Assembly: GCF_000787835.1 (NCBI RefSeq)
Contig: NZ_BBPP01000029.1
Span: forward strand, 43,762 to 107,761
Direction: 5' to 3'
Length of the DNA: 64,000 nt
DNA from: Streptacidiphilus melanogenes
GTDB taxonomy: Bacteria > Actinomycetota > Actinomycetes > Streptomycetales > Streptomycetaceae
A program made the position numbers and the translations under genes. The first letter of the stretch is position 1; the number at the start of each line of letters is the position of its first letter. The notes under the pieces were generated by a model, which worked only from the letters and a program-made list of their open reading frames with translations, had not been told where the DNA came from and made no database searches. Shown here piece by piece: positions 1 through 64,000 of the stretch.

Positions 1-102
1 GCACGGCACCGCCGGGGCGGCGGCCGCGGCCGGTGGCGGGGAAGGCGCCGCCGGCGTCGCCGCGGCCCCGAAGGCGCCCCGCGTGTGGTGCTGGTCCTTC
101 AC
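1..102 (-). CDS. 5' end of the fourth gene of the siderophore operon (cut by the window edge)
   Basis: A GTG at 100-102 overlaps the TGA stop of the IucA/IucC gene (GTGA), the same coupling used by the genes upstream. The frame stays open to base 1. The visible 34 codons are Ala/Pro-rich, with no recognisable domain. In rhizobactin-type operons the gene after the first IucA/IucC synthetase is an N-acetyltransferase, followed by a lysine/diamine monooxygenase, so either is expected here by context. Product not recognisable from the visible part. Confidence 0.45.
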   Translation of the reverse strand, partial: MKDQHHTRGAFGAAATPAAPSPPPAAAAAPAVPC

Positions 103-2183
103 GCTCCCGCCCCGGCGAGCGCGCCGGCTCCCGGCACGGCCGGCAACACCGACGCCGGGGCGGCGAGCACCAGCGGGTTGGCGTAGGGGACGTACACCGA
201 CTGCGTCTCCACCGGCCCGACCAGCTCGTCCATGCTGTGGAGGCGGGTGAGCAGGTTCGCCTTGCAGCGCAGGACGGGCGTGTCCAGCAGCCGGGCGGCC
301 AGGGGCGACCCCGTGGCCTTGCCCTGCCCTGCCAGGAACCCGCGCAGCGCGGCGAGCAGCACCCGCTCGTCGGACAACTCCTGGGCGCCGAACGCGCCCA
401 CCAGGCCGAGGAGGTGGTTGATGCCCAGGTAGTAGGCGAACCGCTCGTCCGCCACCGCGTCCGGGACGAAGGTGTCGCTGGCCCGGCCGATGCCCGGAAG
501 CCGCTGCTCCAGCCCTGCGGCCGCCGAATCGCGGAAGTAGTAGCCCTGGTTGTCGCGGTAGCGGCCGCCGACGGGCCAGCCTTCCGTATCGAGGACGACC
601 AGGCTGTTCTGCTGGTGCGCCTCCAGGGCGATGCCCGCGTGGCCGTCCAGCCAGAGGATGGGGAGCACCACGGCGTCGAGGTAGCGCAGGAACCATTCGG
701 CCGCCACGGTCGACAGCGGACGGCCGGTTCGAGCGGACAACCGGTGGACCAGTTCGGCGAGGTGCGAGGCGTGTCCGCCCGGCCAGGGACGTTCGGCCAC
801 CAGACCGGCCACGCAGTGGGCCCGTTCCTGCGCGCCGAAGGGATTCTGGCGCAGGACGGTGTCGAAGCCGCTCGCGCAGCCGGGTTCTGCCGCCACGCCG
901 GGGAGGTCGACGCCGATCCAGGCCGGATCGCGGACGATGTCGAACCCGGGGTGGGCGCCGCGCCACTCGGCGCCCAACCCGGACTCCAGCAGCCGGTGCA
1001 CCTCGGCGCCACGCAGCAGCTCCTTGCGCAGGTTCTCCCGGCGGGAGTTGGTGATACGCAGCCCGAGGGAGAGCTTGAGCATCCAGGGCGTTCCCGGCCG
1101 GTAGACGGTGCGCACGGAGGAGGTCGGAAACCAGAGCCCGCCCGCCTGGCCCAGATCGTGCACGCGCCCGGCGTCGAGCAGCGCGCGGATGGCCGGGCGG
1201 TTGCTCAACTCCCGAGCCTGCCAAGGATGGACGGGCAGCAGGACCGTTCCGTCCGGCGGCGGAGGGGCGTCCGCGCCGCGTAGGGCCGAGGTGATCAGGG
1301 CCGTTCCGGCCACGCCCAGCAAACCTGCCGACGGGCCGTCCGGCGCGCCGTCGGGTCGACCGGACGAGGCCCAGGACGGCAGCGCTCCCTCGCCCGCGGC
1401 TACGAGGTCGCGGTCGACAGCGAACCAGTGCAGGTGCAACGCACCGCGGAGTTCCGGTGAGTAGGCGGCGGTTTCGGCGTCGCCGAGGCCCTCTCGGCTC
1501 TTCGGCGTCGGATGGAGCGGGTGCCCGAGCAACAGGGCCTGCTCGGAGCGGAGGAACGGCGTGAGGCTCGGTCCCGGCTCGGCGGCTGCTCTCCTCTCGG
1601 CGACGAACTGCGCTGTTCGTCGCACCGAGTCCGCGACGCGCCCCGCCAGATCGGCGACGTGCTCGGGCCGCACCACGGTTCCGCCTTCGGCGGTCGGCTC
1701 CGCCCTCCCCGCCGTCCCCGCCGTCCCGCTCGCCGCACCGCTGCGACCCGCCGATCGTGCCAGCAGTGCGGCGACGGTGACGGCGTCGGCCGGGCGGGCC
1801 GACTCGGCGACGGGGACGGCGGTCTCGGCAGCGGTTGTCGCGTCCGTGCGGCGAACCAGGCAGGCGCGTCCGAAGCGGTGCCATCCGGCGGCTGATCGAT
1901 GGCGCACCGGCGCGCGCAGCAACAGGCCGTCTTCCAGCGGGAGTTCCAGGACCTTCCCCACGGCTGGAACCTCGGTGCCGGTCTCACGCACCCAGCAGCG
2001 CAGCAGGTTCTCGATCGCCGCGGCGTCCGCGACCACGACCGGGTCCGGATCGTGCAACGGATCGGGGGCGGTGGGCAGGATGACGCCGAGGTCAGGCAGG
2101 GACGAGGGCAAGGGCGAGGACGCGAGCGGGGACAACGACGGGGACGGTGGCGTGAGGGGCTGCTGCGCGGGGAGGGTGGTCAC
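99..2183 (-). CDS. IucA/IucC-family NRPS-independent siderophore synthetase
   Basis: Cytosolic ATP-dependent synthetase that condenses a carboxylate (typically citrate) with an amine or hydroxylamine; 694 residues, slightly long for the family. Family motifs visible are GHPLHPTPKSR in the N-terminal half, LLPVHPWQ, the adenylation-region stretch around RTVYRPG followed by KLSLGLRITNSRREN, and the C-terminal HQQN with GRYRDNQGYYF (FhuF-like metal-binding part). The first 35 residues and the last 20 are Ala/Pro-rich and probably disordered. The start ATG overlaps the upstream decarboxylase stop (ATGA) and its own stop overlaps the next GTG, so it is the third gene of a coupled operon. The diaminopropane-forming genes upstream suggest a schizokinen/rhizobactin-like amide bond; the product is inferred. 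Confidence 0.9.
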   Translation of the reverse strand: MTTLPAQQPLTPPSPSLSPLASSPLPSSLPDLGVILPTAPDPLHDPDPVVVADAAAIENLLRCWVRETGTEVPAVGKVLELPLEDGLLLRAPVRHRSAAGWHRFGRACLVRRTDATTAAETAVPVAESARPADAVTVAALLARSAGRSGAASGTAGTAGRAEPTAEGGTVVRPEHVADLAGRVADSVRRTAQFVAERRAAAEPGPSLTPFLRSEQALLLGHPLHPTPKSREGLGDAETAAYSPELRGALHLHWFAVDRDLVAAGEGALPSWASSGRPDGAPDGPSAGLLGVAGTALITSALRGADAPPPPDGTVLLPVHPWQARELSNRPAIRALLDAGRVHDLGQAGGLWFPTSSVRTVYRPGTPWMLKLSLGLRITNSRRENLRKELLRGAEVHRLLESGLGAEWRGAHPGFDIVRDPAWIGVDLPGVAAEPGCASGFDTVLRQNPFGAQERAHCVAGLVAERPWPGGHASHLAELVHRLSARTGRPLSTVAAEWFLRYLDAVVLPILWLDGHAGIALEAHQQNSLVVLDTEGWPVGGRYRDNQGYYFRDSAAAGLEQRLPGIGRASDTFVPDAVADERFAYYLGINHLLGLVGAFGAQELSDERVLLAALRGFLAGQGKATGSPLAARLLDTPVLRCKANLLTRLHSMDELVGPVETQSVYVPYANPLVLAAPASVLPAVPGAGALAGAGA

Positions 2184-3922
2184 GCGGGCTTCTCCTGGGT
2201 CTTGCTCGGGCGGTGCTGGTCGGCTCCGGCGCGGCCCGCCCGTTCGTGCTCGACCGCGGCACCCGCCGCGACGACCAGAGCGAGCAGGCGGTCGAGATCC
2301 GCTTCTGTGCTGTGAGGGTTGAGCAGGGTGAGCTTCAGCCGCACACCTCCGCCGGCTCCCGGCAGTTCGGTGCGACCGACGACGGCGGTGCCGTTGGCGA
2401 GCAGCATCCGGCGCAGCTCGGCATTGACGAGGTCGACGTCATCAGGGCCGCTCTCGTCGGCCACGGCTGCGGCCAGGCCGAGCTCGGGGAGGTAGCGGAA
2501 GAGCACGGTGGTCAGCACCGGTTGCGCGACCAGCTCCAGACGCGGTTCCGCGGCGATCACGCGCGCCGCGTGGCGGGCGAGCTCGTGGCAGCGGTCCACC
2601 ATGGAGCCGAGACCGGCCCGACCGAGACTGCGCAGAGTGACGGCGACCTTGAAGGCGTCCGGTCGTCGCGTCGTGCGGAGGGAGCGGCCGAGGAGAGAGG
2701 TGTAGCCGGCCTCCTCGTCGTCGGCCGGATTGAGATACGCCACCCGCTGCTCCAGCGGGCTCAGCGTCGCCGCTTCGGCGGCCAGCAGGACGCCGGCCGC
2801 GACCGGCTGCCAACCCAGCTTGTGCAGGTCGAGGCTGACGGTGTCCGCGAGGCCCAGCCCGTCGAGGAGCGGCGCGAGGGCCCGCGAGAAGAGCGCGCCA
2901 CCCCCGTAGGCGGCGTCGACGTGCAGCGGCACACCGTGCCGCCGGGCGACGGCGGCGACGGTGCGCAGCGGGTCGACGGCGCCACGGTCCGTGGTCCCAG
3001 CCGTCGCGACGACGCAGCACGGGACGAGCCCGCCGGTGCGGGCGTCGGCCAGGCTCCAGTCGAGCAGGCGCGGGTCCATGGCTCCGTCGTCGGCCACCTC
3101 GATCGGCACCACGGCGTGGGAGCCCAGGCCCAGCACCGCAGCCGCCCGGGCCAGCGAGAAGTGTGCGGCGGTCGAACAGAAGATCCGCAGCCGTCCGGCG
3201 GCTTCGGCGGGGATCGCGCCACCCCCCTGGAGGGCGAACTCCCGCGCCAGGACGGCGTCTCGTGCGAGCAGCAGGGCCATCAGGTTGGACTCGGTCCCAC
3301 CGGTGGTGAAGACGCCGCGCGCAGCGTCGGGACACTCGAAGCCCACGGTCTCGGCGAGCAGCCGCAGCACGGCCGTCTCGATCTCGGTGCCGCCGGGGGC
3401 CTGGTCCCACGAGTCGAGGGAGGGGTTCAGCGCGGCCACGGCCAGGTCTGCCGCGGTGGCCACGGCGAGCGAGGGGACGTTCAGATGGGCGGCACAGGCA
3501 GGATCGGCAGGATCCGCGGCGGTGGCCGCCAGCGCACGGGTCAGCTCCACGAGGGCATCCGGATCGCCCGTCTCCGGGAGCAGCGCATCCGGGCGGAGCA
3601 GTTCGCGGAGCAGGCGGGCCACGCCGCTCGGCCCCCCAGCGGGCAGCGGCCCGCCGCGCGCTTCCGCCCCGACTCGCAGGGCTCCCAACACCTGTGCCAG
3701 CAGGGGCGCCAGGGCCTCGGGCCCGTCCAGCCCACCGGCCAGTTCCGCCCCGCGCGCGAGGCCCCTGCCTCCGGCCAGCGCGCCGGAGCGACCGCCAGCA
3801 CCGCCGAGTCCCGCGCCACCCCCCTCCGCGGCGCCTGTGTCTCCGCGGCTCGCGCCTTCGCCACTCGCGTCGCGCGAGTCGGGAGGTTCCGAGGTCCGGC
3901 CCCGCACCCCCTCGGAGGTCAC
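2180..3922 (-). CDS. PLP-dependent group II decarboxylase, probably L-2,4-diaminobutyrate decarboxylase
   Basis: 580 residues. Predicted to convert L-2,4-diaminobutyrate to 1,3-diaminopropane. The fold-type I decarboxylase core has TTGGTESNLMALL near residue 210, HVDAAYGGG near 325, and the PLP lysine in LDLHKLGWQP near residue 368. The first about 70 residues are a Gly/Ala/Arg-rich tail not found in typical family members. Start and stop overlap both neighbours by 4 bases (ATGA), so translation is coupled to the aminotransferase upstream and the siderophore synthetase downstream. Substrate is assigned from the pairing with the aminotransferase (as in RhbA-RhbB); a tyrosine- or glutamate-type decarboxylase would look similar in sequence. 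Confidence 0.85.
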   Translation of the reverse strand: MTSEGVRGRTSEPPDSRDASGEGASRGDTGAAEGGGAGLGGAGGRSGALAGGRGLARGAELAGGLDGPEALAPLLAQVLGALRVGAEARGGPLPAGGPSGVARLLRELLRPDALLPETGDPDALVELTRALAATAADPADPACAAHLNVPSLAVATAADLAVAALNPSLDSWDQAPGGTEIETAVLRLLAETVGFECPDAARGVFTTGGTESNLMALLLARDAVLAREFALQGGGAIPAEAAGRLRIFCSTAAHFSLARAAAVLGLGSHAVVPIEVADDGAMDPRLLDWSLADARTGGLVPCCVVATAGTTDRGAVDPLRTVAAVARRHGVPLHVDAAYGGGALFSRALAPLLDGLGLADTVSLDLHKLGWQPVAAGVLLAAEAATLSPLEQRVAYLNPADDEEAGYTSLLGRSLRTTRRPDAFKVAVTLRSLGRAGLGSMVDRCHELARHAARVIAAEPRLELVAQPVLTTVLFRYLPELGLAAAVADESGPDDVDLVNAELRRMLLANGTAVVGRTELPGAGGGVRLKLTLLNPHSTEADLDRLLALVVAAGAAVEHERAGRAGADQHRPSKTQEKPA

Positions 3923-5562
3923 TCCGCACCGCCGGGGCAGGGAACCGGCTCGGACGCAGCGGATCGGGCGGCCGGCACCCGGCCGACCGGAGGCGGGACC
4001 CTCGGCCCCGGTGCCGCAGCCGCCCGTGGAACGGCCGACACCGCAACCGACACCGCAGCGCTCGGCACCACAGCGGTTGGCACCGCAGCGCTCGGCACCA
4101 CGGCGGTTGGCACCGCGGCGGCCGACGCGGACAGCCAGGCCGGGCCGTAGAGCCGGCGACCGGCCGAGACGATCGCGTCGGCGAGTCGTTCCAGCACCGC
4201 CTCCGCCTGCTCGTCCGTCATCGTGAGCGGGGGCAGCAGGCGGACCACCGAGCCATGGCGGCCCCCGAGTTCGAGGATCAGACCGAGACGGAGCGCCTCG
4301 CTGCGGACGGCATGGGCGAGTTCCGGGGCGGCGGGCCGGGCGCCCAGGTCGTCGGGGGCGGTCTGGTGGTCCACCAGCTCGACGCCCAGCATCAGGCCCC
4401 GGCCGCGCACGTCGCCGACGACGGGGAGCTCACGCTGGATGCCGCGCAGGCGGGCCAGCATGCGGGTGCCGAGCTCGGCGGCGCGGGCGGACAGACCCTG
4501 CTCGCGGACGAAGCGGAGCGTCGCCGCGCCCGCCGCCATGGCGAGTTGGTTCCCGCGGAAGGTGCCCGCATGGGCGCCGGGAGACCATGCGTCGAGGTCC
4601 GAGCGGTAGACGATCGCGGCCAGCGGCAGGCTGCCGCCGACGGCCTTGGAGATGACCATGACGTCCGGCTCCACTCCGGAGTGCTCGACGGCCCAGAAGG
4701 CGCCGGTGCGGCCGACACCGGTCTGGACCTCGTCCAGGATCAGCGGGATGCCGTGGCGCGCTGTCAACTCCCGCTGCTCGCGCAGCCACTCGTCGGGTGC
4801 GGGGATGACGCCGCCCTCGCCCTGGACGGCCTCGACGAGCATCCCCGCCGGGCGGTCGACGCCACCCTTGGGATCCTCCAGCAGGGAGGTGGCCCAGCGC
4901 GTGCCCAGCCGGGCCCCGGCGGAGCCGCCGACGCCGAACGGGCAGCGGTAGGCGTAGGGGTAGGGCAGACGGGTCACCGAGCCGCCTGCGCCACCCCCCT
5001 CGCCGAGCCCGGCGCGGACGGCCACGTCGCCCGTGGCTCCGAGGGAGCCGGCGGTCTGTCCGTGGTAGCCGCCGGTGAAGGCGAGCAGGCCGTTGCGGCC
5101 GGTGGCGAGGCGGACCAGCTTCAGTGCGGCCTCGACCGCATCCGTCCCGGCGGGGCCACAGAACTGGATGCGCCCGTCACGCGCCAGCGAGGGCGGCAGC
5201 GTCTCGAAGAGCGCGGTGGTGAACTCGTCCTTCACCGGCGTGGCCAGGTCCAGGACGTGCAGGGGCGCCCCGGACTCGAGGACCGCGCGGATCGCCTCCA
5301 GCACGACGGGGTGGTTGTGGCCGAGTGCGAGGGTCCCCGCACCGGCCAGGCAGTCCAGGTAGCGGCGGCCGTCGGCGCCCTCGACGGTCATGCCGCGGGC
5401 GCGGACCGGGACGATCGGCAGGGACCGCGCGTACGTGCGGGCGGAGGACTCACGCGCGGCCTGCCGCCCGAGGATCGCCTCTGCGCTCCCACCCGTCGTG
5501 GCGGTGTTCGGCGTCGTGGACGGCATGGACGACATGGACGACATGGGGGCCCTGGTGGACAT
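3919..5562 (-). CDS. Class III aminotransferase, probably diaminobutyrate-2-oxoglutarate aminotransferase, with a repetitive C-terminal tail
   Basis: 547 residues from the ATG at 5562, which lies 11 bases after GGAGG; the frame is open further upstream but without a better site. Predicted to make L-2,4-diaminobutyrate from aspartate semialdehyde and glutamate. Visible are the cofactor segment GPAGTDAVEAALKLVR (about residue 115), LILDEVQTGVGRTG (about 275) and the PLP lysine in MVISKAVGGSLPLA (about 305). The catalytic domain ends near residue 465. The remaining about 80 residues are an Ala/Val/Pro tail partly encoded by a 30-bp tandem repeat, which family members of about 420-460 residues lack. 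It is the first gene of the operon. No convincing iron-regulator box was found upstream. Confidence 0.88.
   Translation of the reverse strand: MSTRAPMSSMSSMPSTTPNTATTGGSAEAILGRQAARESSARTYARSLPIVPVRARGMTVEGADGRRYLDCLAGAGTLALGHNHPVVLEAIRAVLESGAPLHVLDLATPVKDEFTTALFETLPPSLARDGRIQFCGPAGTDAVEAALKLVRLATGRNGLLAFTGGYHGQTAGSLGATGDVAVRAGLGEGGGAGGSVTRLPYPYAYRCPFGVGGSAGARLGTRWATSLLEDPKGGVDRPAGMLVEAVQGEGGVIPAPDEWLREQRELTARHGIPLILDEVQTGVGRTGAFWAVEHSGVEPDVMVISKAVGGSLPLAAIVYRSDLDAWSPGAHAGTFRGNQLAMAAGAATLRFVREQGLSARAAELGTRMLARLRGIQRELPVVGDVRGRGLMLGVELVDHQTAPDDLGARPAAPELAHAVRSEALRLGLILELGGRHGSVVRLLPPLTMTDEQAEAVLERLADAIVSAGRRLYGPAWLSASAAAVPTAVVPSAAVPTAVVPSAAVSVAVSAVPRAAAAPGPRVPPPVGRVPAARSAASEPVPCPGGAE
4051..4120 (+). 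repeat. 30-bp tandem repeat inside the aminotransferase C-terminal tail
   Basis: Two 30-bp copies (4051-4080 and 4081-4110) differ at one base, and a third copy is started at 4111-4120. The unit keeps the reading frame and encodes a 10-residue Ala/Val/Pro/Ser module on the minus strand. Likely a slippage-type expansion. Confidence 0.9.
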
Positions 5563-5745
5563 GGGCTCAGTACCTCCTCGCGGACGGGCAACCACCCGAA
5601 CGAGCAGCCCCGGTTGCGGTGGTACGCACCCCCTTCGGGTGACGTTCCATCGGGCTAACGACCATGAGCGCCACGGAGAAACGGCCTTGCACAAACCCCG
5701 CACACGAGCTGCACGTAGGAGGCGGTGCAGCAAGGAACGGGACAG

Positions 5746-5801
5746 CCAAGGAGCGCGAAAACCAAGGAGCTCAAGGCCAAGGAGCTCAAGGCCAAGGAGC
5801 G
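5746..5801 (+). repeat. 15-bp direct repeats between the siderophore operon and hflX
   Basis: The decamer CCAAGGAGCT/G occurs four times (5746, 5762, 5777, 5792). The middle part is two exact 15-bp tandem copies, 5762-5776 and 5777-5791. The array sits in the 349-bp gap 5563-5911, upstream of the siderophore operon and downstream of hflX. Function unknown; it could be a regulator-binding array or slippage product. The remainder of the gap holds the hairpin at 5814-5853 and the operon leader. Confidence 0.8.
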
Positions 5802-5813
5802 CAGAAACGACTG

Positions 5814-5853
5814 AGGCCCGCGTGTCCGGGTGTTCCCGGGACCACACGGGCCT
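5814..5853 (-). terminator. Hairpin terminator downstream of hflX
   Basis: A near-perfect inverted repeat with arms AGGCCCG(C)GTGTCCGGG and CCCGGGACCACACGGGCCT around a TGTT loop, 59 bases past the hflX stop. No U-tract follows, which is usual for GC-rich actinomycete terminators. Confidence 0.65.
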
Positions 5854-5911
5854 CTGCCCTGTCCTGAGTGCCCTCAGGGGCTCTCAGGTTTTCTCAGCAC
5901 GCCGACCGCTC

Positions 5912-7456
5912 TCAGCTCTCGGCGGCCGCCAGTGCCAGCGGCGCGAGCGCGAAAGCCTCGAGCTCGGCGGCCAGTTCGGAGCCGACGCGGGCGCGCAGCA
6001 CGGTGCCCTCGCCGTTGTGCTCCTCGCCCAGCACCTCGCCGTCGCGGTGGACCTTGGCCACCAGGTCGCCGCGCGTGTACGGCACGAGCGCGGTGACCTC
6101 GATCGACGGGCGCGGCAGCTCGGACTCGATGAGCGTCAGCAGCTCCTCGATTCCCGCGCCGGAGCGAGCGGAGACCGCGATCGCGTGCGGCTCACGGCGC
6201 AGCAGGCGCGCGAGGACGAGCGGGTCGGCGACGTCCGCCTTGTTGATCACCACGATCTCCGGCACGTTCTGCGCGCCGACCTCGACGACGACCTCGCGCA
6301 CGGCGGCCAGCTGGGCCTCCGGCTCGGGGTGCGCGCCGTCGACGACGTGCAGGATCAGGTCGGCGTCGGCGACCTCCTCCATGGTCGAGCGGAAGGCCTC
6401 GACCAGGTGGTGCGGGAGGTGGCGGACGAAGCCGACCGTGTCGGCCAGGGTGTAGACGCGGCCGCCGGGCGTCTCGGCGCGGCGGACGGTCGGGTCCAGG
6501 GTGGCGAACAGGGCGTTCTCCACCAGCACTCCGGCTCCGGTGAGCCGGTTGAGCAGGGAGGACTTGCCGGCGTTGGTGTAGCCGGCGATGGCCACCGAGG
6601 GCACCTGGTTGCGACGGCGCTCCTGCCGCTTGGTGTCGCGACCCTTCTTCATGTCCGCGATCTCGCGGCGGAGCTTCGCCATCTTCTCGCGGATCCGGCG
6701 CCGGTCCGTCTCGATCTTGGTCTCACCGGGACCACGGGTGGCCATGCCGCCGCCGGACGAGCCGGAGCCACCACCACCCATCTGCCGGGACAGCGACTGA
6801 CCCCAGCCTCGCAGCCGCGGCAGCATGTACTGCATCTGCGCGAGGGAGACCTGGGCCTTGCCCTCGCGGGACTTGGCGTGCTGGGCGAAGATGTCCAGGA
6901 TCAGGGCGGTCCGGTCGACCACCTTGACCTTGACGACGTCCTCGAGGTGAATCAGCTGGGCGGGCGAGAGCTCACCGTCGCAGACCACCGTGTCGGCGCC
7001 GCTGGACAGCACGATGTCGCGCAGCTCGGCGGCCTTGCCGGAGCCGATGTAGGTCGCCGGGTCGGGCCGGTCGCGGCGCTGGATCACGCCGTCGAGCACC
7101 TGGGAGCCGGCGGTCTCGGCGAGGGCGGCGAGCTCGGCGAGCGAGTTCTCGGCCTCCTCGGCCGTGCCGTCCGTCCACACGCCGACGAGGACGACGCGCT
7201 CCAGGCGGAGCTGTCGGTACTCGACCTCGGTGACGTCCTCGAGCTCGGTGGAGAGCCCGGTGACACGACGCAGCGAGGCTCGGTCGGAGCGGTCGTACTG
7301 GTCGCCGTCGTAGTCGTTGGTGTAGAGGCGCCCGGGAATCCCGTCGATTCCCGCGAGGTCCTCGTCCATCAGTGCCTCTGCGCGCAGACCGGCCGGGCGG
7401 CGGGCGCCGCGGCCGTCGTTCGCGTCGGCGTCGCGGGTTTCGAACGTGGAGGTCAT
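5912..7456 (-). CDS. hflX: GTPase HflX
   Basis: Ribosome-associated GTPase thought to split stalled or heat-damaged 70S ribosomes. 514 residues. Residues 1-80 are an acidic actinobacterial extension. The HflX N-terminal domain follows (VLVGVW, then PATYIGSGKAAEL near residue 140), then a coiled-coil linker with the Gly-rich GGGGSGSSGGG segment and GPGETKIETDRR, and the G domain with P-loop GYTNAGKSSLLN near residue 297, G3 DTVGF and G4 NKAD. AAGGA lies 5 bases before the ATG. The gene follows rshA on the same strand with a 36-base gap, so the two may be cotranscribed. Confidence 0.95.
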   Translation of the reverse strand: MTSTFETRDADANDGRGARRPAGLRAEALMDEDLAGIDGIPGRLYTNDYDGDQYDRSDRASLRRVTGLSTELEDVTEVEYRQLRLERVVLVGVWTDGTAEEAENSLAELAALAETAGSQVLDGVIQRRDRPDPATYIGSGKAAELRDIVLSSGADTVVCDGELSPAQLIHLEDVVKVKVVDRTALILDIFAQHAKSREGKAQVSLAQMQYMLPRLRGWGQSLSRQMGGGGSGSSGGGMATRGPGETKIETDRRRIREKMAKLRREIADMKKGRDTKRQERRRNQVPSVAIAGYTNAGKSSLLNRLTGAGVLVENALFATLDPTVRRAETPGGRVYTLADTVGFVRHLPHHLVEAFRSTMEEVADADLILHVVDGAHPEPEAQLAAVREVVVEVGAQNVPEIVVINKADVADPLVLARLLRREPHAIAVSARSGAGIEELLTLIESELPRPSIEVTALVPYTRGDLVAKVHRDGEVLGEEHNGEGTVLRARVGSELAAELEAFALAPLALAAAES

Positions 7457-7492
7457 TGCGTCCTTTGGCAGTCGATGACAGTCGGTCGGGGC

Positions 7493-10318
7493 CTACTCCC
7501 TCGACAGCTCCGGCTCCGGACGCTCGTCCTGCGAGAGACCGACCGGGTGCTGGGAGGAATCGCCCAAGGTGAAGAACGCGGCAGGTCTGCCGCGCATTCC
7601 CCTCGATGGTCGCACGCCCCTCCGACTCCGGTCACCATCATTTCGCGTGCCGACGGCCTCCGGGCGGGCCGAGGGCTCGGGCAGCGCCGCGGCCGCGGCC
7701 TGCGCCGCCGCACGTCCCGAGGCGCGGCCGCCCGTTCCGGCCGCGCGGTAGACGTCGTAGACCCCCGGGACGCGCAGCATCGCCCGCATCAGCTCGGGCA
7801 GGGCCTCGGGCGCGGGGAGCTCGACGGTGTAGGTGTGGCGGACCTGCAGCTCACGCGGGGGCTCGACCTCCGCGGAGATGATGTCCACACCCGCGCCGGA
7901 CATGGCGGCGGTGAGGTCGGCGAGGAGCCGGGGGCGCCCCAGGGCGTCGGCCTGGATCGTCACCCGGTAGCCCGTCGGCGTCGGGCTCTCCAGCCAGCGC
8001 GCCTCCACGGGCGGGCGGCCTGCGGCGCGCATGGCGGTGCCCGTCGGGCAGTCCTCGCGGTGGGCGGCGAGGCCCCCGCCGCGGATGGCGAAGCAGAGCA
8101 GCTCGTCCGGGGGCACGGGCGTGCAGCAGCGGGCCAGGCGGACCGGTGCGTCGGGCATGGCCGGGGCGGTGATCACAGCCCGGCTCGCGTCGACCGGACC
8201 GCCGCCGAGCAGCGCTCCGACGCCCGCGCGCCGGGTGCGCGGCGCGTCGGCCTGCGACCCGGGGGACGTTCCCGCGGTCTGCTCCCGCTCCGGGTGTCCG
8301 GCGAGCCAGCGCTCGATGGCGATCCGGGCACCCGGCGTGCGGGCGTGGGCGAGCCACTCGGGGGCCGGTCCTGCGGTCTCCTCGCCCGGCGGCTCGGTGA
8401 GCAGCTCGACGGTGTCGCCGTCCTGCAGCGGGGTGGAGAGGGCGGTGAGGCGGCCGTTGACGCGCATGCCGATACATCGGTGCCCGTGCTCCTCGCCCGG
8501 GGCGTAGGCCGCGTCGACGCCGGTGGCGCCCATGGGCAGCTGCAGCCGCACGAGCCGAGCGGCCTCGCCCACGTCACCGGCGAGCACGGTGATCTCCCCG
8601 TCACCGGCGAGGTCGGCGGTCAGCTGGGACCAGAAGGTGTCCGGGTCGGGCGTCTCGCGCTGCCAGTCCAGCAGCCGGGCCAGCCAACCGGGACGGGCCG
8701 GGTCGGTGTGGTCGAGCGGGTCGCGTCCGTCGGTCGCCTCGATGGCCTCGGCCCCCGCCCCGGCCTCGCCGCCGCCCAGCGCGACGGCGTCGGCGGTGCC
8801 GGGTGTGCCGGGTGTGCCGGGTGTGCCGGGGGCGCCTTGGATGCCCGGAGCGCCGGGGATGCCGGGGGCGCCGAGTGCGACCACGCCGAACTCGGCGACC
8901 TGGTGCATCCGAGCGGTGCGGACCAGCACCTCGACCACCTCGCCGCGCTCGGTCGCGACGGAGGTGTGCAGCGACTGGTAGAGGTTGAACTTGGGCGCGG
9001 CGATGTAGTCCTTGAACTCGCCCGGCAGCGGCGTCCAGCAGGTGTGGAGCTCACCGAGGACGGCGTAGCAGTCGGCGTTCTCCTCGACCACCACCAGGAG
9101 GCGGCCGAAGTCGGCCTGCCCGAGGTCCGCGCCTCGGCGCAGCCGGGCCCGCTGCAACGAGACGCAGTGCCGCGGACGGACGCTGACCTCGGCGGACACG
9201 CGCGCGTCCCGCAGTTGGCGGCGCAGCTGCGCGGCGAAGGCCTCCAGGGGCTCGGCTGCCCGACCGTCCACCGTGCCCGTGCCCGTGCCTGAGCCCGTGC
9301 CCGCCGCCTCGGCCGATCCGGCCTGCGCGCCGGCTGCGACAGTTCCGACAGCTCGGCCGGTCTCAGGCACGGCAGAAGTCCGAGCAGCGGCGGAAGCGGC
9401 ACCGGTACCGGCTGCGCCGGACAGGGCGGGGTCGGTGGTGGGCCGACCGGACCGACGGGCCTCGTCGGCGGTCAGCAGGGCTCGCGTGGCGCTGTACTCG
9501 TCGGGGTGGAGGGTGGCGAAGACGATGTCCTCGAGCTCGGTCTTGACCACCTGGATGCCGAGACGCTCGGCCAGCGGGATGAGCACGTCGCGGGTGACGG
9601 TGGCGATCCGGATCTGGCTGGCCGGCTTCATGTGACGGATCGTCCGCATGTTGTGCAGGCGGTCGGCGAGCTTGATCACCATGACCCGGACGTCGCGACC
9701 GGTGGCGACCAGCATCTTCCTGAAGGTCTCGGCCTCCGCCGCCGCACCGAAGTCGACCTTCTCCAACTTGGTGACGCCGTCGACGAGATAGGCCACCTCC
9801 TCGCCGAAACCCTCGCGTACCTGATCCAGCGTCATCGCCGTGTCCTCGACCGTGTCGTGGAGCAGGGCGGCCACCAGTGTCGTGGTCTCGGCGCCGAGCT
9901 GGGCGAGGATCATGGCGACGGCGAGCGGGTGCGTGATGTACGGCTCGCCGCTCTTGCGCTTCTGGCCGCGATGGGAGGCCTCGGCGACCTGGTAGGCACG
10001 GTCGAGCAGGGCGAGGTCCAACTCGGCGCGCGGATGGTGCAGTCGGTGCGCGCGGATCACCGGTTCCAGGGCGTTCGCGGACTGCGGCCGGCCTCCGGCG
10101 AGCAGCGCCGCTATCCCCGCGCGGCCCAGACCCGTGCGGGAGAGCCCCGTCCGCCCGAGGGCGGCCCGGCGCAGGCCCGGCAACGCACGCACCGCGGAGA
10201 CCGCAGAGGCAGACACCGAGGCCGAGACTGCAGAGACGGTTCTGCGCCCCTCCAGCGGCCCCTGCTCCAGGGGGACGTTGGGGACGCCTGGTACGGCGTG
10301 GGCTTCACCGGCATTCAT
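7493..10318 (-). CDS. rshA: RelA/SpoT-family protein RshA, with an eroded synthetase domain
   Basis: 941 residues from the ATG at 10318, 5 bases after GGAGG; a GTG at 10324 abuts the Shine-Dalgarno and is unlikely. Order of parts: low-complexity N terminus, an intact HD hydrolase domain (RKSGEPYITHP near 130, LLHDTVEDT near 155), an Ala/Gly/Thr-rich spacer, a synthetase-like domain that keeps FKDYIAAPKFNLYQSLHT (about 440) and VEVLVRT but lacks the usual substrate-binding KHYYSIYQK and DIYDLVGIR blocks, a Gly-Pro repeat (about 480-507), TGS, the Cys-Cys element (RCCTPV), and a C-terminal ACT domain. The position between hflX and dapF matches the second Rsh gene of S. coelicolor. Predicted to hydrolyse (p)ppGpp; synthetase activity is doubtful. 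Confidence 0.88.
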   Translation of the reverse strand: MNAGEAHAVPGVPNVPLEQGPLEGRRTVSAVSASVSASAVSAVRALPGLRRAALGRTGLSRTGLGRAGIAALLAGGRPQSANALEPVIRAHRLHHPRAELDLALLDRAYQVAEASHRGQKRKSGEPYITHPLAVAMILAQLGAETTTLVAALLHDTVEDTAMTLDQVREGFGEEVAYLVDGVTKLEKVDFGAAAEAETFRKMLVATGRDVRVMVIKLADRLHNMRTIRHMKPASQIRIATVTRDVLIPLAERLGIQVVKTELEDIVFATLHPDEYSATRALLTADEARRSGRPTTDPALSGAAGTGAASAAARTSAVPETGRAVGTVAAGAQAGSAEAAGTGSGTGTGTVDGRAAEPLEAFAAQLRRQLRDARVSAEVSVRPRHCVSLQRARLRRGADLGQADFGRLLVVVEENADCYAVLGELHTCWTPLPGEFKDYIAAPKFNLYQSLHTSVATERGEVVEVLVRTARMHQVAEFGVVALGAPGIPGAPGIQGAPGTPGTPGTPGTADAVALGGGEAGAGAEAIEATDGRDPLDHTDPARPGWLARLLDWQRETPDPDTFWSQLTADLAGDGEITVLAGDVGEAARLVRLQLPMGATGVDAAYAPGEEHGHRCIGMRVNGRLTALSTPLQDGDTVELLTEPPGEETAGPAPEWLAHARTPGARIAIERWLAGHPEREQTAGTSPGSQADAPRTRRAGVGALLGGGPVDASRAVITAPAMPDAPVRLARCCTPVPPDELLCFAIRGGGLAAHREDCPTGTAMRAAGRPPVEARWLESPTPTGYRVTIQADALGRPRLLADLTAAMSGAGVDIISAEVEPPRELQVRHTYTVELPAPEALPELMRAMLRVPGVYDVYRAAGTGGRASGRAAAQAAAAALPEPSARPEAVGTRNDGDRSRRGVRPSRGMRGRPAAFFTLGDSSQHPVGLSQDERPEPELSRE
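8796..8873 (+). repeat. 9-bp tandem repeat encoding a collagen-like segment in rshA
   Basis: Three exact copies of GTGCCGGGT and a fourth truncated one (8796-8830) are followed by degenerate 9-bp units to about 8873. On the minus strand they encode about nine Gly-X-Pro/Ala triplets between the synthetase-like domain and the TGS domain. Confidence 0.85.
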
Positions 10319-10515
10319 GCGCACCTCCGGCAGCGATCACCGGAGCAGGCGGCAGCTCCGATGGTCCATGCTAGCGAGTGCAACACACACAGCGACGCCA
10401 CGTGTTCCGAACGTCACCTTGATCACCCATTCGGGGGATTTGAACCGTCCCGCGAGTGGCAAGGATAAAGGGTTGACCGGAACACGGCTGGTCAGGTCGC
10501 GTCCCGCAGGAGCGG

Positions 10516-11427
10516 TCAGGCGCGGGCGGCGAGCCAGTCGGCATCGAACTCGCCCTCGGCGAGGATGACGGCCGGGCCGGTCATCTCGATCCCGCCGTCC
10601 GGGCGCTCGGTGATGACCAGGCGTCCGCCGGGCACGTCGACCGTGTACGTGGCGGGTTCACCGGTCACGGCCGGGTCCACGCCGTCGCGGCGCGCGGTCG
10701 CGACCATCACGGCGCAGGTGCCGGTCCCACAGGAGCGGGTCTCGCCGGAGCCGCGCTCGTGCACCCGCATGGCGACGTGGCGCGGGCCGCGGTCCACGAC
10801 GAACTCGACGTTCACCCCTTCGGGGTAGACGGCGGCGGGCGTCACGTCAGGTGCGGCGAACAGGTCCCCGGCGTCGGCGAGGTCGGCGACGAAGGCGACG
10901 GCGTGCGGGTTGCCCATGTTGACGTTGCGCGCGGGCCAGCGGCGGGCGCCGACGGCGACCTCGATGCCGGTGTCCGGTCCGGGCAGCAGCGCCTTGCCCA
11001 TGTCCACGGTGACGTCGCCCTCGGCGGGCACGCGCACCTGCCGGATCCCGGCGCGGGTCGCAACGGCGAGGTCTCCAGGCTCGGCGAGCCCGGCCTCGAC
11101 GAGGTAGCGCGCGAAGACGCGCACGCCGTTCCCGCACATCTCGGCAACGCTGCCGTCCGCGTTGCGGTAGTCCATGAACCAGTTCGCGACGGCGGCCTGG
11201 GCCTTGGCCTCCGGGTGCGCGTCGGCGCGGACCACGCGCAGCACCCCGTCCGCGCCGAGGCCCGCCCGGCGATCGCACAGCAGGGCCACCTGGGCGGCGG
11301 ACAGCTCCAACAGCCCGTCGGGGTCGGGGAGGATGACGAAGTCGTTCTCGGTCCCGTGGCCCTTGAGGAAGCGGATGCCCTTCACCATGTCGTTCACGTG
11401 ATCCATGGTACGGGTGAGGACCGTCAC
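10516..11427 (-). CDS. dapF: Diaminopimelate epimerase
   Basis: Interconverts LL- and meso-diaminopimelate for lysine and peptidoglycan synthesis. 303 residues from the longest start. Family alignment favours initiation at the ATG at 11388, just before VKGIRFLKGHGTENDF, because none of the candidate starts has a well-spaced ribosome site. The two catalytic cysteines are visible in AEMCGNGVRVFARY and GSGETRSCGTGTCAV. The 197-bp gap on its stop side (10319-10515) lies upstream of rshA and should hold that gene's promoter. Confidence 0.93.
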   Translation of the reverse strand: MTVLTRTMDHVNDMVKGIRFLKGHGTENDFVILPDPDGLLELSAAQVALLCDRRAGLGADGVLRVVRADAHPEAKAQAAVANWFMDYRNADGSVAEMCGNGVRVFARYLVEAGLAEPGDLAVATRAGIRQVRVPAEGDVTVDMGKALLPGPDTGIEVAVGARRWPARNVNMGNPHAVAFVADLADAGDLFAAPDVTPAAVYPEGVNVEFVVDRGPRHVAMRVHERGSGETRSCGTGTCAVMVATARRDGVDPAVTGEPATYTVDVPGGRLVITERPDGGIEMTGPAVILAEGEFDADWLAARA

Positions 11428-11479
11428 GCCTCCGCGTCGCTCACCGGGTCCGGGACAGCCGCCGTCTCCGGCGGCAGGC

Positions 11480-11980
11480 TCAGCCGTGCAGGTGGGCGAC
11501 GCGCCAGAGGCCCAGGGCGAGCAGGATCAGCGCGGTCGCCGTGTAGGCGAGCAGGGGGCGCCAGCCGGCACGCGTGCCGGAGCCGGCACGGGGGAGGCCG
11601 GGGAAGACGTAGCCCGCGCGGCGCGCGGCCATCGCGCCCCAACCGGCGGACGCGGCCGTCAGCAGGAGACCGAGCATGCCGACCAGACTGCCCGCCGAGT
11701 CGCCGGAGGCGCCCGCGCCGCCCTCGAAGGCGAGGGGGAAGGCGAACATCAGCGAGCCGAGGATGGCCAGCGCGGCGATCGGGAGGACCTGCCAGACCCG
11801 CAACCGGCCTGCGGGGCGCAGCTCGCGGCGGTGCAGGGCGTTCTCGTCCTGCGCGGGCAGCGACGGAAGCGGCGTCAGTTCCCGTGCCCGAAGCTCCTGT
11901 GCGTGCACTGCTTCCTGGTCCTCGGAATCGAAGGGGTCATCCGGAAGCCGATGCGTGTCGGGGCCGGTATCCATGGACAC
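11480..11980 (-). CDS. Small integral membrane protein of unknown function
   Basis: 166 residues from a GTG at 11980 preceded by GGGAGG at 4-base spacing; an ATG two codons later is an alternative. The first about 65 residues are acidic and cytosolic-looking. Three hydrophobic spans follow at roughly residues 70-93, 103-125 and 140-160. No catalytic motif was recognised. It sits between miaA and dapF, where Streptomyces carries a conserved hypothetical membrane gene, but nothing here indicates its job. Confidence 0.7.
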   Translation of the reverse strand: MSMDTGPDTHRLPDDPFDSEDQEAVHAQELRARELTPLPSLPAQDENALHRRELRPAGRLRVWQVLPIAALAILGSLMFAFPLAFEGGAGASGDSAGSLVGMLGLLLTAASAGWGAMAARRAGYVFPGLPRAGSGTRAGWRPLLAYTATALILLALGLWRVAHLHG

Positions 11981-12343
11981 GCGGCCTCCCTGCGCGAAAC
12001 GCCGGGGAGTCAGCTCCACCGGACAACCGATGCTCTCGATGCTCGATGATGGCACGGCGGAGGCAGGCGGCGACGCCCGCAGATGGCGTTCTCGGTGATC
12101 CGTGGCCATGACGTGATCAGGTCGTGACCGGGCGTCCGATCGTCGGCGACAGACGTGCGAACGACGGTCGTCCACGCGCCGACAGGCGGCTGACGCGGCT
12201 CCGCCGGAACACTCTCCGAGCAGGGCCCGAGTGCGCAGCGAGCGCGCCCCGCGCTGCGCCGGTGCGACGTCCGGCGCGCGTCCCGCGCCACCCGTCGGGC
12301 CGCCCGTCGAACCGGCCGTCGGGCCGCCTGCCCAGCTGCCCGT
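11981..12343. other. 363-bp gap between miaA and the small membrane gene
   Basis: No supported gene. It contains an 11-bp palindrome ACGACGGTCGT near 12162 and a direct repeat CCGTCGGGCCGCC at about 12293 and 12319, close to the miaA stop. It should contain the promoter of the downstream membrane gene, but no clear -35/-10 pair was found. Confidence 0.6.
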
Positions 12344-13291
12344 TCAGAGCAGGGTGAGGGCCCGCTCCAGCAGCTCCTCGGCGGGGAGGTCCGGGTCGCG
12401 GTCGAGCCAGTGGACGCGGGGGTCGCGGCGGAACCAGGACTCCTGCCGCCGCGCGAACCTGCGGGTCGCGCGGACTGTCTCGGCGCGCGCCTCGGTGTCG
12501 TCGTACTCGCCGTCGAGTTGGGCGAGTGCCTGCTGATAGCCGAGCGCACGCGAGGCGGTGCGGCCCTGGCGCAGGCCCTGCGCCTCCAACGCGCGGACCT
12601 CGTCGAGGAGACCGCCTTCCCACATCCGGTCGACACGCAGCGCGATCCGCTCGTCCAGGAGCGGGCGCGGCATGCGGACGCCGATCTGCAGGGCGTCGTA
12701 GACGGACTCGTGGCCCGGCAGGTTGGCGGTGAAGGGCAGGCCGGTGATCTCGACGACCTCCAGCGCCCGGACGATGCGGCGACCGTTGCTGGGCAGGATC
12801 GCCCGGGCGGCCTCCGGGTCGACGGCGGCGAGCCTGGCGTGCAGCGCGCCGGAGCCGTGCGCCTCCAGCTCGGCCTCCAGGCGGGCACGGACCTCAGGAT
12901 CGGTGCCGGGGAACTCCAGCTCGTCGATCGCCGCGCGCACGTAGAGGCCGGAGCCGCCGACGAGGATCGGCGTGCGGCCCTGGGCCAGCAGGTCGTCGAT
13001 CCGCTCGCGGGCGAGGCGCTGGTACTCGGCGACGCTGGCGGTTTCGGTGACGGCCCAGATGTCCAGCAGGTGGTGCGGGACCCCGTCGCGCTCGTCCATG
13101 GTGAGTTTGGCCGTGCCGATGTCCATGCCCCGGTAGAGCTGCATGGAGTCGGTGTTCACCACCTCGCCGCCCAGGTGCTGGGCGAGTGCTACGCCGAGGT
13201 CCGACTTTCCGACGGCGGTGGCGCCGACGACGGCGACGACGCGCGCCCGGCCTGCGGCACGGGCGGGGGAGGCGATGGCGGGGCTGGTCAC
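12344..13291 (-). CDS. miaA: tRNA dimethylallyltransferase
   Basis: Transfers a dimethylallyl group to A37 of tRNAs reading UNN codons; the product is then methylthiolated by MiaB, encoded nearby. 315 residues. P-loop VVGATAVGKSDLG near residue 20, the substrate motif NTDSMQLYRGMDIGTAK, LVGGSGLYVRA and the C-terminal RRFARRQESWFRRD segment are all present. The GTG start at 13291 directly abuts GAGAGG, so the true start is not certain, but the N terminus is the expected length. Confidence 0.95.
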   Translation of the reverse strand: MTSPAIASPARAAGRARVVAVVGATAVGKSDLGVALAQHLGGEVVNTDSMQLYRGMDIGTAKLTMDERDGVPHHLLDIWAVTETASVAEYQRLARERIDDLLAQGRTPILVGGSGLYVRAAIDELEFPGTDPEVRARLEAELEAHGSGALHARLAAVDPEAARAILPSNGRRIVRALEVVEITGLPFTANLPGHESVYDALQIGVRMPRPLLDERIALRVDRMWEGGLLDEVRALEAQGLRQGRTASRALGYQQALAQLDGEYDDTEARAETVRATRRFARRQESWFRRDPRVHWLDRDPDLPAEELLERALTLL

Positions 13292-13321
13292 CTCTCTAGT
13301 CTGGCAAATCCTCCGGGCGGA

Positions 13322-13338
13322 AATACCATATGGGTATT
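13322..13338. promoter_or_regulatory. Perfect dyad in the miaA/antitoxin-like divergent promoter region
   Basis: AATACC and GGTATT arms of 6 bp are separated by five bases, AT-rich against a GC-rich background, 58 bp before the antitoxin-like gene and 31 bp before miaA. It looks like a small operator or -10 region. A short hairpin GGGC-GAAAT-GCCC follows at about 13342. Confidence 0.4.
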
Positions 13339-13395
13339 GATGGGCGAAATGCCCCGTTCTGGCCCCTTGGGCCCCAGGCGAGAAACGGAGCGGTC

Positions 13396-13749
13396 ATGGG
13401 CGTCACTGACTCCCTCAAGAGCGCGATGAACCAGGCCACCAAGAAGGCCACCGAGTACGCGGGCAGCCACAAGTCGCAGATCGGCGCCGGCCTGGACAAG
13501 GTCGGCGACATGGCCGACAAGGCAACCAAGGGCAAGTACAAGTCCCAGATCGAGACGGGACGGGACAAGGCGAAGCAGGCCGTCAACAAGATGGGCGGCC
13601 CGAAGGACACCATCCAGGGCGAGGCGACCGAGAAGCCCGCCGACGCGGCGTCGGACCGGGCCTCGGATCGGCCCCGCGGCCAGAGCGCCGGCCAGGACTC
13701 CGGCCGGAACCCCGGTCAGACCCCGGGCGACCAGGAGGCAACGAAATAG
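13396..13749 (+). CDS. MT0933/Rv0909-type antitoxin-like small protein
   Basis: 117 residues, starting at ATG 13396 with GGAG 6 bases upstream. The first 65 residues are Lys/Ala-rich amphipathic helices with two related stretches (KKATEYAGSHKSQIGAGLDKV and KYKSQIETGRDKAKQAV) that match the MT0933_antitox family as I remember it. The rest is a hydrophilic Asp/Ser/Gly tail. No toxin partner is adjacent; both neighbours are housekeeping-type genes, so a toxin-antitoxin role is doubtful. Its last 34 bases overlap the 3' end of the convergent dioxygenase-like gene. Confidence 0.7.
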   Translation: MGVTDSLKSAMNQATKKATEYAGSHKSQIGAGLDKVGDMADKATKGKYKSQIETGRDKAKQAVNKMGGPKDTIQGEATEKPADAASDRASDRPRGQSAGQDSGRNPGQTPGDQEATK

Positions 13750-14420
13750 CCGACCCCGTACGGGGCGTCGTCGTAGAGCAGCCGCGCGGAAGCGACCGGC
13801 TGCTCGTCGCTGTCCGCGGCGCCGGCCAGCACCTGCCAGGGGGCTCGGCCGGACGCCATCAGCTCGAACGCGAGCTCCGCGTCGACCTGCGGCAGCCTGC
13901 CGCTCGCGAGGCCAGCGGCGACGGACGCGTCGAAGGGCTCGGCGCGCTCGTCCAGGTAGCCCGGCGCCTTCACGGTGCGACGGGCGCTGCCCTCGCCCAT
14001 CACCAGCAGCGCCACGCGTTCGGCCGACTCGCGCAGCTCGACGCCGTTCTCCCGGCACAGCGGCCATTCGAGGTAGTCGGGGACCGCGAGCCCCTTGGCC
14101 GGCCCCTCCCAGCCCGCGCGCTCCAGCAGCCAGGCACCCACGGCGAGCCCCGGCGGAAGCATCTCCCCCTCGACGCGCTCCCCCAGCCCCACGGTCACGT
14201 CGACCCCGAAGCCCTGGAAGCCGCCGACCCCGCCCCGGTCGAACAACCGGTGCTCGGGCCCCGGGCCGACGACCCACACGAGGTCGGGCTCGGCGGCGAG
14301 CATCGCAAACAGCGCCTCGTCGCACGCCTCGCGCAAGGGATCGAGCTCCGGTGCTGCTCCGACCGCGACCTCAGGCAGCAGCAACGGCGGGCAGGGGCAG
14401 ACTGCGGCGGCTACGAACAT
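13716..14420 (-). CDS. Class III extradiol dioxygenase-like protein
   Basis: 234 residues. The N terminus (FVAAAVCPCPPLLLPE) and the domain layout resemble the LigB-type fold found in uncharacterised actinobacterial proteins next to miaA and miaB. Possible active-site groups are not clear, since the usual pair of N-terminal histidines is not evident (PEHRLFD is the nearest), so ring-cleavage activity is not shown. The C terminus ends in APYGVGYFVASW, which overlaps in antisense the end of the antitoxin-like gene. It shares strand with miaA and miaB. Confidence 0.65.
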   Translation of the reverse strand: MFVAAAVCPCPPLLLPEVAVGAAPELDPLREACDEALFAMLAAEPDLVWVVGPGPEHRLFDRGGVGGFQGFGVDVTVGLGERVEGEMLPPGLAVGAWLLERAGWEGPAKGLAVPDYLEWPLCRENGVELRESAERVALLVMGEGSARRTVKAPGYLDERAEPFDASVAAGLASGRLPQVDAELAFELMASGRAPWQVLAGAADSDEQPVASARLLYDDAPYGVGYFVASWSPGV

Positions 14421-14497
14421 GGCTCAAGACCCTACCGGGCGGACACTTCGCTACCTCAAGTAGTTGCGTCCAGGCCTCGTGACCGCCGACCCACCCG

Positions 14498-16081
14498 TCA
14501 GCAGGCGCAGCCGCTCTCCGCGGCCGGGAGCGGAGCGGGGACGCCGATCTTGGGCAGACCCAGCATGACGCCCGCCTGCTTCGGCGCGGACGCCTCCGCC
14601 TGACGGCGCTCCCACGCGTCGCCCGCGCGGGTGCGACGGACCCCGAGGGTCGGACCCTCCGCGAGGAGGTGGTGCGGGGCGGCGTAGGTGATCTCGACGG
14701 TGACCATGTCGCCGGGGCGCGCAGCGAGCCCGGTGCCGGACTGTGCAGTGCCGGGGCGCGCAGCGAGCCCGGTGCCGGACTGTGCAGTGCCGGGGCTGAC
14801 CGACTCCTCGGGGCGGGTGAAGTGCACCAGGCGGTTGTCCGGCGCCCGGCCGGACAGACGCGCGGTGGCCCCGTCCTTGCGGCCCTCGCCCTCGGCGACC
14901 AGCACCTCGATGGTCCGGCCGACCTGCTTCTTGTTCTCCTCCCACGAGATCTGCTCCTGCAGCTCGACCAGGCGCTCGTAGCGGGCCTGGACGACCTCCT
15001 TGGGGATCTGGTTCTCCATCTCCGCCGCCGGCGTGCCGGGACGCTTGGAGTACTGGAAGGTGAAGGCCTGCGCGAACCGCGCCCTGCGGACGACCTCGAG
15101 GGTCTGCTCGAAGTCCTCCTCGGTCTCGCCGGGGAAGCCCACGATGATGTCGGTGGTGATCGCAGCGTCCGGCATGGCGGCCCGGACCCGCTCGATGATG
15201 CCGAGGTAGCGCTCCTGCCGGTAGGAGCGGCGCATCGCGCGCAGCACCTCGTCGGAGCCGGACTGCAGCGGCATGTGCAGCTGGTGCATCACGTTCGGCG
15301 TCTCGGCCATGGCGGCGATGACGTCGTCGGTGAAGTCCTTGGGGTGCGGCGAGGTGAAGCGCACCCGCTCCAGGCCCTCGATCTCGCCGCAGGCGCGCAG
15401 CAGCTTGCCGAAAGCCTGGCGGTCGCCGATGTCGGAGCCGTAGGCGTTGACGTTCTGGCCGAGCAGGGTGACCTCGACGACGCCCTCGTTCACCAGCGCC
15501 GCCACCTCGCCGAGGATGTCGCCGCTGCGGCGGTCCTTCTCCTTGCCACGCAGCGCGGGGACGATGCAGAAGGTGCAGGTGTTGTTGCAGCCGACGGAGA
15601 TGGAGACCCACGCCGCGTAGGCGGACTCGCGACGGGTGGGCAGCGTGGAGGGGAAGACCTCCAGCGACTCCAGGATCTCGACCTGGGCCTCCTCCTGCAC
15701 CCGCGCGCGCTCCAGCAGGGCGGGGAGGTGGCCGATGTTGTGGGTGCCGAAGACGACGTCGACCCACGGGGCCTTCCTGACGATGGTCTCGCGGTCCTTC
15801 TGGGCCAGGCAGCCGCCGACGGCGATCTGCATGCCGGGGTGCTGCGCCTTGACCGAGGCGAGCCGGCCCAGGTTGCCGTAGAGGCGGTTGTCCGCGTTCT
15901 CGCGCACGGCACAGGTGTTGAACACGACCACGTCCGCCTCGCCGCCCTCGGCGGCGCGGACGTACCCGGCGTCCTCCAGCAGACCGGAGAGGCGCTCGGA
16001 GTCGTGGACGTTCATCTGGCATCCGTAAGTGCGGATGTCGTACGTCTTGGAAGTGTCAGCGGAGATGTCTGCGGTACCCAC
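14498..16081 (-). CDS. miaB: tRNA-2-methylthio-N6-dimethylallyladenosine synthase
   Basis: Radical-SAM methylthiotransferase acting after MiaA on A37. 527 residues from a GTG at 16081; the frame is open further but homology begins at [14 protein letters not shown]-terminal UPF0004 cysteines are in [15 protein letters not shown] and VGGCLAQKD. The radical-SAM cluster is [14 protein letters not shown] near residue 165. The C-terminal TRAM domain is interrupted by a 13-residue unit present twice (nucleotides 14712-14789). The protein ends in ESGCAC. Frame and motifs are otherwise intact, so it is probably functional. Confidence 0.95.
14712..14789 (+). repeat. Exact 39-bp tandem duplication inside the miaB TRAM domain
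   Basis: Copies 14712-14750 and 14751-14789 are identical, and the first six bases of a third copy follow. In frame they encode 13 residues ([13 protein letters not shown]) twice. Confidence 0.97.
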
Positions 16082-16198
16082 GCCCCCAAGGGTACGGGCA
16101 GCGCCGCACCCCTTTCCGCGCGCGGCCCGACCTTCCCGGGACGCCCGGGACGCGGACAACCCCTTTCCCGGGCGGCGCGGGGCTGGCAGGATCCCGAC

Positions 16199-17230
16199 AT
16201 GCCACCGACCCTGCCCCCGCGACTGCGCCGCCTGCTCGGCCTGCGCCGGGTGCGGATCGGGGTCGCGTTCCTGCTGGTGGTCGCGACCGCGCTGGGCGGA
16301 TGGCTGGGCGCGAGCGCCGACCCCGGATATCCGACGGGGACGTTCCGGATGGCGACCGGCACCCAGTCCGGCGTCTACGCGCTGTACGGGTCGCTGCTCC
16401 AGGCCGCCGTCGACAAGGAGCTGCCGGGGGTGCGGCTGCAGCTGGACCAGAGCGTGGGCGGGCCGGACAACCTGGCCAGGATCGCGGACGGACGGGACGA
16501 CTTCGGCATCGCCACGGCGGACGCCGTCGCGCACTTCACCGGGCCGGGCAAGGACCAGCTACGGGCCGTAGGCGAGCTGTACGACGACTACGTGCAGCTG
16601 GTGGTCCCGACCGACTCCCCGGTGCACAGCATCACGGACCTCAAGGGGCGGGGGCTCCGGGTCGGCACGGGTCAGCACGGCAGCGGGGTGGAGCTGATCG
16701 CCGACCGGGTGCTGGCGCTCGCCGGTCTGAAAGCCGGGCGGGATCTCCAGGAGTTCCCCTACGGCATCGCGGACGCGCCGGCCGCACTGGAGGCGCACAG
16801 GATCGACGCGTTCTTCTGGTCGGGCGGCCTGCCGACCGAGGGCATCATCGCCCTGACCAAGCGCGCGCAGGTGCGGCTGGTGCCGCTCGGCTGGCTGGCG
16901 ACGGGTATGGACCAGGTCGCCCAGCGGACGGACGTGGGCGCGCGCAACACGCAGATCTACCGGACCTCGACCGTGCCGACCTCGGCCTATCCGGACAGCT
17001 CCCCCGACGACTCCGTCTCGACGCTGGCCGTGGCCAACCTGCTGGTGACCCGCGCGAACGTGCCGAGCTCGCTGGTGGAGCGGATGACGCAGGTCGTCAT
17101 GAACAGCCGCGACGCGATCGGGCAGCGGGTGCACTCCGCTCAGCTGGTGGACGTCCGTTCCGCGATCTACACCGAGCCGCTTCCGCTGGCGGAGGGCGCC
17201 CGCCGCTACTACGTCTCCGTCAAACCCTGA
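16199..17230 (+). CDS. TAXI-family TRAP transporter solute-binding protein, orphan
   Basis: 343 residues from ATG 16199; a much longer open frame upstream is antisense to miaB. A short basic N terminus is followed by a hydrophobic segment at about 20-40 without a lipobox, so it is secreted or membrane-anchored. TAXI features are the [15 protein letters not shown] start of the domain, [44 protein letters not shown] and [12 protein letters not shown]. No TRAP permease gene is in the window, so it may instead deliver a signal to a sensor kinase. The ligand is unknown; glutamate-like ligands occur in this family. Confidence 0.82.
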
Positions 17231-17258
17231 GCCCTGCCGCCCCCTGGACCCGGCCTGT

Positions 17259-18086
17259 TCAGAGCTCCTCGGCGACCGCTTCGCGCACGGGTTCCGGAAG
17301 GGAGGCGACGGAGGCCTCCAGCAGCAGCGTGGCCTCGTGGCGCATCGCGCGCGCGAGCTCCGCGTCGACGACGGCCTGGGCGAGCGGGCGCATCCGACGG
17401 ACCGCCTCGGCGGCGAGGGCCGCGTCGACGTCGTCGATCGGGGCGGAGCCGACATAGCGCGGGAAGACCTCGACGGCGGCGAAGTGGACGAAGCGGCGGG
17501 CCAGGTGCTCCATGTCGGTGCGCACCTCCTGCAGGTGCGCGATGCTCGCCGCGAGCGGCACGCCGAGCTCGTACAGGCGGGCGGCGACGTCGAGCAGGGC
17601 GGGGCTGGGCACGCGGTAGCGCTCGGGGAGCGCGTCGGCGGACGCCGCCTGCTCCCGTCCGGGTTCCGGCTCCAGCACGCCGAGGCGGACGGCCGCGGCG
17701 ATCGCCTCCGAGTCCCGCAGTCCGCCGAAGCGCGCGGCCAGCTCGGCGCGCTCCAGGTACTCGGGCTGCTCGTCGGACCAGGGCGCGGTCACCTCGGCCA
17801 CCAGCCCGAGCAGGCCGCCGAGGCTGCGGCCGTCCTCCCAGGCGTCGAGCAGTTCCTTGATGCCGGCGAGGGTGTGACCGCGGTCGAGCAGACCGGCGAT
17901 CAGGCGCAGCCGGTCCAGATGGCTGTCGTCGTAGACGTTGGCGCGGCCGCGCCGGTCGGCGCGCGGCAGCAGGCCGCGGTCCTGGTAGGCGCGGACGTTG
18001 CGGACGGTCGTGCCGGCGGCCTGGGCCAGGTGGTCGATGAGGTACTCCCGGCGCGGGCCCGGCACTCTGCCCATGGCGTCGGTCAT
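17259..18086 (-). CDS. MerR-family transcriptional regulator
   Basis: 275 residues. The N-terminal winged helix-turn-helix spans about residues 12-85 (YLIDHLAQAAGTTVRNVRAYQ, then GLLPRADRRGRANVYDDSHLDRLRLI). The C-terminal 190 residues are helical with no cysteine-based metal site, unlike MerR/SoxR sensors. It is convergent with the TAXI gene, 28 bases apart, and lies 59 bases downstream of the alpha/beta hydrolase on the same strand, possibly cotranscribed. Effector unknown. Confidence 0.85.
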   Translation of the reverse strand: MTDAMGRVPGPRREYLIDHLAQAAGTTVRNVRAYQDRGLLPRADRRGRANVYDDSHLDRLRLIAGLLDRGHTLAGIKELLDAWEDGRSLGGLLGLVAEVTAPWSDEQPEYLERAELAARFGGLRDSEAIAAAVRLGVLEPEPGREQAASADALPERYRVPSPALLDVAARLYELGVPLAASIAHLQEVRTDMEHLARRFVHFAAVEVFPRYVGSAPIDDVDAALAAEAVRRMRPLAQAVVDAELARAMRHEATLLLEASVASLPEPVREAVAEEL

Positions 18087-18145
18087 GGCGTCCTCCTCCG
18101 CTCCTGCCGCGTGCCCGGTGGCATGCGACGCGCCGTCAGGCGCCG

Positions 18146-19132
18146 TCAGAGCGCCGGATGGGGGTGCCCCAGGCCGAAGGCCGGGGGCAGGTCCGCGCGG
18201 TGATCGCGGCCCACCGACGGGATGCTACCTACGCGTACGGCATCGACGAACTCGGTGATCAGGTCCGCGAGCACCTGTGGGCGGGTGAGGGGCAGCCAGT
18301 GTCCCGCGTCCACGGTGTGCCGGCGCAGCACCGGTGTCCACCGATCGAGGTCGTCGTAGAGGCGCGCGGAGAGGAACGGGTCACGCTCCGGGAGGACGAG
18401 CTGGACCGGCACGTGCGCCACCCGGTCGGGGCGCGGCTTGCGGGCGCGACGGCGGGTGTTGGCCCGGTAGAGCCACAGGCCGTTGGCGGCGTCGCGGGCC
18501 AGCGTCGGCGCGGGGTGCCCCGGCACGCGGGTCCGCTCCAGGGCGCGCCAGACGGCGGCCCAGCCGCCGTGGGCCAGCGGTCCGCGCCAGAACGCCTCCG
18601 GCAGGCGGGGAAGCTGGAAGGCCGTGATGTACCAGGAGCGCAAGCCCTGCTCGAACAGGGCGCGCAGATCCGCCGCACTCCGGCGGCCAAGGCGCGTACG
18701 CGCCCAGAGCGCGGCGTGGTCGAGGCACGGGCCGCCGATGCTGGTGAACGACGCGAGCCCGCCCTGCAGGCGCGCGGACGTCGCGAACTCCCAGCCCTGC
18801 ACCGACCCCCAGTCGTGGCCCACGAGGTGCACCGGCCCGTAGGGGGCGAGCGCGTCCAGTACGGCGAGGAAGTCCTCCTCCAGCCGCTCCAGCGTGTAGC
18901 CCGCACGGGCGGGCCCGAAGGGCTCGGTGGAGCGGCCGGTGCCGCGGGTGTCGTAGGCGACGACGTGGTAGCGCTCCTTGAGGCGGCTCATGACGGGTTC
19001 CCAGAGGTCCCGGCAGTCCGGGTAGCCGTGCAGGAACCAGACCGTCGGCCGCAGCGGGTCCCCCGCCTCCACCACGGCCAACTCCACGCCGTCGTCGGTG
19101 ACGACCCGGTGCTCCCGCGCCCCGTCGATCAA
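18146..19132 (-). CDS. Alpha/beta-fold hydrolase of the epoxide hydrolase group
   Basis: 328 residues from a TTG at 19132, 4 bases after GGGAGG; a GTG at 19171 without a ribosome site would add 13 residues. Motifs: oxyanion HGYPD (about 38), the nucleophile elbow GHDWGSVQGWEF with Asp rather than Ser (about 110), and a late histidine in VDAGHWLPL. The Asp nucleophile and HGYPD point to epoxide- or haloalkane-type hydrolysis. In other actinomycetes this domain is often fused to a short-chain dehydrogenase; here it stands alone. The last 12-16 residues are encoded by a dispersed hairpin element and so are unlikely to be part of the fold. Confidence 0.8.
   Translation of the reverse strand: MIDGAREHRVVTDDGVELAVVEAGDPLRPTVWFLHGYPDCRDLWEPVMSRLKERYHVVAYDTRGTGRSTEPFGPARAGYTLERLEEDFLAVLDALAPYGPVHLVGHDWGSVQGWEFATSARLQGGLASFTSIGGPCLDHAALWARTRLGRRSAADLRALFEQGLRSWYITAFQLPRLPEAFWRGPLAHGGWAAVWRALERTRVPGHPAPTLARDAANGLWLYRANTRRRARKPRPDRVAHVPVQLVLPERDPFLSARLYDDLDRWTPVLRRHTVDAGHWLPLTRPQVLADLITEFVDAVRVGSIPSVGRDHRADLPPAFGLGHPHPAL
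18158..18194 (+). repeat. Streptomyces-type dispersed hairpin element, copy 1
   Basis: A GC-rich palindromic element built around CCAGGCCGAAGGCCGGGGG. It matches, in the opposite orientation, the element at 24681-24710. It overlaps the 3' end of the hydrolase gene and encodes its C-terminal tail. Such elements are frequent between genes in Streptomyces as I remember; here it may also act as a terminator. Confidence 0.65.
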
Positions 19133-19280
19133 TGGCCCTCCCCAGGCACCGGCCGAGCCAGACGCTGACACCGGCCAATGTCGCAGTGCTCGATGGCTTG
19201 GTCAATGCTCACGACAAACTGCCGACGAGGGGCGGGCACCGTGGCCGCCGGGGCCGGCCCTGCTCCGCCGCCGGGCCGGC

Positions 19281-20681
19281 TCAGTCCGTCGGGAGGGTGA
19301 AGGTGACCGTCAGGCCCGTGGGCTGCTGGGCGGCGAAGGCGATGCTGCCGCCGTTGGCCGTCAGCAGGGCCCGGGCGATGGAGAGGCCGAGGCCGGAGCC
19401 GTCCGTGTTCTGGTGGCGCGGGCTGCGCCAGAAGCGGTCGCCGATGCGGGCGAGCTCGTCCTCGTCCAGACCGGGTCCGCCGTCCGTGACGCGGATGAGG
19501 ACCTCCGAACCCTCCACCGCCGCCTCGACCCGGACGGCGTCGCCCGCGGGGGTGAACTTGAGGGCGTTGTCCAGCACCGCGTCCAGGGCGCTGCCCAGGC
19601 CCACCGGGTCCGCCAGGGCGAAGAGCGGGCCGCCCGCAGGGGTGCAGACCAGGGCGACCCCGCGCTCACGCGCGAGCGCCCGCCAGCCCTCGACGCGGTC
19701 GGCGACGATGCCGCCGACGTCGCAGCGCTCCGCGACCGGCCGGGCGTTCTCCGCGCGGGCGAGACCGAGCAGGTCGTCGAGGACCTGGGCGAGACGGCGG
19801 CCCTCCTCGCGCACGCCGGACATCTCCTCGTCGTGCCCCTCGGGCAGCTCCATGCCGAGCACCTCGACCCGCAGCATCAGCGCGGACAGAGGGTTGCGCA
19901 GCTGGTGCGAGGCGTCCGCGACGAAGGCCCGCTGCTGGTCGAGGACCTCCTCGACATGGTCGGCCATCTCGTTGAAGGAGCGCGCCAGCCGGCGCAGCTC
20001 GGGCGGCCCGCCGGCGGGGGCGACGCGCGAGGCGAGCCGACCGGTGGCGATGTCATGGGTGACCTTGTCCAGGTCGTGGACCGGCCGCAGCACCCAGCGC
20101 GTCAGCGCGACCGCGACGCCGACGGCGAAGAGGACCGCGAAGGCCTCGCCGCCGATCAGCCAGAGCCAGGCGCTGAAGACCCGTGCCCGCAGCCCGTCCG
20201 TGGGCGACTCGGTGACGATCACCGCCACCACGTCGCCGTCCCAGATCACCGGCGAGGCTATGACCAGGCGGGCCTCGCCGCCCTGCCACGGCCAGACCTG
20301 GGCGGGGTCGTCGCTTCGGCGACCGTCCAGGGCCTCGCGGAACGGCTCGGCGGACGGGCCGTCGAGGGCGTTCGTCCAGGTGGAGGGGTAGGCGTAACGG
20401 GCTTGGCCGTTGAGGTCGAAGACGCCGGCCCAGATGCCGTATACGGCGTGATAGCGGTTCAGCTCCGTGCTGAGGGTGCGCTTCTGCTCGCTCGCCGCGG
20501 CCGAGTCCGCCTGCCCGAACGGGTTCTGGGCCAGCGCGGCGAAGCGTGCGGTGTCGTCGATCCGGTCGACCACGACGCGCTGCTGCTCACGCTGCGCCTC
20601 GCTGGCGGCCAGCGGCAGGCCGAGGGCGAGCAGCACGCACGCGAGAAGTGCGAGCAGGATGCCGAGGAGGCGGGTGCGCAT
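19281..20681 (-). CDS. gluK: Two-component sensor histidine kinase, probable GluK
   Basis: 466 residues, membrane-bound. TM1 at about 5-25, an extracytoplasmic sensor region of about 130 residues, TM2 at about 158-182, HAMP (ALTRWVLRPVHDLDKV), HisKA with FVADASHQLRNPLSAL (His about 256), and HATPase boxes N (LDNALKF), G1 (DGGPGLDEDEL) and G2 (GSGLGLSIA). The ribosome site is weak; the response-regulator stop lies 62 bases upstream. The pair is divergent from a GlnQ-like ATPase, as GluR-GluK is from gluABCD in S. coelicolor, so a glutamate-sensing role is inferred from position only. The kinase core is certain; the name is not. Confidence 0.85.
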   Translation of the reverse strand: MRTRLLGILLALLACVLLALGLPLAASEAQREQQRVVVDRIDDTARFAALAQNPFGQADSAAASEQKRTLSTELNRYHAVYGIWAGVFDLNGQARYAYPSTWTNALDGPSAEPFREALDGRRSDDPAQVWPWQGGEARLVIASPVIWDGDVVAVIVTESPTDGLRARVFSAWLWLIGGEAFAVLFAVGVAVALTRWVLRPVHDLDKVTHDIATGRLASRVAPAGGPPELRRLARSFNEMADHVEEVLDQQRAFVADASHQLRNPLSALMLRVEVLGMELPEGHDEEMSGVREEGRRLAQVLDDLLGLARAENARPVAERCDVGGIVADRVEGWRALARERGVALVCTPAGGPLFALADPVGLGSALDAVLDNALKFTPAGDAVRVEAAVEGSEVLIRVTDGGPGLDEDELARIGDRFWRSPRHQNTDGSGLGLSIARALLTANGGSIAFAAQQPTGLTVTFTLPTD

Positions 20682-20743
20682 ACGGCTACGTCCGGATCGG
20701 TTTCAGTGTCGGTCTCGTCGTGCTCAGGTGTGATCGGTCGCGC

Positions 20744-21472
20744 TCACTCGTGGACCAGGTGATCCGGCACGGCCATCTTGTAGCCGATCCCGCGGACCGT
20801 CTCGATCAGGCCGGGCAGGCCGAGCTTGCGACGCAGGGACGCGACGTGGACCTCCAACGACCGGGCCGTGCCGTCCCAGCTGCTGCGCCACACCTCGCTG
20901 ATGATCTGCTCGCGGCGGAAGACGACGCCGGGGCTCTGCGCGAGCAGGGCCAGCAGCTCGTACTCCTTGCGGGTGAGCGCGACGTCCTCGCCGTGGACGG
21001 TGGCCCGGCGCGAGGCCTGGTCGAGCACGAGCCCGAAGGCGCGGCCGAGCAGGTGGTGCGGTTCCTCGCGCGGCGGCTGGGCCTGCACGGGGACCGGGCG
21101 GGCGGCCGCGTCGCGGCGGGCCACGGCGTGGATCCGGGCCAGCAGCTCGCCCATGTCGTAGGGCTTGACGATGTAGTCGTCGGCGCCGATGTTCAGCCCG
21201 TGGATCCGGTCGCGAACCTCGGCCCGCGCCGTGACCATGATCACCGGGATGCCGCAGCGCCGCCGGATCTGGTCGCAGACGTCGAAGCCGTCCCGGTCCG
21301 GGAGCCCGAGGTCGAGCAGCACCACGCGGAACTGCGGGCGGCCGTCCGGGACGAGGGCGTCCAGCGCCTCGTTCCCCGAACGGGCATGACGGACCTCGAA
21401 TCCGTGTTTGGTCAGCACGGTCACCAGCGCGGCCGCGACGTGCTCGTCGTCCTCGACCAGGAGCAGGCGCAT
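20744..21472 (-). CDS. gluR: OmpR-family response regulator, probable GluR
   Basis: 242 residues from ATG 21472, preceded by GGAGGAG. The receiver domain has acidic pocket VEDDEH, phospho-Asp in VVLLDLGLPDRDG (about 53), Thr in MVTARAE and Lys in YIVKPYDMGEL. A linker follows, then a C-terminal winged helix (LTRKEYELLALLAQSPGVVFRREQI, ending GIGYKM). First gene of the pair with the kinase. A direct repeat 31-48 bases before the start codon could be its own binding site. The assignment to GluR rests on the divergent ATPase gene next door. Confidence 0.85.
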   Translation of the reverse strand: MRLLLVEDDEHVAAALVTVLTKHGFEVRHARSGNEALDALVPDGRPQFRVVLLDLGLPDRDGFDVCDQIRRRCGIPVIMVTARAEVRDRIHGLNIGADDYIVKPYDMGELLARIHAVARRDAAARPVPVQAQPPREEPHHLLGRAFGLVLDQASRRATVHGEDVALTRKEYELLALLAQSPGVVFRREQIISEVWRSSWDGTARSLEVHVASLRRKLGLPGLIETVRGIGYKMAVPDHLVHE

Positions 21473-21502
21473 GGTCACTCCTCCGTCCCGGCTCGCTGCA
21501 CT

Positions 21503-21520
21503 TTCTCCAACAGTTCTCCA
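21503..21520. promoter_or_regulatory. 11-bp-spaced direct repeat upstream of the response regulator
   Basis: TTCTCCA occurs twice with 4 bases between (21503-21509 and 21514-21520). An 11-bp helical repeat is the usual layout for OmpR-family dimers. It lies in the 337-bp divergent gap 21473-21809, which otherwise shows only a TAGAGT hexamer near 21681 as a possible -10 for the ATPase gene. Confidence 0.35.
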
Positions 21521-21809
21521 GCACGCATCCACTCCCATGCGACCGGGTCCGGTCAAGGGGGCGTGGGACGCGTGGGGCGACCGTTACCGAGCTGCGACGA
21601 ACCACCGCATCACGCCGCACGCTCCCGGATCGGCGCATGATCCTCAAATCACCCTCAGAACTGCGGTGCGCCCGCGAACGGCACCGTAGAGTCGACCCGT
21701 GCTCCGCGCGGCTCCCGCCGGGACGACCGCGCGGCACACCCGATCGGCGGCAGCGCAGGTCGGCCGGACCGACCAGCGCCACCAGCCAGTACCCGAGGAG
21801 TGGGACACC

Positions 21810-22583
21810 GTGACCTCCGCCCCCGCGCCGCGCGCCGGGTTCTTGCAACTGCGGGGCGTGAGCAAGCGGCACGGGCTGGTGCAGTCGTTGCACGAGGTGG
21901 ACCTGGAGCTGTCCCCGGGCGAGGTCGTCGCCCTGGTCGGCCCGACCGGCGCGGGCAAGACCACGCTCTGCCGGGCCATCCACGGCGCGGAGCGGATCGA
22001 CTCCGGCGAGATCCTGCTGGACGGCACCCCCCTCGTCGCCGGCGCGCGCGGGCGCGTGCGGCGCACCGCGCGGGCGGACGTCGGCCTCGTGCCGCCGCCG
22101 GAGACCGTCGAACACGCCCTGGTCGCCGCGCTCGACGCGCTCGGCCTCGGCCGGACCGTCTTCGGTGAGCTGACCCGCTGCCAGGTCGAGGTCCGCGGCA
22201 CCGCGCCGGAACTGGCCGCCGAACGCACCCTGGCAGCGCTGCGTCTCGTCGACGCGGACCACGAGTCGAGCCTGCGCAGCCGCCAGCTGAACCCGGTCGT
22301 GCGCGGCCGGGTGGCGCTCGCCCGCGCCCTGGTCCTCGATCCCAAGGTGCTGGTCCTCGACGAGCCGGCCGAAGAACTTCACTGTCTCGCCCGCGAGTTG
22401 GCCTCCGACGGGCGTACCATGCTGATCGTCACCGAGGACCTCGGCTTCGCCCACGCCACGGCGGACCGGGTCCTGTTCATGACCGGCGGCCGCATCGTGG
22501 AGTCCGCGCCGCCGGAGCAGTTCTTCTCGGCGCCGCGCACGTCGAGAGCGAGGGATTTCGTCTCGCGCCTGCGCAGACGGTGA
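21810..22583 (+). CDS. Degenerate GlnQ/GluA-like ABC ATPase, orphan
   Basis: 257 residues from GTG 21810 with GAGGAG 9 bases upstream. The polar amino-acid transporter ATPase fold is clear: LRGVSKRHG, Walker A GPTGAGKTTL (about 52) and Walker B KVLVLDEPAEE. The Q-loop reads VGLVPPPETV without its Gln. The signature LSGGQ is replaced by LNPVVRG. The D-loop region is shortened by about 15 residues (EPAEELHCLAREL). The switch His is replaced by Glu (VTEDLGFAHA). Codon use is normal and the frame is intact. No permease or binding-protein gene follows. It is probably unable to drive transport; a relic of gluA or a repurposed nucleotide-binding protein. Confidence 0.8.
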   Translation: MTSAPAPRAGFLQLRGVSKRHGLVQSLHEVDLELSPGEVVALVGPTGAGKTTLCRAIHGAERIDSGEILLDGTPLVAGARGRVRRTARADVGLVPPPETVEHALVAALDALGLGRTVFGELTRCQVEVRGTAPELAAERTLAALRLVDADHESSLRSRQLNPVVRGRVALARALVLDPKVLVLDEPAEELHCLARELASDGRTMLIVTEDLGFAHATADRVLFMTGGRIVESAPPEQFFSAPRTSRARDFVSRLRRR

Positions 22584-22706
22584 CCCCCTCGGCGTAACCT
22601 CGGCCGGCGACCGGTTCCGCACCCCTGGGCGGCGTGACGCCGCACCGCCCGGGACCGAATGGTTCCCGCGCGCGTGTGAAGTGAACCGGCGTACGCCTGA
22701 CGCTGC

Positions 22707-22736
22707 TTGACGTCGGCACAGGCGATCTGGTCCATT
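22707..22736 (+). promoter_or_regulatory. Possible promoter for leaderless expression of the FAD monooxygenase
   Basis: TTGACG at 22707-22712, an 18-base spacer and TCCATT at 22731-22736 end 7 bases before the ATG, which lacks any Shine-Dalgarno (CATTTCCTTCT precedes it). The -10 match is poor, so this is tentative. Confidence 0.3.
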
Positions 22737-22743
22737 TCCTTCT

Positions 22744-24399
22744 ATGACTGGCCCAGCCCATTCCGGATCCGACCCTGTGATCATCGCCGGCGCCGGTCCC
22801 ATCGGTCTCACCCTGGCGCTCGCCCTGGCCCGGCACCAGGTGCCGAGCATCGTGCTGGACGAGGGCACCGGGGTCGCCCCCGAGAGCTCCCGGTCGACCG
22901 TGCTGCGCACCGACACCGTCGGCTTCCTGCAGCGCATCGGCTACAGCAGGGTCACCGCCGACGGTCGCGGCTGGACCGCCTGGCGGACCCTGCGCCGCCA
23001 CCGCGAACTGCACAGCGTGGAGCTCCAGCACGACGACGTGCTGCACCTGGCCCAGCACCGCCTGCTGCGCGGTCTGCGGGACGCCGTCTCCGCGACGGGG
23101 CTGGTGGAGCTGCTGCCGGAGTCCACCCTGCTGGAGCTGGAGCAGGAGCCGGGCGAGGACGCCGTGAACGTCCACACCCAGCACACCTGGCTGCGCGGCA
23201 GCTTCCTGGTGGGGTGCGACGGGCCGCGTTCCACGGTCCGCAAGCGGCTCGCGTTGCGCTTCCCCGGGCGTGCGGCCGCCGACCACTACGCACTGGCCAC
23301 GATCCGGGCGGACCTGCCGTTCCCCGGGGAGGCGCTGCTGCACCGGGACCAGCCGCGGCAGTCCGGTGCGCCGATCGCGCGCGAAGTCGCGGCGCGACCG
23401 CTGCCGGACGGCGTCTGGCGACTGGACTGGCGGCTGCCGCCGCGCGCGCCCGGTTTCAGCCCGGACCAGCTGATCGAGCAACTGCGGGCCACCCTTGCGG
23501 CGTGGAACGGCGGCAAGGTCCCCGCCTACGAGCTGATCTCCAGCGCGGACTACGTCGTCCAGCAGCGGCTGGCCACCAAGTTCCAGGTGGGCCGGGCCTT
23601 CCTGGCGGGCGACGCGGCGCACCTGCTCGGCTCCCTCGGGATGCAGAACCTCGACGAGGGCCTGCGCGATGTGGACAACCTCGCCTGGAAACTCGGCCTG
23701 GTCTGGCAGGGCTGCGCGCCCGAGCGCCTGCTGACCACCTACCAGGCGGAACGCCGCAGCGCCGTGATCGCCCGGCTGCGGGCCGTGGACCAGGCGATGC
23801 CGCTGCTCCAACCCAGCACCGCCCTGCTGGAGGCGCGCCGCAGCCTGCTCTCCGGGTCGCTGCGCCGCAACGCGCGGCTGCTCTCCGACGGCAGCCTCGG
23901 CACCGGTCGGCTCGGCGGCGCGCCCGCCTATCCGGCCTCCGAAGGCCGTGGCAGCTCGGCCCTCACCCCCACGCTCAGCCCGACCAGCCCGGGCGTGCTG
24001 GTCCCGGACCTCCCCGTGATCACCGCGGACGGGGCCCACGACCGACTGCGCGCCCGGCTCGGCCGAGGCTTCCTGGTCGTCCTCGTCGCGCCCGGCACGG
24101 GCGTGTGGGCGTCCGAGCACTGGCTCGGAGCCGGCCTGATGCCGCAGCTGACGGAGACGACGGAGGGTCTGCCGCTCCCCGCCGAGCTGCTGGTCACCGA
24201 GAGCTACCCGGGCGCCGCCGCCCACAGCGTGCTGCTGATCAGGCCGGACGGGCACCTCGTCGCCGCCGTCGAGGGAAGCCGCCCCGGCGAGCTCTACGAC
24301 CTCGCGGACCGGGCCCGCAGCGCCGCGGCCGAGCTCCCCGTGCCGCGCACCGCGACCGGCGTGAGCGCCCGCGAAAGGCTGACGGCCGGTCAGTCCTGA
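22744..24399 (+). CDS. FAD-dependent aromatic-type monooxygenase
   Basis: 551 residues. The UbiH/PHBH-type flavoprotein fold has GAGPIGLTLALALARH (dinucleotide fold, residue about 16), the second FAD motif LVGCDGPRSTVRKRL (about 160), and GRAFLAGDAAHLLGSLGMQNLDEGLRD (about 285). In the last the usual Pro after GDAAH is absent. A thioredoxin-like C-terminal domain of about 130 residues follows, as in PheA/TetX-like hydroxylases. Predicted to use NADPH and O2 on a small substrate that cannot be named. It sits alone between the degenerate ATPase and the cysteine dioxygenase operon. Confidence 0.85.
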   Translation: MTGPAHSGSDPVIIAGAGPIGLTLALALARHQVPSIVLDEGTGVAPESSRSTVLRTDTVGFLQRIGYSRVTADGRGWTAWRTLRRHRELHSVELQHDDVLHLAQHRLLRGLRDAVSATGLVELLPESTLLELEQEPGEDAVNVHTQHTWLRGSFLVGCDGPRSTVRKRLALRFPGRAAADHYALATIRADLPFPGEALLHRDQPRQSGAPIAREVAARPLPDGVWRLDWRLPPRAPGFSPDQLIEQLRATLAAWNGGKVPAYELISSADYVVQQRLATKFQVGRAFLAGDAAHLLGSLGMQNLDEGLRDVDNLAWKLGLVWQGCAPERLLTTYQAERRSAVIARLRAVDQAMPLLQPSTALLEARRSLLSGSLRRNARLLSDGSLGTGRLGGAPAYPASEGRGSSALTPTLSPTSPGVLVPDLPVITADGAHDRLRARLGRGFLVVLVAPGTGVWASEHWLGAGLMPQLTETTEGLPLPAELLVTESYPGAAAHSVLLIRPDGHLVAAVEGSRPGELYDLADRARSAAAELPVPRTATGVSARERLTAGQS

Positions 24400-24412
24400 T
24401 GGCGGACGTTCC

Positions 24413-24441
24413 TTGACGATCACCTGGGGCCGTGCTCTACT
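24413..24441 (+). promoter_or_regulatory. Promoter of the cysteine dioxygenase leader
   Basis: TTGACG (24413-24418), a 17-base spacer and TCTACT (24436-24441). The predicted start of transcription falls at or next to the ATG at 24448, so the leader reading frame would be translated from a leaderless transcript. Confidence 0.7.
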
Positions 24442-24447
24442 CGCGGC

Positions 24448-24558
24448 ATGGGGATCACCGTTCTGCTGCCCGCCCGCAGCACGCGCCGACCGGACGCCGT
24501 CCGGTGCCCCCACCTGTGTTGCACCTCGTTCTGCGCGTCGTTCTGTACCCAGGGCTGA
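24448..24558 (+). CDS. Cysteine-rich 36-residue leader peptide (uORF)
   Basis: ATG 24448 to TGA 24556-24558, placed 6 bases after a good -10 hexamer and without a Shine-Dalgarno, hence probably leaderless. Cysteines are at positions 20, 24, 25, 29 and 33 of 36, against very low Cys use in the surrounding proteins; Cys24 and Cys25 are adjacent. Two hairpins begin 16 and 35 bases after the stop, and a third lies nearer the dioxygenase gene. The arrangement fits ribosome-mediated sensing of charged Cys-tRNA controlling the cysteine dioxygenase-rhodanese operon 206 bases downstream. The peptide itself probably has no function. Confidence 0.7.
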   Translation: MGITVLLPARSTRRPDAVRCPHLCCTSFCASFCTQG

Positions 24559-24573
24559 CCTGACGCCCGGCTG

Positions 24574-24607
24574 GAGAAGCACGCTTCTCGCCGCCGTCAC
24601 GGACGGC
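24574..24607 (+). promoter_or_regulatory. Two adjacent hairpins after the Cys-rich leader (attenuator-like)
   Basis: GAGAAG-CACG-CTTCTC at 24574-24589 and GCCGTC-ACG-GACGGC at 24593-24607, the second followed by CCTTC. A ribosome held in the Cys-codon cluster or at the leader stop would be close enough to alter upstream folding. No competing antiterminator pairing was worked out. Confidence 0.5.
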
Positions 24608-24680
24608 CCTTCACCCGGCATCCCACGCCGCCGCGCCACCTGACCCGACCGCAGCCGCGCCTTCACGCGCCCGCGCGGTC

Positions 24681-24710
24681 CTCCCCCAGCCTTCGGCCGG
24701 GGGTATCCCA
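24681..24710 (+). repeat. Streptomyces-type dispersed hairpin element, copy 2
   Basis: CCCCCAGCC-TTC-GGCCGGGGG forms a strong hairpin with flanks like those of the element at 18158-18194 in reverse orientation. It lies 54 bases before the cysteine dioxygenase ATG, inside the 205-bp stretch between leader stop and gene, and could contribute to transcription termination or pausing. Confidence 0.7.
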
Positions 24711-24763
24711 TTCGGCGCCCGGCGGCGTCCCGTCATCGCCCCGACGCCTCCCAGGACGCCACC

Positions 24764-25348
24764 ATGACCACGAACGCCGACACCGTGACCGCCGACGCCC
24801 CGCCCTCGGGCGCCGCCGCCGCCAACCCCGGCACCGCAACCGCCCCGACCACGACCGTCGCCCCCGATCTCACGGTCCTGCTCACCTTCGCCCAGGCCGT
24901 CGCCGCCGACCCGGACGCACTGGGCCGCCTGGCGCTCCATCCGACGGAGCGCACCTGGGTCCGTCTGGACGGGCCCGGCGGCAGCGAGGCCTGGCTGATC
25001 GGCTGGCCGCCCGGTTCGGAGACCGGCTGGCACGACCACGGCGGCTCCAGCGGCGCGTTCGTCACCGCGCGCGGCGAGCTGAGCGAGCACTCGCTCGTGA
25101 TGCCGCTGCCCAGCAGCGGCTGGCGCAGCCTGGAACTGGAGGAGGGCGTCGACCGGCAGCGGGTGCTGCCGTCGGGCCGCGGTCGCGCCTTCGGTCCCCA
25201 CCACGTGCACCAGGTCGTCAACCCCTCGGTGGCCGACCACGCCGTCTCGGTGCACGTCTACCACCCGCCGCTGCCGCGGCTGCGACGCTACGAACGCAGC
25301 GGGGACGTCCTGAGCGTCACCGCCGTCGAAACCCAGGAGGACTGGTGA
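24764..25348 (+). CDS. Cysteine dioxygenase type I
   Basis: Non-haem iron cupin that oxidises L-cysteine to cysteine sulfinate. 194 residues, the first about 35 being an Ala/Thr/Pro-rich tail. The iron-binding histidines are visible in GWHDHGG (about residues 90 and 92) and FGPHHVHQVVN (about 146-149), with the cupin strands around GAFVTARGELSEHSL and HAVSVHVYHPPL. First full gene of a two-gene operon; its TGA overlaps the GTG start of the rhodanese gene. Preceded by the Cys-rich leader at 24448-24558. Confidence 0.9.
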   Translation: MTTNADTVTADAPPSGAAAANPGTATAPTTTVAPDLTVLLTFAQAVAADPDALGRLALHPTERTWVRLDGPGGSEAWLIGWPPGSETGWHDHGGSSGAFVTARGELSEHSLVMPLPSSGWRSLELEEGVDRQRVLPSGRGRAFGPHHVHQVVNPSVADHAVSVHVYHPPLPRLRRYERSGDVLSVTAVETQEDW

Positions 25349-25734
25349 GCACACGGATCGACATCGACGCCCTGCTCGAACGTGAACGCGCGCACCTGCG
25401 GCGCGTGACGCCGCACGAGGCAGCACAGGCCGTCGCGCGGGAGGGCGCGCTGCTCGTGGACATCCGCTATGCCGCGCTGCGCGAACGGGACGGGGTGATC
25501 CCGGGGGCGCTGGTCGTGGAGCGCAACGAACTGGAGTGGCGCATGGACCCGCAGTGCGCCCACCGCGCGCCGGAGACCACGGACCACGACCGCCTGGTCA
25601 TCGTGGTGTGCAACGAGGGCTACGCCTCCTCCCTCGCCGCGCGGTCCCTCCAGGCGCTCGGCCTCCACCGGGCCACCGACCTCATCGGCGGCTTCCAGGC
25701 CTGGGCGGCGGAGGACCTCCCGGTGTCGAGATAG
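25345..25734 (+). CDS. Rhodanese-like domain protein
   Basis: 129 residues, a single rhodanese domain. The GTG start overlaps the dioxygenase stop (GTGA). The active-site loop is VVCNEGYASSLAA with the catalytic Cys at about residue 89; CNEGYAS is a six-residue loop as in sulfur transferases rather than the longer Cdc25 loop. Expected to handle persulfide sulfur produced with cysteine breakdown. Coupled expression with the dioxygenase supports a joint role in cysteine or sulfane-sulfur disposal. Confidence 0.88.
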   Translation: MSTRIDIDALLERERAHLRRVTPHEAAQAVAREGALLVDIRYAALRERDGVIPGALVVERNELEWRMDPQCAHRAPETTDHDRLVIVVCNEGYASSLAARSLQALGLHRATDLIGGFQAWAAEDLPVSR

Positions 25735-25763
25735 CGGCGAGCCGCGCCTGTGCTGCGCCCGCA

Positions 25764-27203
25764 CTAGCGGGCGAAGCTCGTCGCGCGGCTCTCCCGGATC
25801 ACCGTGATCCGGATCTGGCCGGGGTAGGTGAGTTCGTTCTCGACCTCGCGGGCCACGTCCTTCGCCAGCACCTGCGCCTGGACGTCGTCCACCGCCTCCG
25901 GCAGCACCATCACCCGGACCTCGCGGCCCGCCTGCATCGCGTAGACCTTGTGGACGCCCTCGTGCCGGCGGGCGATCTCCTCAAGCTTCTCCAGGCGGCG
26001 CGCGTGGAGTTCCACCGACTCCCGGCGCGCGCCCGGCCTGCCGCCGGAGCAGGCGTCCGCGGCCTGGGTGAGGACGGCCTCGACCGTCTGCGGCTCGATC
26101 TCGTTGTGGTGCGCCGCGACCGCGTGCACGACCTCCTCCGACTCGCCGTAGCGGCGGGCGAGTTCGGCGCCGATCTGGGCGTGACTGCCTTCCGCGACGG
26201 GGGCGCTGCCGCCGGGAGGCTGCGGGAGGGTGACCGCCTTCCCTATGTCGTGCAGCAGGCTGCACCGCTTGACCAGCATCGGGTCCACCCGCAGCTCGGC
26301 CGCCATCGCCCCGGCCAGATGCGCGGACTCGACCAGGTGGCCCAGCACGTTCTGGCCGTAGGAGGTGCGGTAGCGCAACCGGCCCAGCAGACGCATCAGT
26401 TCCGGGTGCAGCTCGTCGAGGCCGACCTCGGCGACCGCCTCCTCCGCCGCCGCCCGGCAGAGCCGTTCGACCTGGGCGAGGCTGCGCTCGTAGGCGTCCT
26501 CGATCCGCTGCGGATGGATCCGCCCGTCGGCGATCAGCTCCTCCAGGGCGAGCCGGCCCACCTCCCGCCGGACCGGGTCGAAGCAGGAGAGCAGCACCGA
26601 CTCCGGGGTCTCGTCGATGACCAGGTTGACGCCCGTGACTGCCTCGAAGGAGCGGATGTTGCGGCCCTCGCGGCCGATGATCCTGCCCTTCATGTCCTCG
26701 CCCGGCAGCCGCACGGCGGTGACCACGTGGTCCGCCGTGCCCTGCACGGAGACGCGCTGGATCGCGGAGGCCACGATCTCCCGGGCGCGGACCTCCCCGT
26801 CCGTCCGGGCCTGCCGCTCGATCTCCCGGACCGTCAGCACGGCGTCACGCTTGGCCTGCTGCTCGACGGACCGGACCAGTTCCGCGCGGGCGTCCGCCGC
26901 GCTGAGGCCGGCCACCTCCTCCAGCATGCGCCGCCGCTCGACGGCCAGCTCCTCGGAGCGAAGCTGGAGTTCGGCCTGAGCCTGGGCCGTGTCCAACTCG
27001 CGCTGGAGCAGCCGGTGCTGCTCCTCGTCGATGCGGGCCTCGCGTTCCGCGCTGCGCTGCTCGCGCCGGTCCAGTTCGAGCGCGCGCTCCCGGGCGCTGT
27101 GCAGGAGTTGACGCACCGCGAGACCGGCGACCGAGAGCAGGACCAGGCCGATGATCATCAGGAGCACCGGAACGGTTGCGGTCGCTGCGATGGCCAACGT
27201 CAT
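25764..27203 (-). CDS. rny: Ribonuclease Y-like membrane-anchored endoribonuclease
   Basis: 479 residues. One N-terminal membrane span (about 10-32), a charged coiled coil (about 35-150), a KH domain with GRIIGREGRNIRSFE (about 173), then an HD domain with LLHDIGKAV (about 318) and AAHHNEI. This is the complete RNase Y layout known from Bacillus, where it initiates mRNA decay at the membrane; the coiled coil is somewhat short. GGGGAGGG precedes the ATG. It is convergent with the rhodanese gene, 29 bases apart, and has its own promoter in the gap before recX. Many actinobacteria rely on RNase E and J, so its role here is inferred only from architecture. Confidence 0.9.
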   Translation of the reverse strand: MTLAIAATATVPVLLMIIGLVLLSVAGLAVRQLLHSARERALELDRREQRSAEREARIDEEQHRLLQRELDTAQAQAELQLRSEELAVERRRMLEEVAGLSAADARAELVRSVEQQAKRDAVLTVREIERQARTDGEVRAREIVASAIQRVSVQGTADHVVTAVRLPGEDMKGRIIGREGRNIRSFEAVTGVNLVIDETPESVLLSCFDPVRREVGRLALEELIADGRIHPQRIEDAYERSLAQVERLCRAAAEEAVAEVGLDELHPELMRLLGRLRYRTSYGQNVLGHLVESAHLAGAMAAELRVDPMLVKRCSLLHDIGKAVTLPQPPGGSAPVAEGSHAQIGAELARRYGESEEVVHAVAAHHNEIEPQTVEAVLTQAADACSGGRPGARRESVELHARRLEKLEEIARRHEGVHKVYAMQAGREVRVMVLPEAVDDVQAQVLAKDVAREVENELTYPGQIRITVIRESRATSFAR

Positions 27204-27291
27204 CAGCCCTCCCCGTCCGGCGCGGGATCACGCCGTGATCACACTGCGATCTCGGTGCGAGGCTGGCATCGGCCCCTCATCACTCATGGTG

Positions 27292-27320
27292 AGGCTAGGT
27301 GCGGGTTACGAAACGGTCAA
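27292..27320 (-). promoter_or_regulatory. Promoter of the RNase Y gene
   Basis: On the minus strand TTGACC (27315-27320), a 17-base spacer and TAGCCT (27292-27297), a good vegetative-type match. Transcription would start near 27285 and give an 80-base leader. Confidence 0.65.
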
Positions 27321-27377
27321 GACGGCAACCGCCCCTGACCGTTGAGTAGTGCAAACACACAGGAACCAGCGGCCCCA

Positions 27378-27398
27378 GGAGGCGACTTCCGCGCCTCC
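27378..27398 (-). terminator. Hairpin terminator after recX
   Basis: GGAGGCG and CGCCTCC arms around a 7-base loop, 24 bases past the recX stop and before the RNase Y promoter. Confidence 0.55.
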
Positions 27399-27422
27399 CG
27401 TTCCGGGCGGCCCGTGTCCGGC

Positions 27423-28265
27423 TCAATCCTGGCCTGAGTCGAGGAAGGCGTCCTCGTCGTCGAAGCCGTCCGCATCCTCCGCGTTCTCCGCGTCGAGGGC
27501 GGCGCGCACCACGCGCAGGGCCAGGCCCTCCGGATAACCGCGGCGGGCCAGCATGCCCGCGAGCCGGCGCAGCCTTACCTGGCGGTCCAGTGCGCGGGTG
27601 GAGGCGAGCTTGCGCTCCACCAGCCGCCGCGCGGCGGCCTCCTCGTCGTCCGGGTCGACCTCGGCGACGGCCTCGGCGACCAGCGCGCTGTCGACTCCCT
27701 TGGCCCGCAGCTCGCCCGCCAGAGCGCGCCGGGCCAGGCCCCGGTTGCGCTGTCGCTGCTCGACCCAGGAGCGGGCGTAGGCGGCGTCGTCGATCAGCCC
27801 GACCTCGGTCAGCCGGTCGAGCACCTGCTCGGCGACCTCGTCCGGGATCTCCTTGCGCCGCAGGGTGTCGGCGAGCTGCTTCCGGGTGCGGGCGGAACCG
27901 GTGAGCAGCCGCAGGCAGATGTCCCGCGCCCGCGAGGCGGGATCCGTCGGCGCCTTGTCGCGCCGTGCCTCGTCGCCCTCCTCCTCGGAGGCGCGCCGCG
28001 TGTGGCGTCGCGAGGAGCGGCGCCGGTCGGACGCGCCACCGCGCCCCGCCGGGGCGTCGTCGTACCTCTCGCCGTACCTCTCGTCATGCCCCTCGACATG
28101 CCCCTCGGCGGTACCGGGGTAGGCCTCGTCATCGACGGGCCGCCGGACGTGGGCGGAATCCGGGGTGGGGGGGCGGTCAGCCGGCGGTTCCGGCCGGCTG
28201 CCGCCGCCCCCGTGGGACGACCAGTCGCGCGGACCCCACGCGCTCTCGGTCGACGTCGACGTCAC
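27423..28265 (-). CDS. recX: RecA regulator RecX
   Basis: 280 residues. Small helical protein that binds RecA filaments and limits their growth. The first about 115 residues are a hydrophilic Arg/Asp/Glu-rich extension. The RecX repeats follow: LRLLTGSARTRKQLADTLRRKEIP, LTEVGLIDDAAYARSWVEQR and a third set to residue about 265. It ends in an acidic tail. Starts 5 bases after the recA stop, so it is cotranscribed with recA. Confidence 0.93.
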   Translation of the reverse strand: MTSTSTESAWGPRDWSSHGGGGSRPEPPADRPPTPDSAHVRRPVDDEAYPGTAEGHVEGHDERYGERYDDAPAGRGGASDRRRSSRRHTRRASEEEGDEARRDKAPTDPASRARDICLRLLTGSARTRKQLADTLRRKEIPDEVAEQVLDRLTEVGLIDDAAYARSWVEQRQRNRGLARRALAGELRAKGVDSALVAEAVAEVDPDDEEAAARRLVERKLASTRALDRQVRLRRLAGMLARRGYPEGLALRVVRAALDAENAEDADGFDDEDAFLDSGQD

Positions 28266-28270
28266 CCCGT

Positions 28271-29398
<1,128 letters not shown>

Positions 29399-29510
29399 GG
29401 GTGCCACCTTGGGGGTCTGTGCTGAACGCTTCATCACCGAAGACGCTAGCGCGCACCACTGACAAAAGACCCTCGCGGAGGGCAGGCCTGTGGATAACGT
29501 GCCGGAATCC

Positions 29511-29530
29511 AGTATAGGGAACGCACGTTC
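29511..29530 (-). promoter_or_regulatory. recA promoter -10 and LexA (SOS) box
   Basis: GAACGCACGTTC at 29519-29530 fits the actinobacterial/Gram-positive SOS palindrome GAAC-N4-GTTC. The -10 hexamer TATACT (29511-29516, minus strand) begins right beside it, so LexA binding would block RNA polymerase. The -35 is weak (TGCTTA at 17-base spacing). Confidence 0.8.
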
Positions 29531-29583
29531 GAATAAGCAGACACCTGCTGATTTCTCCTTCTCATCGGCTCGGCGTCGGCGGC

Positions 29584-29778
29584 TCAGCGCCTCGACTCGG
29601 GGACGCCCATCGACACGCAGACGGCCCGCCAGACGTCCTTCGCCTCCCAGCCGGCCTCCAGGGCCTGGTGGACAGTCCGTCCGCCCAGCTCGGACATGAC
29701 ATGGTCGGTGGCGAAGCTCTCCGCGTAGCTCTCCCCGAAGTGGGCGTACATCCTCTTCCAGAACTCGGTCAGGCGCAT
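29584..29778 (-). CDS. DUF3046 family protein
   Basis: 64 residues, a compact helical protein beginning [15 protein letters not shown] and containing [16 protein letters not shown]. This matches the short DUF3046 proteins that lie directly upstream of recA in many actinobacteria. Function unknown. No Shine-Dalgarno is visible before the ATG (ACTGGGCGC), so it may be leaderless. Confidence 0.85.
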
Positions 29779-29815
29779 GCGCCCAGTATTGCGCCGGTTC
29801 AGGCGCGGCCCGGCG

Positions 29816-30127
29816 TCAGCCGACCGCCCGCACCAGGGCGGTCACCGCCACCGCGACCACGATCACGACCAGGAACGGAGCCCGGCGCCACACCGCCACT
29901 CCCGCCGCGGCCAGCCCGGCCGCCCGGGCGTCCAGGACCAGTCCGTGCGTGCCCTGCCCGAAGGTCTGCAGCGCGGTGAGCGCGGCCAGCAGCGCGACCG
30001 GCGCGAGCGCCGCGAAGCGGCGGACGACGGGACGGTCCAGCAGTCCGGTGGGAACGGAGAGGCCGAGCAGCTTGAGTCCGTAGCAGCCCGCCGCCGTGCC
30101 CAGGATGGCCAGCCAGGTGGTGTTCAT
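29816..30127 (-). CDS. azlD: AzlD-type branched-chain amino acid export subunit
   Basis: 103 residues with four hydrophobic spans and the AzlD start pattern (NTTWLAILGTAAGCYGLKLLG, RRFAALAPVALLAALTALQT). Works with the large subunit AzlC encoded immediately upstream; the genes overlap by 4 bases (ATGA). Confidence 0.88.
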   Translation of the reverse strand: MNTTWLAILGTAAGCYGLKLLGLSVPTGLLDRPVVRRFAALAPVALLAALTALQTFGQGTHGLVLDARAAGLAAAGVAVWRRAPFLVVIVVAVAVTALVRAVG

Positions 30128-30960
30128 CGTCCGTCCTCCTTCGGCAGATTCCGCTGCGGATCGGCCGTCGTCCCGGCCGCGGTCCCGACTGTTTTCCGGG
30201 CCGTCGCCCCGGCCCGGTTCCGGCGGGAGCCGAGCAGCAGCACGACCGGGACGGCCGCGAGCGCGATGAGCACCGGGACGCCCGCCGGGACGAGCGGCAC
30301 CGCCGCCAGCGCGAGCACCGCACCGAGCAGCGCGGTCGCCCGTTCCGCGCCGCCCTCGCGCAGCCGCGGGGCCAGCAGCGCCAGGAAGACGGCCGGTCCG
30401 GCGACGTCCAGGCCGTACCGGGACGGGTCCCCGAGCGCGTCGGCGCCCAAGGCGCCGGCCAGGGTGGTGGCGTTCCAGATCAGATAGAGGCTGGCCCCCG
30501 TGACGAAGAAGCCGAGCCGGGTCGAGCGCCGGTCGGGCTGGACCAGCGCCACGGCCGCCGTCTCGTCGATCACCGTCTGCGCGGCCACGGGCCGCACCCA
30601 GCGCGGCAGCTCCAGCCGCTCCGCCAGCCGCAGGCCATAGAAGGCGTTCCGCACGCCCAGGAAGAGCGCCCCGACGACGGCCGCGAGCGGTGCGGCGCCC
30701 GCCGCGAGCGCACCGATCAGCGCGAACTGGCTGGCGCCGGTGAACACCAGCAGGCTGAGCGCACAGGTCTGCCAGACCGTCAGGTGGGCGGTGGTCCCGG
30801 CGACGCCGAAGGCGATCCCCGAGACGCCGACCGCCACGCCGACCCCGAGGGAGTCCCGGATCACGGCGCGGTCGGGGCGCGCGCCCGTGGCGGGGGCCGG
30901 AGCGGCGGGTGGCACGGTGCTCGGTGCGGGTGGATCGGAGAGGGCCGTCATACGCCTCAT
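30124..30960 (-). CDS. azlC: AzlC-family branched-chain amino acid permease
   Basis: 278 residues from ATG 30960, which overlaps the AraC gene's TGA (ATGA); an ATG at 30951 preceded by GAGG is the alternative. Multi-span membrane protein with the AzlC patterns GVAVGVSGIAFGVA, SLLVFTGASQFALIGAL and FLGVRNAFYGL. Hydrophilic tails lie at both ends. Probable exporter of branched-chain amino acids or analogues with AzlD. Confidence 0.88.
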   Translation of the reverse strand: MRRMTALSDPPAPSTVPPAAPAPATGARPDRAVIRDSLGVGVAVGVSGIAFGVAGTTAHLTVWQTCALSLLVFTGASQFALIGALAAGAAPLAAVVGALFLGVRNAFYGLRLAERLELPRWVRPVAAQTVIDETAAVALVQPDRRSTRLGFFVTGASLYLIWNATTLAGALGADALGDPSRYGLDVAGPAVFLALLAPRLREGGAERATALLGAVLALAAVPLVPAGVPVLIALAAVPVVLLLGSRRNRAGATARKTVGTAAGTTADPQRNLPKEDGR

Positions 30961-31808
30961 GCTGCCGGGGGCGCGCCGTCCGAATCTTGTACGTTCTTGC
31001 GCGCCCGCCGGTAGGCGCCCGGCGGGACGCCCACGATCCGGCGGAAGTGCCGGGTCAGGTGCGCCTGGTCGACGAAGCCGACGGCCACGGCCGCGTCCGC
31101 GGGCCGGACGCCCGCGTCGAGCAGGTTGCGCGCGGTACGGACCCGGTGCTGGGTCAGCCAGGCGTGCGGCGGCAGCCCGTACTCGTCCCGGAAGGCCCGC
31201 AGCAGCGGGAAGGGTCCCGTCCCTACGGCGGCGGCGAGCTCCTCCAGGGCGGGCGGCTCGTCCAGCCGCGCCGCGAGCAGGTCCCGCGCGGCGCGGGCGG
31301 CGTCGCGTCCGACGCGCGGCGCGTCCCGCACCAGCCGCTGCGAGGAGTGCAGGCGCAGGGCACGGGCGAGCGCGAGGCGGAGGAAGGTTCCTGCGGCCAG
31401 CCCCTGGTTCTGTTCGGCGGCCTGGTGGGTCTGCGTCACGAGGCGGGCGAGCTCGTCGTCGTCCACGACGGCCGTGCCGAATCCCGGCGAGCCGGGCAGC
31501 ACCCCCAACTCGGCGGCGACGGCCGCGACGTGCTCGACGCTCGGGTAGAGCACCTGGTAGCTCCACCCGTCGGGCACCCCCGCGTGCCCGGTGTGCACCC
31601 GGTCCGGCTCCACGAGCGCGACACTGCCCGCGGGCGCGACCTCCAGGCCGCCGCGGTAGTGGAACGCCTCCACCCCTTCGGTGATGGCGGCCAGCACGTA
31701 GCCGTCGTGGGTGTGCTTCCCGAAGGTGTGGTGGACGTAGCGGGCCCGCAGCAGATCCACTCCGGGCAGCGCCGGATGCTGCCAGTAGTGCGCGCGTTCC
31801 TCACCCAT
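30957..31808 (-). CDS. AraC-family regulator of the azlCD operon
   Basis: 283 residues from ATG 31808 with GGGAGG 8 bases upstream. N-terminal cupin-like effector domain (HTFGKHTHDGYVLAAITEG, AGSVALVEPDRVHTGHAG) and C-terminal double helix-turn-helix (LEELAAAVGTGPFPLLRAFRDEYG, then VGFVDQAHLTRHFRRIVGVPPGAYRR). It is the first gene of a coupled AraC-AzlC-AzlD operon, so it probably controls its own expression together with the exporter. Confidence 0.88.
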   Translation of the reverse strand: MGEERAHYWQHPALPGVDLLRARYVHHTFGKHTHDGYVLAAITEGVEAFHYRGGLEVAPAGSVALVEPDRVHTGHAGVPDGWSYQVLYPSVEHVAAVAAELGVLPGSPGFGTAVVDDDELARLVTQTHQAAEQNQGLAAGTFLRLALARALRLHSSQRLVRDAPRVGRDAARAARDLLAARLDEPPALEELAAAVGTGPFPLLRAFRDEYGLPPHAWLTQHRVRTARNLLDAGVRPADAAVAVGFVDQAHLTRHFRRIVGVPPGAYRRARKNVQDSDGAPPAA

Positions 31809-31996
31809 GACACCAGCCTCCCTCCGAGTGAGCCTGCCACGCACCCGAGACCCACGCGGCGGCCGGTCCACCATGCAGGACGCCTGAGCGGCGAGCCGAT
31901 CCGTCCCTCCCCGGGCGCCCTGGGACGGGGCCAAGGTCCCCGTCCCAGAAGCGTGAGGCCAAGAGTGGGGCGGGCGCTGTCTGCAACGACGCGTGA

Positions 31997-32021
31997 CCCC
32001 GGCGGGTGGTGCCCGCCGGGG
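31997..32021 (-). terminator. Terminator of the MFS transporter gene
   Basis: Perfect 10-bp stem (CCCCGGCGGG with CCCGCCGGGG) and loop TGGTG, 16 bases past the MFS stop codon. Confidence 0.75.
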
Positions 32022-32036
32022 CCGGAGGCCGGGGGT

Positions 32037-33611
32037 TCAGTGCCCGGTTGCGCTCTCGTGGAGGTCCTTGCGGCGGATGGTGGCGAAGGCGATCACCGCG
32101 GCCACGGCCGCGACCGCCGCGCAGATGGTGAGGACGTCCGTGAGCCCGTGGACGAAGGCCGCCCGCGCCGCCTCGGCGACCTGCGCGCGGAGCGGGCCCG
32201 CGCTGCGGGCGACCTGGTCGCCCGCGCCCGCGGCGACCGCCTGCCGCGCGCTCGCGGGGAGTCCGGGCACCGCCGCAGCGAAAGCGTCGCCGACGCGGTG
32301 CTGGAAGAGCGCGCCGAAGCCGGCGATGCCGATCGCGATGCCGACCTGCTGGAAGGTCTCACCGATCCCGGCGGCCATGCCGGCCCGCGCGGGTTCGGCG
32401 ACGCCGATGGAGATCGACGCGCGCGGCGGATTGAACATGCCCATCCCGCCGCCCGTGAGCAGCATGCTCGGCAGCATCGCGGTCCAGTCGCTGTGGACGT
32501 CGACCAGCCGCATGGCCAGCAGGCCGCCGGCCATCAGCGTCATCGAGGTGCCGACGAGCAGCCGTGGCGGGAGCGCAACCGTGAGGCTGCCGGTGACGGC
32601 CGCGACGACGAAGAGCATCAGTGTCAGCGGCAGGAAGCGCAGACCGGCCTGCCAGGGCGACGCCCCGAGCACGTTCTGCACGTAGGAGACCTCGAGGAAG
32701 ATCGACGCCATGCCGGCCGCGTTGCCGAGCAGCGTCGTCGCCGAGATCCCGTTGAAGGTGCGGTTGCGGACCAGCGAGAGGTCCAGCATCCCGGCCGCGC
32801 CGAGCCTGCGCTCGACCAGCAGGAAGGCCGCGAGCAGCACGACGGACGCGGCGAAGAGGGAAAGGATCAGCGGGCTGGTCCAGCCCTCCGCCTCGCCGCG
32901 CAGGAAGGCGAGGACGAGCGCGGCGAGGGCGACGGAGAAGAGGGTGAGGCCGGGCCAGTCGACGCCGTGGGCGCCGGGCTCGCGGGACTCGCGGATCCGC
33001 AGGGAGCTCAGCACGATGGCGACGACACCGATGGGGACGTTCACCAGGAAGATCCACCGCCAGCCGACGCCGCTGGTCAGCGCCCCGCCGATGAGCGGGC
33101 CGAAGGCGATGGCGAGGCCGGAGACGCCGCCGAAGACACCGAAGGCCATGGCCCGGTCCTTGCCTCGGAACTCGTGGCCCAGCAGCGCCGGTCCGACCGA
33201 GAAGAGGACGGCGGCGCCCACGCCCTGGAGACCGCGGGCGAGGTTGAGGGTGATCACGTTCGTCGCGGCCCCGCAGAGCAGGGAGGCGGCGGTGAAGACC
33301 GCGAACCCGGCGATGAAGACCCGCTTGCGGCCGAGCCGGTCGGCGAGTGAGCCGCCCGTCAGCAGGAACGCGGCGAGGGTGAGCGCGTAGGCGTCGAGCA
33401 CCCACTGGAGGCCGGAGAAGTCGGCGTGCAGCGCGTTGCGCAGGTCGGGCAGGGCGACGTTCACGACGGTGAGGTCGAGCATCAGCATGAACGTCGCGAT
33501 CGACACGATGGCGAGCGTCCACGCACGGCCGGGCGCACGGGTCGCGGCCGGGGCTTCCGGATCGACGGTGACGTCGTCGGGCGCGCCGACGGCGTCCACG
33601 GTTGCGGACAT
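32037..33611 (-). CDS. MFS drug exporter of the DHA2/EmrB-QacA type
   Basis: 524 residues from ATG 33611, with GGGGGA 5 bases upstream. About 14 membrane spans. Motif A reads GGSLADRLGRKRVF, and the motif at FMLMLDLTVVNVALPDL at the end of the first span (about residue 45) is typical of proton-driven DHA2 exporters. Divergent from a TetR gene with a duplicated operator between them, so it is probably induced by the compound it exports. Substrate unknown. Confidence 0.9.
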   Translation of the reverse strand: MSATVDAVGAPDDVTVDPEAPAATRAPGRAWTLAIVSIATFMLMLDLTVVNVALPDLRNALHADFSGLQWVLDAYALTLAAFLLTGGSLADRLGRKRVFIAGFAVFTAASLLCGAATNVITLNLARGLQGVGAAVLFSVGPALLGHEFRGKDRAMAFGVFGGVSGLAIAFGPLIGGALTSGVGWRWIFLVNVPIGVVAIVLSSLRIRESREPGAHGVDWPGLTLFSVALAALVLAFLRGEAEGWTSPLILSLFAASVVLLAAFLLVERRLGAAGMLDLSLVRNRTFNGISATTLLGNAAGMASIFLEVSYVQNVLGASPWQAGLRFLPLTLMLFVVAAVTGSLTVALPPRLLVGTSMTLMAGGLLAMRLVDVHSDWTAMLPSMLLTGGGMGMFNPPRASISIGVAEPARAGMAAGIGETFQQVGIAIGIAGFGALFQHRVGDAFAAAVPGLPASARQAVAAGAGDQVARSAGPLRAQVAEAARAAFVHGLTDVLTICAAVAAVAAVIAFATIRRKDLHESATGH

Positions 33612-33687
33612 GGGTGTCCCCCAGAGCTGGTGAAGGCTGATCAAGGCGGATGAAGGCTGCGAGAAGGCATGGCAGGAGCCGGGAAGA

Positions 33688-33746
33688 GAATGCGAGTGTT
33701 TGCTCGTAAATCTCACTCCAGAGATTACGAGTGATTGCTCGCATTC
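33688..33746. promoter_or_regulatory. Duplicated palindromic TetR operator between MFS and tetR genes
   Basis: Two 14-bp palindromes CGAG-TG(T/A)TTG-CTCG at 33693-33706 and 33728-33741 lie 35 bases apart. The whole 59-bp block from GAATGCG to GCATTC is itself an inverted repeat centred at 33717. It lies between the two start codons and fits cooperative binding of two TetR dimers. Confidence 0.8.
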
Positions 33747-33770
33747 GTCAACGGCCCTACCATCGGCAGG

Positions 33771-34418
33771 GTGACCGCCGAGACCACGCACCCGAGCACC
33801 GAGCCCGCAGCCGCCGAACGGCCAAGGAAGCGCCAGGCCCGCGGGGAACGCCGGATCGCCCAGCTGCTCGACGCGGCCGGGCACGTCTTCGCCGAGTCCG
33901 GCTACGCGGCCACCACGACGAACGCCATCGCGGCGCGGGCGGGCGTCTCCCCCGGCTCGCTGTACCAGTACTTCCCGAACAAGGACGCGATCGCGGCCGC
34001 GCTCGCCGAGTTCTACGCGGACAGCCTGGACGAGCTGCTCGCGCCGTTCGCCGCGCTGGACCCCGCCGCCGTGTCACTGGAGGCGGCGCTCGGCGCCTCG
34101 CTCGGACCGATCGTCAGGTTCCACCGGGACAACCCGGCCTGCCTGGCCCTCTTCATCGGCGGGAACGCGCCGGGCCACGTGATGGACCTCCAGGCGCCGT
34201 TGATGGCGCGCACCCACGCCCGGATCGAGGCGCTGCTCGCCCTCTACGCCCCGGAACTGCCGGCCGCCCGGCTGGAGACGGGCGCCGCCGTCACCCTCGC
34301 CGCGTACAAGGGCGTGCTCCCGCTGCTCGTCGAGGCCGAAGAGGAGCGGGTCCCCGCGTTGACGCAGGAGCTGGGCGACCTGCTGCTCGGCTACTTCGAC
34401 CGGCTGCTCCGGCCGTAA
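33771..34418 (+). CDS. TetR-family repressor
   Basis: 215 residues from GTG 33771. An upstream TTG at 33735 would run through the operator and is rejected. N-terminal helix-turn-helix: RRIAQLLDAAGHVFAESGYAATTTNAIAARAGVSPGSLYQYFPNK region, about residues 25-70. The C-terminal ligand/dimer domain is helical with no assignable ligand. Divergent from the MFS exporter, which it most likely represses, along with itself. Confidence 0.88.
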   Translation: MTAETTHPSTEPAAAERPRKRQARGERRIAQLLDAAGHVFAESGYAATTTNAIAARAGVSPGSLYQYFPNKDAIAAALAEFYADSLDELLAPFAALDPAAVSLEAALGASLGPIVRFHRDNPACLALFIGGNAPGHVMDLQAPLMARTHARIEALLALYAPELPAARLETGAAVTLAAYKGVLPLLVEAEEERVPALTQELGDLLLGYFDRLLRP

Positions 34419-34454
34419 GCCCCCGCCGTCGCCGTCTCCCCGGACCGCGCGGGC

Positions 34455-35933
34455 TCAGCGCACGTCGACCAGGCCGTAGCCGTAGTACGGGCCGCCCGGG
34501 CAGTCCTTCGCACCCGGATCACGGGACGGGCACCCCAACGGCATCGCCTGCTGCTCCATCAGCCGGACCAGCGCCGCCCCGCGGACGTCCGGGTGACGCG
34601 CCGCCTCGACCGCGGCAACGCCGCTGACCGTCGCCGCCGCCATCGAGGTGCCGGCGAGGGCCGCGTAGCGGCCGCCCGGCCAGTCGGAGACGACCGCGGC
34701 CCCCACGCCGCCGTCCGGATCGCCGCCCGGCGCGGCCAACGCGATCTCCTGCGAACCCCAGTTGGAGTACGCCGCGAGGCTGCCGTCCGCGACGAGCGCG
34801 CTCACGTTCACCACGCCCGGCAGGCCGCCGGGCAGCCGGATGCACTCCGTGCCCAGATGCCGCACCGGCGCGTTCACACCGTCGGGCCGGTCGTTGGGGC
34901 TGCGGTCGTCGATTCGCGGGCCGGCGAGGTCCTGCCCGTCGTTGCCCGCCGAGGCGACCACCACGGCGCCCTTGTCCTGCGCGTACTTCACCGCCCGGCC
35001 GACCGCCGCGGCGATCGCCGCTTGGTCCGGGTTCTCCGGGCAGTTGTACTTCCACGGGTCGGCGAAGTAGCTGTCGTTGATCACGGAAGCGCCGTGGTCG
35101 GCGGCCCACAGGAAGCCGCAGACGATGTTCTCGCCGTAGTACTGCCCCGGCCCGCCGAGCAGCCGCACGGCCGCGATGCGCGCGCCCGGCGCCACGCCGA
35201 CCACACCGTCCCCGGGACGGTCGCCGGCGATGATCCCGCTGACGTGCGTCCCGTGGCCGCTCTCTCCCAGGTTGGGATCCGGCCGCCAGGCGCCCGGACG
35301 GCTGTCCGGCGTCCCGGTCGCGCAGGAGACGGAGCGGCTCGGGTCGACGGCGGAGCGCAGATCCGGGTGGGTGTCGTCCACGCCCGAGTCCAGCACGGCG
35401 ACGACGACGTTCTTGAGCGCGGCGCGGTCCTTCGCGGGCAGCGGGCTGCTCTCGCCGACCATCTGCTGGCTCCACTGCGGCCGGCCGTGCGGATCGGCGA
35501 CCAGCGGCACGTCGTCGCTCGGCACGGCGTCACCTGCCCGCTTGGACGAGACGACGGCGGACTCGCCCTGCGCGCCGCTGTAGGGCGTGCCCACCCTCGG
35601 ATCGGGCACCGGCGCGGTCCGGCTCGCGCCGGCCGCGGCGATGCCCGGGTGCATCCGCACCCGGGCGCCGAAGTCCGCGACGGACGCGTAGGCGAGGACG
35701 ACGCCGATCTGCGGGTACTCCTGGCCGACCAGGCCCTGCTCGTCCCTGACCGCCAGATCCGCGGCGGCGATCCCCGCGGCGTCGGCGCGGTCCGCGACGA
35801 CGAGGTAGGCCAGGTAGAGGCGGCCGGTGCTGCCCACGTACGGCACGGCGCCCCCGAGCAGCAGGGTCACCAGCGCCAGCACGACGGCGCACCGCGCCGT
35901 CGTCGATCGCAGGCCCTTCGCGACACGCGCCAC
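34455..35933 (-). CDS. Membrane-anchored or secreted S8 (subtilisin-type) serine protease
   Basis: 492 residues from GTG 35933, 4 bases after GGAGG. The frame stays open to 36101 but that part runs into a non-coding repeat. A basic start is followed by a hydrophobic export segment (about 14-31) and a pro-region of about 130 residues. The catalytic triad is intact: Asp in AVLDSGVDDTHPDL (about 180), His in GHGTHVSGIIAG (about 228), Ser in LAGTSMAAATVSG (about 427), with the oxyanion Asn in ASAGNDG. It ends YYGYGLVDVR without a C-terminal anchor. Divergent from lhr; no partner genes suggest its substrate. Confidence 0.88.
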   Translation of the reverse strand: MARVAKGLRSTTARCAVVLALVTLLLGGAVPYVGSTGRLYLAYLVVADRADAAGIAAADLAVRDEQGLVGQEYPQIGVVLAYASVADFGARVRMHPGIAAAGASRTAPVPDPRVGTPYSGAQGESAVVSSKRAGDAVPSDDVPLVADPHGRPQWSQQMVGESSPLPAKDRAALKNVVVAVLDSGVDDTHPDLRSAVDPSRSVSCATGTPDSRPGAWRPDPNLGESGHGTHVSGIIAGDRPGDGVVGVAPGARIAAVRLLGGPGQYYGENIVCGFLWAADHGASVINDSYFADPWKYNCPENPDQAAIAAAVGRAVKYAQDKGAVVVASAGNDGQDLAGPRIDDRSPNDRPDGVNAPVRHLGTECIRLPGGLPGVVNVSALVADGSLAAYSNWGSQEIALAAPGGDPDGGVGAAVVSDWPGGRYAALAGTSMAAATVSGVAAVEAARHPDVRGAALVRLMEQQAMPLGCPSRDPGAKDCPGGPYYGYGLVDVR

Positions 35934-36064
35934 CAGGCCTCCAGAGGTCGGGGCGCGCGACGGCGCCCGGGGCGAGGGATATTCCGACGATATGTACGGT
36001 TCCTCCGCTTTCGCCCGCTGAGCTCCTCCGAGTGGGCCACCTCCCCCCGAACGCCCGTCACCCC

Positions 36065-36335
36065 CACCTCCCAGGCCCCGCGGCCCGGCCCCGCGGACCA
36101 TCCAGCCTCGCGCCGCCCCGAGCCGCCTCCAGCGCCAGAGACCGGGTCGACCGCCTCGGCATCACCCCACTTCCCAGGCCCCGCGGCCCGGCTCCCTGGA
36201 CCATCCAGCCTCGCGCCGCCCCGAGCCGCCTCCCCCGCCAGAGACCGGGTCGACCGCCTCGGCATCAACCCACCTCCTGGGCCCAGTGACCCAGCCCCTC
36301 GGACCATCCGGCCTCGAGCCCCTGAGGCACCTCCC
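36065..36335. repeat. 103-bp tandem repeat, two good copies and a decayed third
   Basis: Copy A 36065-36167 and copy B 36168-36270 are about 93% alike. Copy C from 36271 matches for about 60 bases and then decays. The 103-bp period is not a multiple of three, so it is not a protein repeat. It fills the middle of the 526-bp divergent gap 35934-36459 between the S8 protease and lhr; no other feature was recognised in the gap. Confidence 0.9.
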
Positions 36336-36459
36336 AGCCAGGGGCTGGTGCCAGGGCGCCACCCCGCCGGAGGCCGCGACGGGCGCGGGTGGATGCCCCA
36401 CGGGCTCGGGGTCCGTGGGCGGTCGCCCGTTTGTCGGTGGCGCAAGGCACGATGGGCGC

Positions 36460-39400
36460 ATGGCACGCGCAAAAGCCGAGAGGTCCGCTCTGGAGAGCTT
36501 CGCCGCGCCCACGCGGGCGTGGTTCGAGGGGGCGTTTCCCGCGCCCACCGGGGCGCAGGAGGGGGCGTGGCGTGCCATCGGCGCCGGGAGCGACGTGCTG
36601 GTGGTCGCGCCCACCGGCTCGGGCAAGACGCTCGCCGCGTTCCTCTCCGCGCTGGACGGGCTCGCGTCGACACCCCCGCCGGCCGAGGCGAAGAAGCGGT
36701 GCCGTGTCCTCTACGTCTCGCCGCTGAAGGCCCTCGCCGTCGACGTGCAGCGCAACCTCCGCGCGCCGCTCACGGGCCTGCGGCAGGCGGCCACCAGGAT
36801 GGGGCTGCCGGAGCCGGAGATCGAGGTGGCGATCCGGTCCGGCGACACCCCGCCGGCCGAGCGGCGGCGCTTCGCCACCCACCCGCCGGACATTCTCATC
36901 ACCACGCCCGAATCGCTGTTCCTCCTGCTCACCTCCAACGCCCGCGACGCGCTGCGCGGCGTCGAGACGGTGATCCTCGACGAGGTCCACGCCGTCGCGG
37001 GGACGAAGCGCGGCGCGCACCTCGCGCTCACCCTCGAACGCCTCGACGAGCTGCTGCCGAAGCCCGCCCGCCGGATCGGGCTCTCCGCCACCGTCCGGCC
37101 CGTCGAGGAGGTCGCCCGCTTCCTCTCCCCGGGCCGGAACGTGACGATCGTCCAGCCGCCGTCGGAGAAGCAGTTCGACCTGTCCGTCGTCGTCCCGGTC
37201 GAGGATCTGGGCGAGCTGTCCGGCGGGCGTGGGACGCACGGCACGCCCGAAGAGGACCCGCAGCAGGCGGCGTCCATCTGGCCGCACGTCGAGGAGAAGA
37301 TCACCGATCTGGTCCAGGCGCACCGCTCGACGATCGTCTTCGCCAATTCCCGCCGCCTCGCGGAGCGGCTCTGCAACCGGCTCAACGAGATCGCCGTCGA
37401 GCGCGCCGCGGGCGAGGCGCTGCCCGCTGCCCACGCGCCCGCGCAGCTGATGGCGCAGGCGGGGGCGAACAAGGGCGCGCCGCCGGTCCTGGCCCGCGCG
37501 CACCACGGCTCGGTCTCGAAGGAGCAGCGCGCCGAGGTCGAGGAGCAGCTGAAGTCCGGCCGGCTCCCGGCCGTGGTGGCGACGTCCAGCCTGGAGCTCG
37601 GCATCGACATGGGCGCGGTCGACCTCGTCGTGCAGGTCGAGTCGCCGCCGTCGGTCGCCTCGGGGCTCCAGCGCGTCGGGCGCGCCGGGCACCAGGTCGG
37701 CGCGGTGTCGACGGGCGTCGTCTTCCCCAAGTACCGGGGCGACCTGGTGCAGTCGGCCGTGGTGACGGAGCGGATGCGCGCCGGGCAGATCGAGGCGCTG
37801 CGCGTCCCGCGCAACCCGCTGGACGTGCTGGCGCAGCAGCTGGTCGCGATGACGTCGATGGACGACTGGGACGTGGACGAGCTGCTGGCGCTGGTCCAGC
37901 GCGCCGCGCCCTTCACCTCGCTCCCCCGCTCCGCGTACGAGGGCGTGCTCGACATGCTCGCGGGCCGGTACCCGTCCGACGCCTTCGCCGAGCTGCGGCC
38001 CCGCATCGTCTGGGACCGCGTCGCCAACACGGTCACCGGCCGTCCCGGCGCGCAGCGGCTCGCCGTCACCTCCGGCGGCACCATCCCCGACCGAGGCCTG
38101 TTCGGCGTCTTCCTCGCCGGGGCCGACCCGAAGAAGGGCGGCGGACGCGTCGGCGAGCTCGACGAGGAGATGGTCTACGAGTCCCGCGTCGGCGACGTCT
38201 TCACCCTGGGCACCAGCTCGTGGCGGATCGAGGACATCACCCACGACAAGGTGCTCGTCTCGCCCGCGCCCGGCGTCCCCGGCAAGCTGCCGTTCTGGCA
38301 CGGCGACGCGCTCGGCCGCCCGCTGGAGCTCGGCCGCGCCCTCGGCGGGTTCCTGCGCGAGCTCGCCGCACTGCCGCCGGACAAGGCGACGGCCCGGCTC
38401 GCCGCCGCGGGCCTGGACGAGTGGGCGGCCGGCAACCTGCTGGCCTACCTGGCCGAGCAGCGCCAGGCCACCGGCCACCTGCCGGACGACCGCACCATCG
38501 TCGTCGAGCGCTTCCGGGACGAGCTCGGGGACTGGCGGGTGGCCGTCCACTCCCCCTTCGGCGCGCAGGTCCACGCGCCGTGGGCGCTCGCGCTCGGCGC
38601 CCGCCTGAGCGAGCGTCACGGGCTCGACGCGCAGGTCATGCACGCCGACGACGGCATCGTGCTGCGCCTGCCGGACGCGGACCTGCTCGATTTCCCCGAC
38701 CCGGACGCGCCCCTCAGGTCAACGGCCGCCGACGAGGCGCCGGTCGGCGCCGAGGCCGTCGTCTTCGACGCGACGACCATCGAACAGACCGTCACCGACC
38801 AGGTCGGCGGCTCGGCCCTGTTCGCCGCGCGCTTCCGCGAGTGCGCCGCGCGGGCCCTGCTGCTGCCGCGCCGCAACCCCGGCCGCCGCACGCCGCTGTG
38901 GCAGCAGCGCCAGCGTGCCTCGCAACTGCTCTCCGTGGCAGCCGAGTTCGGCTCCTTCCCGATCGTGCTGGAGGCCGTCCGCGAGTGCTTGCAGGACGTC
39001 TTCGACGTGCCCGGCCTGGTCGAGTTGATGCGGGACATCGAGTCGCGCCGGGTCCGCATCGTCGAGGTGACCACGCCGGAGCCCTCCCCCTTCGCCCGCT
39101 CGCTGCTCTTCGGCTACGTCGCCCAGTTCCTCTACGAGGGTGATTCGCCGCTCGCCGAGCGCCGCGCGTCCGCGCTCGCACTCGACTCCCGGCTGCTGGC
39201 GGAGCTGCTCGGCCAGGCCGAGCTGCGCGAACTGCTGGACGAGAACGTGCTGGCCGAGCTGGAGGCGGAGCTCCAGCGGCTCACCCCGGACCGCCGGGTC
39301 AAGGACGCCGAGGGCGTCGCCGACGCCCTGCGCCTGCTCGGCCCGCTCACCGACGCCGAGCTGGCCGAACGCGGCGCGGAGCCGCCGTGGGTGCGCGAGC

Positions 39401-41103
39401 TCCAGGCCGCTCGGCGCGTGATCGACGTCCGCGTCGCGGGCGAACAGCGCTGGGCCGCGATCGAGGACGCGGGCCGCCTGCGGGACGCGCTCGGCACTCC
39501 TCTCCCGGTCGGCGTCCCTGAGGCGTTCACCGAGCCGGTCAAGGACCCCCTGGCCGACCTGCTCGCCCGCCACGCCCGCACCCACGGCCCCTTCACCGCG
39601 GGCGACGCCGCCGCCCGGCTGGGCCTCGGCCCGGCCGTCGTCCTCGGCACGCTGCAACGCCTCGCCGCGACGGGCCGGGTCGTGCAGGGCGAGTTCCGCC
39701 CCGGCGGGTCCGGCACGGAGTGGTGCGACGCAGAGGTGCTGCGCCGCCTGCGTCGCCGCTCGCTCGCCGCGCTGCGACACGAGGTCGAGCCGGTGCCGCC
39801 GCGCGCGCTGGCCGCCTTCCTGCCGCAGTGGCAGCACGTCGGCGGCGCGAACCGGCTGCGCGGCGTGGACGGCCTGCTGCGCGCCGTCGAGCAGCTCCAG
39901 GGCGCGCCGGTGCCGGCCTCCGCGCTGGAGCGGCTGATCCTGCCCTCCCGCGTGGCCGACTACAGCCCGGCGATGCTGGACGAGCTGACCTCGCAGGGCG
40001 AGGTGTTCTGGGCGGGCGCGGGCGCACTGCCGGGCAAGGACGGCTGGGTCGCGCTGCACCCGGCCGACGCCGCCCCGCTGCTGCTGCCGGAGGCCCTGCC
40101 GCTGGAGCTCACCCCCCTCCACTACGCGATCCTGGCGGCGCTGGCGCCCGGTTACGGTCTCTTCTTCCGTCAGCTGGCGGACGAGGTCGCCCGGCAGCTG
40201 CCCGGCACGGAGACGCCGCCCGCCGAGCTGGCCACCGCCCTGTGGGACCTGGCGTGGTCGGGCCGGATCACCAACGACACCCTCGCCCCGCTCCGCGCGG
40301 TGCTCGGCTCCGGCCGCACCCCCGGCTCGACGGCCCACCGCGCGCCGCGGGCGACCCCGCGCGCCCGCTACGGCGTGGCGCGGCCGGTGCCGCGCGTCCC
40401 GCAGTTGCCGACCACGGCGGGCCGCTGGTCGGTGCTGCCGACGACCGTGACGGATCCGACGCAGCGCGCCCACGCGCTCGCCCAGACGCTGCTGGACCGC
40501 CACGGCGTCGTCACCCGCGGGGCGGTCCAGGCCGAGCGGGCGCCCGGCGGCTTCGCGGGCGTCTACCGGGTCCTGTCCGCGTTCGAGGACACCGGCCGCA
40601 CCCGCCGCGGCTACGTCGTCGACGGCCTGGGTGCGGCGCAGTTCGCCTCCGACGGCGCGATCGACCGCCTCCGCGCGGTCAACACCGCGCTGGACCGGCG
40701 CGCGGAGGGCGGCGGCCATGAGCAGCCCACGGCGGTCGTCCTCGCGGCCGCCGACCCCGGCAACGCCTACGGCGCGGCCCTGCCGTGGCCGGAGTCCCCG
40801 GGCGGCGGCGGTGCCTCGTCCCACAAGCCGGGCCGCAAGGCGGGTGCGCTGGTCGCCCTGGTCGACGGCGAGCTGGCCGCCTACGTCGAACGCGGCGGCA
40901 AGACGCTGCTGACCTGGGCCACGGACCCCGTCCGCCTCGGCCACGCGGCGACGGCCCTGGTCCGCGCCGTCGCCGAGGGCGCGCTGCGCGACCTGGTCGT
41001 GGAACGCATCAACGGCGAACCAGCCCTGACCTCGTCCCTGAGCCCGACCCTGGAGGCCGCGGGCTTCGTCCCCACCCCGCGCGGCCTCCGCGTCCGGGGC
41101 TAG
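36460..41103 (+). CDS. lhr: Large ATP-dependent helicase Lhr
   Basis: 1547 residues from ATG 36460, the usual size for bacterial Lhr. Motif I APTGSGKTLAAF (about 48), motif Ia YVSPLKALAVDVQ, motif II LDEVHAVAG (about 172), motif III GLSATVRP, motif IV region TIVFANSRR, motif VI LQRVGRAGH (about 405). The long Lhr-specific C-terminal part follows, with winged-helix and beta-barrel modules and no obvious break. A 3'-to-5' DNA translocase associated with repair. It stands alone between two non-coding stretches. Confidence 0.95.
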   Translation: MARAKAERSALESFAAPTRAWFEGAFPAPTGAQEGAWRAIGAGSDVLVVAPTGSGKTLAAFLSALDGLASTPPPAEAKKRCRVLYVSPLKALAVDVQRNLRAPLTGLRQAATRMGLPEPEIEVAIRSGDTPPAERRRFATHPPDILITTPESLFLLLTSNARDALRGVETVILDEVHAVAGTKRGAHLALTLERLDELLPKPARRIGLSATVRPVEEVARFLSPGRNVTIVQPPSEKQFDLSVVVPVEDLGELSGGRGTHGTPEEDPQQAASIWPHVEEKITDLVQAHRSTIVFANSRRLAERLCNRLNEIAVERAAGEALPAAHAPAQLMAQAGANKGAPPVLARAHHGSVSKEQRAEVEEQLKSGRLPAVVATSSLELGIDMGAVDLVVQVESPPSVASGLQRVGRAGHQVGAVSTGVVFPKYRGDLVQSAVVTERMRAGQIEALRVPRNPLDVLAQQLVAMTSMDDWDVDELLALVQRAAPFTSLPRSAYEGVLDMLAGRYPSDAFAELRPRIVWDRVANTVTGRPGAQRLAVTSGGTIPDRGLFGVFLAGADPKKGGGRVGELDEEMVYESRVGDVFTLGTSSWRIEDITHDKVLVSPAPGVPGKLPFWHGDALGRPLELGRALGGFLRELAALPPDKATARLAAAGLDEWAAGNLLAYLAEQRQATGHLPDDRTIVVERFRDELGDWRVAVHSPFGAQVHAPWALALGARLSERHGLDAQVMHADDGIVLRLPDADLLDFPDPDAPLRSTAADEAPVGAEAVVFDATTIEQTVTDQVGGSALFAARFRECAARALLLPRRNPGRRTPLWQQRQRASQLLSVAAEFGSFPIVLEAVRECLQDVFDVPGLVELMRDIESRRVRIVEVTTPEPSPFARSLLFGYVAQFLYEGDSPLAERRASALALDSRLLAELLGQAELRELLDENVLAELEAELQRLTPDRRVKDAEGVADALRLLGPLTDAELAERGAEPPWVRELQAARRVIDVRVAGEQRWAAIEDAGRLRDALGTPLPVGVPEAFTEPVKDPLADLLARHARTHGPFTAGDAAARLGLGPAVVLGTLQRLAATGRVVQGEFRPGGSGTEWCDAEVLRRLRRRSLAALRHEVEPVPPRALAAFLPQWQHVGGANRLRGVDGLLRAVEQLQGAPVPASALERLILPSRVADYSPAMLDELTSQGEVFWAGAGALPGKDGWVALHPADAAPLLLPEALPLELTPLHYAILAALAPGYGLFFRQLADEVARQLPGTETPPAELATALWDLAWSGRITNDTLAPLRAVLGSGRTPGSTAHRAPRATPRARYGVARPVPRVPQLPTTAGRWSVLPTTVTDPTQRAHALAQTLLDRHGVVTRGAVQAERAPGGFAGVYRVLSAFEDTGRTRRGYVVDGLGAAQFASDGAIDRLRAVNTALDRRAEGGGHEQPTAVVLAAADPGNAYGAALPWPESPGGGGASSHKPGRKAGALVALVDGELAAYVERGGKTLLTWATDPVRLGHAATALVRAVAEGALRDLVVERINGEPALTSSLSPTLEAAGFVPTPRGLRVRG

Positions 41104-41152
41104 CCAGGCGCACCCGCGGGCGGGGCGTGCGGTGTGCGACCAGCCGGGAGGG

Positions 41153-41180
41153 CAGGGCCGGCCCGACGCCGCCGGGCCTG
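41153..41180 (+). terminator. Possible lhr terminator in a 323-bp gap
   Basis: CAGG(G)CCGGC and GCCGGGCCTG arms with one mismatch around an 8-base loop, 50 bases past the lhr stop. The rest of the gap 41104-41426 shows no gene or RNA that I can support. Confidence 0.4.
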
Positions 41181-41426
41181 CGAGCTCTGAGCCACGGATC
41201 CGCATGGTCCACGGCGGGGCACCCGCGCGCCCAAACGCTCGCCCACGCGTCGGCGGCACTCCCGGTCACGCGGTACGCGCGGCCTCGGCGGGCTGCCACA
41301 CGCTGCCCTCAGCCGGGCGACGGGGGCACGCCCGCGCCGGGTCGGTACCGGACGGGCGGCGGCTTCGATGTGGAGAAAGACTGTGCCCCCGGAACGCGGC
41401 CTCCGCGCCCGCCTCGGTGCCCGGGA

Positions 41427-41681
41427 TCACGCCTCGGCGTGCTGCGGCTCCTCCGGAGCCGGGAGCGCAGGAACCTCGGCCCCGTGGCGGCGGCGTCGGG
41501 GGACCCACGGGCGCGCCTGGACGGGAAGGAGGCTGAGGTTCCACCCGCCCGCGAAGAGGAGACCGACCCCCGCGGCTTGGCGGCCGGTCAACAGACCGGC
41601 CAGCAGCAGCGCCCACGCGCCGGCGCTGAGCACCGCGCACAGCACCCACACGATCGGCCTGCGCCGGGGTATCGACAGCAT
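41427..41681 (-). CDS. Small two-span membrane protein of unknown function
   Basis: 84 residues from ATG 41681, with GGGAGGA upstream. Two hydrophobic stretches (PIVWVLCAVLSAGAWALLLAG type at about 9-29, and VGLLFAGGWNLSLLPV at about 38-53) are joined by a short polar turn. It ends in a charged tail with HGAEVPALPAPEEPQHAEA. It is convergent with lhr and downstream of clgR beyond a strong terminator. Not recognised. Confidence 0.65.
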   Translation of the reverse strand: MLSIPRRRPIVWVLCAVLSAGAWALLLAGLLTGRQAAGVGLLFAGGWNLSLLPVQARPWVPRRRRHGAEVPALPAPEEPQHAEA

Positions 41682-41743
41682 CGCTCTCCTCCCGGGACTC
41701 GGAAGAGGGACGGATCCGCTTTCAACATATCCGTGCCGAGCAC

Positions 41744-41791
41744 GAACGGCCCCTCCCCTGGGCCACACGTGGCTCGGGGGAGGGGCCGTTC
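41744..41791 (-). terminator. Strong terminator after clgR
   Basis: A perfect 15-bp stem (GAACGGCCCCTCCCC with its complement at 41777-41791). The 18-base loop can itself pair GCCAC with GTGGC. It lies 25 bases past the clgR stop. Confidence 0.85.
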
Positions 41792-41815
41792 ACGTCACGA
41801 CAGCTGCTACGACTG

Positions 41816-42166
41816 TCAGGCCGCGACGACGTCCATCGCGCTGGCCTTGGGCACCAGCGAGGGCATGCGTTCCGCCGGCGGCACCGGCACGGGCTCCAGC
41901 AGTGCCGGGCGGACCGCCTCGCCGGCGGCCAGCTCGGCGAGCGAGAGCTCGTCGCTGACCTCGCGCATGACCTCGGACATGCGCACGTCCAGGGCGTCAC
42001 AGATCGCGGAGAGCAACTCGGACGAGGCCTCCTTCTGTCCGCGCTCGACCTCCGAGAGGTAGCCGAGCGAGACCCGCGCGGCAGCCGACACCTCGCGCAG
42101 GGTGCGGCCCTGGCGCTGGCGCTGCCGACGCAGCACGTCACCCAACAGACGACGGAGCAGGATCAT
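41816..42166 (-). CDS. clgR: ClgR, regulator of Clp protease genes
   Basis: 116 residues from ATG 42166 with GGAGGG 9 bases upstream. XRE-type helix-turn-helix at about 18-70 ([27 protein letters not shown]). The position next to cinA and pgsA, the size and the C-terminal VVAA agree with ClgR of Streptomyces, Mycobacterium and Corynebacterium, which activates clpP/clpC-type genes. In S. lividans the two C-terminal alanines are reported as a ClpP degradation signal; the same ending is present here. An inverted repeat lies 126 bases upstream of the start. Confidence 0.88.
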
Positions 42167-42291
42167 CGGTTGCTCCCTCCTTGGACCGCGGCTCGGAACC
42201 TCACAGCCCCACCGTACCGCCTGCCCCGCATCACGTGCGGGGAGCCCGGTCGTGTTCACTCTTGGCTGCATCCATGGCCCCTCCCCTGCTG

Positions 42292-42311
42292 TTCGCGGTA
42301 TCGTCCGCGAA
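42292..42311. promoter_or_regulatory. Inverted repeat upstream of clgR
   Basis: TTCGCGG-TATCGT-CCGCGAA, a perfect 7-bp dyad in the 191-bp clgR-cinA gap. It resembles the CGC...GCG layout of ClgR-controlled promoters and may be an autoregulatory site; the exact ClgR spacing was not matched. Confidence 0.5.
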
Positions 42312-42357
42312 TCTTTCCGGCCCATCCCTTGTGTTCTTCCCGGTGGGATCGGCGTTC

Positions 42358-42849
42358 CTAACCCACCGGTTTGCCCTCCAGAGCGCTGAGGAGCAGTTCC
42401 ACGGCGGCCGAAACCGCCTTGCGTCGGATTGTGGCACGATCCCCTGACAGGCGGAGGGCAGAGACCGATTCTGCACCTTCGGCGCCCTCGGACCGGTACG
42501 AGACCGCCACGAAGACGGTGCCGACAGGCTGTCCGTCCTGCGGATCCGGTCCGGCCACACCCGTCGTCGCCAGCCCGAAGTCCGCGCCCATCAGCAAGCG
42601 GACGCCTCGGGCCATCTGGGCCGCGACGTCCGGGTCGACCGCGCCGCGCGCGGCCAGCAGCTCCTGGTCCACCCCGAGGACGGAACCCTTGAGCTCGGTG
42701 GCGTAGGCCGTCACCGAACCGCGGAACGCCTTGGAGGCGCCCGGGACGGCCACGAACTCGGCCGCGAGCAGGCCGCCGGTCAGCGACTCCGCCACAGCGA
42801 GCGTGGCTTCCGCCCCGACCAGCTCGGCAAGCGCCGCCTCGGCGCTCAT
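42358..42849 (-). CDS. cinA: CinA C-terminal-domain amidohydrolase (PncC type)
   Basis: 163 residues, the stand-alone CinA C-terminal domain that deamidates nicotinamide mononucleotide in NAD salvage. Visible: [54 protein letters not shown]. The ATG at 42849 overlaps the pgsA stop (TGATG). An upstream frame extension is antisense to nothing useful and was dropped. Confidence 0.93.
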
Positions 42850-43523
42850 CAGGCAGTGCCCGCCTGCCCGTTCGCGGGCGTCTGCCCGGCCCGGGCGGCC
42901 AGGCCCGCGCGCCGCAGCACCACCGCCTGCCGCACGTAGTCGACGCCGCTGGCCACGGTCAGCACGACGGCGACGCCCATCAGCCACCACCGGGCCGACG
43001 CCAGCGGCCCGGTCAGGATCAACACGTACATGCCGACCGCGATTCCCTGGGTCAGCGTCTTGAGCTTGCCGCCGCGGCTGGCCGGGATGACCCCGAAGCG
43101 GATCACCCAGAAGCGCATCAGCGTGATGCCGATCTCACGGACCAGGATGACCACCGTCACCCACCAGGCCAGATCGCCGAGCACGGACAGGCCGATCAGC
43201 GCCGTGCCCATGATCGCCTTGTCGGCGATCGGGTCGGCGATCTTGCCGAAGTCGGTGACCAGACCCATACGACGGGCCAACTCGCCGTCGAAGAGATCGG
43301 TGATCATCGCGATGGCGAAGGAGGCCCAGGCGAGGGCGCGCCACTTGGGATCGTGCCCGCCCCCGGCGAACAGCAGCGCCGCGAAGATCGGCACGATCAC
43401 CAGCCGGAGCATGGTGAGCAGGTTCGGGATGTTCCACAGGCCCGGCTCGTCGCTCGCCCCGCCCGGCTGAGAAGCCGACGAGGCGCCCGTTCTGGCCGCC
43501 CCGCCCCCCGAGGTCTGATTCAC
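42849..43523 (-). CDS. pgsA: CDP-diacylglycerol-glycerol-3-phosphate 3-phosphatidyltransferase
   Basis: 224 residues, membrane enzyme of phosphatidylglycerol synthesis (or a paralogue making another phospholipid). The CDP-alcohol phosphotransferase signature reads [27 protein letters not shown], with all acidic residues present. About five hydrophobic spans. GTG start overlapping the rimO stop (GTGA), and a stop overlapping the cinA start, so rimO-pgsA-cinA are coupled. Confidence 0.93.
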
Positions 43524-45007
43524 GGGCGCTCCCCGACCGCGCCGGCCCGGCCGATCACCTCGGCGTAGAGGTCGACGCCCTCGCTCGCGGTGACCTTCGC
43601 CTCGACGAAGTCGCCGGCCGCGAGGTCCTCGGTGTCGCCGAGCAGGATGGTGATCCCGTCGGTCTCCGGCGCCTGGTGCGCACCGCGGCCGATCACGCCG
43701 TCCTCGCCGTCGTTGGACTCGACCAGCACCCGGACGGTGCTGCCGATCCGCTGCTCGGCCCGCTGCGAGGTCAGCTCCTCCGCGAGGCGGCTGAAGCGGG
43801 CGAGCCGCTCGGCGACCTCGTCCTCGGGCAGCTTGCCGTCATACCCGGCCGCCTCGGTGCCCTCCTCGTCGGAGTAGCCGAAGACGCCGATGGCGTCGAG
43901 GCGGGCGTTGGTGAGGAAGCGTTCCAGCTCGGCCAGGTCGTCCTCGGTCTCGCCGGGGAAGCCGACGATGAAGTTCGAGCGGACTCCGGCCTCCGGCGCC
44001 TTGGCCCGGATCTGGTCCAGCAGCTCCAGGAACCGGTCGGTGTCGCCGAAGCGGCGCATCCGGCGCAGCACGTTCGGCGCCGAGTGCTGGAACGACAGGT
44101 CGAAGTAGGGCGCGACGCCGGGGGTGGAGGTCAGCACGTCGATCAGGCCCGGCCGCATCTCGGCGGGCTGGAGGTAGCTGACCCGCACGCGCTCGACGCC
44201 GTCGACGGCCGCGAGCTCGGGCAGCAGGCTCTCCAGCAGGCGGATGTCGCCGAGGTCCTTGCCGTAGCTGGTGTTGTTCTCGCTGACCAGCATGACCTCG
44301 CGGACGCCCTGCTCGGCGAGCCAGCGCGTCTCGTTCAGGACGTCGGACGGCCGCCGGGAGAGGAAGCTGCCGCGGAAGGCGGGGATCGCGCAGAAGCTGC
44401 AGCGTCGGTCGCAGCCGGACGCGAGCTTGACGGACGCGACCGGGCTGTCGTCCAGCCGCCGCCGGAGCGTGCGCGGCCCGGAGGCCGGGGCGAGACCGTC
44501 GGGCAGGTCCGCGATCTTCGTCTCGGCCGGAGTCTCCCCGTGTCCGGGGATCGCCACGGCGTCGGCCGCGGTCTGCCGCTCCACGGGCGAGAGCGGCAGC
44601 AGCTTGCGGCGGTCGCGCGGCACGTGGGAGACGTGCTGCCCGCCGGAGAGGATGGTCTGCAGGCGCTCGGCGATGTCCGCGTAGTCGTCGAAGCCGAGCA
44701 CGGCGTCCGCTTCGGGCAGCGCCTCGGCAAGCTCCTTGCCGTAGCGCTCGGCCATGCAGCCGACGGCGACGACGGCCTGGGTGCGGCCGTGACCCTTGAG
44801 GTCGTTGGCCTCCAGCAGGGCGTCGACGGAGTCCTTCTTGGCGGCCTCGACGAAGCCGCAGGTGTTCACGACGGCGACGTCAGCCTCGGCGGCGTCGGCC
44901 ACGAGCTCCCACCCGTCGGCCTCCAGCCGCCCGGCGAGTTCCTCGGAATCCACCTCGTTGCGGGCGCATCCAAGGGTGACGAGAGCGACTGTGCGGCGAT
45001 CGGGCAT
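43520..45007 (-). CDS. rimO: Ribosomal protein S12 methylthiotransferase RimO
   Basis: 495 residues from ATG 45007. Methylthiotransferase N-terminal domain ([36 protein letters not shown]) and radical-SAM cluster [14 protein letters not shown] near residue 200. A TRAM domain is at the C terminus. TLGCARN and the lack of the MiaB-type start distinguish it from miaB in this window. An insert of about 60 residues ([21 protein letters not shown] region) before the radical-SAM core is longer than in E. coli RimO but common in actinobacteria. Confidence 0.93.
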
Positions 45008-45059
45008 GCCGCCAAGGTTACCGGGCCGAGGAGGTTGCACTCTCCATGGGCGCATCTTC

Positions 45060-45162
45060 AGGGGCGCGGGGAACCGCGCGGGCAACCACCCTGCGCAGAT
45101 GTCCCTGCCGTTCGGGGACTCACCGCACTCGGTGGCTCGTCACGCAGTTCCCCGCGCCCCTT
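45060..45162. repeat. Inverted pair of GGGGCGCGGGGAAC elements between rimO and the rodZ-like gene
   Basis: Arms at 45060-45078 and 45143-45161 are near-perfect reverse complements, separated by about 64 bases. The core GGGGCGCGGGGAACTGCG type is a dispersed intergenic motif in Streptomyces as I remember. It can form a long stem-loop after the rodZ-like gene and before rimO. Confidence 0.75.
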
Positions 45163-45198
45163 GCGTGCTGCAACTGCCTGCGGGAGCGAGGCCGACGG

Positions 45199-46035
45199 TC
45201 AGCCCGCGACCGGGTCGCCCGGGGTGTAGGTGACGTTGACGACCTGGCCGTCGCCGCCCGCGGTGCCGAGATCCTTGCCGTTGGCCCAGACGTGGACGCC
45301 GCCCGCGTTGCCGAGGACGAACTTCAGCTCCTTCGCGTCCGTGAAGGTCTGGGTCTGCCCCTGGGCGAGGTCGCCCTCGAAGATGACCTTGCCGGTGCCG
45401 TCCTTGACCATCATCCAGCTGTCGCCGTTCTGCGCCAGCAGCTTCACCGTGACCTTGCCGGCCGGCGCGGCCGCGATCGCGCTGGGCTTGACGGGAGCGG
45501 AGGAGGCCGGCGGGAGCGTCGGGTGGAGGACGGGGCCGATCGACGGCGTGGCGCCGGAGGCCGCGGAGGAGGGAGACCCCGCGGAGGCGGTCGTCGCCTT
45601 GGGGCCGCTCTGCGCGAGGTTGAAGCCGATCACGGCGATGACCACGACGATCGCGGCGACCATCGCCGCGGTCCAGTTCGGGCGGCGCCGCTCCGCGGAG
45701 ATCCGGCGCTCGCCGACGTTCTCCAGCAGCGGGACCTTCGCGTCCTGCGGCGCGCCGCCGTGCGCCGCGTCGTAGCGGCAGACCAGCTCGTCGCCGTCGA
45801 CGCCGACCGCGCGCGCCAGCGCGCGGACGTGGCCTCGGGCGTAGAAATCGCCGCCGCAGCGGCTGAAGTCGTCCGCCTCGATCCCGTGCACGATCGGCAC
45901 ACGGACCCGCGTCTCCGCGCTGACCTCGTCGACGGTCAGCCCCGCGGCCACGCGAGCGTTACCGAGCACCTGCCCGATGGAGGGCTCGTTCGCGAGCGGT
46001 TCGGTCGATCCGGTGGAGGTCGTGCCGGTCGTCAC
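45199..46035 (-). CDS. RodZ-like protein (helix-turn-helix plus DUF4115)
   Basis: 278 residues from GTG 46035. An N-terminal HTH_25 domain (SIGQVLGNARVAAGLTVDEVSAETRV type, about 18-90) is followed by one membrane span (about 120-140), a Ser/Ala/Pro linker and an extracellular DUF4115 beta domain (VTVKLLAQNGDSWMMVKDGTGKVIFEGDL). The RodZ layout couples the cytoskeleton to wall synthesis in rods; in a filamentous actinomycete the role is less clear. Lies between ftsK and rimO on the same strand. Confidence 0.85.
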   Translation of the reverse strand: MTTGTTSTGSTEPLANEPSIGQVLGNARVAAGLTVDEVSAETRVRVPIVHGIEADDFSRCGGDFYARGHVRALARAVGVDGDELVCRYDAAHGGAPQDAKVPLLENVGERRISAERRRPNWTAAMVAAIVVVIAVIGFNLAQSGPKATTASAGSPSSAASGATPSIGPVLHPTLPPASSAPVKPSAIAAAPAGKVTVKLLAQNGDSWMMVKDGTGKVIFEGDLAQGQTQTFTDAKELKFVLGNAGGVHVWANGKDLGTAGGDGQVVNVTYTPGDPVAG

Positions 46036-46225
46036 AAGGGGCGCCTTTCGAACGTGGGCGGCCAGGGCTTCGAAGGGGGGCCGCAACCCCCCCGAGAACG
46101 CCGTCGAAACACCAGTCTAGGGGGCGGGTCTGAGCCTCGCTCAACCGGGATTCGGCCGAAAGGGAGGCTCTGCGTCCTGATCGTTATCGGATGCTCCGCG
46201 GACCGTCGGGGCACGTGTTGACGGA

Positions 46226-46242
46226 GTGTCGGAAACCGACAC
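46226..46242. promoter_or_regulatory. Perfect short palindrome upstream of the rodZ-like gene
   Basis: GTGTCGG-AAA-CCGACAC in the 282-bp gap between ftsK and the rodZ-like gene. It could be an operator for the latter or part of the ftsK terminator; no U-tract or clear promoter was seen beside it. Confidence 0.4.
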
Positions 46243-46317
46243 GCGGCCGCGCGCAGGATGGTTCCCACCCGGTCCACTCAACGCCGAAAAGAACCGAACG
46301 GACACGCGTACGCGCGC

Positions 46318-49116
46318 TCATTCCCCCCGGAGAGTGAGCAAAACCCCGTCGAGTTCGTCCGGCTGTACCAGCACGTCGCGGGCCTTGGACCCCTCGCTCG
46401 GGCCGACGATCCCGCGCGACTCCATCAGGTCCATCAACCGGCCCGCCTTCGCGAAGCCGACGCGCAGCTTGCGCTGCAGCATCGAGGTCGAGCCGAACTG
46501 GGTGGAGACGACCAGCTCGGCGGCCTGGACCAGCAGGTCCATGTCGTCGCCGATCTCCTCGTCGATCTCCTTCTTCGGGCCCGAACCGACCGTGACGTCG
46601 TTGCGGTACTCCGGCTGGAGCTGTGCCTTGCAGTGTTCGACGATGCCGGCGATCTCCTCCTCGGTGACGAACGCGCCCTGCATGCGCAGCGGCTTGCCCG
46701 CGCCCATCGGCAGGAACAGCGCGTCGCCCTTGCCGATCAGCTTCTCGGCGCCGGGCTGGTCGAGGATGACCCGGCTGTCGGCGAGCGAGGAGGTGGCGAA
46801 GGCGAGCCGGGAGGGCACGTTCGCCTTGATCAGACCGGTGACCACGTCCACCGAGGGGCGCTGGGTCGCCAGCACCAGGTGGATGCCGGCGGCGCGGGCG
46901 AGCTGCGTGATGCGGACGATCGAGTCCTCGACGTCGCGCGGGGCGACCATCATCAGGTCGGCGAGCTCGTCGACGATCACCAGCAGGTAGGGGTAGGGCT
47001 GAAGCACCCGCTCGCTGCCGGGCGGCGGCTGGACCTTGCCCGCGCGCACGGCGCGGTTGAAGTCGTCGACGTGGCGGAAACCGAACGCGGCGAGGTCGTC
47101 GTAGCGCAGGTCCATCTCGCGCACGACCCACTGCAGCGCCTCGGCGGCCTTCTTCGGGTTGGTGATGATCGGCGTGATCAGGTGGGGCACGCCCTCGTAG
47201 GCGGTGAGCTCGACGCGCTTGGGGTCGACCAGGACCAGCCGCACGTCGTCCGGAGTCGCCCGCATCAGCACCGAGGTGATCAGGCAGTTGATGCAGGACG
47301 ACTTGCCCGCGCCGGTGGCGCCCGCGACGAGGATGTGCGGCATCTTGGCGAGGTTGGCCATCACGGTCTGACCCTCGACGTCCTTGCCCATGCCGACCAG
47401 CATCGGGTGCGGGTCGCCGGTCGCGGCCTGCGAACGCAGCAGGTCGCCGAGGTTGACCATCTCGCGGTCGGTGTTGGGGATCTCGATGCCGACCGCGGAC
47501 TTGCCGGGGATCGGGCTGATGATCCGGACGTCGGGGCTGGCGACGGCGTAGGCGATGTTCTTGGCGAGCGCAGTGATCCGCTCGACCTTGACCGCCGGGC
47601 CGAGCTCGACCTCGTAGCGGGTGACCGTCGGGCCGCGGGTGAAGCCGGTGACGGCGGCGTCGACCTTGAACTCGGCGAAGACGCCCATGAGCGAGGCGAC
47701 CACGTCGTCGTTGGCCTTCGAGCGGGCCTTGCCGGGGCCGCCCCGGGTCAGCAGCTCGACGGAGGGCAGCTGGTAGTGGCCGCCGTCGGGCAGCTGCAGC
47801 TGCTCGGACCGGATCGGCAGGCCGCTGTCGTCCGCGACGGCACCGGCGCTGTCGGTGCCCGCGTCCTCGGTGCGCGCTGCCGGGACCGGCGCCTCGGGGG
47901 CGTGGTCGGGCATCGGCGGCGCGTCCTCGGGCAGGTCGAACGGCGGCGTGTCGGACGGCGGGGTGCGGTCCTTGACCCGGCCCAGCATGTCGGCGAGGGC
48001 GGCCGAGGGCTGGACGCCGTGCATGACCGCGCCGTCGAGTTCGGCGGCGGCCGCCGCGGCGACGCCGATGGTGTCGAACGGGTCCGGCTGGTCGGTCGGC
48101 TCGGCGGCGCTGCCGACGCGGCGTCGCGGACGGCGGCGTCGCGGCGCGGCGCTGCCCTCGCGCTCCATCTCGCTGCGCTTGGCCTCCAGGACCGCGCGCT
48201 CCTCCGGCGTGCCGGGCTCGCCCTCGAAGTCGTCGGGGCCGCCCAGCCCGAAGCCGAGTTCGTCGAGGCCGTCGAGCCCGGCCTCCTCGTCGAAGCCGCC
48301 GTACTCGGTGTGCGGCTCGATGATCGAGAGCCGCTCGCCCAGCAGCCGCAGCCGCTGCGGGATCTGGTTGACGGGCGTGGCGGTGACCACCAGCAGGCCG
48401 AAGAAGGAGACCAGCGTCAGGAACGGCACGGCCAGCGCCGGCCCCGCGGCGGCCATCAGCCAGCGGGACGCGGCCAAGCCGATCAGGCCGCCGGACTCGC
48501 GGATCCGCGCCGCGCCGGCCTGCAGGCTGGGCGCGCCGTAACCGATGTGGACCAGGCCGAGCACGCCGATGGTCAGCGCGGTCAGGCCGATGACGATCCG
48601 TCCGTTGGCCTCGGGCCGCTCGGGGTGGCGCATCAGCCGCACGGCGATGCCGAAGAGCAGCACCGGGACGAAAATGGTGAGTTTGCCGAACGCGCCCTTG
48701 ACCACGTCGGTCACGGCGACGCCGAGCCAGCCCTGCGGGTCGGACCACGAGCCGGCGGCGATGAGCAGCGCCAGAGCGATCAGCAGCAGCGCCAGGCCGT
48801 CCTTGCGGTGAGCCGGGTGCAGGTTCTTCGCGCCGTTGCCGAAGCCGCGGGCGACCGCGCCGACACCATTGGCGACGCCCAGCCAACTGCCGCGCACGGC
48901 ACGGTAGGCGATCGGCCTCGGCGGCCTGGGAGCGGGGGTCGCCGGCGCGGGCACGGCCTTCTTGGCCGCCGCCTTCTTCGCCGGGGCCTTCTTCGCCGGC
49001 GCCTTGGCCGCGGACTTCGCAGCGGCCTTCCTGGCGGGCGCCTTGGCAGCCGTGGCCTTCTTCGCCGTCCCCGCACCTCGGGTCTGCGAACCGCTTCCGG
49101 ACGTGCGTGTGGCCAT
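46318..49116 (-). CDS. ftsK: DNA translocase FtsK
   Basis: 932 residues from ATG 49116. A Lys/Ala-rich N-terminal tail (about 15-60) of AKKA-type repeats is followed by four or five membrane spans (about 90-270), an acidic/Pro linker, and the translocase motor with Walker A GATGAGKSSCIN (about 602) and Walker B VRLVLVDPKRVEL. The C-terminal gamma winged helix is LQRKLRVGFAKAGRLMDLMESRGIV. Moves chromosomal DNA through closing septa, in Streptomyces mainly at sporulation. Confidence 0.96.
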   Translation of the reverse strand: MATRTSGSGSQTRGAGTAKKATAAKAPARKAAAKSAAKAPAKKAPAKKAAAKKAVPAPATPAPRPPRPIAYRAVRGSWLGVANGVGAVARGFGNGAKNLHPAHRKDGLALLLIALALLIAAGSWSDPQGWLGVAVTDVVKGAFGKLTIFVPVLLFGIAVRLMRHPERPEANGRIVIGLTALTIGVLGLVHIGYGAPSLQAGAARIRESGGLIGLAASRWLMAAAGPALAVPFLTLVSFFGLLVVTATPVNQIPQRLRLLGERLSIIEPHTEYGGFDEEAGLDGLDELGFGLGGPDDFEGEPGTPEERAVLEAKRSEMEREGSAAPRRRRPRRRVGSAAEPTDQPDPFDTIGVAAAAAAELDGAVMHGVQPSAALADMLGRVKDRTPPSDTPPFDLPEDAPPMPDHAPEAPVPAARTEDAGTDSAGAVADDSGLPIRSEQLQLPDGGHYQLPSVELLTRGGPGKARSKANDDVVASLMGVFAEFKVDAAVTGFTRGPTVTRYEVELGPAVKVERITALAKNIAYAVASPDVRIISPIPGKSAVGIEIPNTDREMVNLGDLLRSQAATGDPHPMLVGMGKDVEGQTVMANLAKMPHILVAGATGAGKSSCINCLITSVLMRATPDDVRLVLVDPKRVELTAYEGVPHLITPIITNPKKAAEALQWVVREMDLRYDDLAAFGFRHVDDFNRAVRAGKVQPPPGSERVLQPYPYLLVIVDELADLMMVAPRDVEDSIVRITQLARAAGIHLVLATQRPSVDVVTGLIKANVPSRLAFATSSLADSRVILDQPGAEKLIGKGDALFLPMGAGKPLRMQGAFVTEEEIAGIVEHCKAQLQPEYRNDVTVGSGPKKEIDEEIGDDMDLLVQAAELVVSTQFGSTSMLQRKLRVGFAKAGRLMDLMESRGIVGPSEGSKARDVLVQPDELDGVLLTLRGE

Positions 49117-49250
49117 GGCGTTCAGATTACTAGGGTGACAAGGGGCGCAACACGTGCTGCGCGACGTTGCTCCGGTCGTGTCGTGCACCGGGTGCGAACG
49201 GCCCGCCTGTCAAGGGCGACGCGCCGTCAGGCCCCCTCCGGAACCGGTGC

Positions 49251-50015
49251 TCAGGACTCCGGCGTGGCGCCCCTGTTCGGGCTGCCCGGTTCCAGGGCGT
49301 CGAGCGCGCGGCGCAGGCCGGCGAGGCGGCGTTCGAGGTGCGCGGCGGTGGCGACGGCAGCCTGGTCGGCGCCCTCGGCGAGCTGCTTGGTCAGCGCCTC
49401 GGCCTGCTCCTCGACGGCGGCGAGCCGGGCGGAGAGCTCGGACAGCAGGCCCGTGCCGGGGGCCTGTTCGGCCTCCAACTGCAGTCGCAGCAGCGCGGCC
49501 TGCTCCTTGAGCTGGCAGTTCTTCATGTAGAGCTCGACGAAGACGGAGACCTTGGCGCGCAGCACCCACGGGTCGAAGGGCTTGGAGATGTAGTCCACCG
49601 CGCCGGCCGCGTAGCCGCGGAAGGTGTGGTGCGGGCCGTGGTTGATCGCGGTCAGGAAGATGATCGGGATGTCCCGGGTCCGCTCCCGGCGCTTGATGTG
49701 TGCGGCGGTCTCGAAGCCGTCCATCCCGGGCATCTGCACGTCGAGCAGGATGACCGCGAAGTCGTCGTTGAGCAGCGCCTTGAGCGCCTCCTCGCCGGAG
49801 CCCGCCCGGACCAGGGTCTGGTCCAGCGCGGAGAGGATCGCCTCCAGCGCGAGCAGGTTCTCGGCCCGGTCGTCGACAAGGAGGATCTTGGCCTTCTGCA
49901 CCTTGGCCTGCCCTCCTCGCGCCCCCGCCGCCGACGTCGCGGGGGTTCCCGCACCTCGGATCGCGTCGGACTCGTACGTCGCCCGTGTGTCCACCACTGC
50001 CCTGCCGACGGTCAT
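49251..50015 (-). CDS. osaB: Response regulator OsaB
   Basis: 254 residues: a disordered start, a receiver domain (KILLVDDRAENLLALE, phospho-Asp in VILLDVQMPGMDG at about 90, DYISKPFDPWVL) and a long C-terminal coiled coil from about 165, with no DNA-binding domain. In S. coelicolor OsaB, encoded beside the hybrid kinase OsaA and downstream of ftsK, is needed for growth under osmotic stress. The architecture and position match. The output is probably through protein contacts. Confidence 0.88.
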   Translation of the reverse strand: MTVGRAVVDTRATYESDAIRGAGTPATSAAGARGGQAKVQKAKILLVDDRAENLLALEAILSALDQTLVRAGSGEEALKALLNDDFAVILLDVQMPGMDGFETAAHIKRRERTRDIPIIFLTAINHGPHHTFRGYAAGAVDYISKPFDPWVLRAKVSVFVELYMKNCQLKEQAALLRLQLEAEQAPGTGLLSELSARLAAVEEQAEALTKQLAEGADQAAVATAAHLERRLAGLRRALDALEPGSPNRGATPES

Positions 50016-50212
50016 GCTAGCCGCACCTCACTGCCCGCACCCGGTGAACTGCCCCGCCTCCGGTGACCCAGCCAGTACCGGTAGCAACGCCGAGTGACCT
50101 TATCCCGTTCCCGCATCGCAGAGCCACCACCCTGACAAGTGGGGACAGCTGGATCCTGACGGCCCGTCCGGGGCGCGGGTTCCGGTTGGATGCCCGGTGA
50201 CCCGGTCTTCAA

Positions 50213-50264
50213 CCAGGCCGCACCGGGCCCCGGACGCATCTGTCCGGAGTCGGTGCGGGCCTGG
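50213..50264 (-). terminator. Nested hairpin downstream of osaA
   Basis: Outer arms CCAGGCCGCACCG and CGGTGCGGGCCTGG enclose an inner CCGGAC-GCATCT-GTCCGG hairpin. It starts 26 bases past the osaA stop, in the 274-bp osaA-osaB gap. It would separate the osaA transcript from osaB. Confidence 0.6.
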
Positions 50265-50289
50265 ACGATCGGCCCCGTCCCGCCCTGGC

Positions 50290-55035
<4,746 letters not shown>

Positions 55036-55391
55036 CGGCCTGCCTCCAGAGTTGCGTTGAATGCCTCGCGGCCGCACGGCACACATGCCGCGAGACGCAT
55101 CCCCAACAATCTAACGACCGCCGAGGGTTGCGCGGGGGTCGCAGACGGGTATCGGCCCCGCTGGGACCTGATCGCGGCCCAGGTCAGCCTGTCAGGTTCA
55201 GATCGAGTCACCGAACGTACCGGCTTCACTCCCCAAGCGGTACCAGGGATCAGTAACCTGGCGGCACAACACGGCGTTGGGCCAGTGGCGTCGCACGGGT
55301 GCCGCTCGGGTACCGCACCACAGGCGGTGCCCACCAGGCACGGTACGCCGGTACCGTGAGCCCGTAGCCCGGAAGAAGGAGGAGGCGCCTC
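55036..55391. other. 356-bp divergent promoter region of osaA and the phosphatase
   Basis: No gene supported. It holds a short inverted repeat CCAGG-GATCAGTAA-CCTGG near 55243, a longer imperfect hairpin at about 55313-55337, and TAGATT (minus strand, about 55108-55113), a possible -10 for osaA without a clear -35. Confidence 0.5.
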
Positions 55392-58040
55392 GTGGGTGAC
55401 GCCACCGCGCGGGCCGCCGCCACGTTCGAACCCGTCGGCCGCTCCGTCGCCGCCGCGCGCGCCTTCGTCCGGGACACCCTCCAGGGCTGGGGCTTCGGCG
55501 AGGTCGTCGACGACGCCGTGGTCCTGGTGAGCGAGCTGGTGACCAACGCCGTCGTGCACGCGGGCACCGCCGCGCGGGTCGAACTGCTGCGCCAGGGCGA
55601 CCAGGTCCGCGTCGAGGTCGGCGACCGCTACCCGCGCCGTGCCCTGCCGATCTACCCCGGCCAGGAGGACGGCGCCGTCGTCACCGCCGAACTGGAGCGC
55701 GAGGGCGGCCGCGGCCTGCTGCTCTGCGCGGCGCTCGCGTCCCGCTGGGGCGTCGACTACACCGCCACCGACAAACGCGTCTGGTTCACCCTGCAGCTGC
55801 CGCCCCGGCCCACGGGCACCCGCGTCGCCGGTCCGCTGACCCCCGACGCGCTGCTGCCCGAGTCCGAGCAGCAGGTCCACGTCGCCGTCGTGCAGATCGA
55901 CGCCGAGGGGCTGGTCTCCGCCTGGAACCAGGACGCCGAGCTGCTCTTCCAGCACCCGGCCGTCAAGGCGCTCGGCCGTCCCTTCGCGGAGCTGGCAGCG
56001 TGGCCGCAGACACCCGGCACCGGTCTCGGCGTCGACGAGGCGCTGCGGCTCTCCCGCTGGGAGGGCAACTACGCGATGCGACGCGGCGACGGCCGCCTCC
56101 TCGGCGTCTACGGCGCGCACCTGCGGGTCCGCGACGCGCAGGGTAGCCCCTCGACGGTCTGCCTGCTGGTGCGCGAGCAGGAACGCGCCGTGCTGCAGAC
56201 GCCGACGCGTCCGGCTGCCGCGTCCGAGAGCGGCGCCCGCCTCGACGGCCCGGCCGTGGACGCCTTTCTCGGTCCGCTGACCGGCGGCCAGGCGCCGGAC
56301 GACCTCGACGGCCTGCTCCAGCGCACCGTCGAACGCGCCCGCGACCTGCTCGACGGCGACGCCGCCTACCTGCTGCTGGCCACCGACGACGAGACCGAGC
56401 TCGAGGTCCGCGCCAGCTGCGGTCTGCCCGCCGGCCGGCAGCGCTTCGCCCGCGTGCCCGTCGAGTCGGGCATGGGCCGCTTCAGCTCCGCGCGGCTCCC
56501 CACCGTCCACGATGACCTGGCCGACTCCCCCGGCGCGGCCCCGCTGCTGGGCGGCACCGGCCTGCGGTCCGTGGTGACGGTCCCGCTCAAGGTCGAGGGA
56601 CGGCTCACCGGCTCCCTCGGCGTGGCCGCGCAGTCGCCCGGCCAGTACCGCAACGACGACGCGCTGCGGCTGCAGTTCGCCGCGGACCGGATCGCGCTGG
56701 CGGTCGAGAGCGCCCGCCTGACCGAGCTCGAACGGCTGCGGCGCGGCTCCCTGTCCTTCCTCGTCGAGGCCTCCGACCTGCTGGCCGGCACGCTGGAGCG
56801 GGACCAGACCCTCGCGCTGGTCGCACAGATGACGGTGCCGACGCTGGCCTCCTGGTGCGCGGTCTACACGACCTCCACCGGCGTCGACCCCGCCGTACCC
56901 GAGCTCGCCTACGTGCTGCACGAGGACGAGGAGCAGATCGACGGCCTGCGCGCGCTGCTGGAGAGCATCGCGCCCCCGGAGCCGCTGAACACCCCCGGCG
57001 CCCGCGACTGGCCCGCGGCGACGGACGCCGCCCAGGACGCGGCGCTGCGGGCCGCCCTGCGCGCCCGCACCCAGGGCGCCGGCGAGACGGCGGCCCAGCG
57101 CGCCGCCCTCGCCACCGCCGCGACGGTGGGCGGTGAGACGGTCGTGCTGCCGCTGGTCGCGCGCAACCGTGTGATCGGCATGCTGACCCTCGGCAAGGCC
57201 GCGGAGGAGCGCTTCCGCCGCGAGATCCTGGAACTGGCCGAGGACCTCTCCCGTCGTGCCGCGCTCGCCCTGGACAACGCCCGGCTGTACAGCGAGCGCA
57301 CCGCGATCTCGCGCGCGCTGCAGCGCAGCCTGCTGCCGCCCGCGGTGCCGCGCGTGCCCGGCGTCGAGGCCGAGGTCATCTACCGCGCCGCGGGCGAGGG
57401 CAACGAGGTCGGCGGCGACTTCTACGACATCTTCCCGATCCGCGAGGGGACCTACGGCTTCGCCATCGGCGACGTCTGCGGCACGGGTCCCGAGGCCGCC
57501 GCGGTCACCGGCCTGGCCCGCCACTCGCTGCGCCTGCTGGCCCGCGAGGGCTTCTCCGCGCCGGAGGTCCTGCAACGGCTCAACGCCGCGATCCTCGACG
57601 AGGGCGACCGCGGCCGGTTCCTGACCCTCCTCTACGGGGAGATGACCCCGCGCGAGGACGGCTCGGTCGAACTGCGCACCGTCTGCGCCGGCCACCCCCT
57701 CCCGCTGCGGCTCCGCCCCGACGGCACGGTCTCCCCCGCGGCCTCCCCGCAGCCCCTGCTGGGCGTCATCGACGACCTCGACCTGGAGGCCGAGACCTTC
57801 GTCCTCGACCCGGGCGACGTCCTGCTCTGCGTCACCGACGGCGTCACCGAACGCCGCGACGGCCCGCGCATGCTCGGCGACGACGGCCTCGCCGACGTCC
57901 TCACCACCTGCACCGGCCTCACCGCGGGCGCGGTCGCCACCCGCATCCTGCGCGCGGTGGAACGCTTCGCCGCGGACCCCGCCTCCGACGACATGGCCAT
58001 CCTGGCCCTCCGCGTCCTCGGGTCGCCCCAGCCTCGCTGA
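55392..58040 (+). CDS. SpoIIE-type PP2C phosphatase with an anti-sigma-factor-like ATPase domain
   Basis: 882 residues from GTG 55392, after GGAGGAGG. Order: HATPase_c of the RsbW/SpoIIAB type (ELVTNAVVHA, GRGLLLCAALA; about 10-135), PAS (about 160-270), GAF (about 290-440), a second GAF-like region (about 450-620), and a PP2C domain with EVGGDFYDIF, IGDVCGTGPEAA and DDMAILAL (about 660-880). Such proteins can phosphorylate and dephosphorylate anti-sigma antagonists. The location beside osaA, divergently, matches Streptomyces and suggests a stress sigma-factor link to osmotic sensing. Confidence 0.9.
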   Translation: MGDATARAAATFEPVGRSVAAARAFVRDTLQGWGFGEVVDDAVVLVSELVTNAVVHAGTAARVELLRQGDQVRVEVGDRYPRRALPIYPGQEDGAVVTAELEREGGRGLLLCAALASRWGVDYTATDKRVWFTLQLPPRPTGTRVAGPLTPDALLPESEQQVHVAVVQIDAEGLVSAWNQDAELLFQHPAVKALGRPFAELAAWPQTPGTGLGVDEALRLSRWEGNYAMRRGDGRLLGVYGAHLRVRDAQGSPSTVCLLVREQERAVLQTPTRPAAASESGARLDGPAVDAFLGPLTGGQAPDDLDGLLQRTVERARDLLDGDAAYLLLATDDETELEVRASCGLPAGRQRFARVPVESGMGRFSSARLPTVHDDLADSPGAAPLLGGTGLRSVVTVPLKVEGRLTGSLGVAAQSPGQYRNDDALRLQFAADRIALAVESARLTELERLRRGSLSFLVEASDLLAGTLERDQTLALVAQMTVPTLASWCAVYTTSTGVDPAVPELAYVLHEDEEQIDGLRALLESIAPPEPLNTPGARDWPAATDAAQDAALRAALRARTQGAGETAAQRAALATAATVGGETVVLPLVARNRVIGMLTLGKAAEERFRREILELAEDLSRRAALALDNARLYSERTAISRALQRSLLPPAVPRVPGVEAEVIYRAAGEGNEVGGDFYDIFPIREGTYGFAIGDVCGTGPEAAAVTGLARHSLRLLAREGFSAPEVLQRLNAAILDEGDRGRFLTLLYGEMTPREDGSVELRTVCAGHPLPLRLRPDGTVSPAASPQPLLGVIDDLDLEAETFVLDPGDVLLCVTDGVTERRDGPRMLGDDGLADVLTTCTGLTAGAVATRILRAVERFAADPASDDMAILALRVLGSPQPR

Positions 58041-58424
58041 CGGCCGCCGGTCAGCGATCGAGAACGGGAAAGAAGACGTCCCCGGCTCCCAGGTCCCCGC
58101 CAGGCGGCGGTCTCGCGCCTCTGCTCCGGCGTCATCCGGCGGGCTCCGCCTCCTCCGCGAGCGCAGCCTGGACCCTCCGGACGACGCCGCGCGGCGCGCG
58201 GGCGCCCTGCCTCGAGCGGCTGCCGGGCAAGCTGCTTCGCGCTGCCGCGCCATCTGACATCCGATGTCCCCGCGCCGTCGCCCGACAGAGGGTGGCGCGA
58301 CCGGTGCGCGTCAAAACGAGCGAGCCTGCACGGAACCTTCACAACTCCTGTGCCCTGCTTGTCCGGATCTCGACCGGTGTGGTCCCTGTGAGGCGGACGA
58401 GACCTCTGTTGCGGCGGAGGGCGC
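58041..58424. other. 384-bp gap upstream of the membrane-GH5 gene
   Basis: No convincing gene on either strand. A minus-strand frame of 42-60 codons (58132-58314) has no ribosome site. No strong hairpin follows the phosphatase stop. Confidence 0.5.
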
Positions 58425-61037
58425 GTGCCTAGCATCTGCCGGGTGTCCCACCCCTCGCGCCGTGCTCCGTTCGCCGCCGTGGTCACCGCCGGAGGCCTGC
58501 TCGCGGTCTGCGCGGCGGCTGCCTACGCCGATCCGACCTCGCTGTTCGCACCGCTCCCCTGGTCCGCCTTCGAGGTGACGTCCGTGCGCGGGGTGTGGTC
58601 CGTGGCCGGCGTCGCCGTCTTCCTGCCGGTGCTGGTGCTGGTGACCGCGTGGGGGACGGCCGTCTCGTTCCGCGGCGCCGCGGAGAGCACCGGGCGGAAA
58701 CGGATGGTGTTCCGACTCTGGGGCGTGACGGTCCTCGCCACCGCGCTGGCGCGGCTCGCGGAGATGATCGCGGAGACCGCCGGAGCGGGCGTGCACGGCG
58801 GCGCGCAGACTCTGGTCGCGACCGCACTGTGGGACTGCGGCCTGCCCGCGTTGCGGGTCGCGCTCGTGGGCTGGATACCGGCCGTGCTGGGCGCGTACGC
58901 GCACCGGTACCGGCCGCGCCGCGAGGAGTCGCGGCGACGGCGGCTCCCGACGCCGCCGCACTTCGGCTGGCGCTGGTCGCTGACCGGCACCGTGCTGCCG
59001 ATCGCGCTGCTCGGACCGCTCGTCGGGCCGATGCTGTGGGAGGGCTCCCCCGCCGCCGCGTTCTACGGCGAGCCGCTGAGCCTGCGCCGCCTGCCCTTCG
59101 GCCTCGACCTCGGGCCTGCCCGCTTCGCGGTCGAGCTGGCGACCGCAGCGATCGTGGGCGCGGTGCTGCTCGCCCGCTCCTCGCGCCGCTTCGACTACAC
59201 CCGCCCCGCCGACCTGCTCCTGGGCGGCTGGCTCGCCGCCCTCGGCGGGGGCGCGGCAGCGGGCGTGGTGCAGACCGCTCTCGCGCTCCCGCGCGACCTG
59301 CCGGGAACCGACCTGTTCGTCCTCGCCGACGCCGGGCTGCGCATCGGTACCGGCCTCTCCCTCGGCGTCGCCTTCGGCTGGGCCGTCGTCCCCACACTGC
59401 TGCTGATCAGCCGCCTCCTCGACGCCATCTCCGGTGGACGCCGCCGCTTCGCGACCGTGCTCGCCTCCGCGACCGCACTGGCCGTCGGCTCCTGGGGTCT
59501 CGCGCAGGCGACGCCGAGCGTGGCGACGCCCGCGCCGACCATCGGCGCCACCGCCCGCGCCACGGCCGCCGCGGCGCTGCCCGCGCTCACCGTCCGCGCG
59601 GCCACCGCCGACTCCCCCGCCGTGATCAGCGACGTGAACGGCCGCCAGGTACTGCTGCGCGGCGTCAACGTCAACCAGCTCGTCGACTACGCCGCGCCGA
59701 CGCCGGGCCGCCAGACCGTCCGCCCGCTCGCCGACAGCGACTTCGCCTCGATGGCCGCCCTCGGCTTCGACGTCGTCCGGCTCGACATCTCCTGGTCCGC
59801 GCTGGAGCCGAAGCGCGGACAGTACGACCAGGGCTACCTCGACCGCATCAAGGCCACCGTCGCCATGGCCGCGAGCCACGGCCTCTACACCGACCTCGAC
59901 ATGCACGAGGACGCCTGGGGCCCGGCGATCGCCGCCCCGGCGGGGACCTCGTGCCCGAGCGGCAGCACACCCTCCCTCGGCTACGACGGCGCTCCCGCCT
60001 GGGCGACGCTCACCGACGGAGCCTCCCGGTGCCAGGGCCTCAGCAGGGATCTGACCCCCGCCAACACCGCGGCGTTCAGCGCCTTCTACCACGACAGCGA
60101 CGGCATCCAGACCGAACTCGTGCACACCTGGGCCATGCTGGCCCGCACCTTCGCCGGCGACCCGTCCGTCGCCGGGTACGGGCTGCTCAACGAGCCCGGC
60201 GTGGGCGACGACCCGCCGGCCACCTCGTCGGTGCTGCTCGGCGCCTACGAGAACCGGGCCGTGCAGGCGATCCGGCAGGCCGAGCTGCAGGCGTCGGGCG
60301 GCTTCCCGCACCTGGTCTTCATCGAGCCCAGCGTGCTCTGGTCCGGCCTCGGCTTCGACGCCGCGCCGCCGCGCGGCTTCAGCGCGGACCCGTACCTGGT
60401 GTTCGCGCCGCACCTGTACAGCGAGTCGATCACGATGGACCGCTCACTCGGGCTGACTCTGGTCTCCGTCGAACGCGGCTTCGCGCTGGCGGAGCAGCAG
60501 GCCAAGGTCTACGGAATGCCGCTGTGGGCAGGCGAGTGGGGCTGGTTCGGCCCGACCACCGGCAGTTCGCCCGATCCCTCCGGCGACCCGGCGATGCTGC
60601 GCCGGTTCGCCGCCGCCGAGGACCAGGCCCGCATCGGCGACGCCTACTGGGTGTGGCGGCAGGCCTGCGGCAGCCCCGAGAGCGACCAGCACGCCGCCGT
60701 CGTCGGCAACCTCGTCGGCGTCGACTGCGCGACGGGCAAGGACGTCCCGCCCTCGGCTGCGACGATCGCCGTGCTGGGACGCGCCTATCCGCGGGCCGTC
60801 CCCGGCGCCCTCACCTCGCTGACCTCCGAGACCACGACCAAGGCCTTCGCGCTGACCGGTGTCGCGCCCGCCGCGACTGCCAGCGGACCGGCCTGCACGC
60901 TGGACGTCTGGTATCCGGGCGCCACGAAACCGACACCCAGCACCACCGGCATCGCCCGGTTGACGGTGCGGCAGGTGCCCGGCGGGTGGCGGGTCACCGG
61001 CTGTGCAAGCGGACGTTACCGACTGTCCATCGGCTGA
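58425..61037 (+). CDS. Multi-span membrane protein fused to a GH5-type glycoside hydrolase
   Basis: 870 residues from GTG 58425, 4 bases after GGAGG. Residues about 15-365 contain roughly six to eight hydrophobic spans with no recognised family. An Ala/Thr linker follows, then a GH5/cellulase-type barrel (about 400-790) with GVNVNQL, DVVRLDISWSALEP, the acid/base Glu in LLNEPGVG (about 589) and the nucleophile Glu in LWAGEWGWFG (about 703). A C-terminal beta region (about 800-870) follows. The barrel resembles endoglycoceramidase-like GH5 enzymes and should face outward. Substrate unknown. Confidence 0.82.
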   Translation: MPSICRVSHPSRRAPFAAVVTAGGLLAVCAAAAYADPTSLFAPLPWSAFEVTSVRGVWSVAGVAVFLPVLVLVTAWGTAVSFRGAAESTGRKRMVFRLWGVTVLATALARLAEMIAETAGAGVHGGAQTLVATALWDCGLPALRVALVGWIPAVLGAYAHRYRPRREESRRRRLPTPPHFGWRWSLTGTVLPIALLGPLVGPMLWEGSPAAAFYGEPLSLRRLPFGLDLGPARFAVELATAAIVGAVLLARSSRRFDYTRPADLLLGGWLAALGGGAAAGVVQTALALPRDLPGTDLFVLADAGLRIGTGLSLGVAFGWAVVPTLLLISRLLDAISGGRRRFATVLASATALAVGSWGLAQATPSVATPAPTIGATARATAAAALPALTVRAATADSPAVISDVNGRQVLLRGVNVNQLVDYAAPTPGRQTVRPLADSDFASMAALGFDVVRLDISWSALEPKRGQYDQGYLDRIKATVAMAASHGLYTDLDMHEDAWGPAIAAPAGTSCPSGSTPSLGYDGAPAWATLTDGASRCQGLSRDLTPANTAAFSAFYHDSDGIQTELVHTWAMLARTFAGDPSVAGYGLLNEPGVGDDPPATSSVLLGAYENRAVQAIRQAELQASGGFPHLVFIEPSVLWSGLGFDAAPPRGFSADPYLVFAPHLYSESITMDRSLGLTLVSVERGFALAEQQAKVYGMPLWAGEWGWFGPTTGSSPDPSGDPAMLRRFAAAEDQARIGDAYWVWRQACGSPESDQHAAVVGNLVGVDCATGKDVPPSAATIAVLGRAYPRAVPGALTSLTSETTTKAFALTGVAPAATASGPACTLDVWYPGATKPTPSTTGIARLTVRQVPGGWRVTGCASGRYRLSIG

Positions 61038-61105
61038 GGCCCACGCGGGCGCGACCGGGATCGATCGACCACGGCCTTTACACCGCTCAGCAGCGACTCC
61101 GCAGG

Positions 61106-61153
61106 ACATCAACGGATTTGCTCGATATCACTCTGATTACGGTGTGTTGATGT
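61106..61153. promoter_or_regulatory. Widely spaced inverted repeat upstream of the YaaH-type gene
   Basis: ACATCAAC (61106-61113) and GTTGATGT (61146-61153) enclose 32 mostly AT-richer bases, in the 205-bp gap before the gene at 61243. Position and AT content suit a promoter with an operator; no factor can be named. Confidence 0.35.
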
Positions 61154-61242
61154 CGCGTCACTGTCGGGTACGAGACAGGTGTCGGACATCGGCGGCCGAA
61201 AACGGATCGCCGAGCAGCTTCACCCCCGTGAAAGGAGCCCCC

Positions 61243-61812
61243 GTGAGCAACGAAGCCGCGGTGGCCAACGACCGCTCCCTCTCCCTCGGTGCCGCAGCCG
61301 GATCGCTCGGCTACCTCGCCCTCGGCCTCACGCTCCTGGCCTACGGCATCGTCAGCACCGGCATCATCCACAACACCACGGTCGCCGACACCCACGCCCT
61401 GACCCTCTGGGTCGGCGGGGTCGCCCTCGCGATCTGCGGTCTGGTCGAGTTCCGGGCCGGCAGCGCCGCCACCGGCACCGCCTTCGCCGGCCTCGGCGCC
61501 CTCTGGGTCGTCGCGTCGCAGGCCTCACCCTCGTCCGCCAACGCGGCCGGACTCTTCTACGTCATCTGGGCCCTGCTGGCACTCGCACTGACCGCGTCCC
61601 AGTGGCGTGGCGGCAGCATGCTGCTCCGCGGCGTCCACGGCCTGTTCACCCTCGCCCTGGTGCTCTGGGCGATCGGCTCCTTCGCCGGAAGCTCCGGCCT
61701 GGACAAGACCGCGGGCTGGGTGGCCGCCGTGGCCGGCCTGCTGTCCTGGTACTCGGCCACCGTCTCCCTCGGCGGAAGCAACTGGGCCGGGCTCAGTCTC
61801 CCCGTCCGCTGA
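61243..61812 (+). CDS. GPR1/FUN34/YaaH-family membrane protein
   Basis: 189 residues from GTG 61243 with AAAGGAG 5-6 bases upstream. Six hydrophobic spans in the SatP-like arrangement (GYLALGLTLLAYGIVSTG, ALTLWVGGVALAICGLVEF, GTAFAGLGALWVV, AGLFYVIWALLALAL, GLFTLALVLWAIG, AGWVAAVAGLLSWYSA). The NPAPLGL signature of true acetate/succinate carriers is absent, so transport of acetate is uncertain. Its end overlaps the convergent PAP2 gene by 20 bases. Confidence 0.75.
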   Translation: MSNEAAVANDRSLSLGAAAGSLGYLALGLTLLAYGIVSTGIIHNTTVADTHALTLWVGGVALAICGLVEFRAGSAATGTAFAGLGALWVVASQASPSSANAAGLFYVIWALLALALTASQWRGGSMLLRGVHGLFTLALVLWAIGSFAGSSGLDKTAGWVAAVAGLLSWYSATVSLGGSNWAGLSLPVR

Positions 61813-62719
61813 GCGATCCGGCGTCCGCCGGACGAACAGCCCCGACCGGCGCGGGCGGAGGCCCGAGGGGGGTCTCCGCCCCGCTCTCCCCGCCCTCCCC
61901 GTCCACCGGAGAAACGCGCAGCAGGTACGCGGCCCGCAGCCGGGCCGCGTACCACTGCACGAGGTAGGCGAGCAGCAGCAGCGCGACGGCGGCGACGCCG
62001 TCCAGCCAGTAGTGGTTCGCCGTCACCACCACGACGGCGACCGTCAGGATCGGATGCGCCAGCACCAGCCAGCGCCACCGGCTCCGGCTCAGCCTGATCA
62101 CCGCCACGGCCACCAGCACGCACCAGGCCACGTGCACCGAGGGCATGGCCGAGTACGAATCAGCCTGGAGCCCCCCGAGCGTCGCCCCGTAGACGGACTG
62201 CCCGTACTCCACCGCGACATCGACCATGCCGTTGCCCGGCAGCAGGCGCGGCGGGGCCACGGGTATCAGCTGCACCAGCAACGACCACGCGGTGACCAGC
62301 ACCACCGTCATCCGGACCCACGGATACGCCCGCCGGTGCCGCAGGAAGACCCAGGCCAGCAGCGCGATCATCGCGCCGAAGTGCATGCTGGCGTAGTAGT
62401 AGTTCGCGCCCTCCACGAGCCACGGGTGCGGGAGCACCAGGCTCTGCAGCATCTGTTCGCTCGGCAGACGGAGCCGCCGTTCCGCGTCCCAGATGGCCTG
62501 CCCGCGGGCGATGGCGCCGTCCTCGCTCATCACCGAGATCTGACCGGCGTACTGCCACACCGCGAAGAGGGCGATCATCGTCGCCGCCTCACGGAGCACG
62601 AGCCCCACGTTGACCCGACGTGGCGAGGGCGCGCCGACGCGCCGCACGGCGACCGACGCGCCATAGGCCACGGCGGCCAGCGCACCCGCCGACTGCCAGC
62701 TCAGCGTGAGGTTCAGCAC
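61793..62719 (-). CDS. PAP2-family membrane phosphatase (Aur1-like)
   Basis: 308 residues with about six spans. The PAP2 motifs are AMPSVHVAWCVLV (about 195) and TANHYWLDGVAAV (about 232), containing the two catalytic histidines; the first acidic/basic motif is loose (PPRLLPGNG). The form resembles inositol-phosphoceramide-synthase-like and lipid phosphatase proteins of actinobacteria. A Pro/Gly/Ala-rich tail closes the protein and overlaps the YaaH-type gene in antisense. Confidence 0.82.
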   Translation of the reverse strand: MLNLTLSWQSAGALAAVAYGASVAVRRVGAPSPRRVNVGLVLREAATMIALFAVWQYAGQISVMSEDGAIARGQAIWDAERRLRLPSEQMLQSLVLPHPWLVEGANYYYASMHFGAMIALLAWVFLRHRRAYPWVRMTVVLVTAWSLLVQLIPVAPPRLLPGNGMVDVAVEYGQSVYGATLGGLQADSYSAMPSVHVAWCVLVAVAVIRLSRSRWRWLVLAHPILTVAVVVVTANHYWLDGVAAVALLLLAYLVQWYAARLRAAYLLRVSPVDGEGGESGAETPLGPPPAPVGAVRPADAGSLSGRGD

Positions 62720-62798
62720 GACGCCGGCCCCCTTTCGTAGCGCTCACCGTAGTGCCTGCCAACGACAGTGCGCGCGTCGGGGCGGGTTCAGCTCCGGT

Positions 62799-63374
62799 TC
62801 ACCCCGGAAGGTCCGAAACCTCCAGCGGATGCCGGATCAGCAGCGAGGCGTGCACCGGCTCCTCACCCAGCGCGGCATAGACATGGGGGGCGTCGGAGCC
62901 GAAGCACGCGTGCTCCCCCGACCGCACCACGAGGGGGTTCCCGACCGGGCCGACCCGGGCGATGCCGGAGAAGACCGTGAGGTACTCGACCACTCCGGCG
63001 GGGTGCGCCGGAGAGGTCTGCAGCACGCCGGGACGGATCTCCAGGCGGTAGAGCTCGGTACTGATGCCGCCATCCTGGAACACCTCGAGCAGCTGCGCCA
63101 CGACCGCCGTGCCCTGCACCTCTGGCACGTCCAACGGCTCCCCGGGAGTGGAGAGAAGCATCGCCAGGGGCACACCGAGCTGACCGGCGATGGCGTACAG
63201 CGTCTCGGCCGTCGGGTTGCGGGTCCCCGTCTCCAGCCCGGACAGCGTCGCCTTGCCGACCCCCGCCCGTCGGGCGAGCTCGGACAGACTGATGCCGCGC
63301 TGCGCGCGCAGCGCGCGGATGCGCTCCCCCGTCGCGGCGGCCGCGTCCGCCGACCAGTGTGCGGAATTGCCCAT
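62799..63374 (-). CDS. XRE-cupin transcriptional regulator
   Basis: 191 residues from ATG 63374. HTH at about 16-72 (RIRALRAQRGISLSELARRAGVGKATLS), then a small cupin domain (about 115-185: YLTVFSGIARVGPVG, GEHACFGSDAPHVYAAL). Family members sense a small molecule and control a divergent transporter. The neighbour is benE only 36 bases away, so it probably controls that gene and itself. No Shine-Dalgarno at usual spacing. Confidence 0.88.
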   Translation of the reverse strand: MGNSAHWSADAAAATGERIRALRAQRGISLSELARRAGVGKATLSGLETGTRNPTAETLYAIAGQLGVPLAMLLSTPGEPLDVPEVQGTAVVAQLLEVFQDGGISTELYRLEIRPGVLQTSPAHPAGVVEYLTVFSGIARVGPVGNPLVVRSGEHACFGSDAPHVYAALGEEPVHASLLIRHPLEVSDLPG

Positions 63375-63416
63375 GGCCCCGAGTATCTCGCCTCCGCTAG
63401 CGTTCTGTTTATGGAA
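63375..63416. promoter_or_regulatory. Shared 36-bp divergent promoter/operator of the XRE-cupin and benE genes
   Basis: GTTC-TGTTTATG-GAAC (63402-63417 region) is an operator-like dyad covering the benE ATG. TAGCGT (63398-63403) ends 7 bases before the benE ATG, and GATACT on the minus strand lies about 8 bases before the regulator ATG. Both transcripts would be leaderless. -35 matches are weak. Confidence 0.45.
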
Positions 63417-64000
63417 CACTCGCCTACGGGCTTGCCGGGACGCATACCCGTCCAGCCCCTGACCGCCGGGCTCATCACGGCCGTAGTCGGCTTCAGCAGC
63501 TCCTTCGCCCTCGTCCTCACCGGCCTGCGCGACGTCGGCGCCGACAGTCGGCAAGCCGTGTCCGGCCTGTTGCTGCTCTGCCTCAGCATGGGCGCGCTGG
63601 CCATCTGGCTCGGCCTGCGGCACCGGCAACCGATCAGCATCGCCTGGTCGACCCCGGGCGCCGCCCTGCTCGTCAGCGCCGGCAGACCCGCGGGCGGCTA
63701 CTCCGCCGCCGTGGGCGCCTTCATGGTCTGCGGACTGCTCCTGGCCGTCACCGGGCTCTGGCCACGGCTCAGCAGGCTCGTCGCGGCCATCCCCACCAGC
63801 CTCGCCACCGGCCTGCTGGCCGGAGTCCTGCTGCCGCTCTGCCTCGCCCCCGTACAGTCGGCCTTCCACCTCCCCGGCCTCACCCTGCCCGTCATCGTCG
63901 CCTGGGCCGTCCTGCTCCGCTGGGCACGCCGCTGGGCCATCCCCGGCGCGCTCATCGCCCTGCTGGTGGTCCTCGCCGTCCGGACACCGCTCCACCTCGG
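63411..64000 (+). CDS. benE: BenE-family benzoate/proton symporter (3' end beyond the window)
   Basis: The first 196 codons are visible, starting at ATG 63411 with no Shine-Dalgarno. The N-terminal pattern (LTAGLITAVVGFSSSFALVLTGL, SLSMGALAIWLG-type span, ISIAWSTPGAALL, GGYSAAVGAFMVCG) is that of BenE transporters, which import benzoate-like acids. About six spans are seen before the edge. Divergent from the XRE-cupin regulator. Confidence 0.85.
   Translation, partial: MEHSPTGLPGRIPVQPLTAGLITAVVGFSSSFALVLTGLRDVGADSRQAVSGLLLLCLSMGALAIWLGLRHRQPISIAWSTPGAALLVSAGRPAGGYSAAVGAFMVCGLLLAVTGLWPRLSRLVAAIPTSLATGLLAGVLLPLCLAPVQSAFHLPGLTLPVIVAWAVLLRWARRWAIPGALIALLVVLAVRTPLHL

Follow-up and report, generated by a model that had tools for sequence, protein, structure and literature searches.

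A candidate cysteine-sensing leader ORF upstream of a cysteine dioxygenase-rhodanese operon in Streptacidiphilus melanogenes and other Streptomycetaceae

Why should a gene predicted to degrade cysteine be preceded by a short ORF rich in Cys codons, and in which direction would such an ORF control it? Both Cys leaders before actinobacterial cys operons and, in mycobacteria, leaderless polycysteine sORFs have already been described (available text of PMC1262725, PMC4633059, PMC9094748, PMC9031893, and PMC13236596). In the 64,000-nucleotide (nt) stretch of S. melanogenes DNA analyzed here (the window), the gene in question is by Pfam a cysteine dioxygenase (CDO), its substrate being predicted, and its best PDB match is 8qfr, "Cysteine dioxygenase" (E = 1.5e-11). 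Among named genomes, those of Streptacidiphilus anmyonensis (95%, best segment) and S. neutrinimicus (94%) come nearest. The original prediction was of an inverted sign of control, with abundant Cys-tRNA favoring expression of genes that destroy cysteine.

The leader ORF and its promoter in the window

As had been predicted, a frame of 36 codons with five Cys codons among its last 17 lies upstream of the CDO gene (Table 1). The Cys codons are TGC, TGT, TGC, TGC, and TGT, with one adjacent pair. None of 2,000 dinucleotide shuffles of positions 24400 to 24763 gave an ATG or GTG frame with at least five Cys codons in its last 17. The gap from the leader to the CDO gene is long (205 nt) and C-rich.

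The boxes described as a good promoter are where they had been placed, and their layout is kept among relatives: TTGAC followed by C or G, a spacer of 17 to 18 nt, a hexamer with A4 and T6, and 6 to 7 nt to the start codon are found at 67 of 73 leaders, with six misfits (A4 and T6 are imposed by the layout filter). "Good" is too strong, however, because TCTACT has no A at position 2 and a sigma-70 scan of positions 23900 to 25000 found no sites; in S. lividans, 94.5% of the −10 boxes of leaderless transcripts have an A there (PMC8079986, in the part available). The 6-nt spacing after this nonconsensus −10 suggests that the leader transcript would start without a 5′ untranslated region.

Three downstream hairpins had been described, two of them adjacent. 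The best fold of the two is a single long imperfect hairpin, most pairs of which are intact, and mostly invariant, in six clade sequences. The third, said to be stronger, is weaker and belongs to a dispersed element: its sequence is found at 40 places within 2 mismatches in the genome, the window copy included (reversed control, 0), and in 3 of the 11 rows of the clade alignment (L001, L002, and L135). As a dispersed repeat of this distribution, it was rejected as a regulator. A search of positions 22000 to 27000 against Rfam 15 gave no matches up to an E value of 1, and thus no described riboswitch or T-box.

Table 1 Features of the leader region and its surroundings, in window coordinates
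Feature	Position	Strand	Remarks
Promoter-like pair TTGACG-17-TCTACT	24413..24441	+	TTGACG, 24413-24418; TCTACT, 24436-24441; 6 nt before ATG at 24448
Leader ORF, MGITVLLPARSTRRPDAVRCPHLCCTSFCASFCTQG	24448..24558	+	36 codons plus TGA; Cys at codons 20, 24, 25, 29, and 33
Hairpin CCGGAC-GCC-GTCCGG	24490..24504	+	Inside leader codons 15-19; GGAC-N3-GTCC kept in the 11-row clade alignment
Short repeat TCGTTCTG	24526-24533 and 24538-24545	+	Inside a 24-nt stretch without counterpart in 27-aa relatives
Long imperfect hairpin	about 24550-24612	+	Fold, −35.0 kcal/mol; last leader codon and stop at its base
Dispersed repeat hairpin CCCCCAGCCTTCGGCCGGGGG	24683..24703	+	−14.7 kcal/mol; probably outside the leader proper
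Pairing stretch GCGCCCGGCGGCGTCCCGTC	24715..24734	+	Can pair with leader 24487-24507, or by GGCGTCC (24724-24730) with GGACGCC of the SD region; almost no covariation
CDO Shine-Dalgarno (SD) region AGGACGCC	24753..24760	+	
Cysteine dioxygenase (CDO), PF05995	24764..25348	+	E = 1.3e-35; 122.9 bits versus gathering score of 23
Rhodanese-domain protein, PF00581	25345..25734	+	E = 2e-15; overlaps the CDO stop by 4 nt
RecA frame	28271-29437		

Conservation and family of the leader

At every CDO-A locus of the 14 Streptacidiphilus genomes, a short ORF lies 6 to 7 nt 3′ of a −10-like box. Adding 60 family loci from other genera, picked among the best matches listed, gave a sample of 74 loci; because of that choice, genomes without a close CDO-A stand outside the count. 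By our filter, 73 of the 74 have a leader at the same place before the CDO gene. In the exception, L092, the core described below is visible; the −35 filter missed it, and the locus was dropped before the counts. With a similar filter, 77 of 80 named loci, a set that overlaps the 74 in species, had a leader, one of the 77 being doubtful; two of the three misses, L200 (Actinospica) and L205 (Wenjunlia), contain an open frame that encodes the core, and none was seen in L157. Outside the family, a class-wide search with a loose filter found a Cys-rich or core-bearing short ORF before 6 of 19 CDO-like genes (L308 to L311, L323, and L324), L323 and L324 being doubtful. The predicted Cys leader ahead of the CDO-rhodanese pair is thus conserved, with its leaderless layout, and a lack of conserved frame or Cys codons among relatives was not what we found.

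That the window ORF arose by chance and has no function is a negligible possibility: its −10 box is weak and its peptide matches no family, but this count of leaders and the shuffles argue against it. The 36-codon frame is real.

Most leaders share a form ending RRVHxDLVRYAGCVCRPSC. In the 66 core-bearing leaders the two R residues of the first pair are kept in 66 and 65, H, D, and the next R in 66 each, Y in 63, and the last Cys in 66. Several of the codons vary: the second core R is encoded by AGG in 48, CGC in 9, CGA in 4, and CGT in 3, H by CAT in 43 and CAC in 23, and Y by TAC in 40 and TAT in 23, and the R between D and Y varies among CGC, CGG, and AGG. Only D (GAC) and the last Cys (TGT) have the same codon in 66 of 66. 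Since the residues are kept and several codons are variable, selection must act on the peptide besides any that acts on the RNA.

This pattern raises the possibility of nascent-peptide arrest, for which TnaC and ErmCL are the models, in place of codon hunger. The RRVHxDLxRYxGxxC core would act in the exit tunnel, sense cysteine or a thiol, and turn the CDO gene on at high ligand. Besides the conserved residues, this would suit the seven relatives whose leaders have a single Cys codon toward the end and the model described below, in which release at the stop codon likewise opens the SD. Yet the TGT of the last core Cys fits a codon-reading site equally well, and in the window clade the core is gone and Cys codons have been added, so that we rate peptide arrest as quite unlikely.

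The leaders without the core are the seven of the window clade (L001 to L006 and L012), in which R.D.VR is left and the GGAC-N3-GTCC hairpin is kept. Streptacidiphilus leaders come in two shapes, one of 27, 36, or 40 amino acids (aa) in the window clade and a long form of 56 to 57 aa (L007 to L011, L013, and L014) that ends in LVRRAHLDLVRYVGALCTAG and has a single Cys close to its terminus. The 27-aa relatives L004 and L012 have two Cys codons each; compared with these in the clade alignment, the 24-nt stretch that holds the short repeat (Table 1) adds Cys codons to the window leader. As judged from the alignment, the family core has been lost from the window leader and Cys codons gained by a short duplication. 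Of the expectation that the start and the five Cys codons would be kept while other codons drift, the frame and the leader itself stood; the five Cys codons are a lineage-specific expansion, and outside the window clade it is the core residues that are kept.

The NF042934 profile ("putative leader peptide") gave 37.1, 28, 28, and 16.5 bits for four leaders of CDO orthologues, so that three pass the cutoff of 27; those that pass, from other genera, cover the whole 19-position model. Two of the long Streptacidiphilus forms scored 17.0 and 17.4 bits, under the cutoff, and the window peptide matched neither NF042934 nor NF042933 at E values of ≤1. For NF042933, the Cys-rich leader of Ms5788A, two orthologues scored 18.3 and 19.1 bits versus a cutoff of 45. 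Nonetheless, the window leader is a positional orthologue of NF042934 members: it has the same place before an orthologous CDO gene and the same promoter layout, with intermediates in L004 to L012. The ORF is one of an already described class of cysteine-sensing leaders.

In the host genome NF042934 had 21 matches at E values of ≤10, six over the cutoff and ten with E values below 0.05; for 14 control genomes the figures were 10 matching at E values of ≤10 and 0 over the cutoff. By Pfam, the genes behind the ten best host matches encode a PALP enzyme (by our reading of the cysteine synthase type), a rhodanese with DUF1416, a sulfite/nitrite reductase (NIR_SIR), two luciferase-type monooxygenases, an NMT1-type binding protein, a 2OG-Fe oxygenase, an arylsulfotransferase, and an ABC permease; L058 has no assigned gene. 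The six matches that exceed the cutoff precede PALP, rhodanese-DUF1416, NIR_SIR, luciferase-type monooxygenase, and transport genes. The rhodanese-DUF1416 pair, behind leader L055, is of the cysA2-sseC type. Leaders precede the sulfite reductase orthologues at 28 of 30 loci and the cysA2 orthologues at 28 of 30.

Some further details were seen in passing. L061 and L062, of the same genome, are NF042934-like leaders below the cutoff that precede the 2OG-Fe oxygenase and the arylsulfotransferase, possibly more sulfur genes. Between leader and gene, many of the sulfite reductase loci (L215 to L244) have a GCAGGTCAG-like motif in common. A second CDO-like gene of the host genome (L022/L046; G000:C65:17052-17745) has its own Cys-ended leader, MSTHRVSSSSRLHGSLRRAASALCCRCR (ending RRAASALCCRCR), with the layout TTGACA/TCTGCT, and other Streptacidiphilus loci have similar leaders; by our pattern, a Cys-ended leader precedes the second CDO-like gene at 11 of 30 family loci. 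The family profiles gave no match with three CDO-B leaders.

Predicted pairing of the leader with the CDO Shine-Dalgarno sequence

With moderate confidence, we interpret the window ORF as a cysteine leader of the NF042934 type, which is widespread among actinobacteria. It would be leaderless, be read by ribosomes, and turn CDO on when Cys-tRNA is scarce. Conservation, family, regulon context, and anti-SD complementarity were computed for this reading. Ribosomes would start at the first codon of the leader and, when Cys-tRNA is scarce, would pause or stall at the Cys codon or codons toward its end. In orthologues of the Streptomyces type the last leader codons would serve as the anti-SD of the CDO gene. 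A stalled ribosome would cover them and free the CDO start, and CDO and rhodanese would be made together with the sulfur assimilation genes that share the leader type; with plentiful Cys the ribosome would leave, the helix would re-form, and translation would fall.

Four leaders (L006, L014, L080, and L117) have no assigned CDO start; therefore, 69 of the 73 were folded. In 38 of these, the PS group, the leader ends in CCG TCC TGC TGA or close to it (CCGTCCTG) and the CDO SD is CAGGACGG. The 6-bp core of the pairing, CCGTCC with GGACGG, is complete in 35 of the 38, the leader Ser codon is TCC in 38 of 38, and the next pair is T-A in 26, C-G in 3, A-T in 1, T-G in 2, and unpaired in 6. A second covarying element is TCGC after the leader stop: where GCGAA precedes the SD it is present at 22 of 23 loci, and where GCGAT does, at 0 of 11 (counted by hand among related loci, with kinship uncorrected). 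The duplex of leader end and SD averaged −22.7 kcal/mol versus −13.5 kcal/mol with shuffled SDs, and the matched mean was reached by none of 2,000 permutations, either over all loci or within the PS group.

We then computed the accessibility of the SD core from partition-function folds with the ribosome footprint blocked. In the 38 PS loci it averaged 0.06 when the leader was free. Placing the ribosome at the Cys codon raised the mean to 0.26, with an increase in 33 loci and a decrease in 1; a ribosome at the stop gave 0.29, and one eleven codons farther upstream gave 0.07. Because the loci are related, the PS P values overstate the case, and because the SD is as open at the stop as at the Cys codon, the fold alone cannot separate stalling from termination. 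RNAalifold did not recover the leader-SD helix from 34 of the 38 PS sequences (long-gap rows left out, identical rows merged); the case for the helix is consequently made by direct complementarity, by the counts of covarying pairs, and by the footprint folds.

Judged by group means, there was no switch in the remaining 31 folded loci; the means (free/at Cys) were 0.28/0.28 for AAR, 0.27/0.23 for PGSR, 0.41/0.34 for DTV, and 0.30/0.29 for Streptacidiphilus. Among the 12 Streptacidiphilus members a leader end paired no better with its own SD (−13.4) than with those of the same group (−13.6) or of other groups (−16.0). Nor were the biosynthetic leaders decisive: in footprint folds the sulfite reductase leaders showed no switch (27 loci, P = 0.21), those of cysA2 a small rise, from 0.17 to 0.23 (16 loci), and those of CDO-B no clear switch, 0.34 to 0.30 (9 loci, P = 0.65). 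Their geometry could therefore not fix the sign.

By the footprint folds the Streptomyces-type switch is absent from the window and its clade. In the window the SD core had an accessibility of 0.13 free, 0.18 with the ribosome at Cys33, and 0.18 at the stop; a wider SD window gave 0.37 free and 0.41 to 0.48 with the ribosome at codons 20 to 37. L005 differs, with 0.09 free and 0.41 to 0.46 at codons 19 to 29. The rearranged copy in the window may, on our reading, still work in the same sense.

An inverted sign could hold in the window clade if the stretch at 24715 to 24734 paired with free codons 14 to 20, leaving the SD open, and a ribosome stalled at the first Cys codons blocked that pairing, so that GGCGTCC turned to the SD; plentiful Cys would then mean on. 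RNAalifold of six clade sequences predicts this long-range helix, the same stretch holds the complement of the SD, and such control would suit a gene for degrading cysteine, a homologue of which is induced by nitrogen starvation. Against this, there is almost no covariation: variation within the long-range helix mostly gives G-U or broken pairs, and L004 and L012 break pairs of one helix or the other. Moreover, SD accessibility does not fall with the ribosome at the Cys codons (codons 20 to 33, 0.41 to 0.47 in the wider SD window), and the regulon context points the opposite way. We think inversion in the clade rather unlikely.

Control might instead be transcriptional, with leader translation acting through Rho access or through an intrinsic terminator located in the gap. 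A role of Rho has been put forward for the cys leaders of mycobacteria (PMC1262725, in the available part), the published responses are mRNA changes, and the length and C-richness of the gap would suit Rho. A scan of positions 23900 to 25000 for a hairpin with a T run, however, found no terminator-like site, and thus nothing of a trp-type attenuator, and the gaps are only 46 to 48 nt in L122 and L109. This alternative is tentative and, on balance, unlikely.

Published responses, related leaders, and the sign of control

For expression data we turned to Streptomyces coelicolor, in which recA is SCO5769; the window has its RecA frame near the CDO gene. With the naming of SCO5772 as a putative cysteine dioxygenase (PMC3087709), this position makes SCO5772 the presumed orthologue of the window CDO. 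Under H2O2, 28 S. coelicolor genes rose (M ≥ 1.5), among them ssuABC, cysNDCHI, cysA, cysM, and metIN, with SCO5772 up 8.0-fold and SCO3035 6.5-fold; there was no rise in the hbpS-senS-senR mutant (available text of PMC4991794). This result favors the ordinary sign, bearing in mind that H2O2 induction differs from cysteine starvation and bears on a response to cysteine only indirectly. Sven_5427, the S. venezuelae homologue, rises >5-fold in nitrogen starvation in a GlnR-dependent manner (PMC3087709, in the part available), which leaves room for a catabolic role.

For the family the sign is probably the ordinary one, with scarce Cys-tRNA turning CDO on together with the cysteine-making genes, because a ribosome at the Cys codon uncovers the SD in the PS model and SCO5772 rises with the cys genes. 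The inverted sign originally predicted is thus not borne out at the level of the family, in which the same leaders also precede genes of the cysteine biosynthesis type.

The likeness to NF042934 lies in a short Cys-ended ORF before sulfur genes and in the CDO-leader orthologues that pass its cutoff; the difference is the unmatched window peptide. Mycobacterial leaderless polycysteine sORFs such as Ms5788A have a similar layout, with Cys codons near the stop, and regulation by ribosome speed has been proposed for attenuators of this type (Canestrari 2020, as cited in the available text of PMC9031893, PMC9094748, and PMC13236596; Shell 2015, PMC4633059). Here, by contrast, the controlled gene is for a cysteine dioxygenase, and the NF042933 scores are low. 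The cys leaders of Seliverstov et al. 2005 are also short upstream ORFs of actinobacteria with Cys codon runs near the stop and no intrinsic terminator, but they precede cys operons and cbs in Mycobacterium, Propionibacterium, and Bifidobacterium, and dioxygenase and rhodanese are absent from the available text (PMC1262725). In translation attenuation by SD masking (PMC13236596, in the available part), a leader pairs with the downstream SD and a stalled ribosome unmasks it, as modeled for the PS group; support for this here is limited to 38 of 69 folded loci, outside the window clade. We recognized no description of a Cys leader before a cysteine dioxygenase gene in the literature searched, which takes in only a minority of subscription journals. 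Among the eight S. lividans leader peptides listed in the available part of PMC8079986 there is none for cysteine. The metL "methionine leader" before metNIQ in that source ends ARCMCRRMCAF, with three Cys codons, and may be a cysteine leader.

A broader reading, which we consider distinctly unlikely, would make the core a cysteine- or thiol-responsive arrest peptide whose last codons lock the CDO start. CDO and rhodanese would then belong to a sulfur salvage or thiol stress regulon and not to cysteine overflow, and in the window lineage the peptide sensor would have decayed and been replaced by Cys codon counting through a small duplication.

A gene annotated as cysteine degrading carries, across a bacterial family, the kind of leader found before cysteine-making genes. 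Either the role of the enzyme has been misjudged, and it serves sulfur salvage or thiol stress in place of overflow, or else this sensor acts here in the reverse direction. A ribosome-read leader common to sulfur genes would also be a possible explanation of the joint rise of the cys genes and SCO5772 under H2O2 in S. coelicolor.
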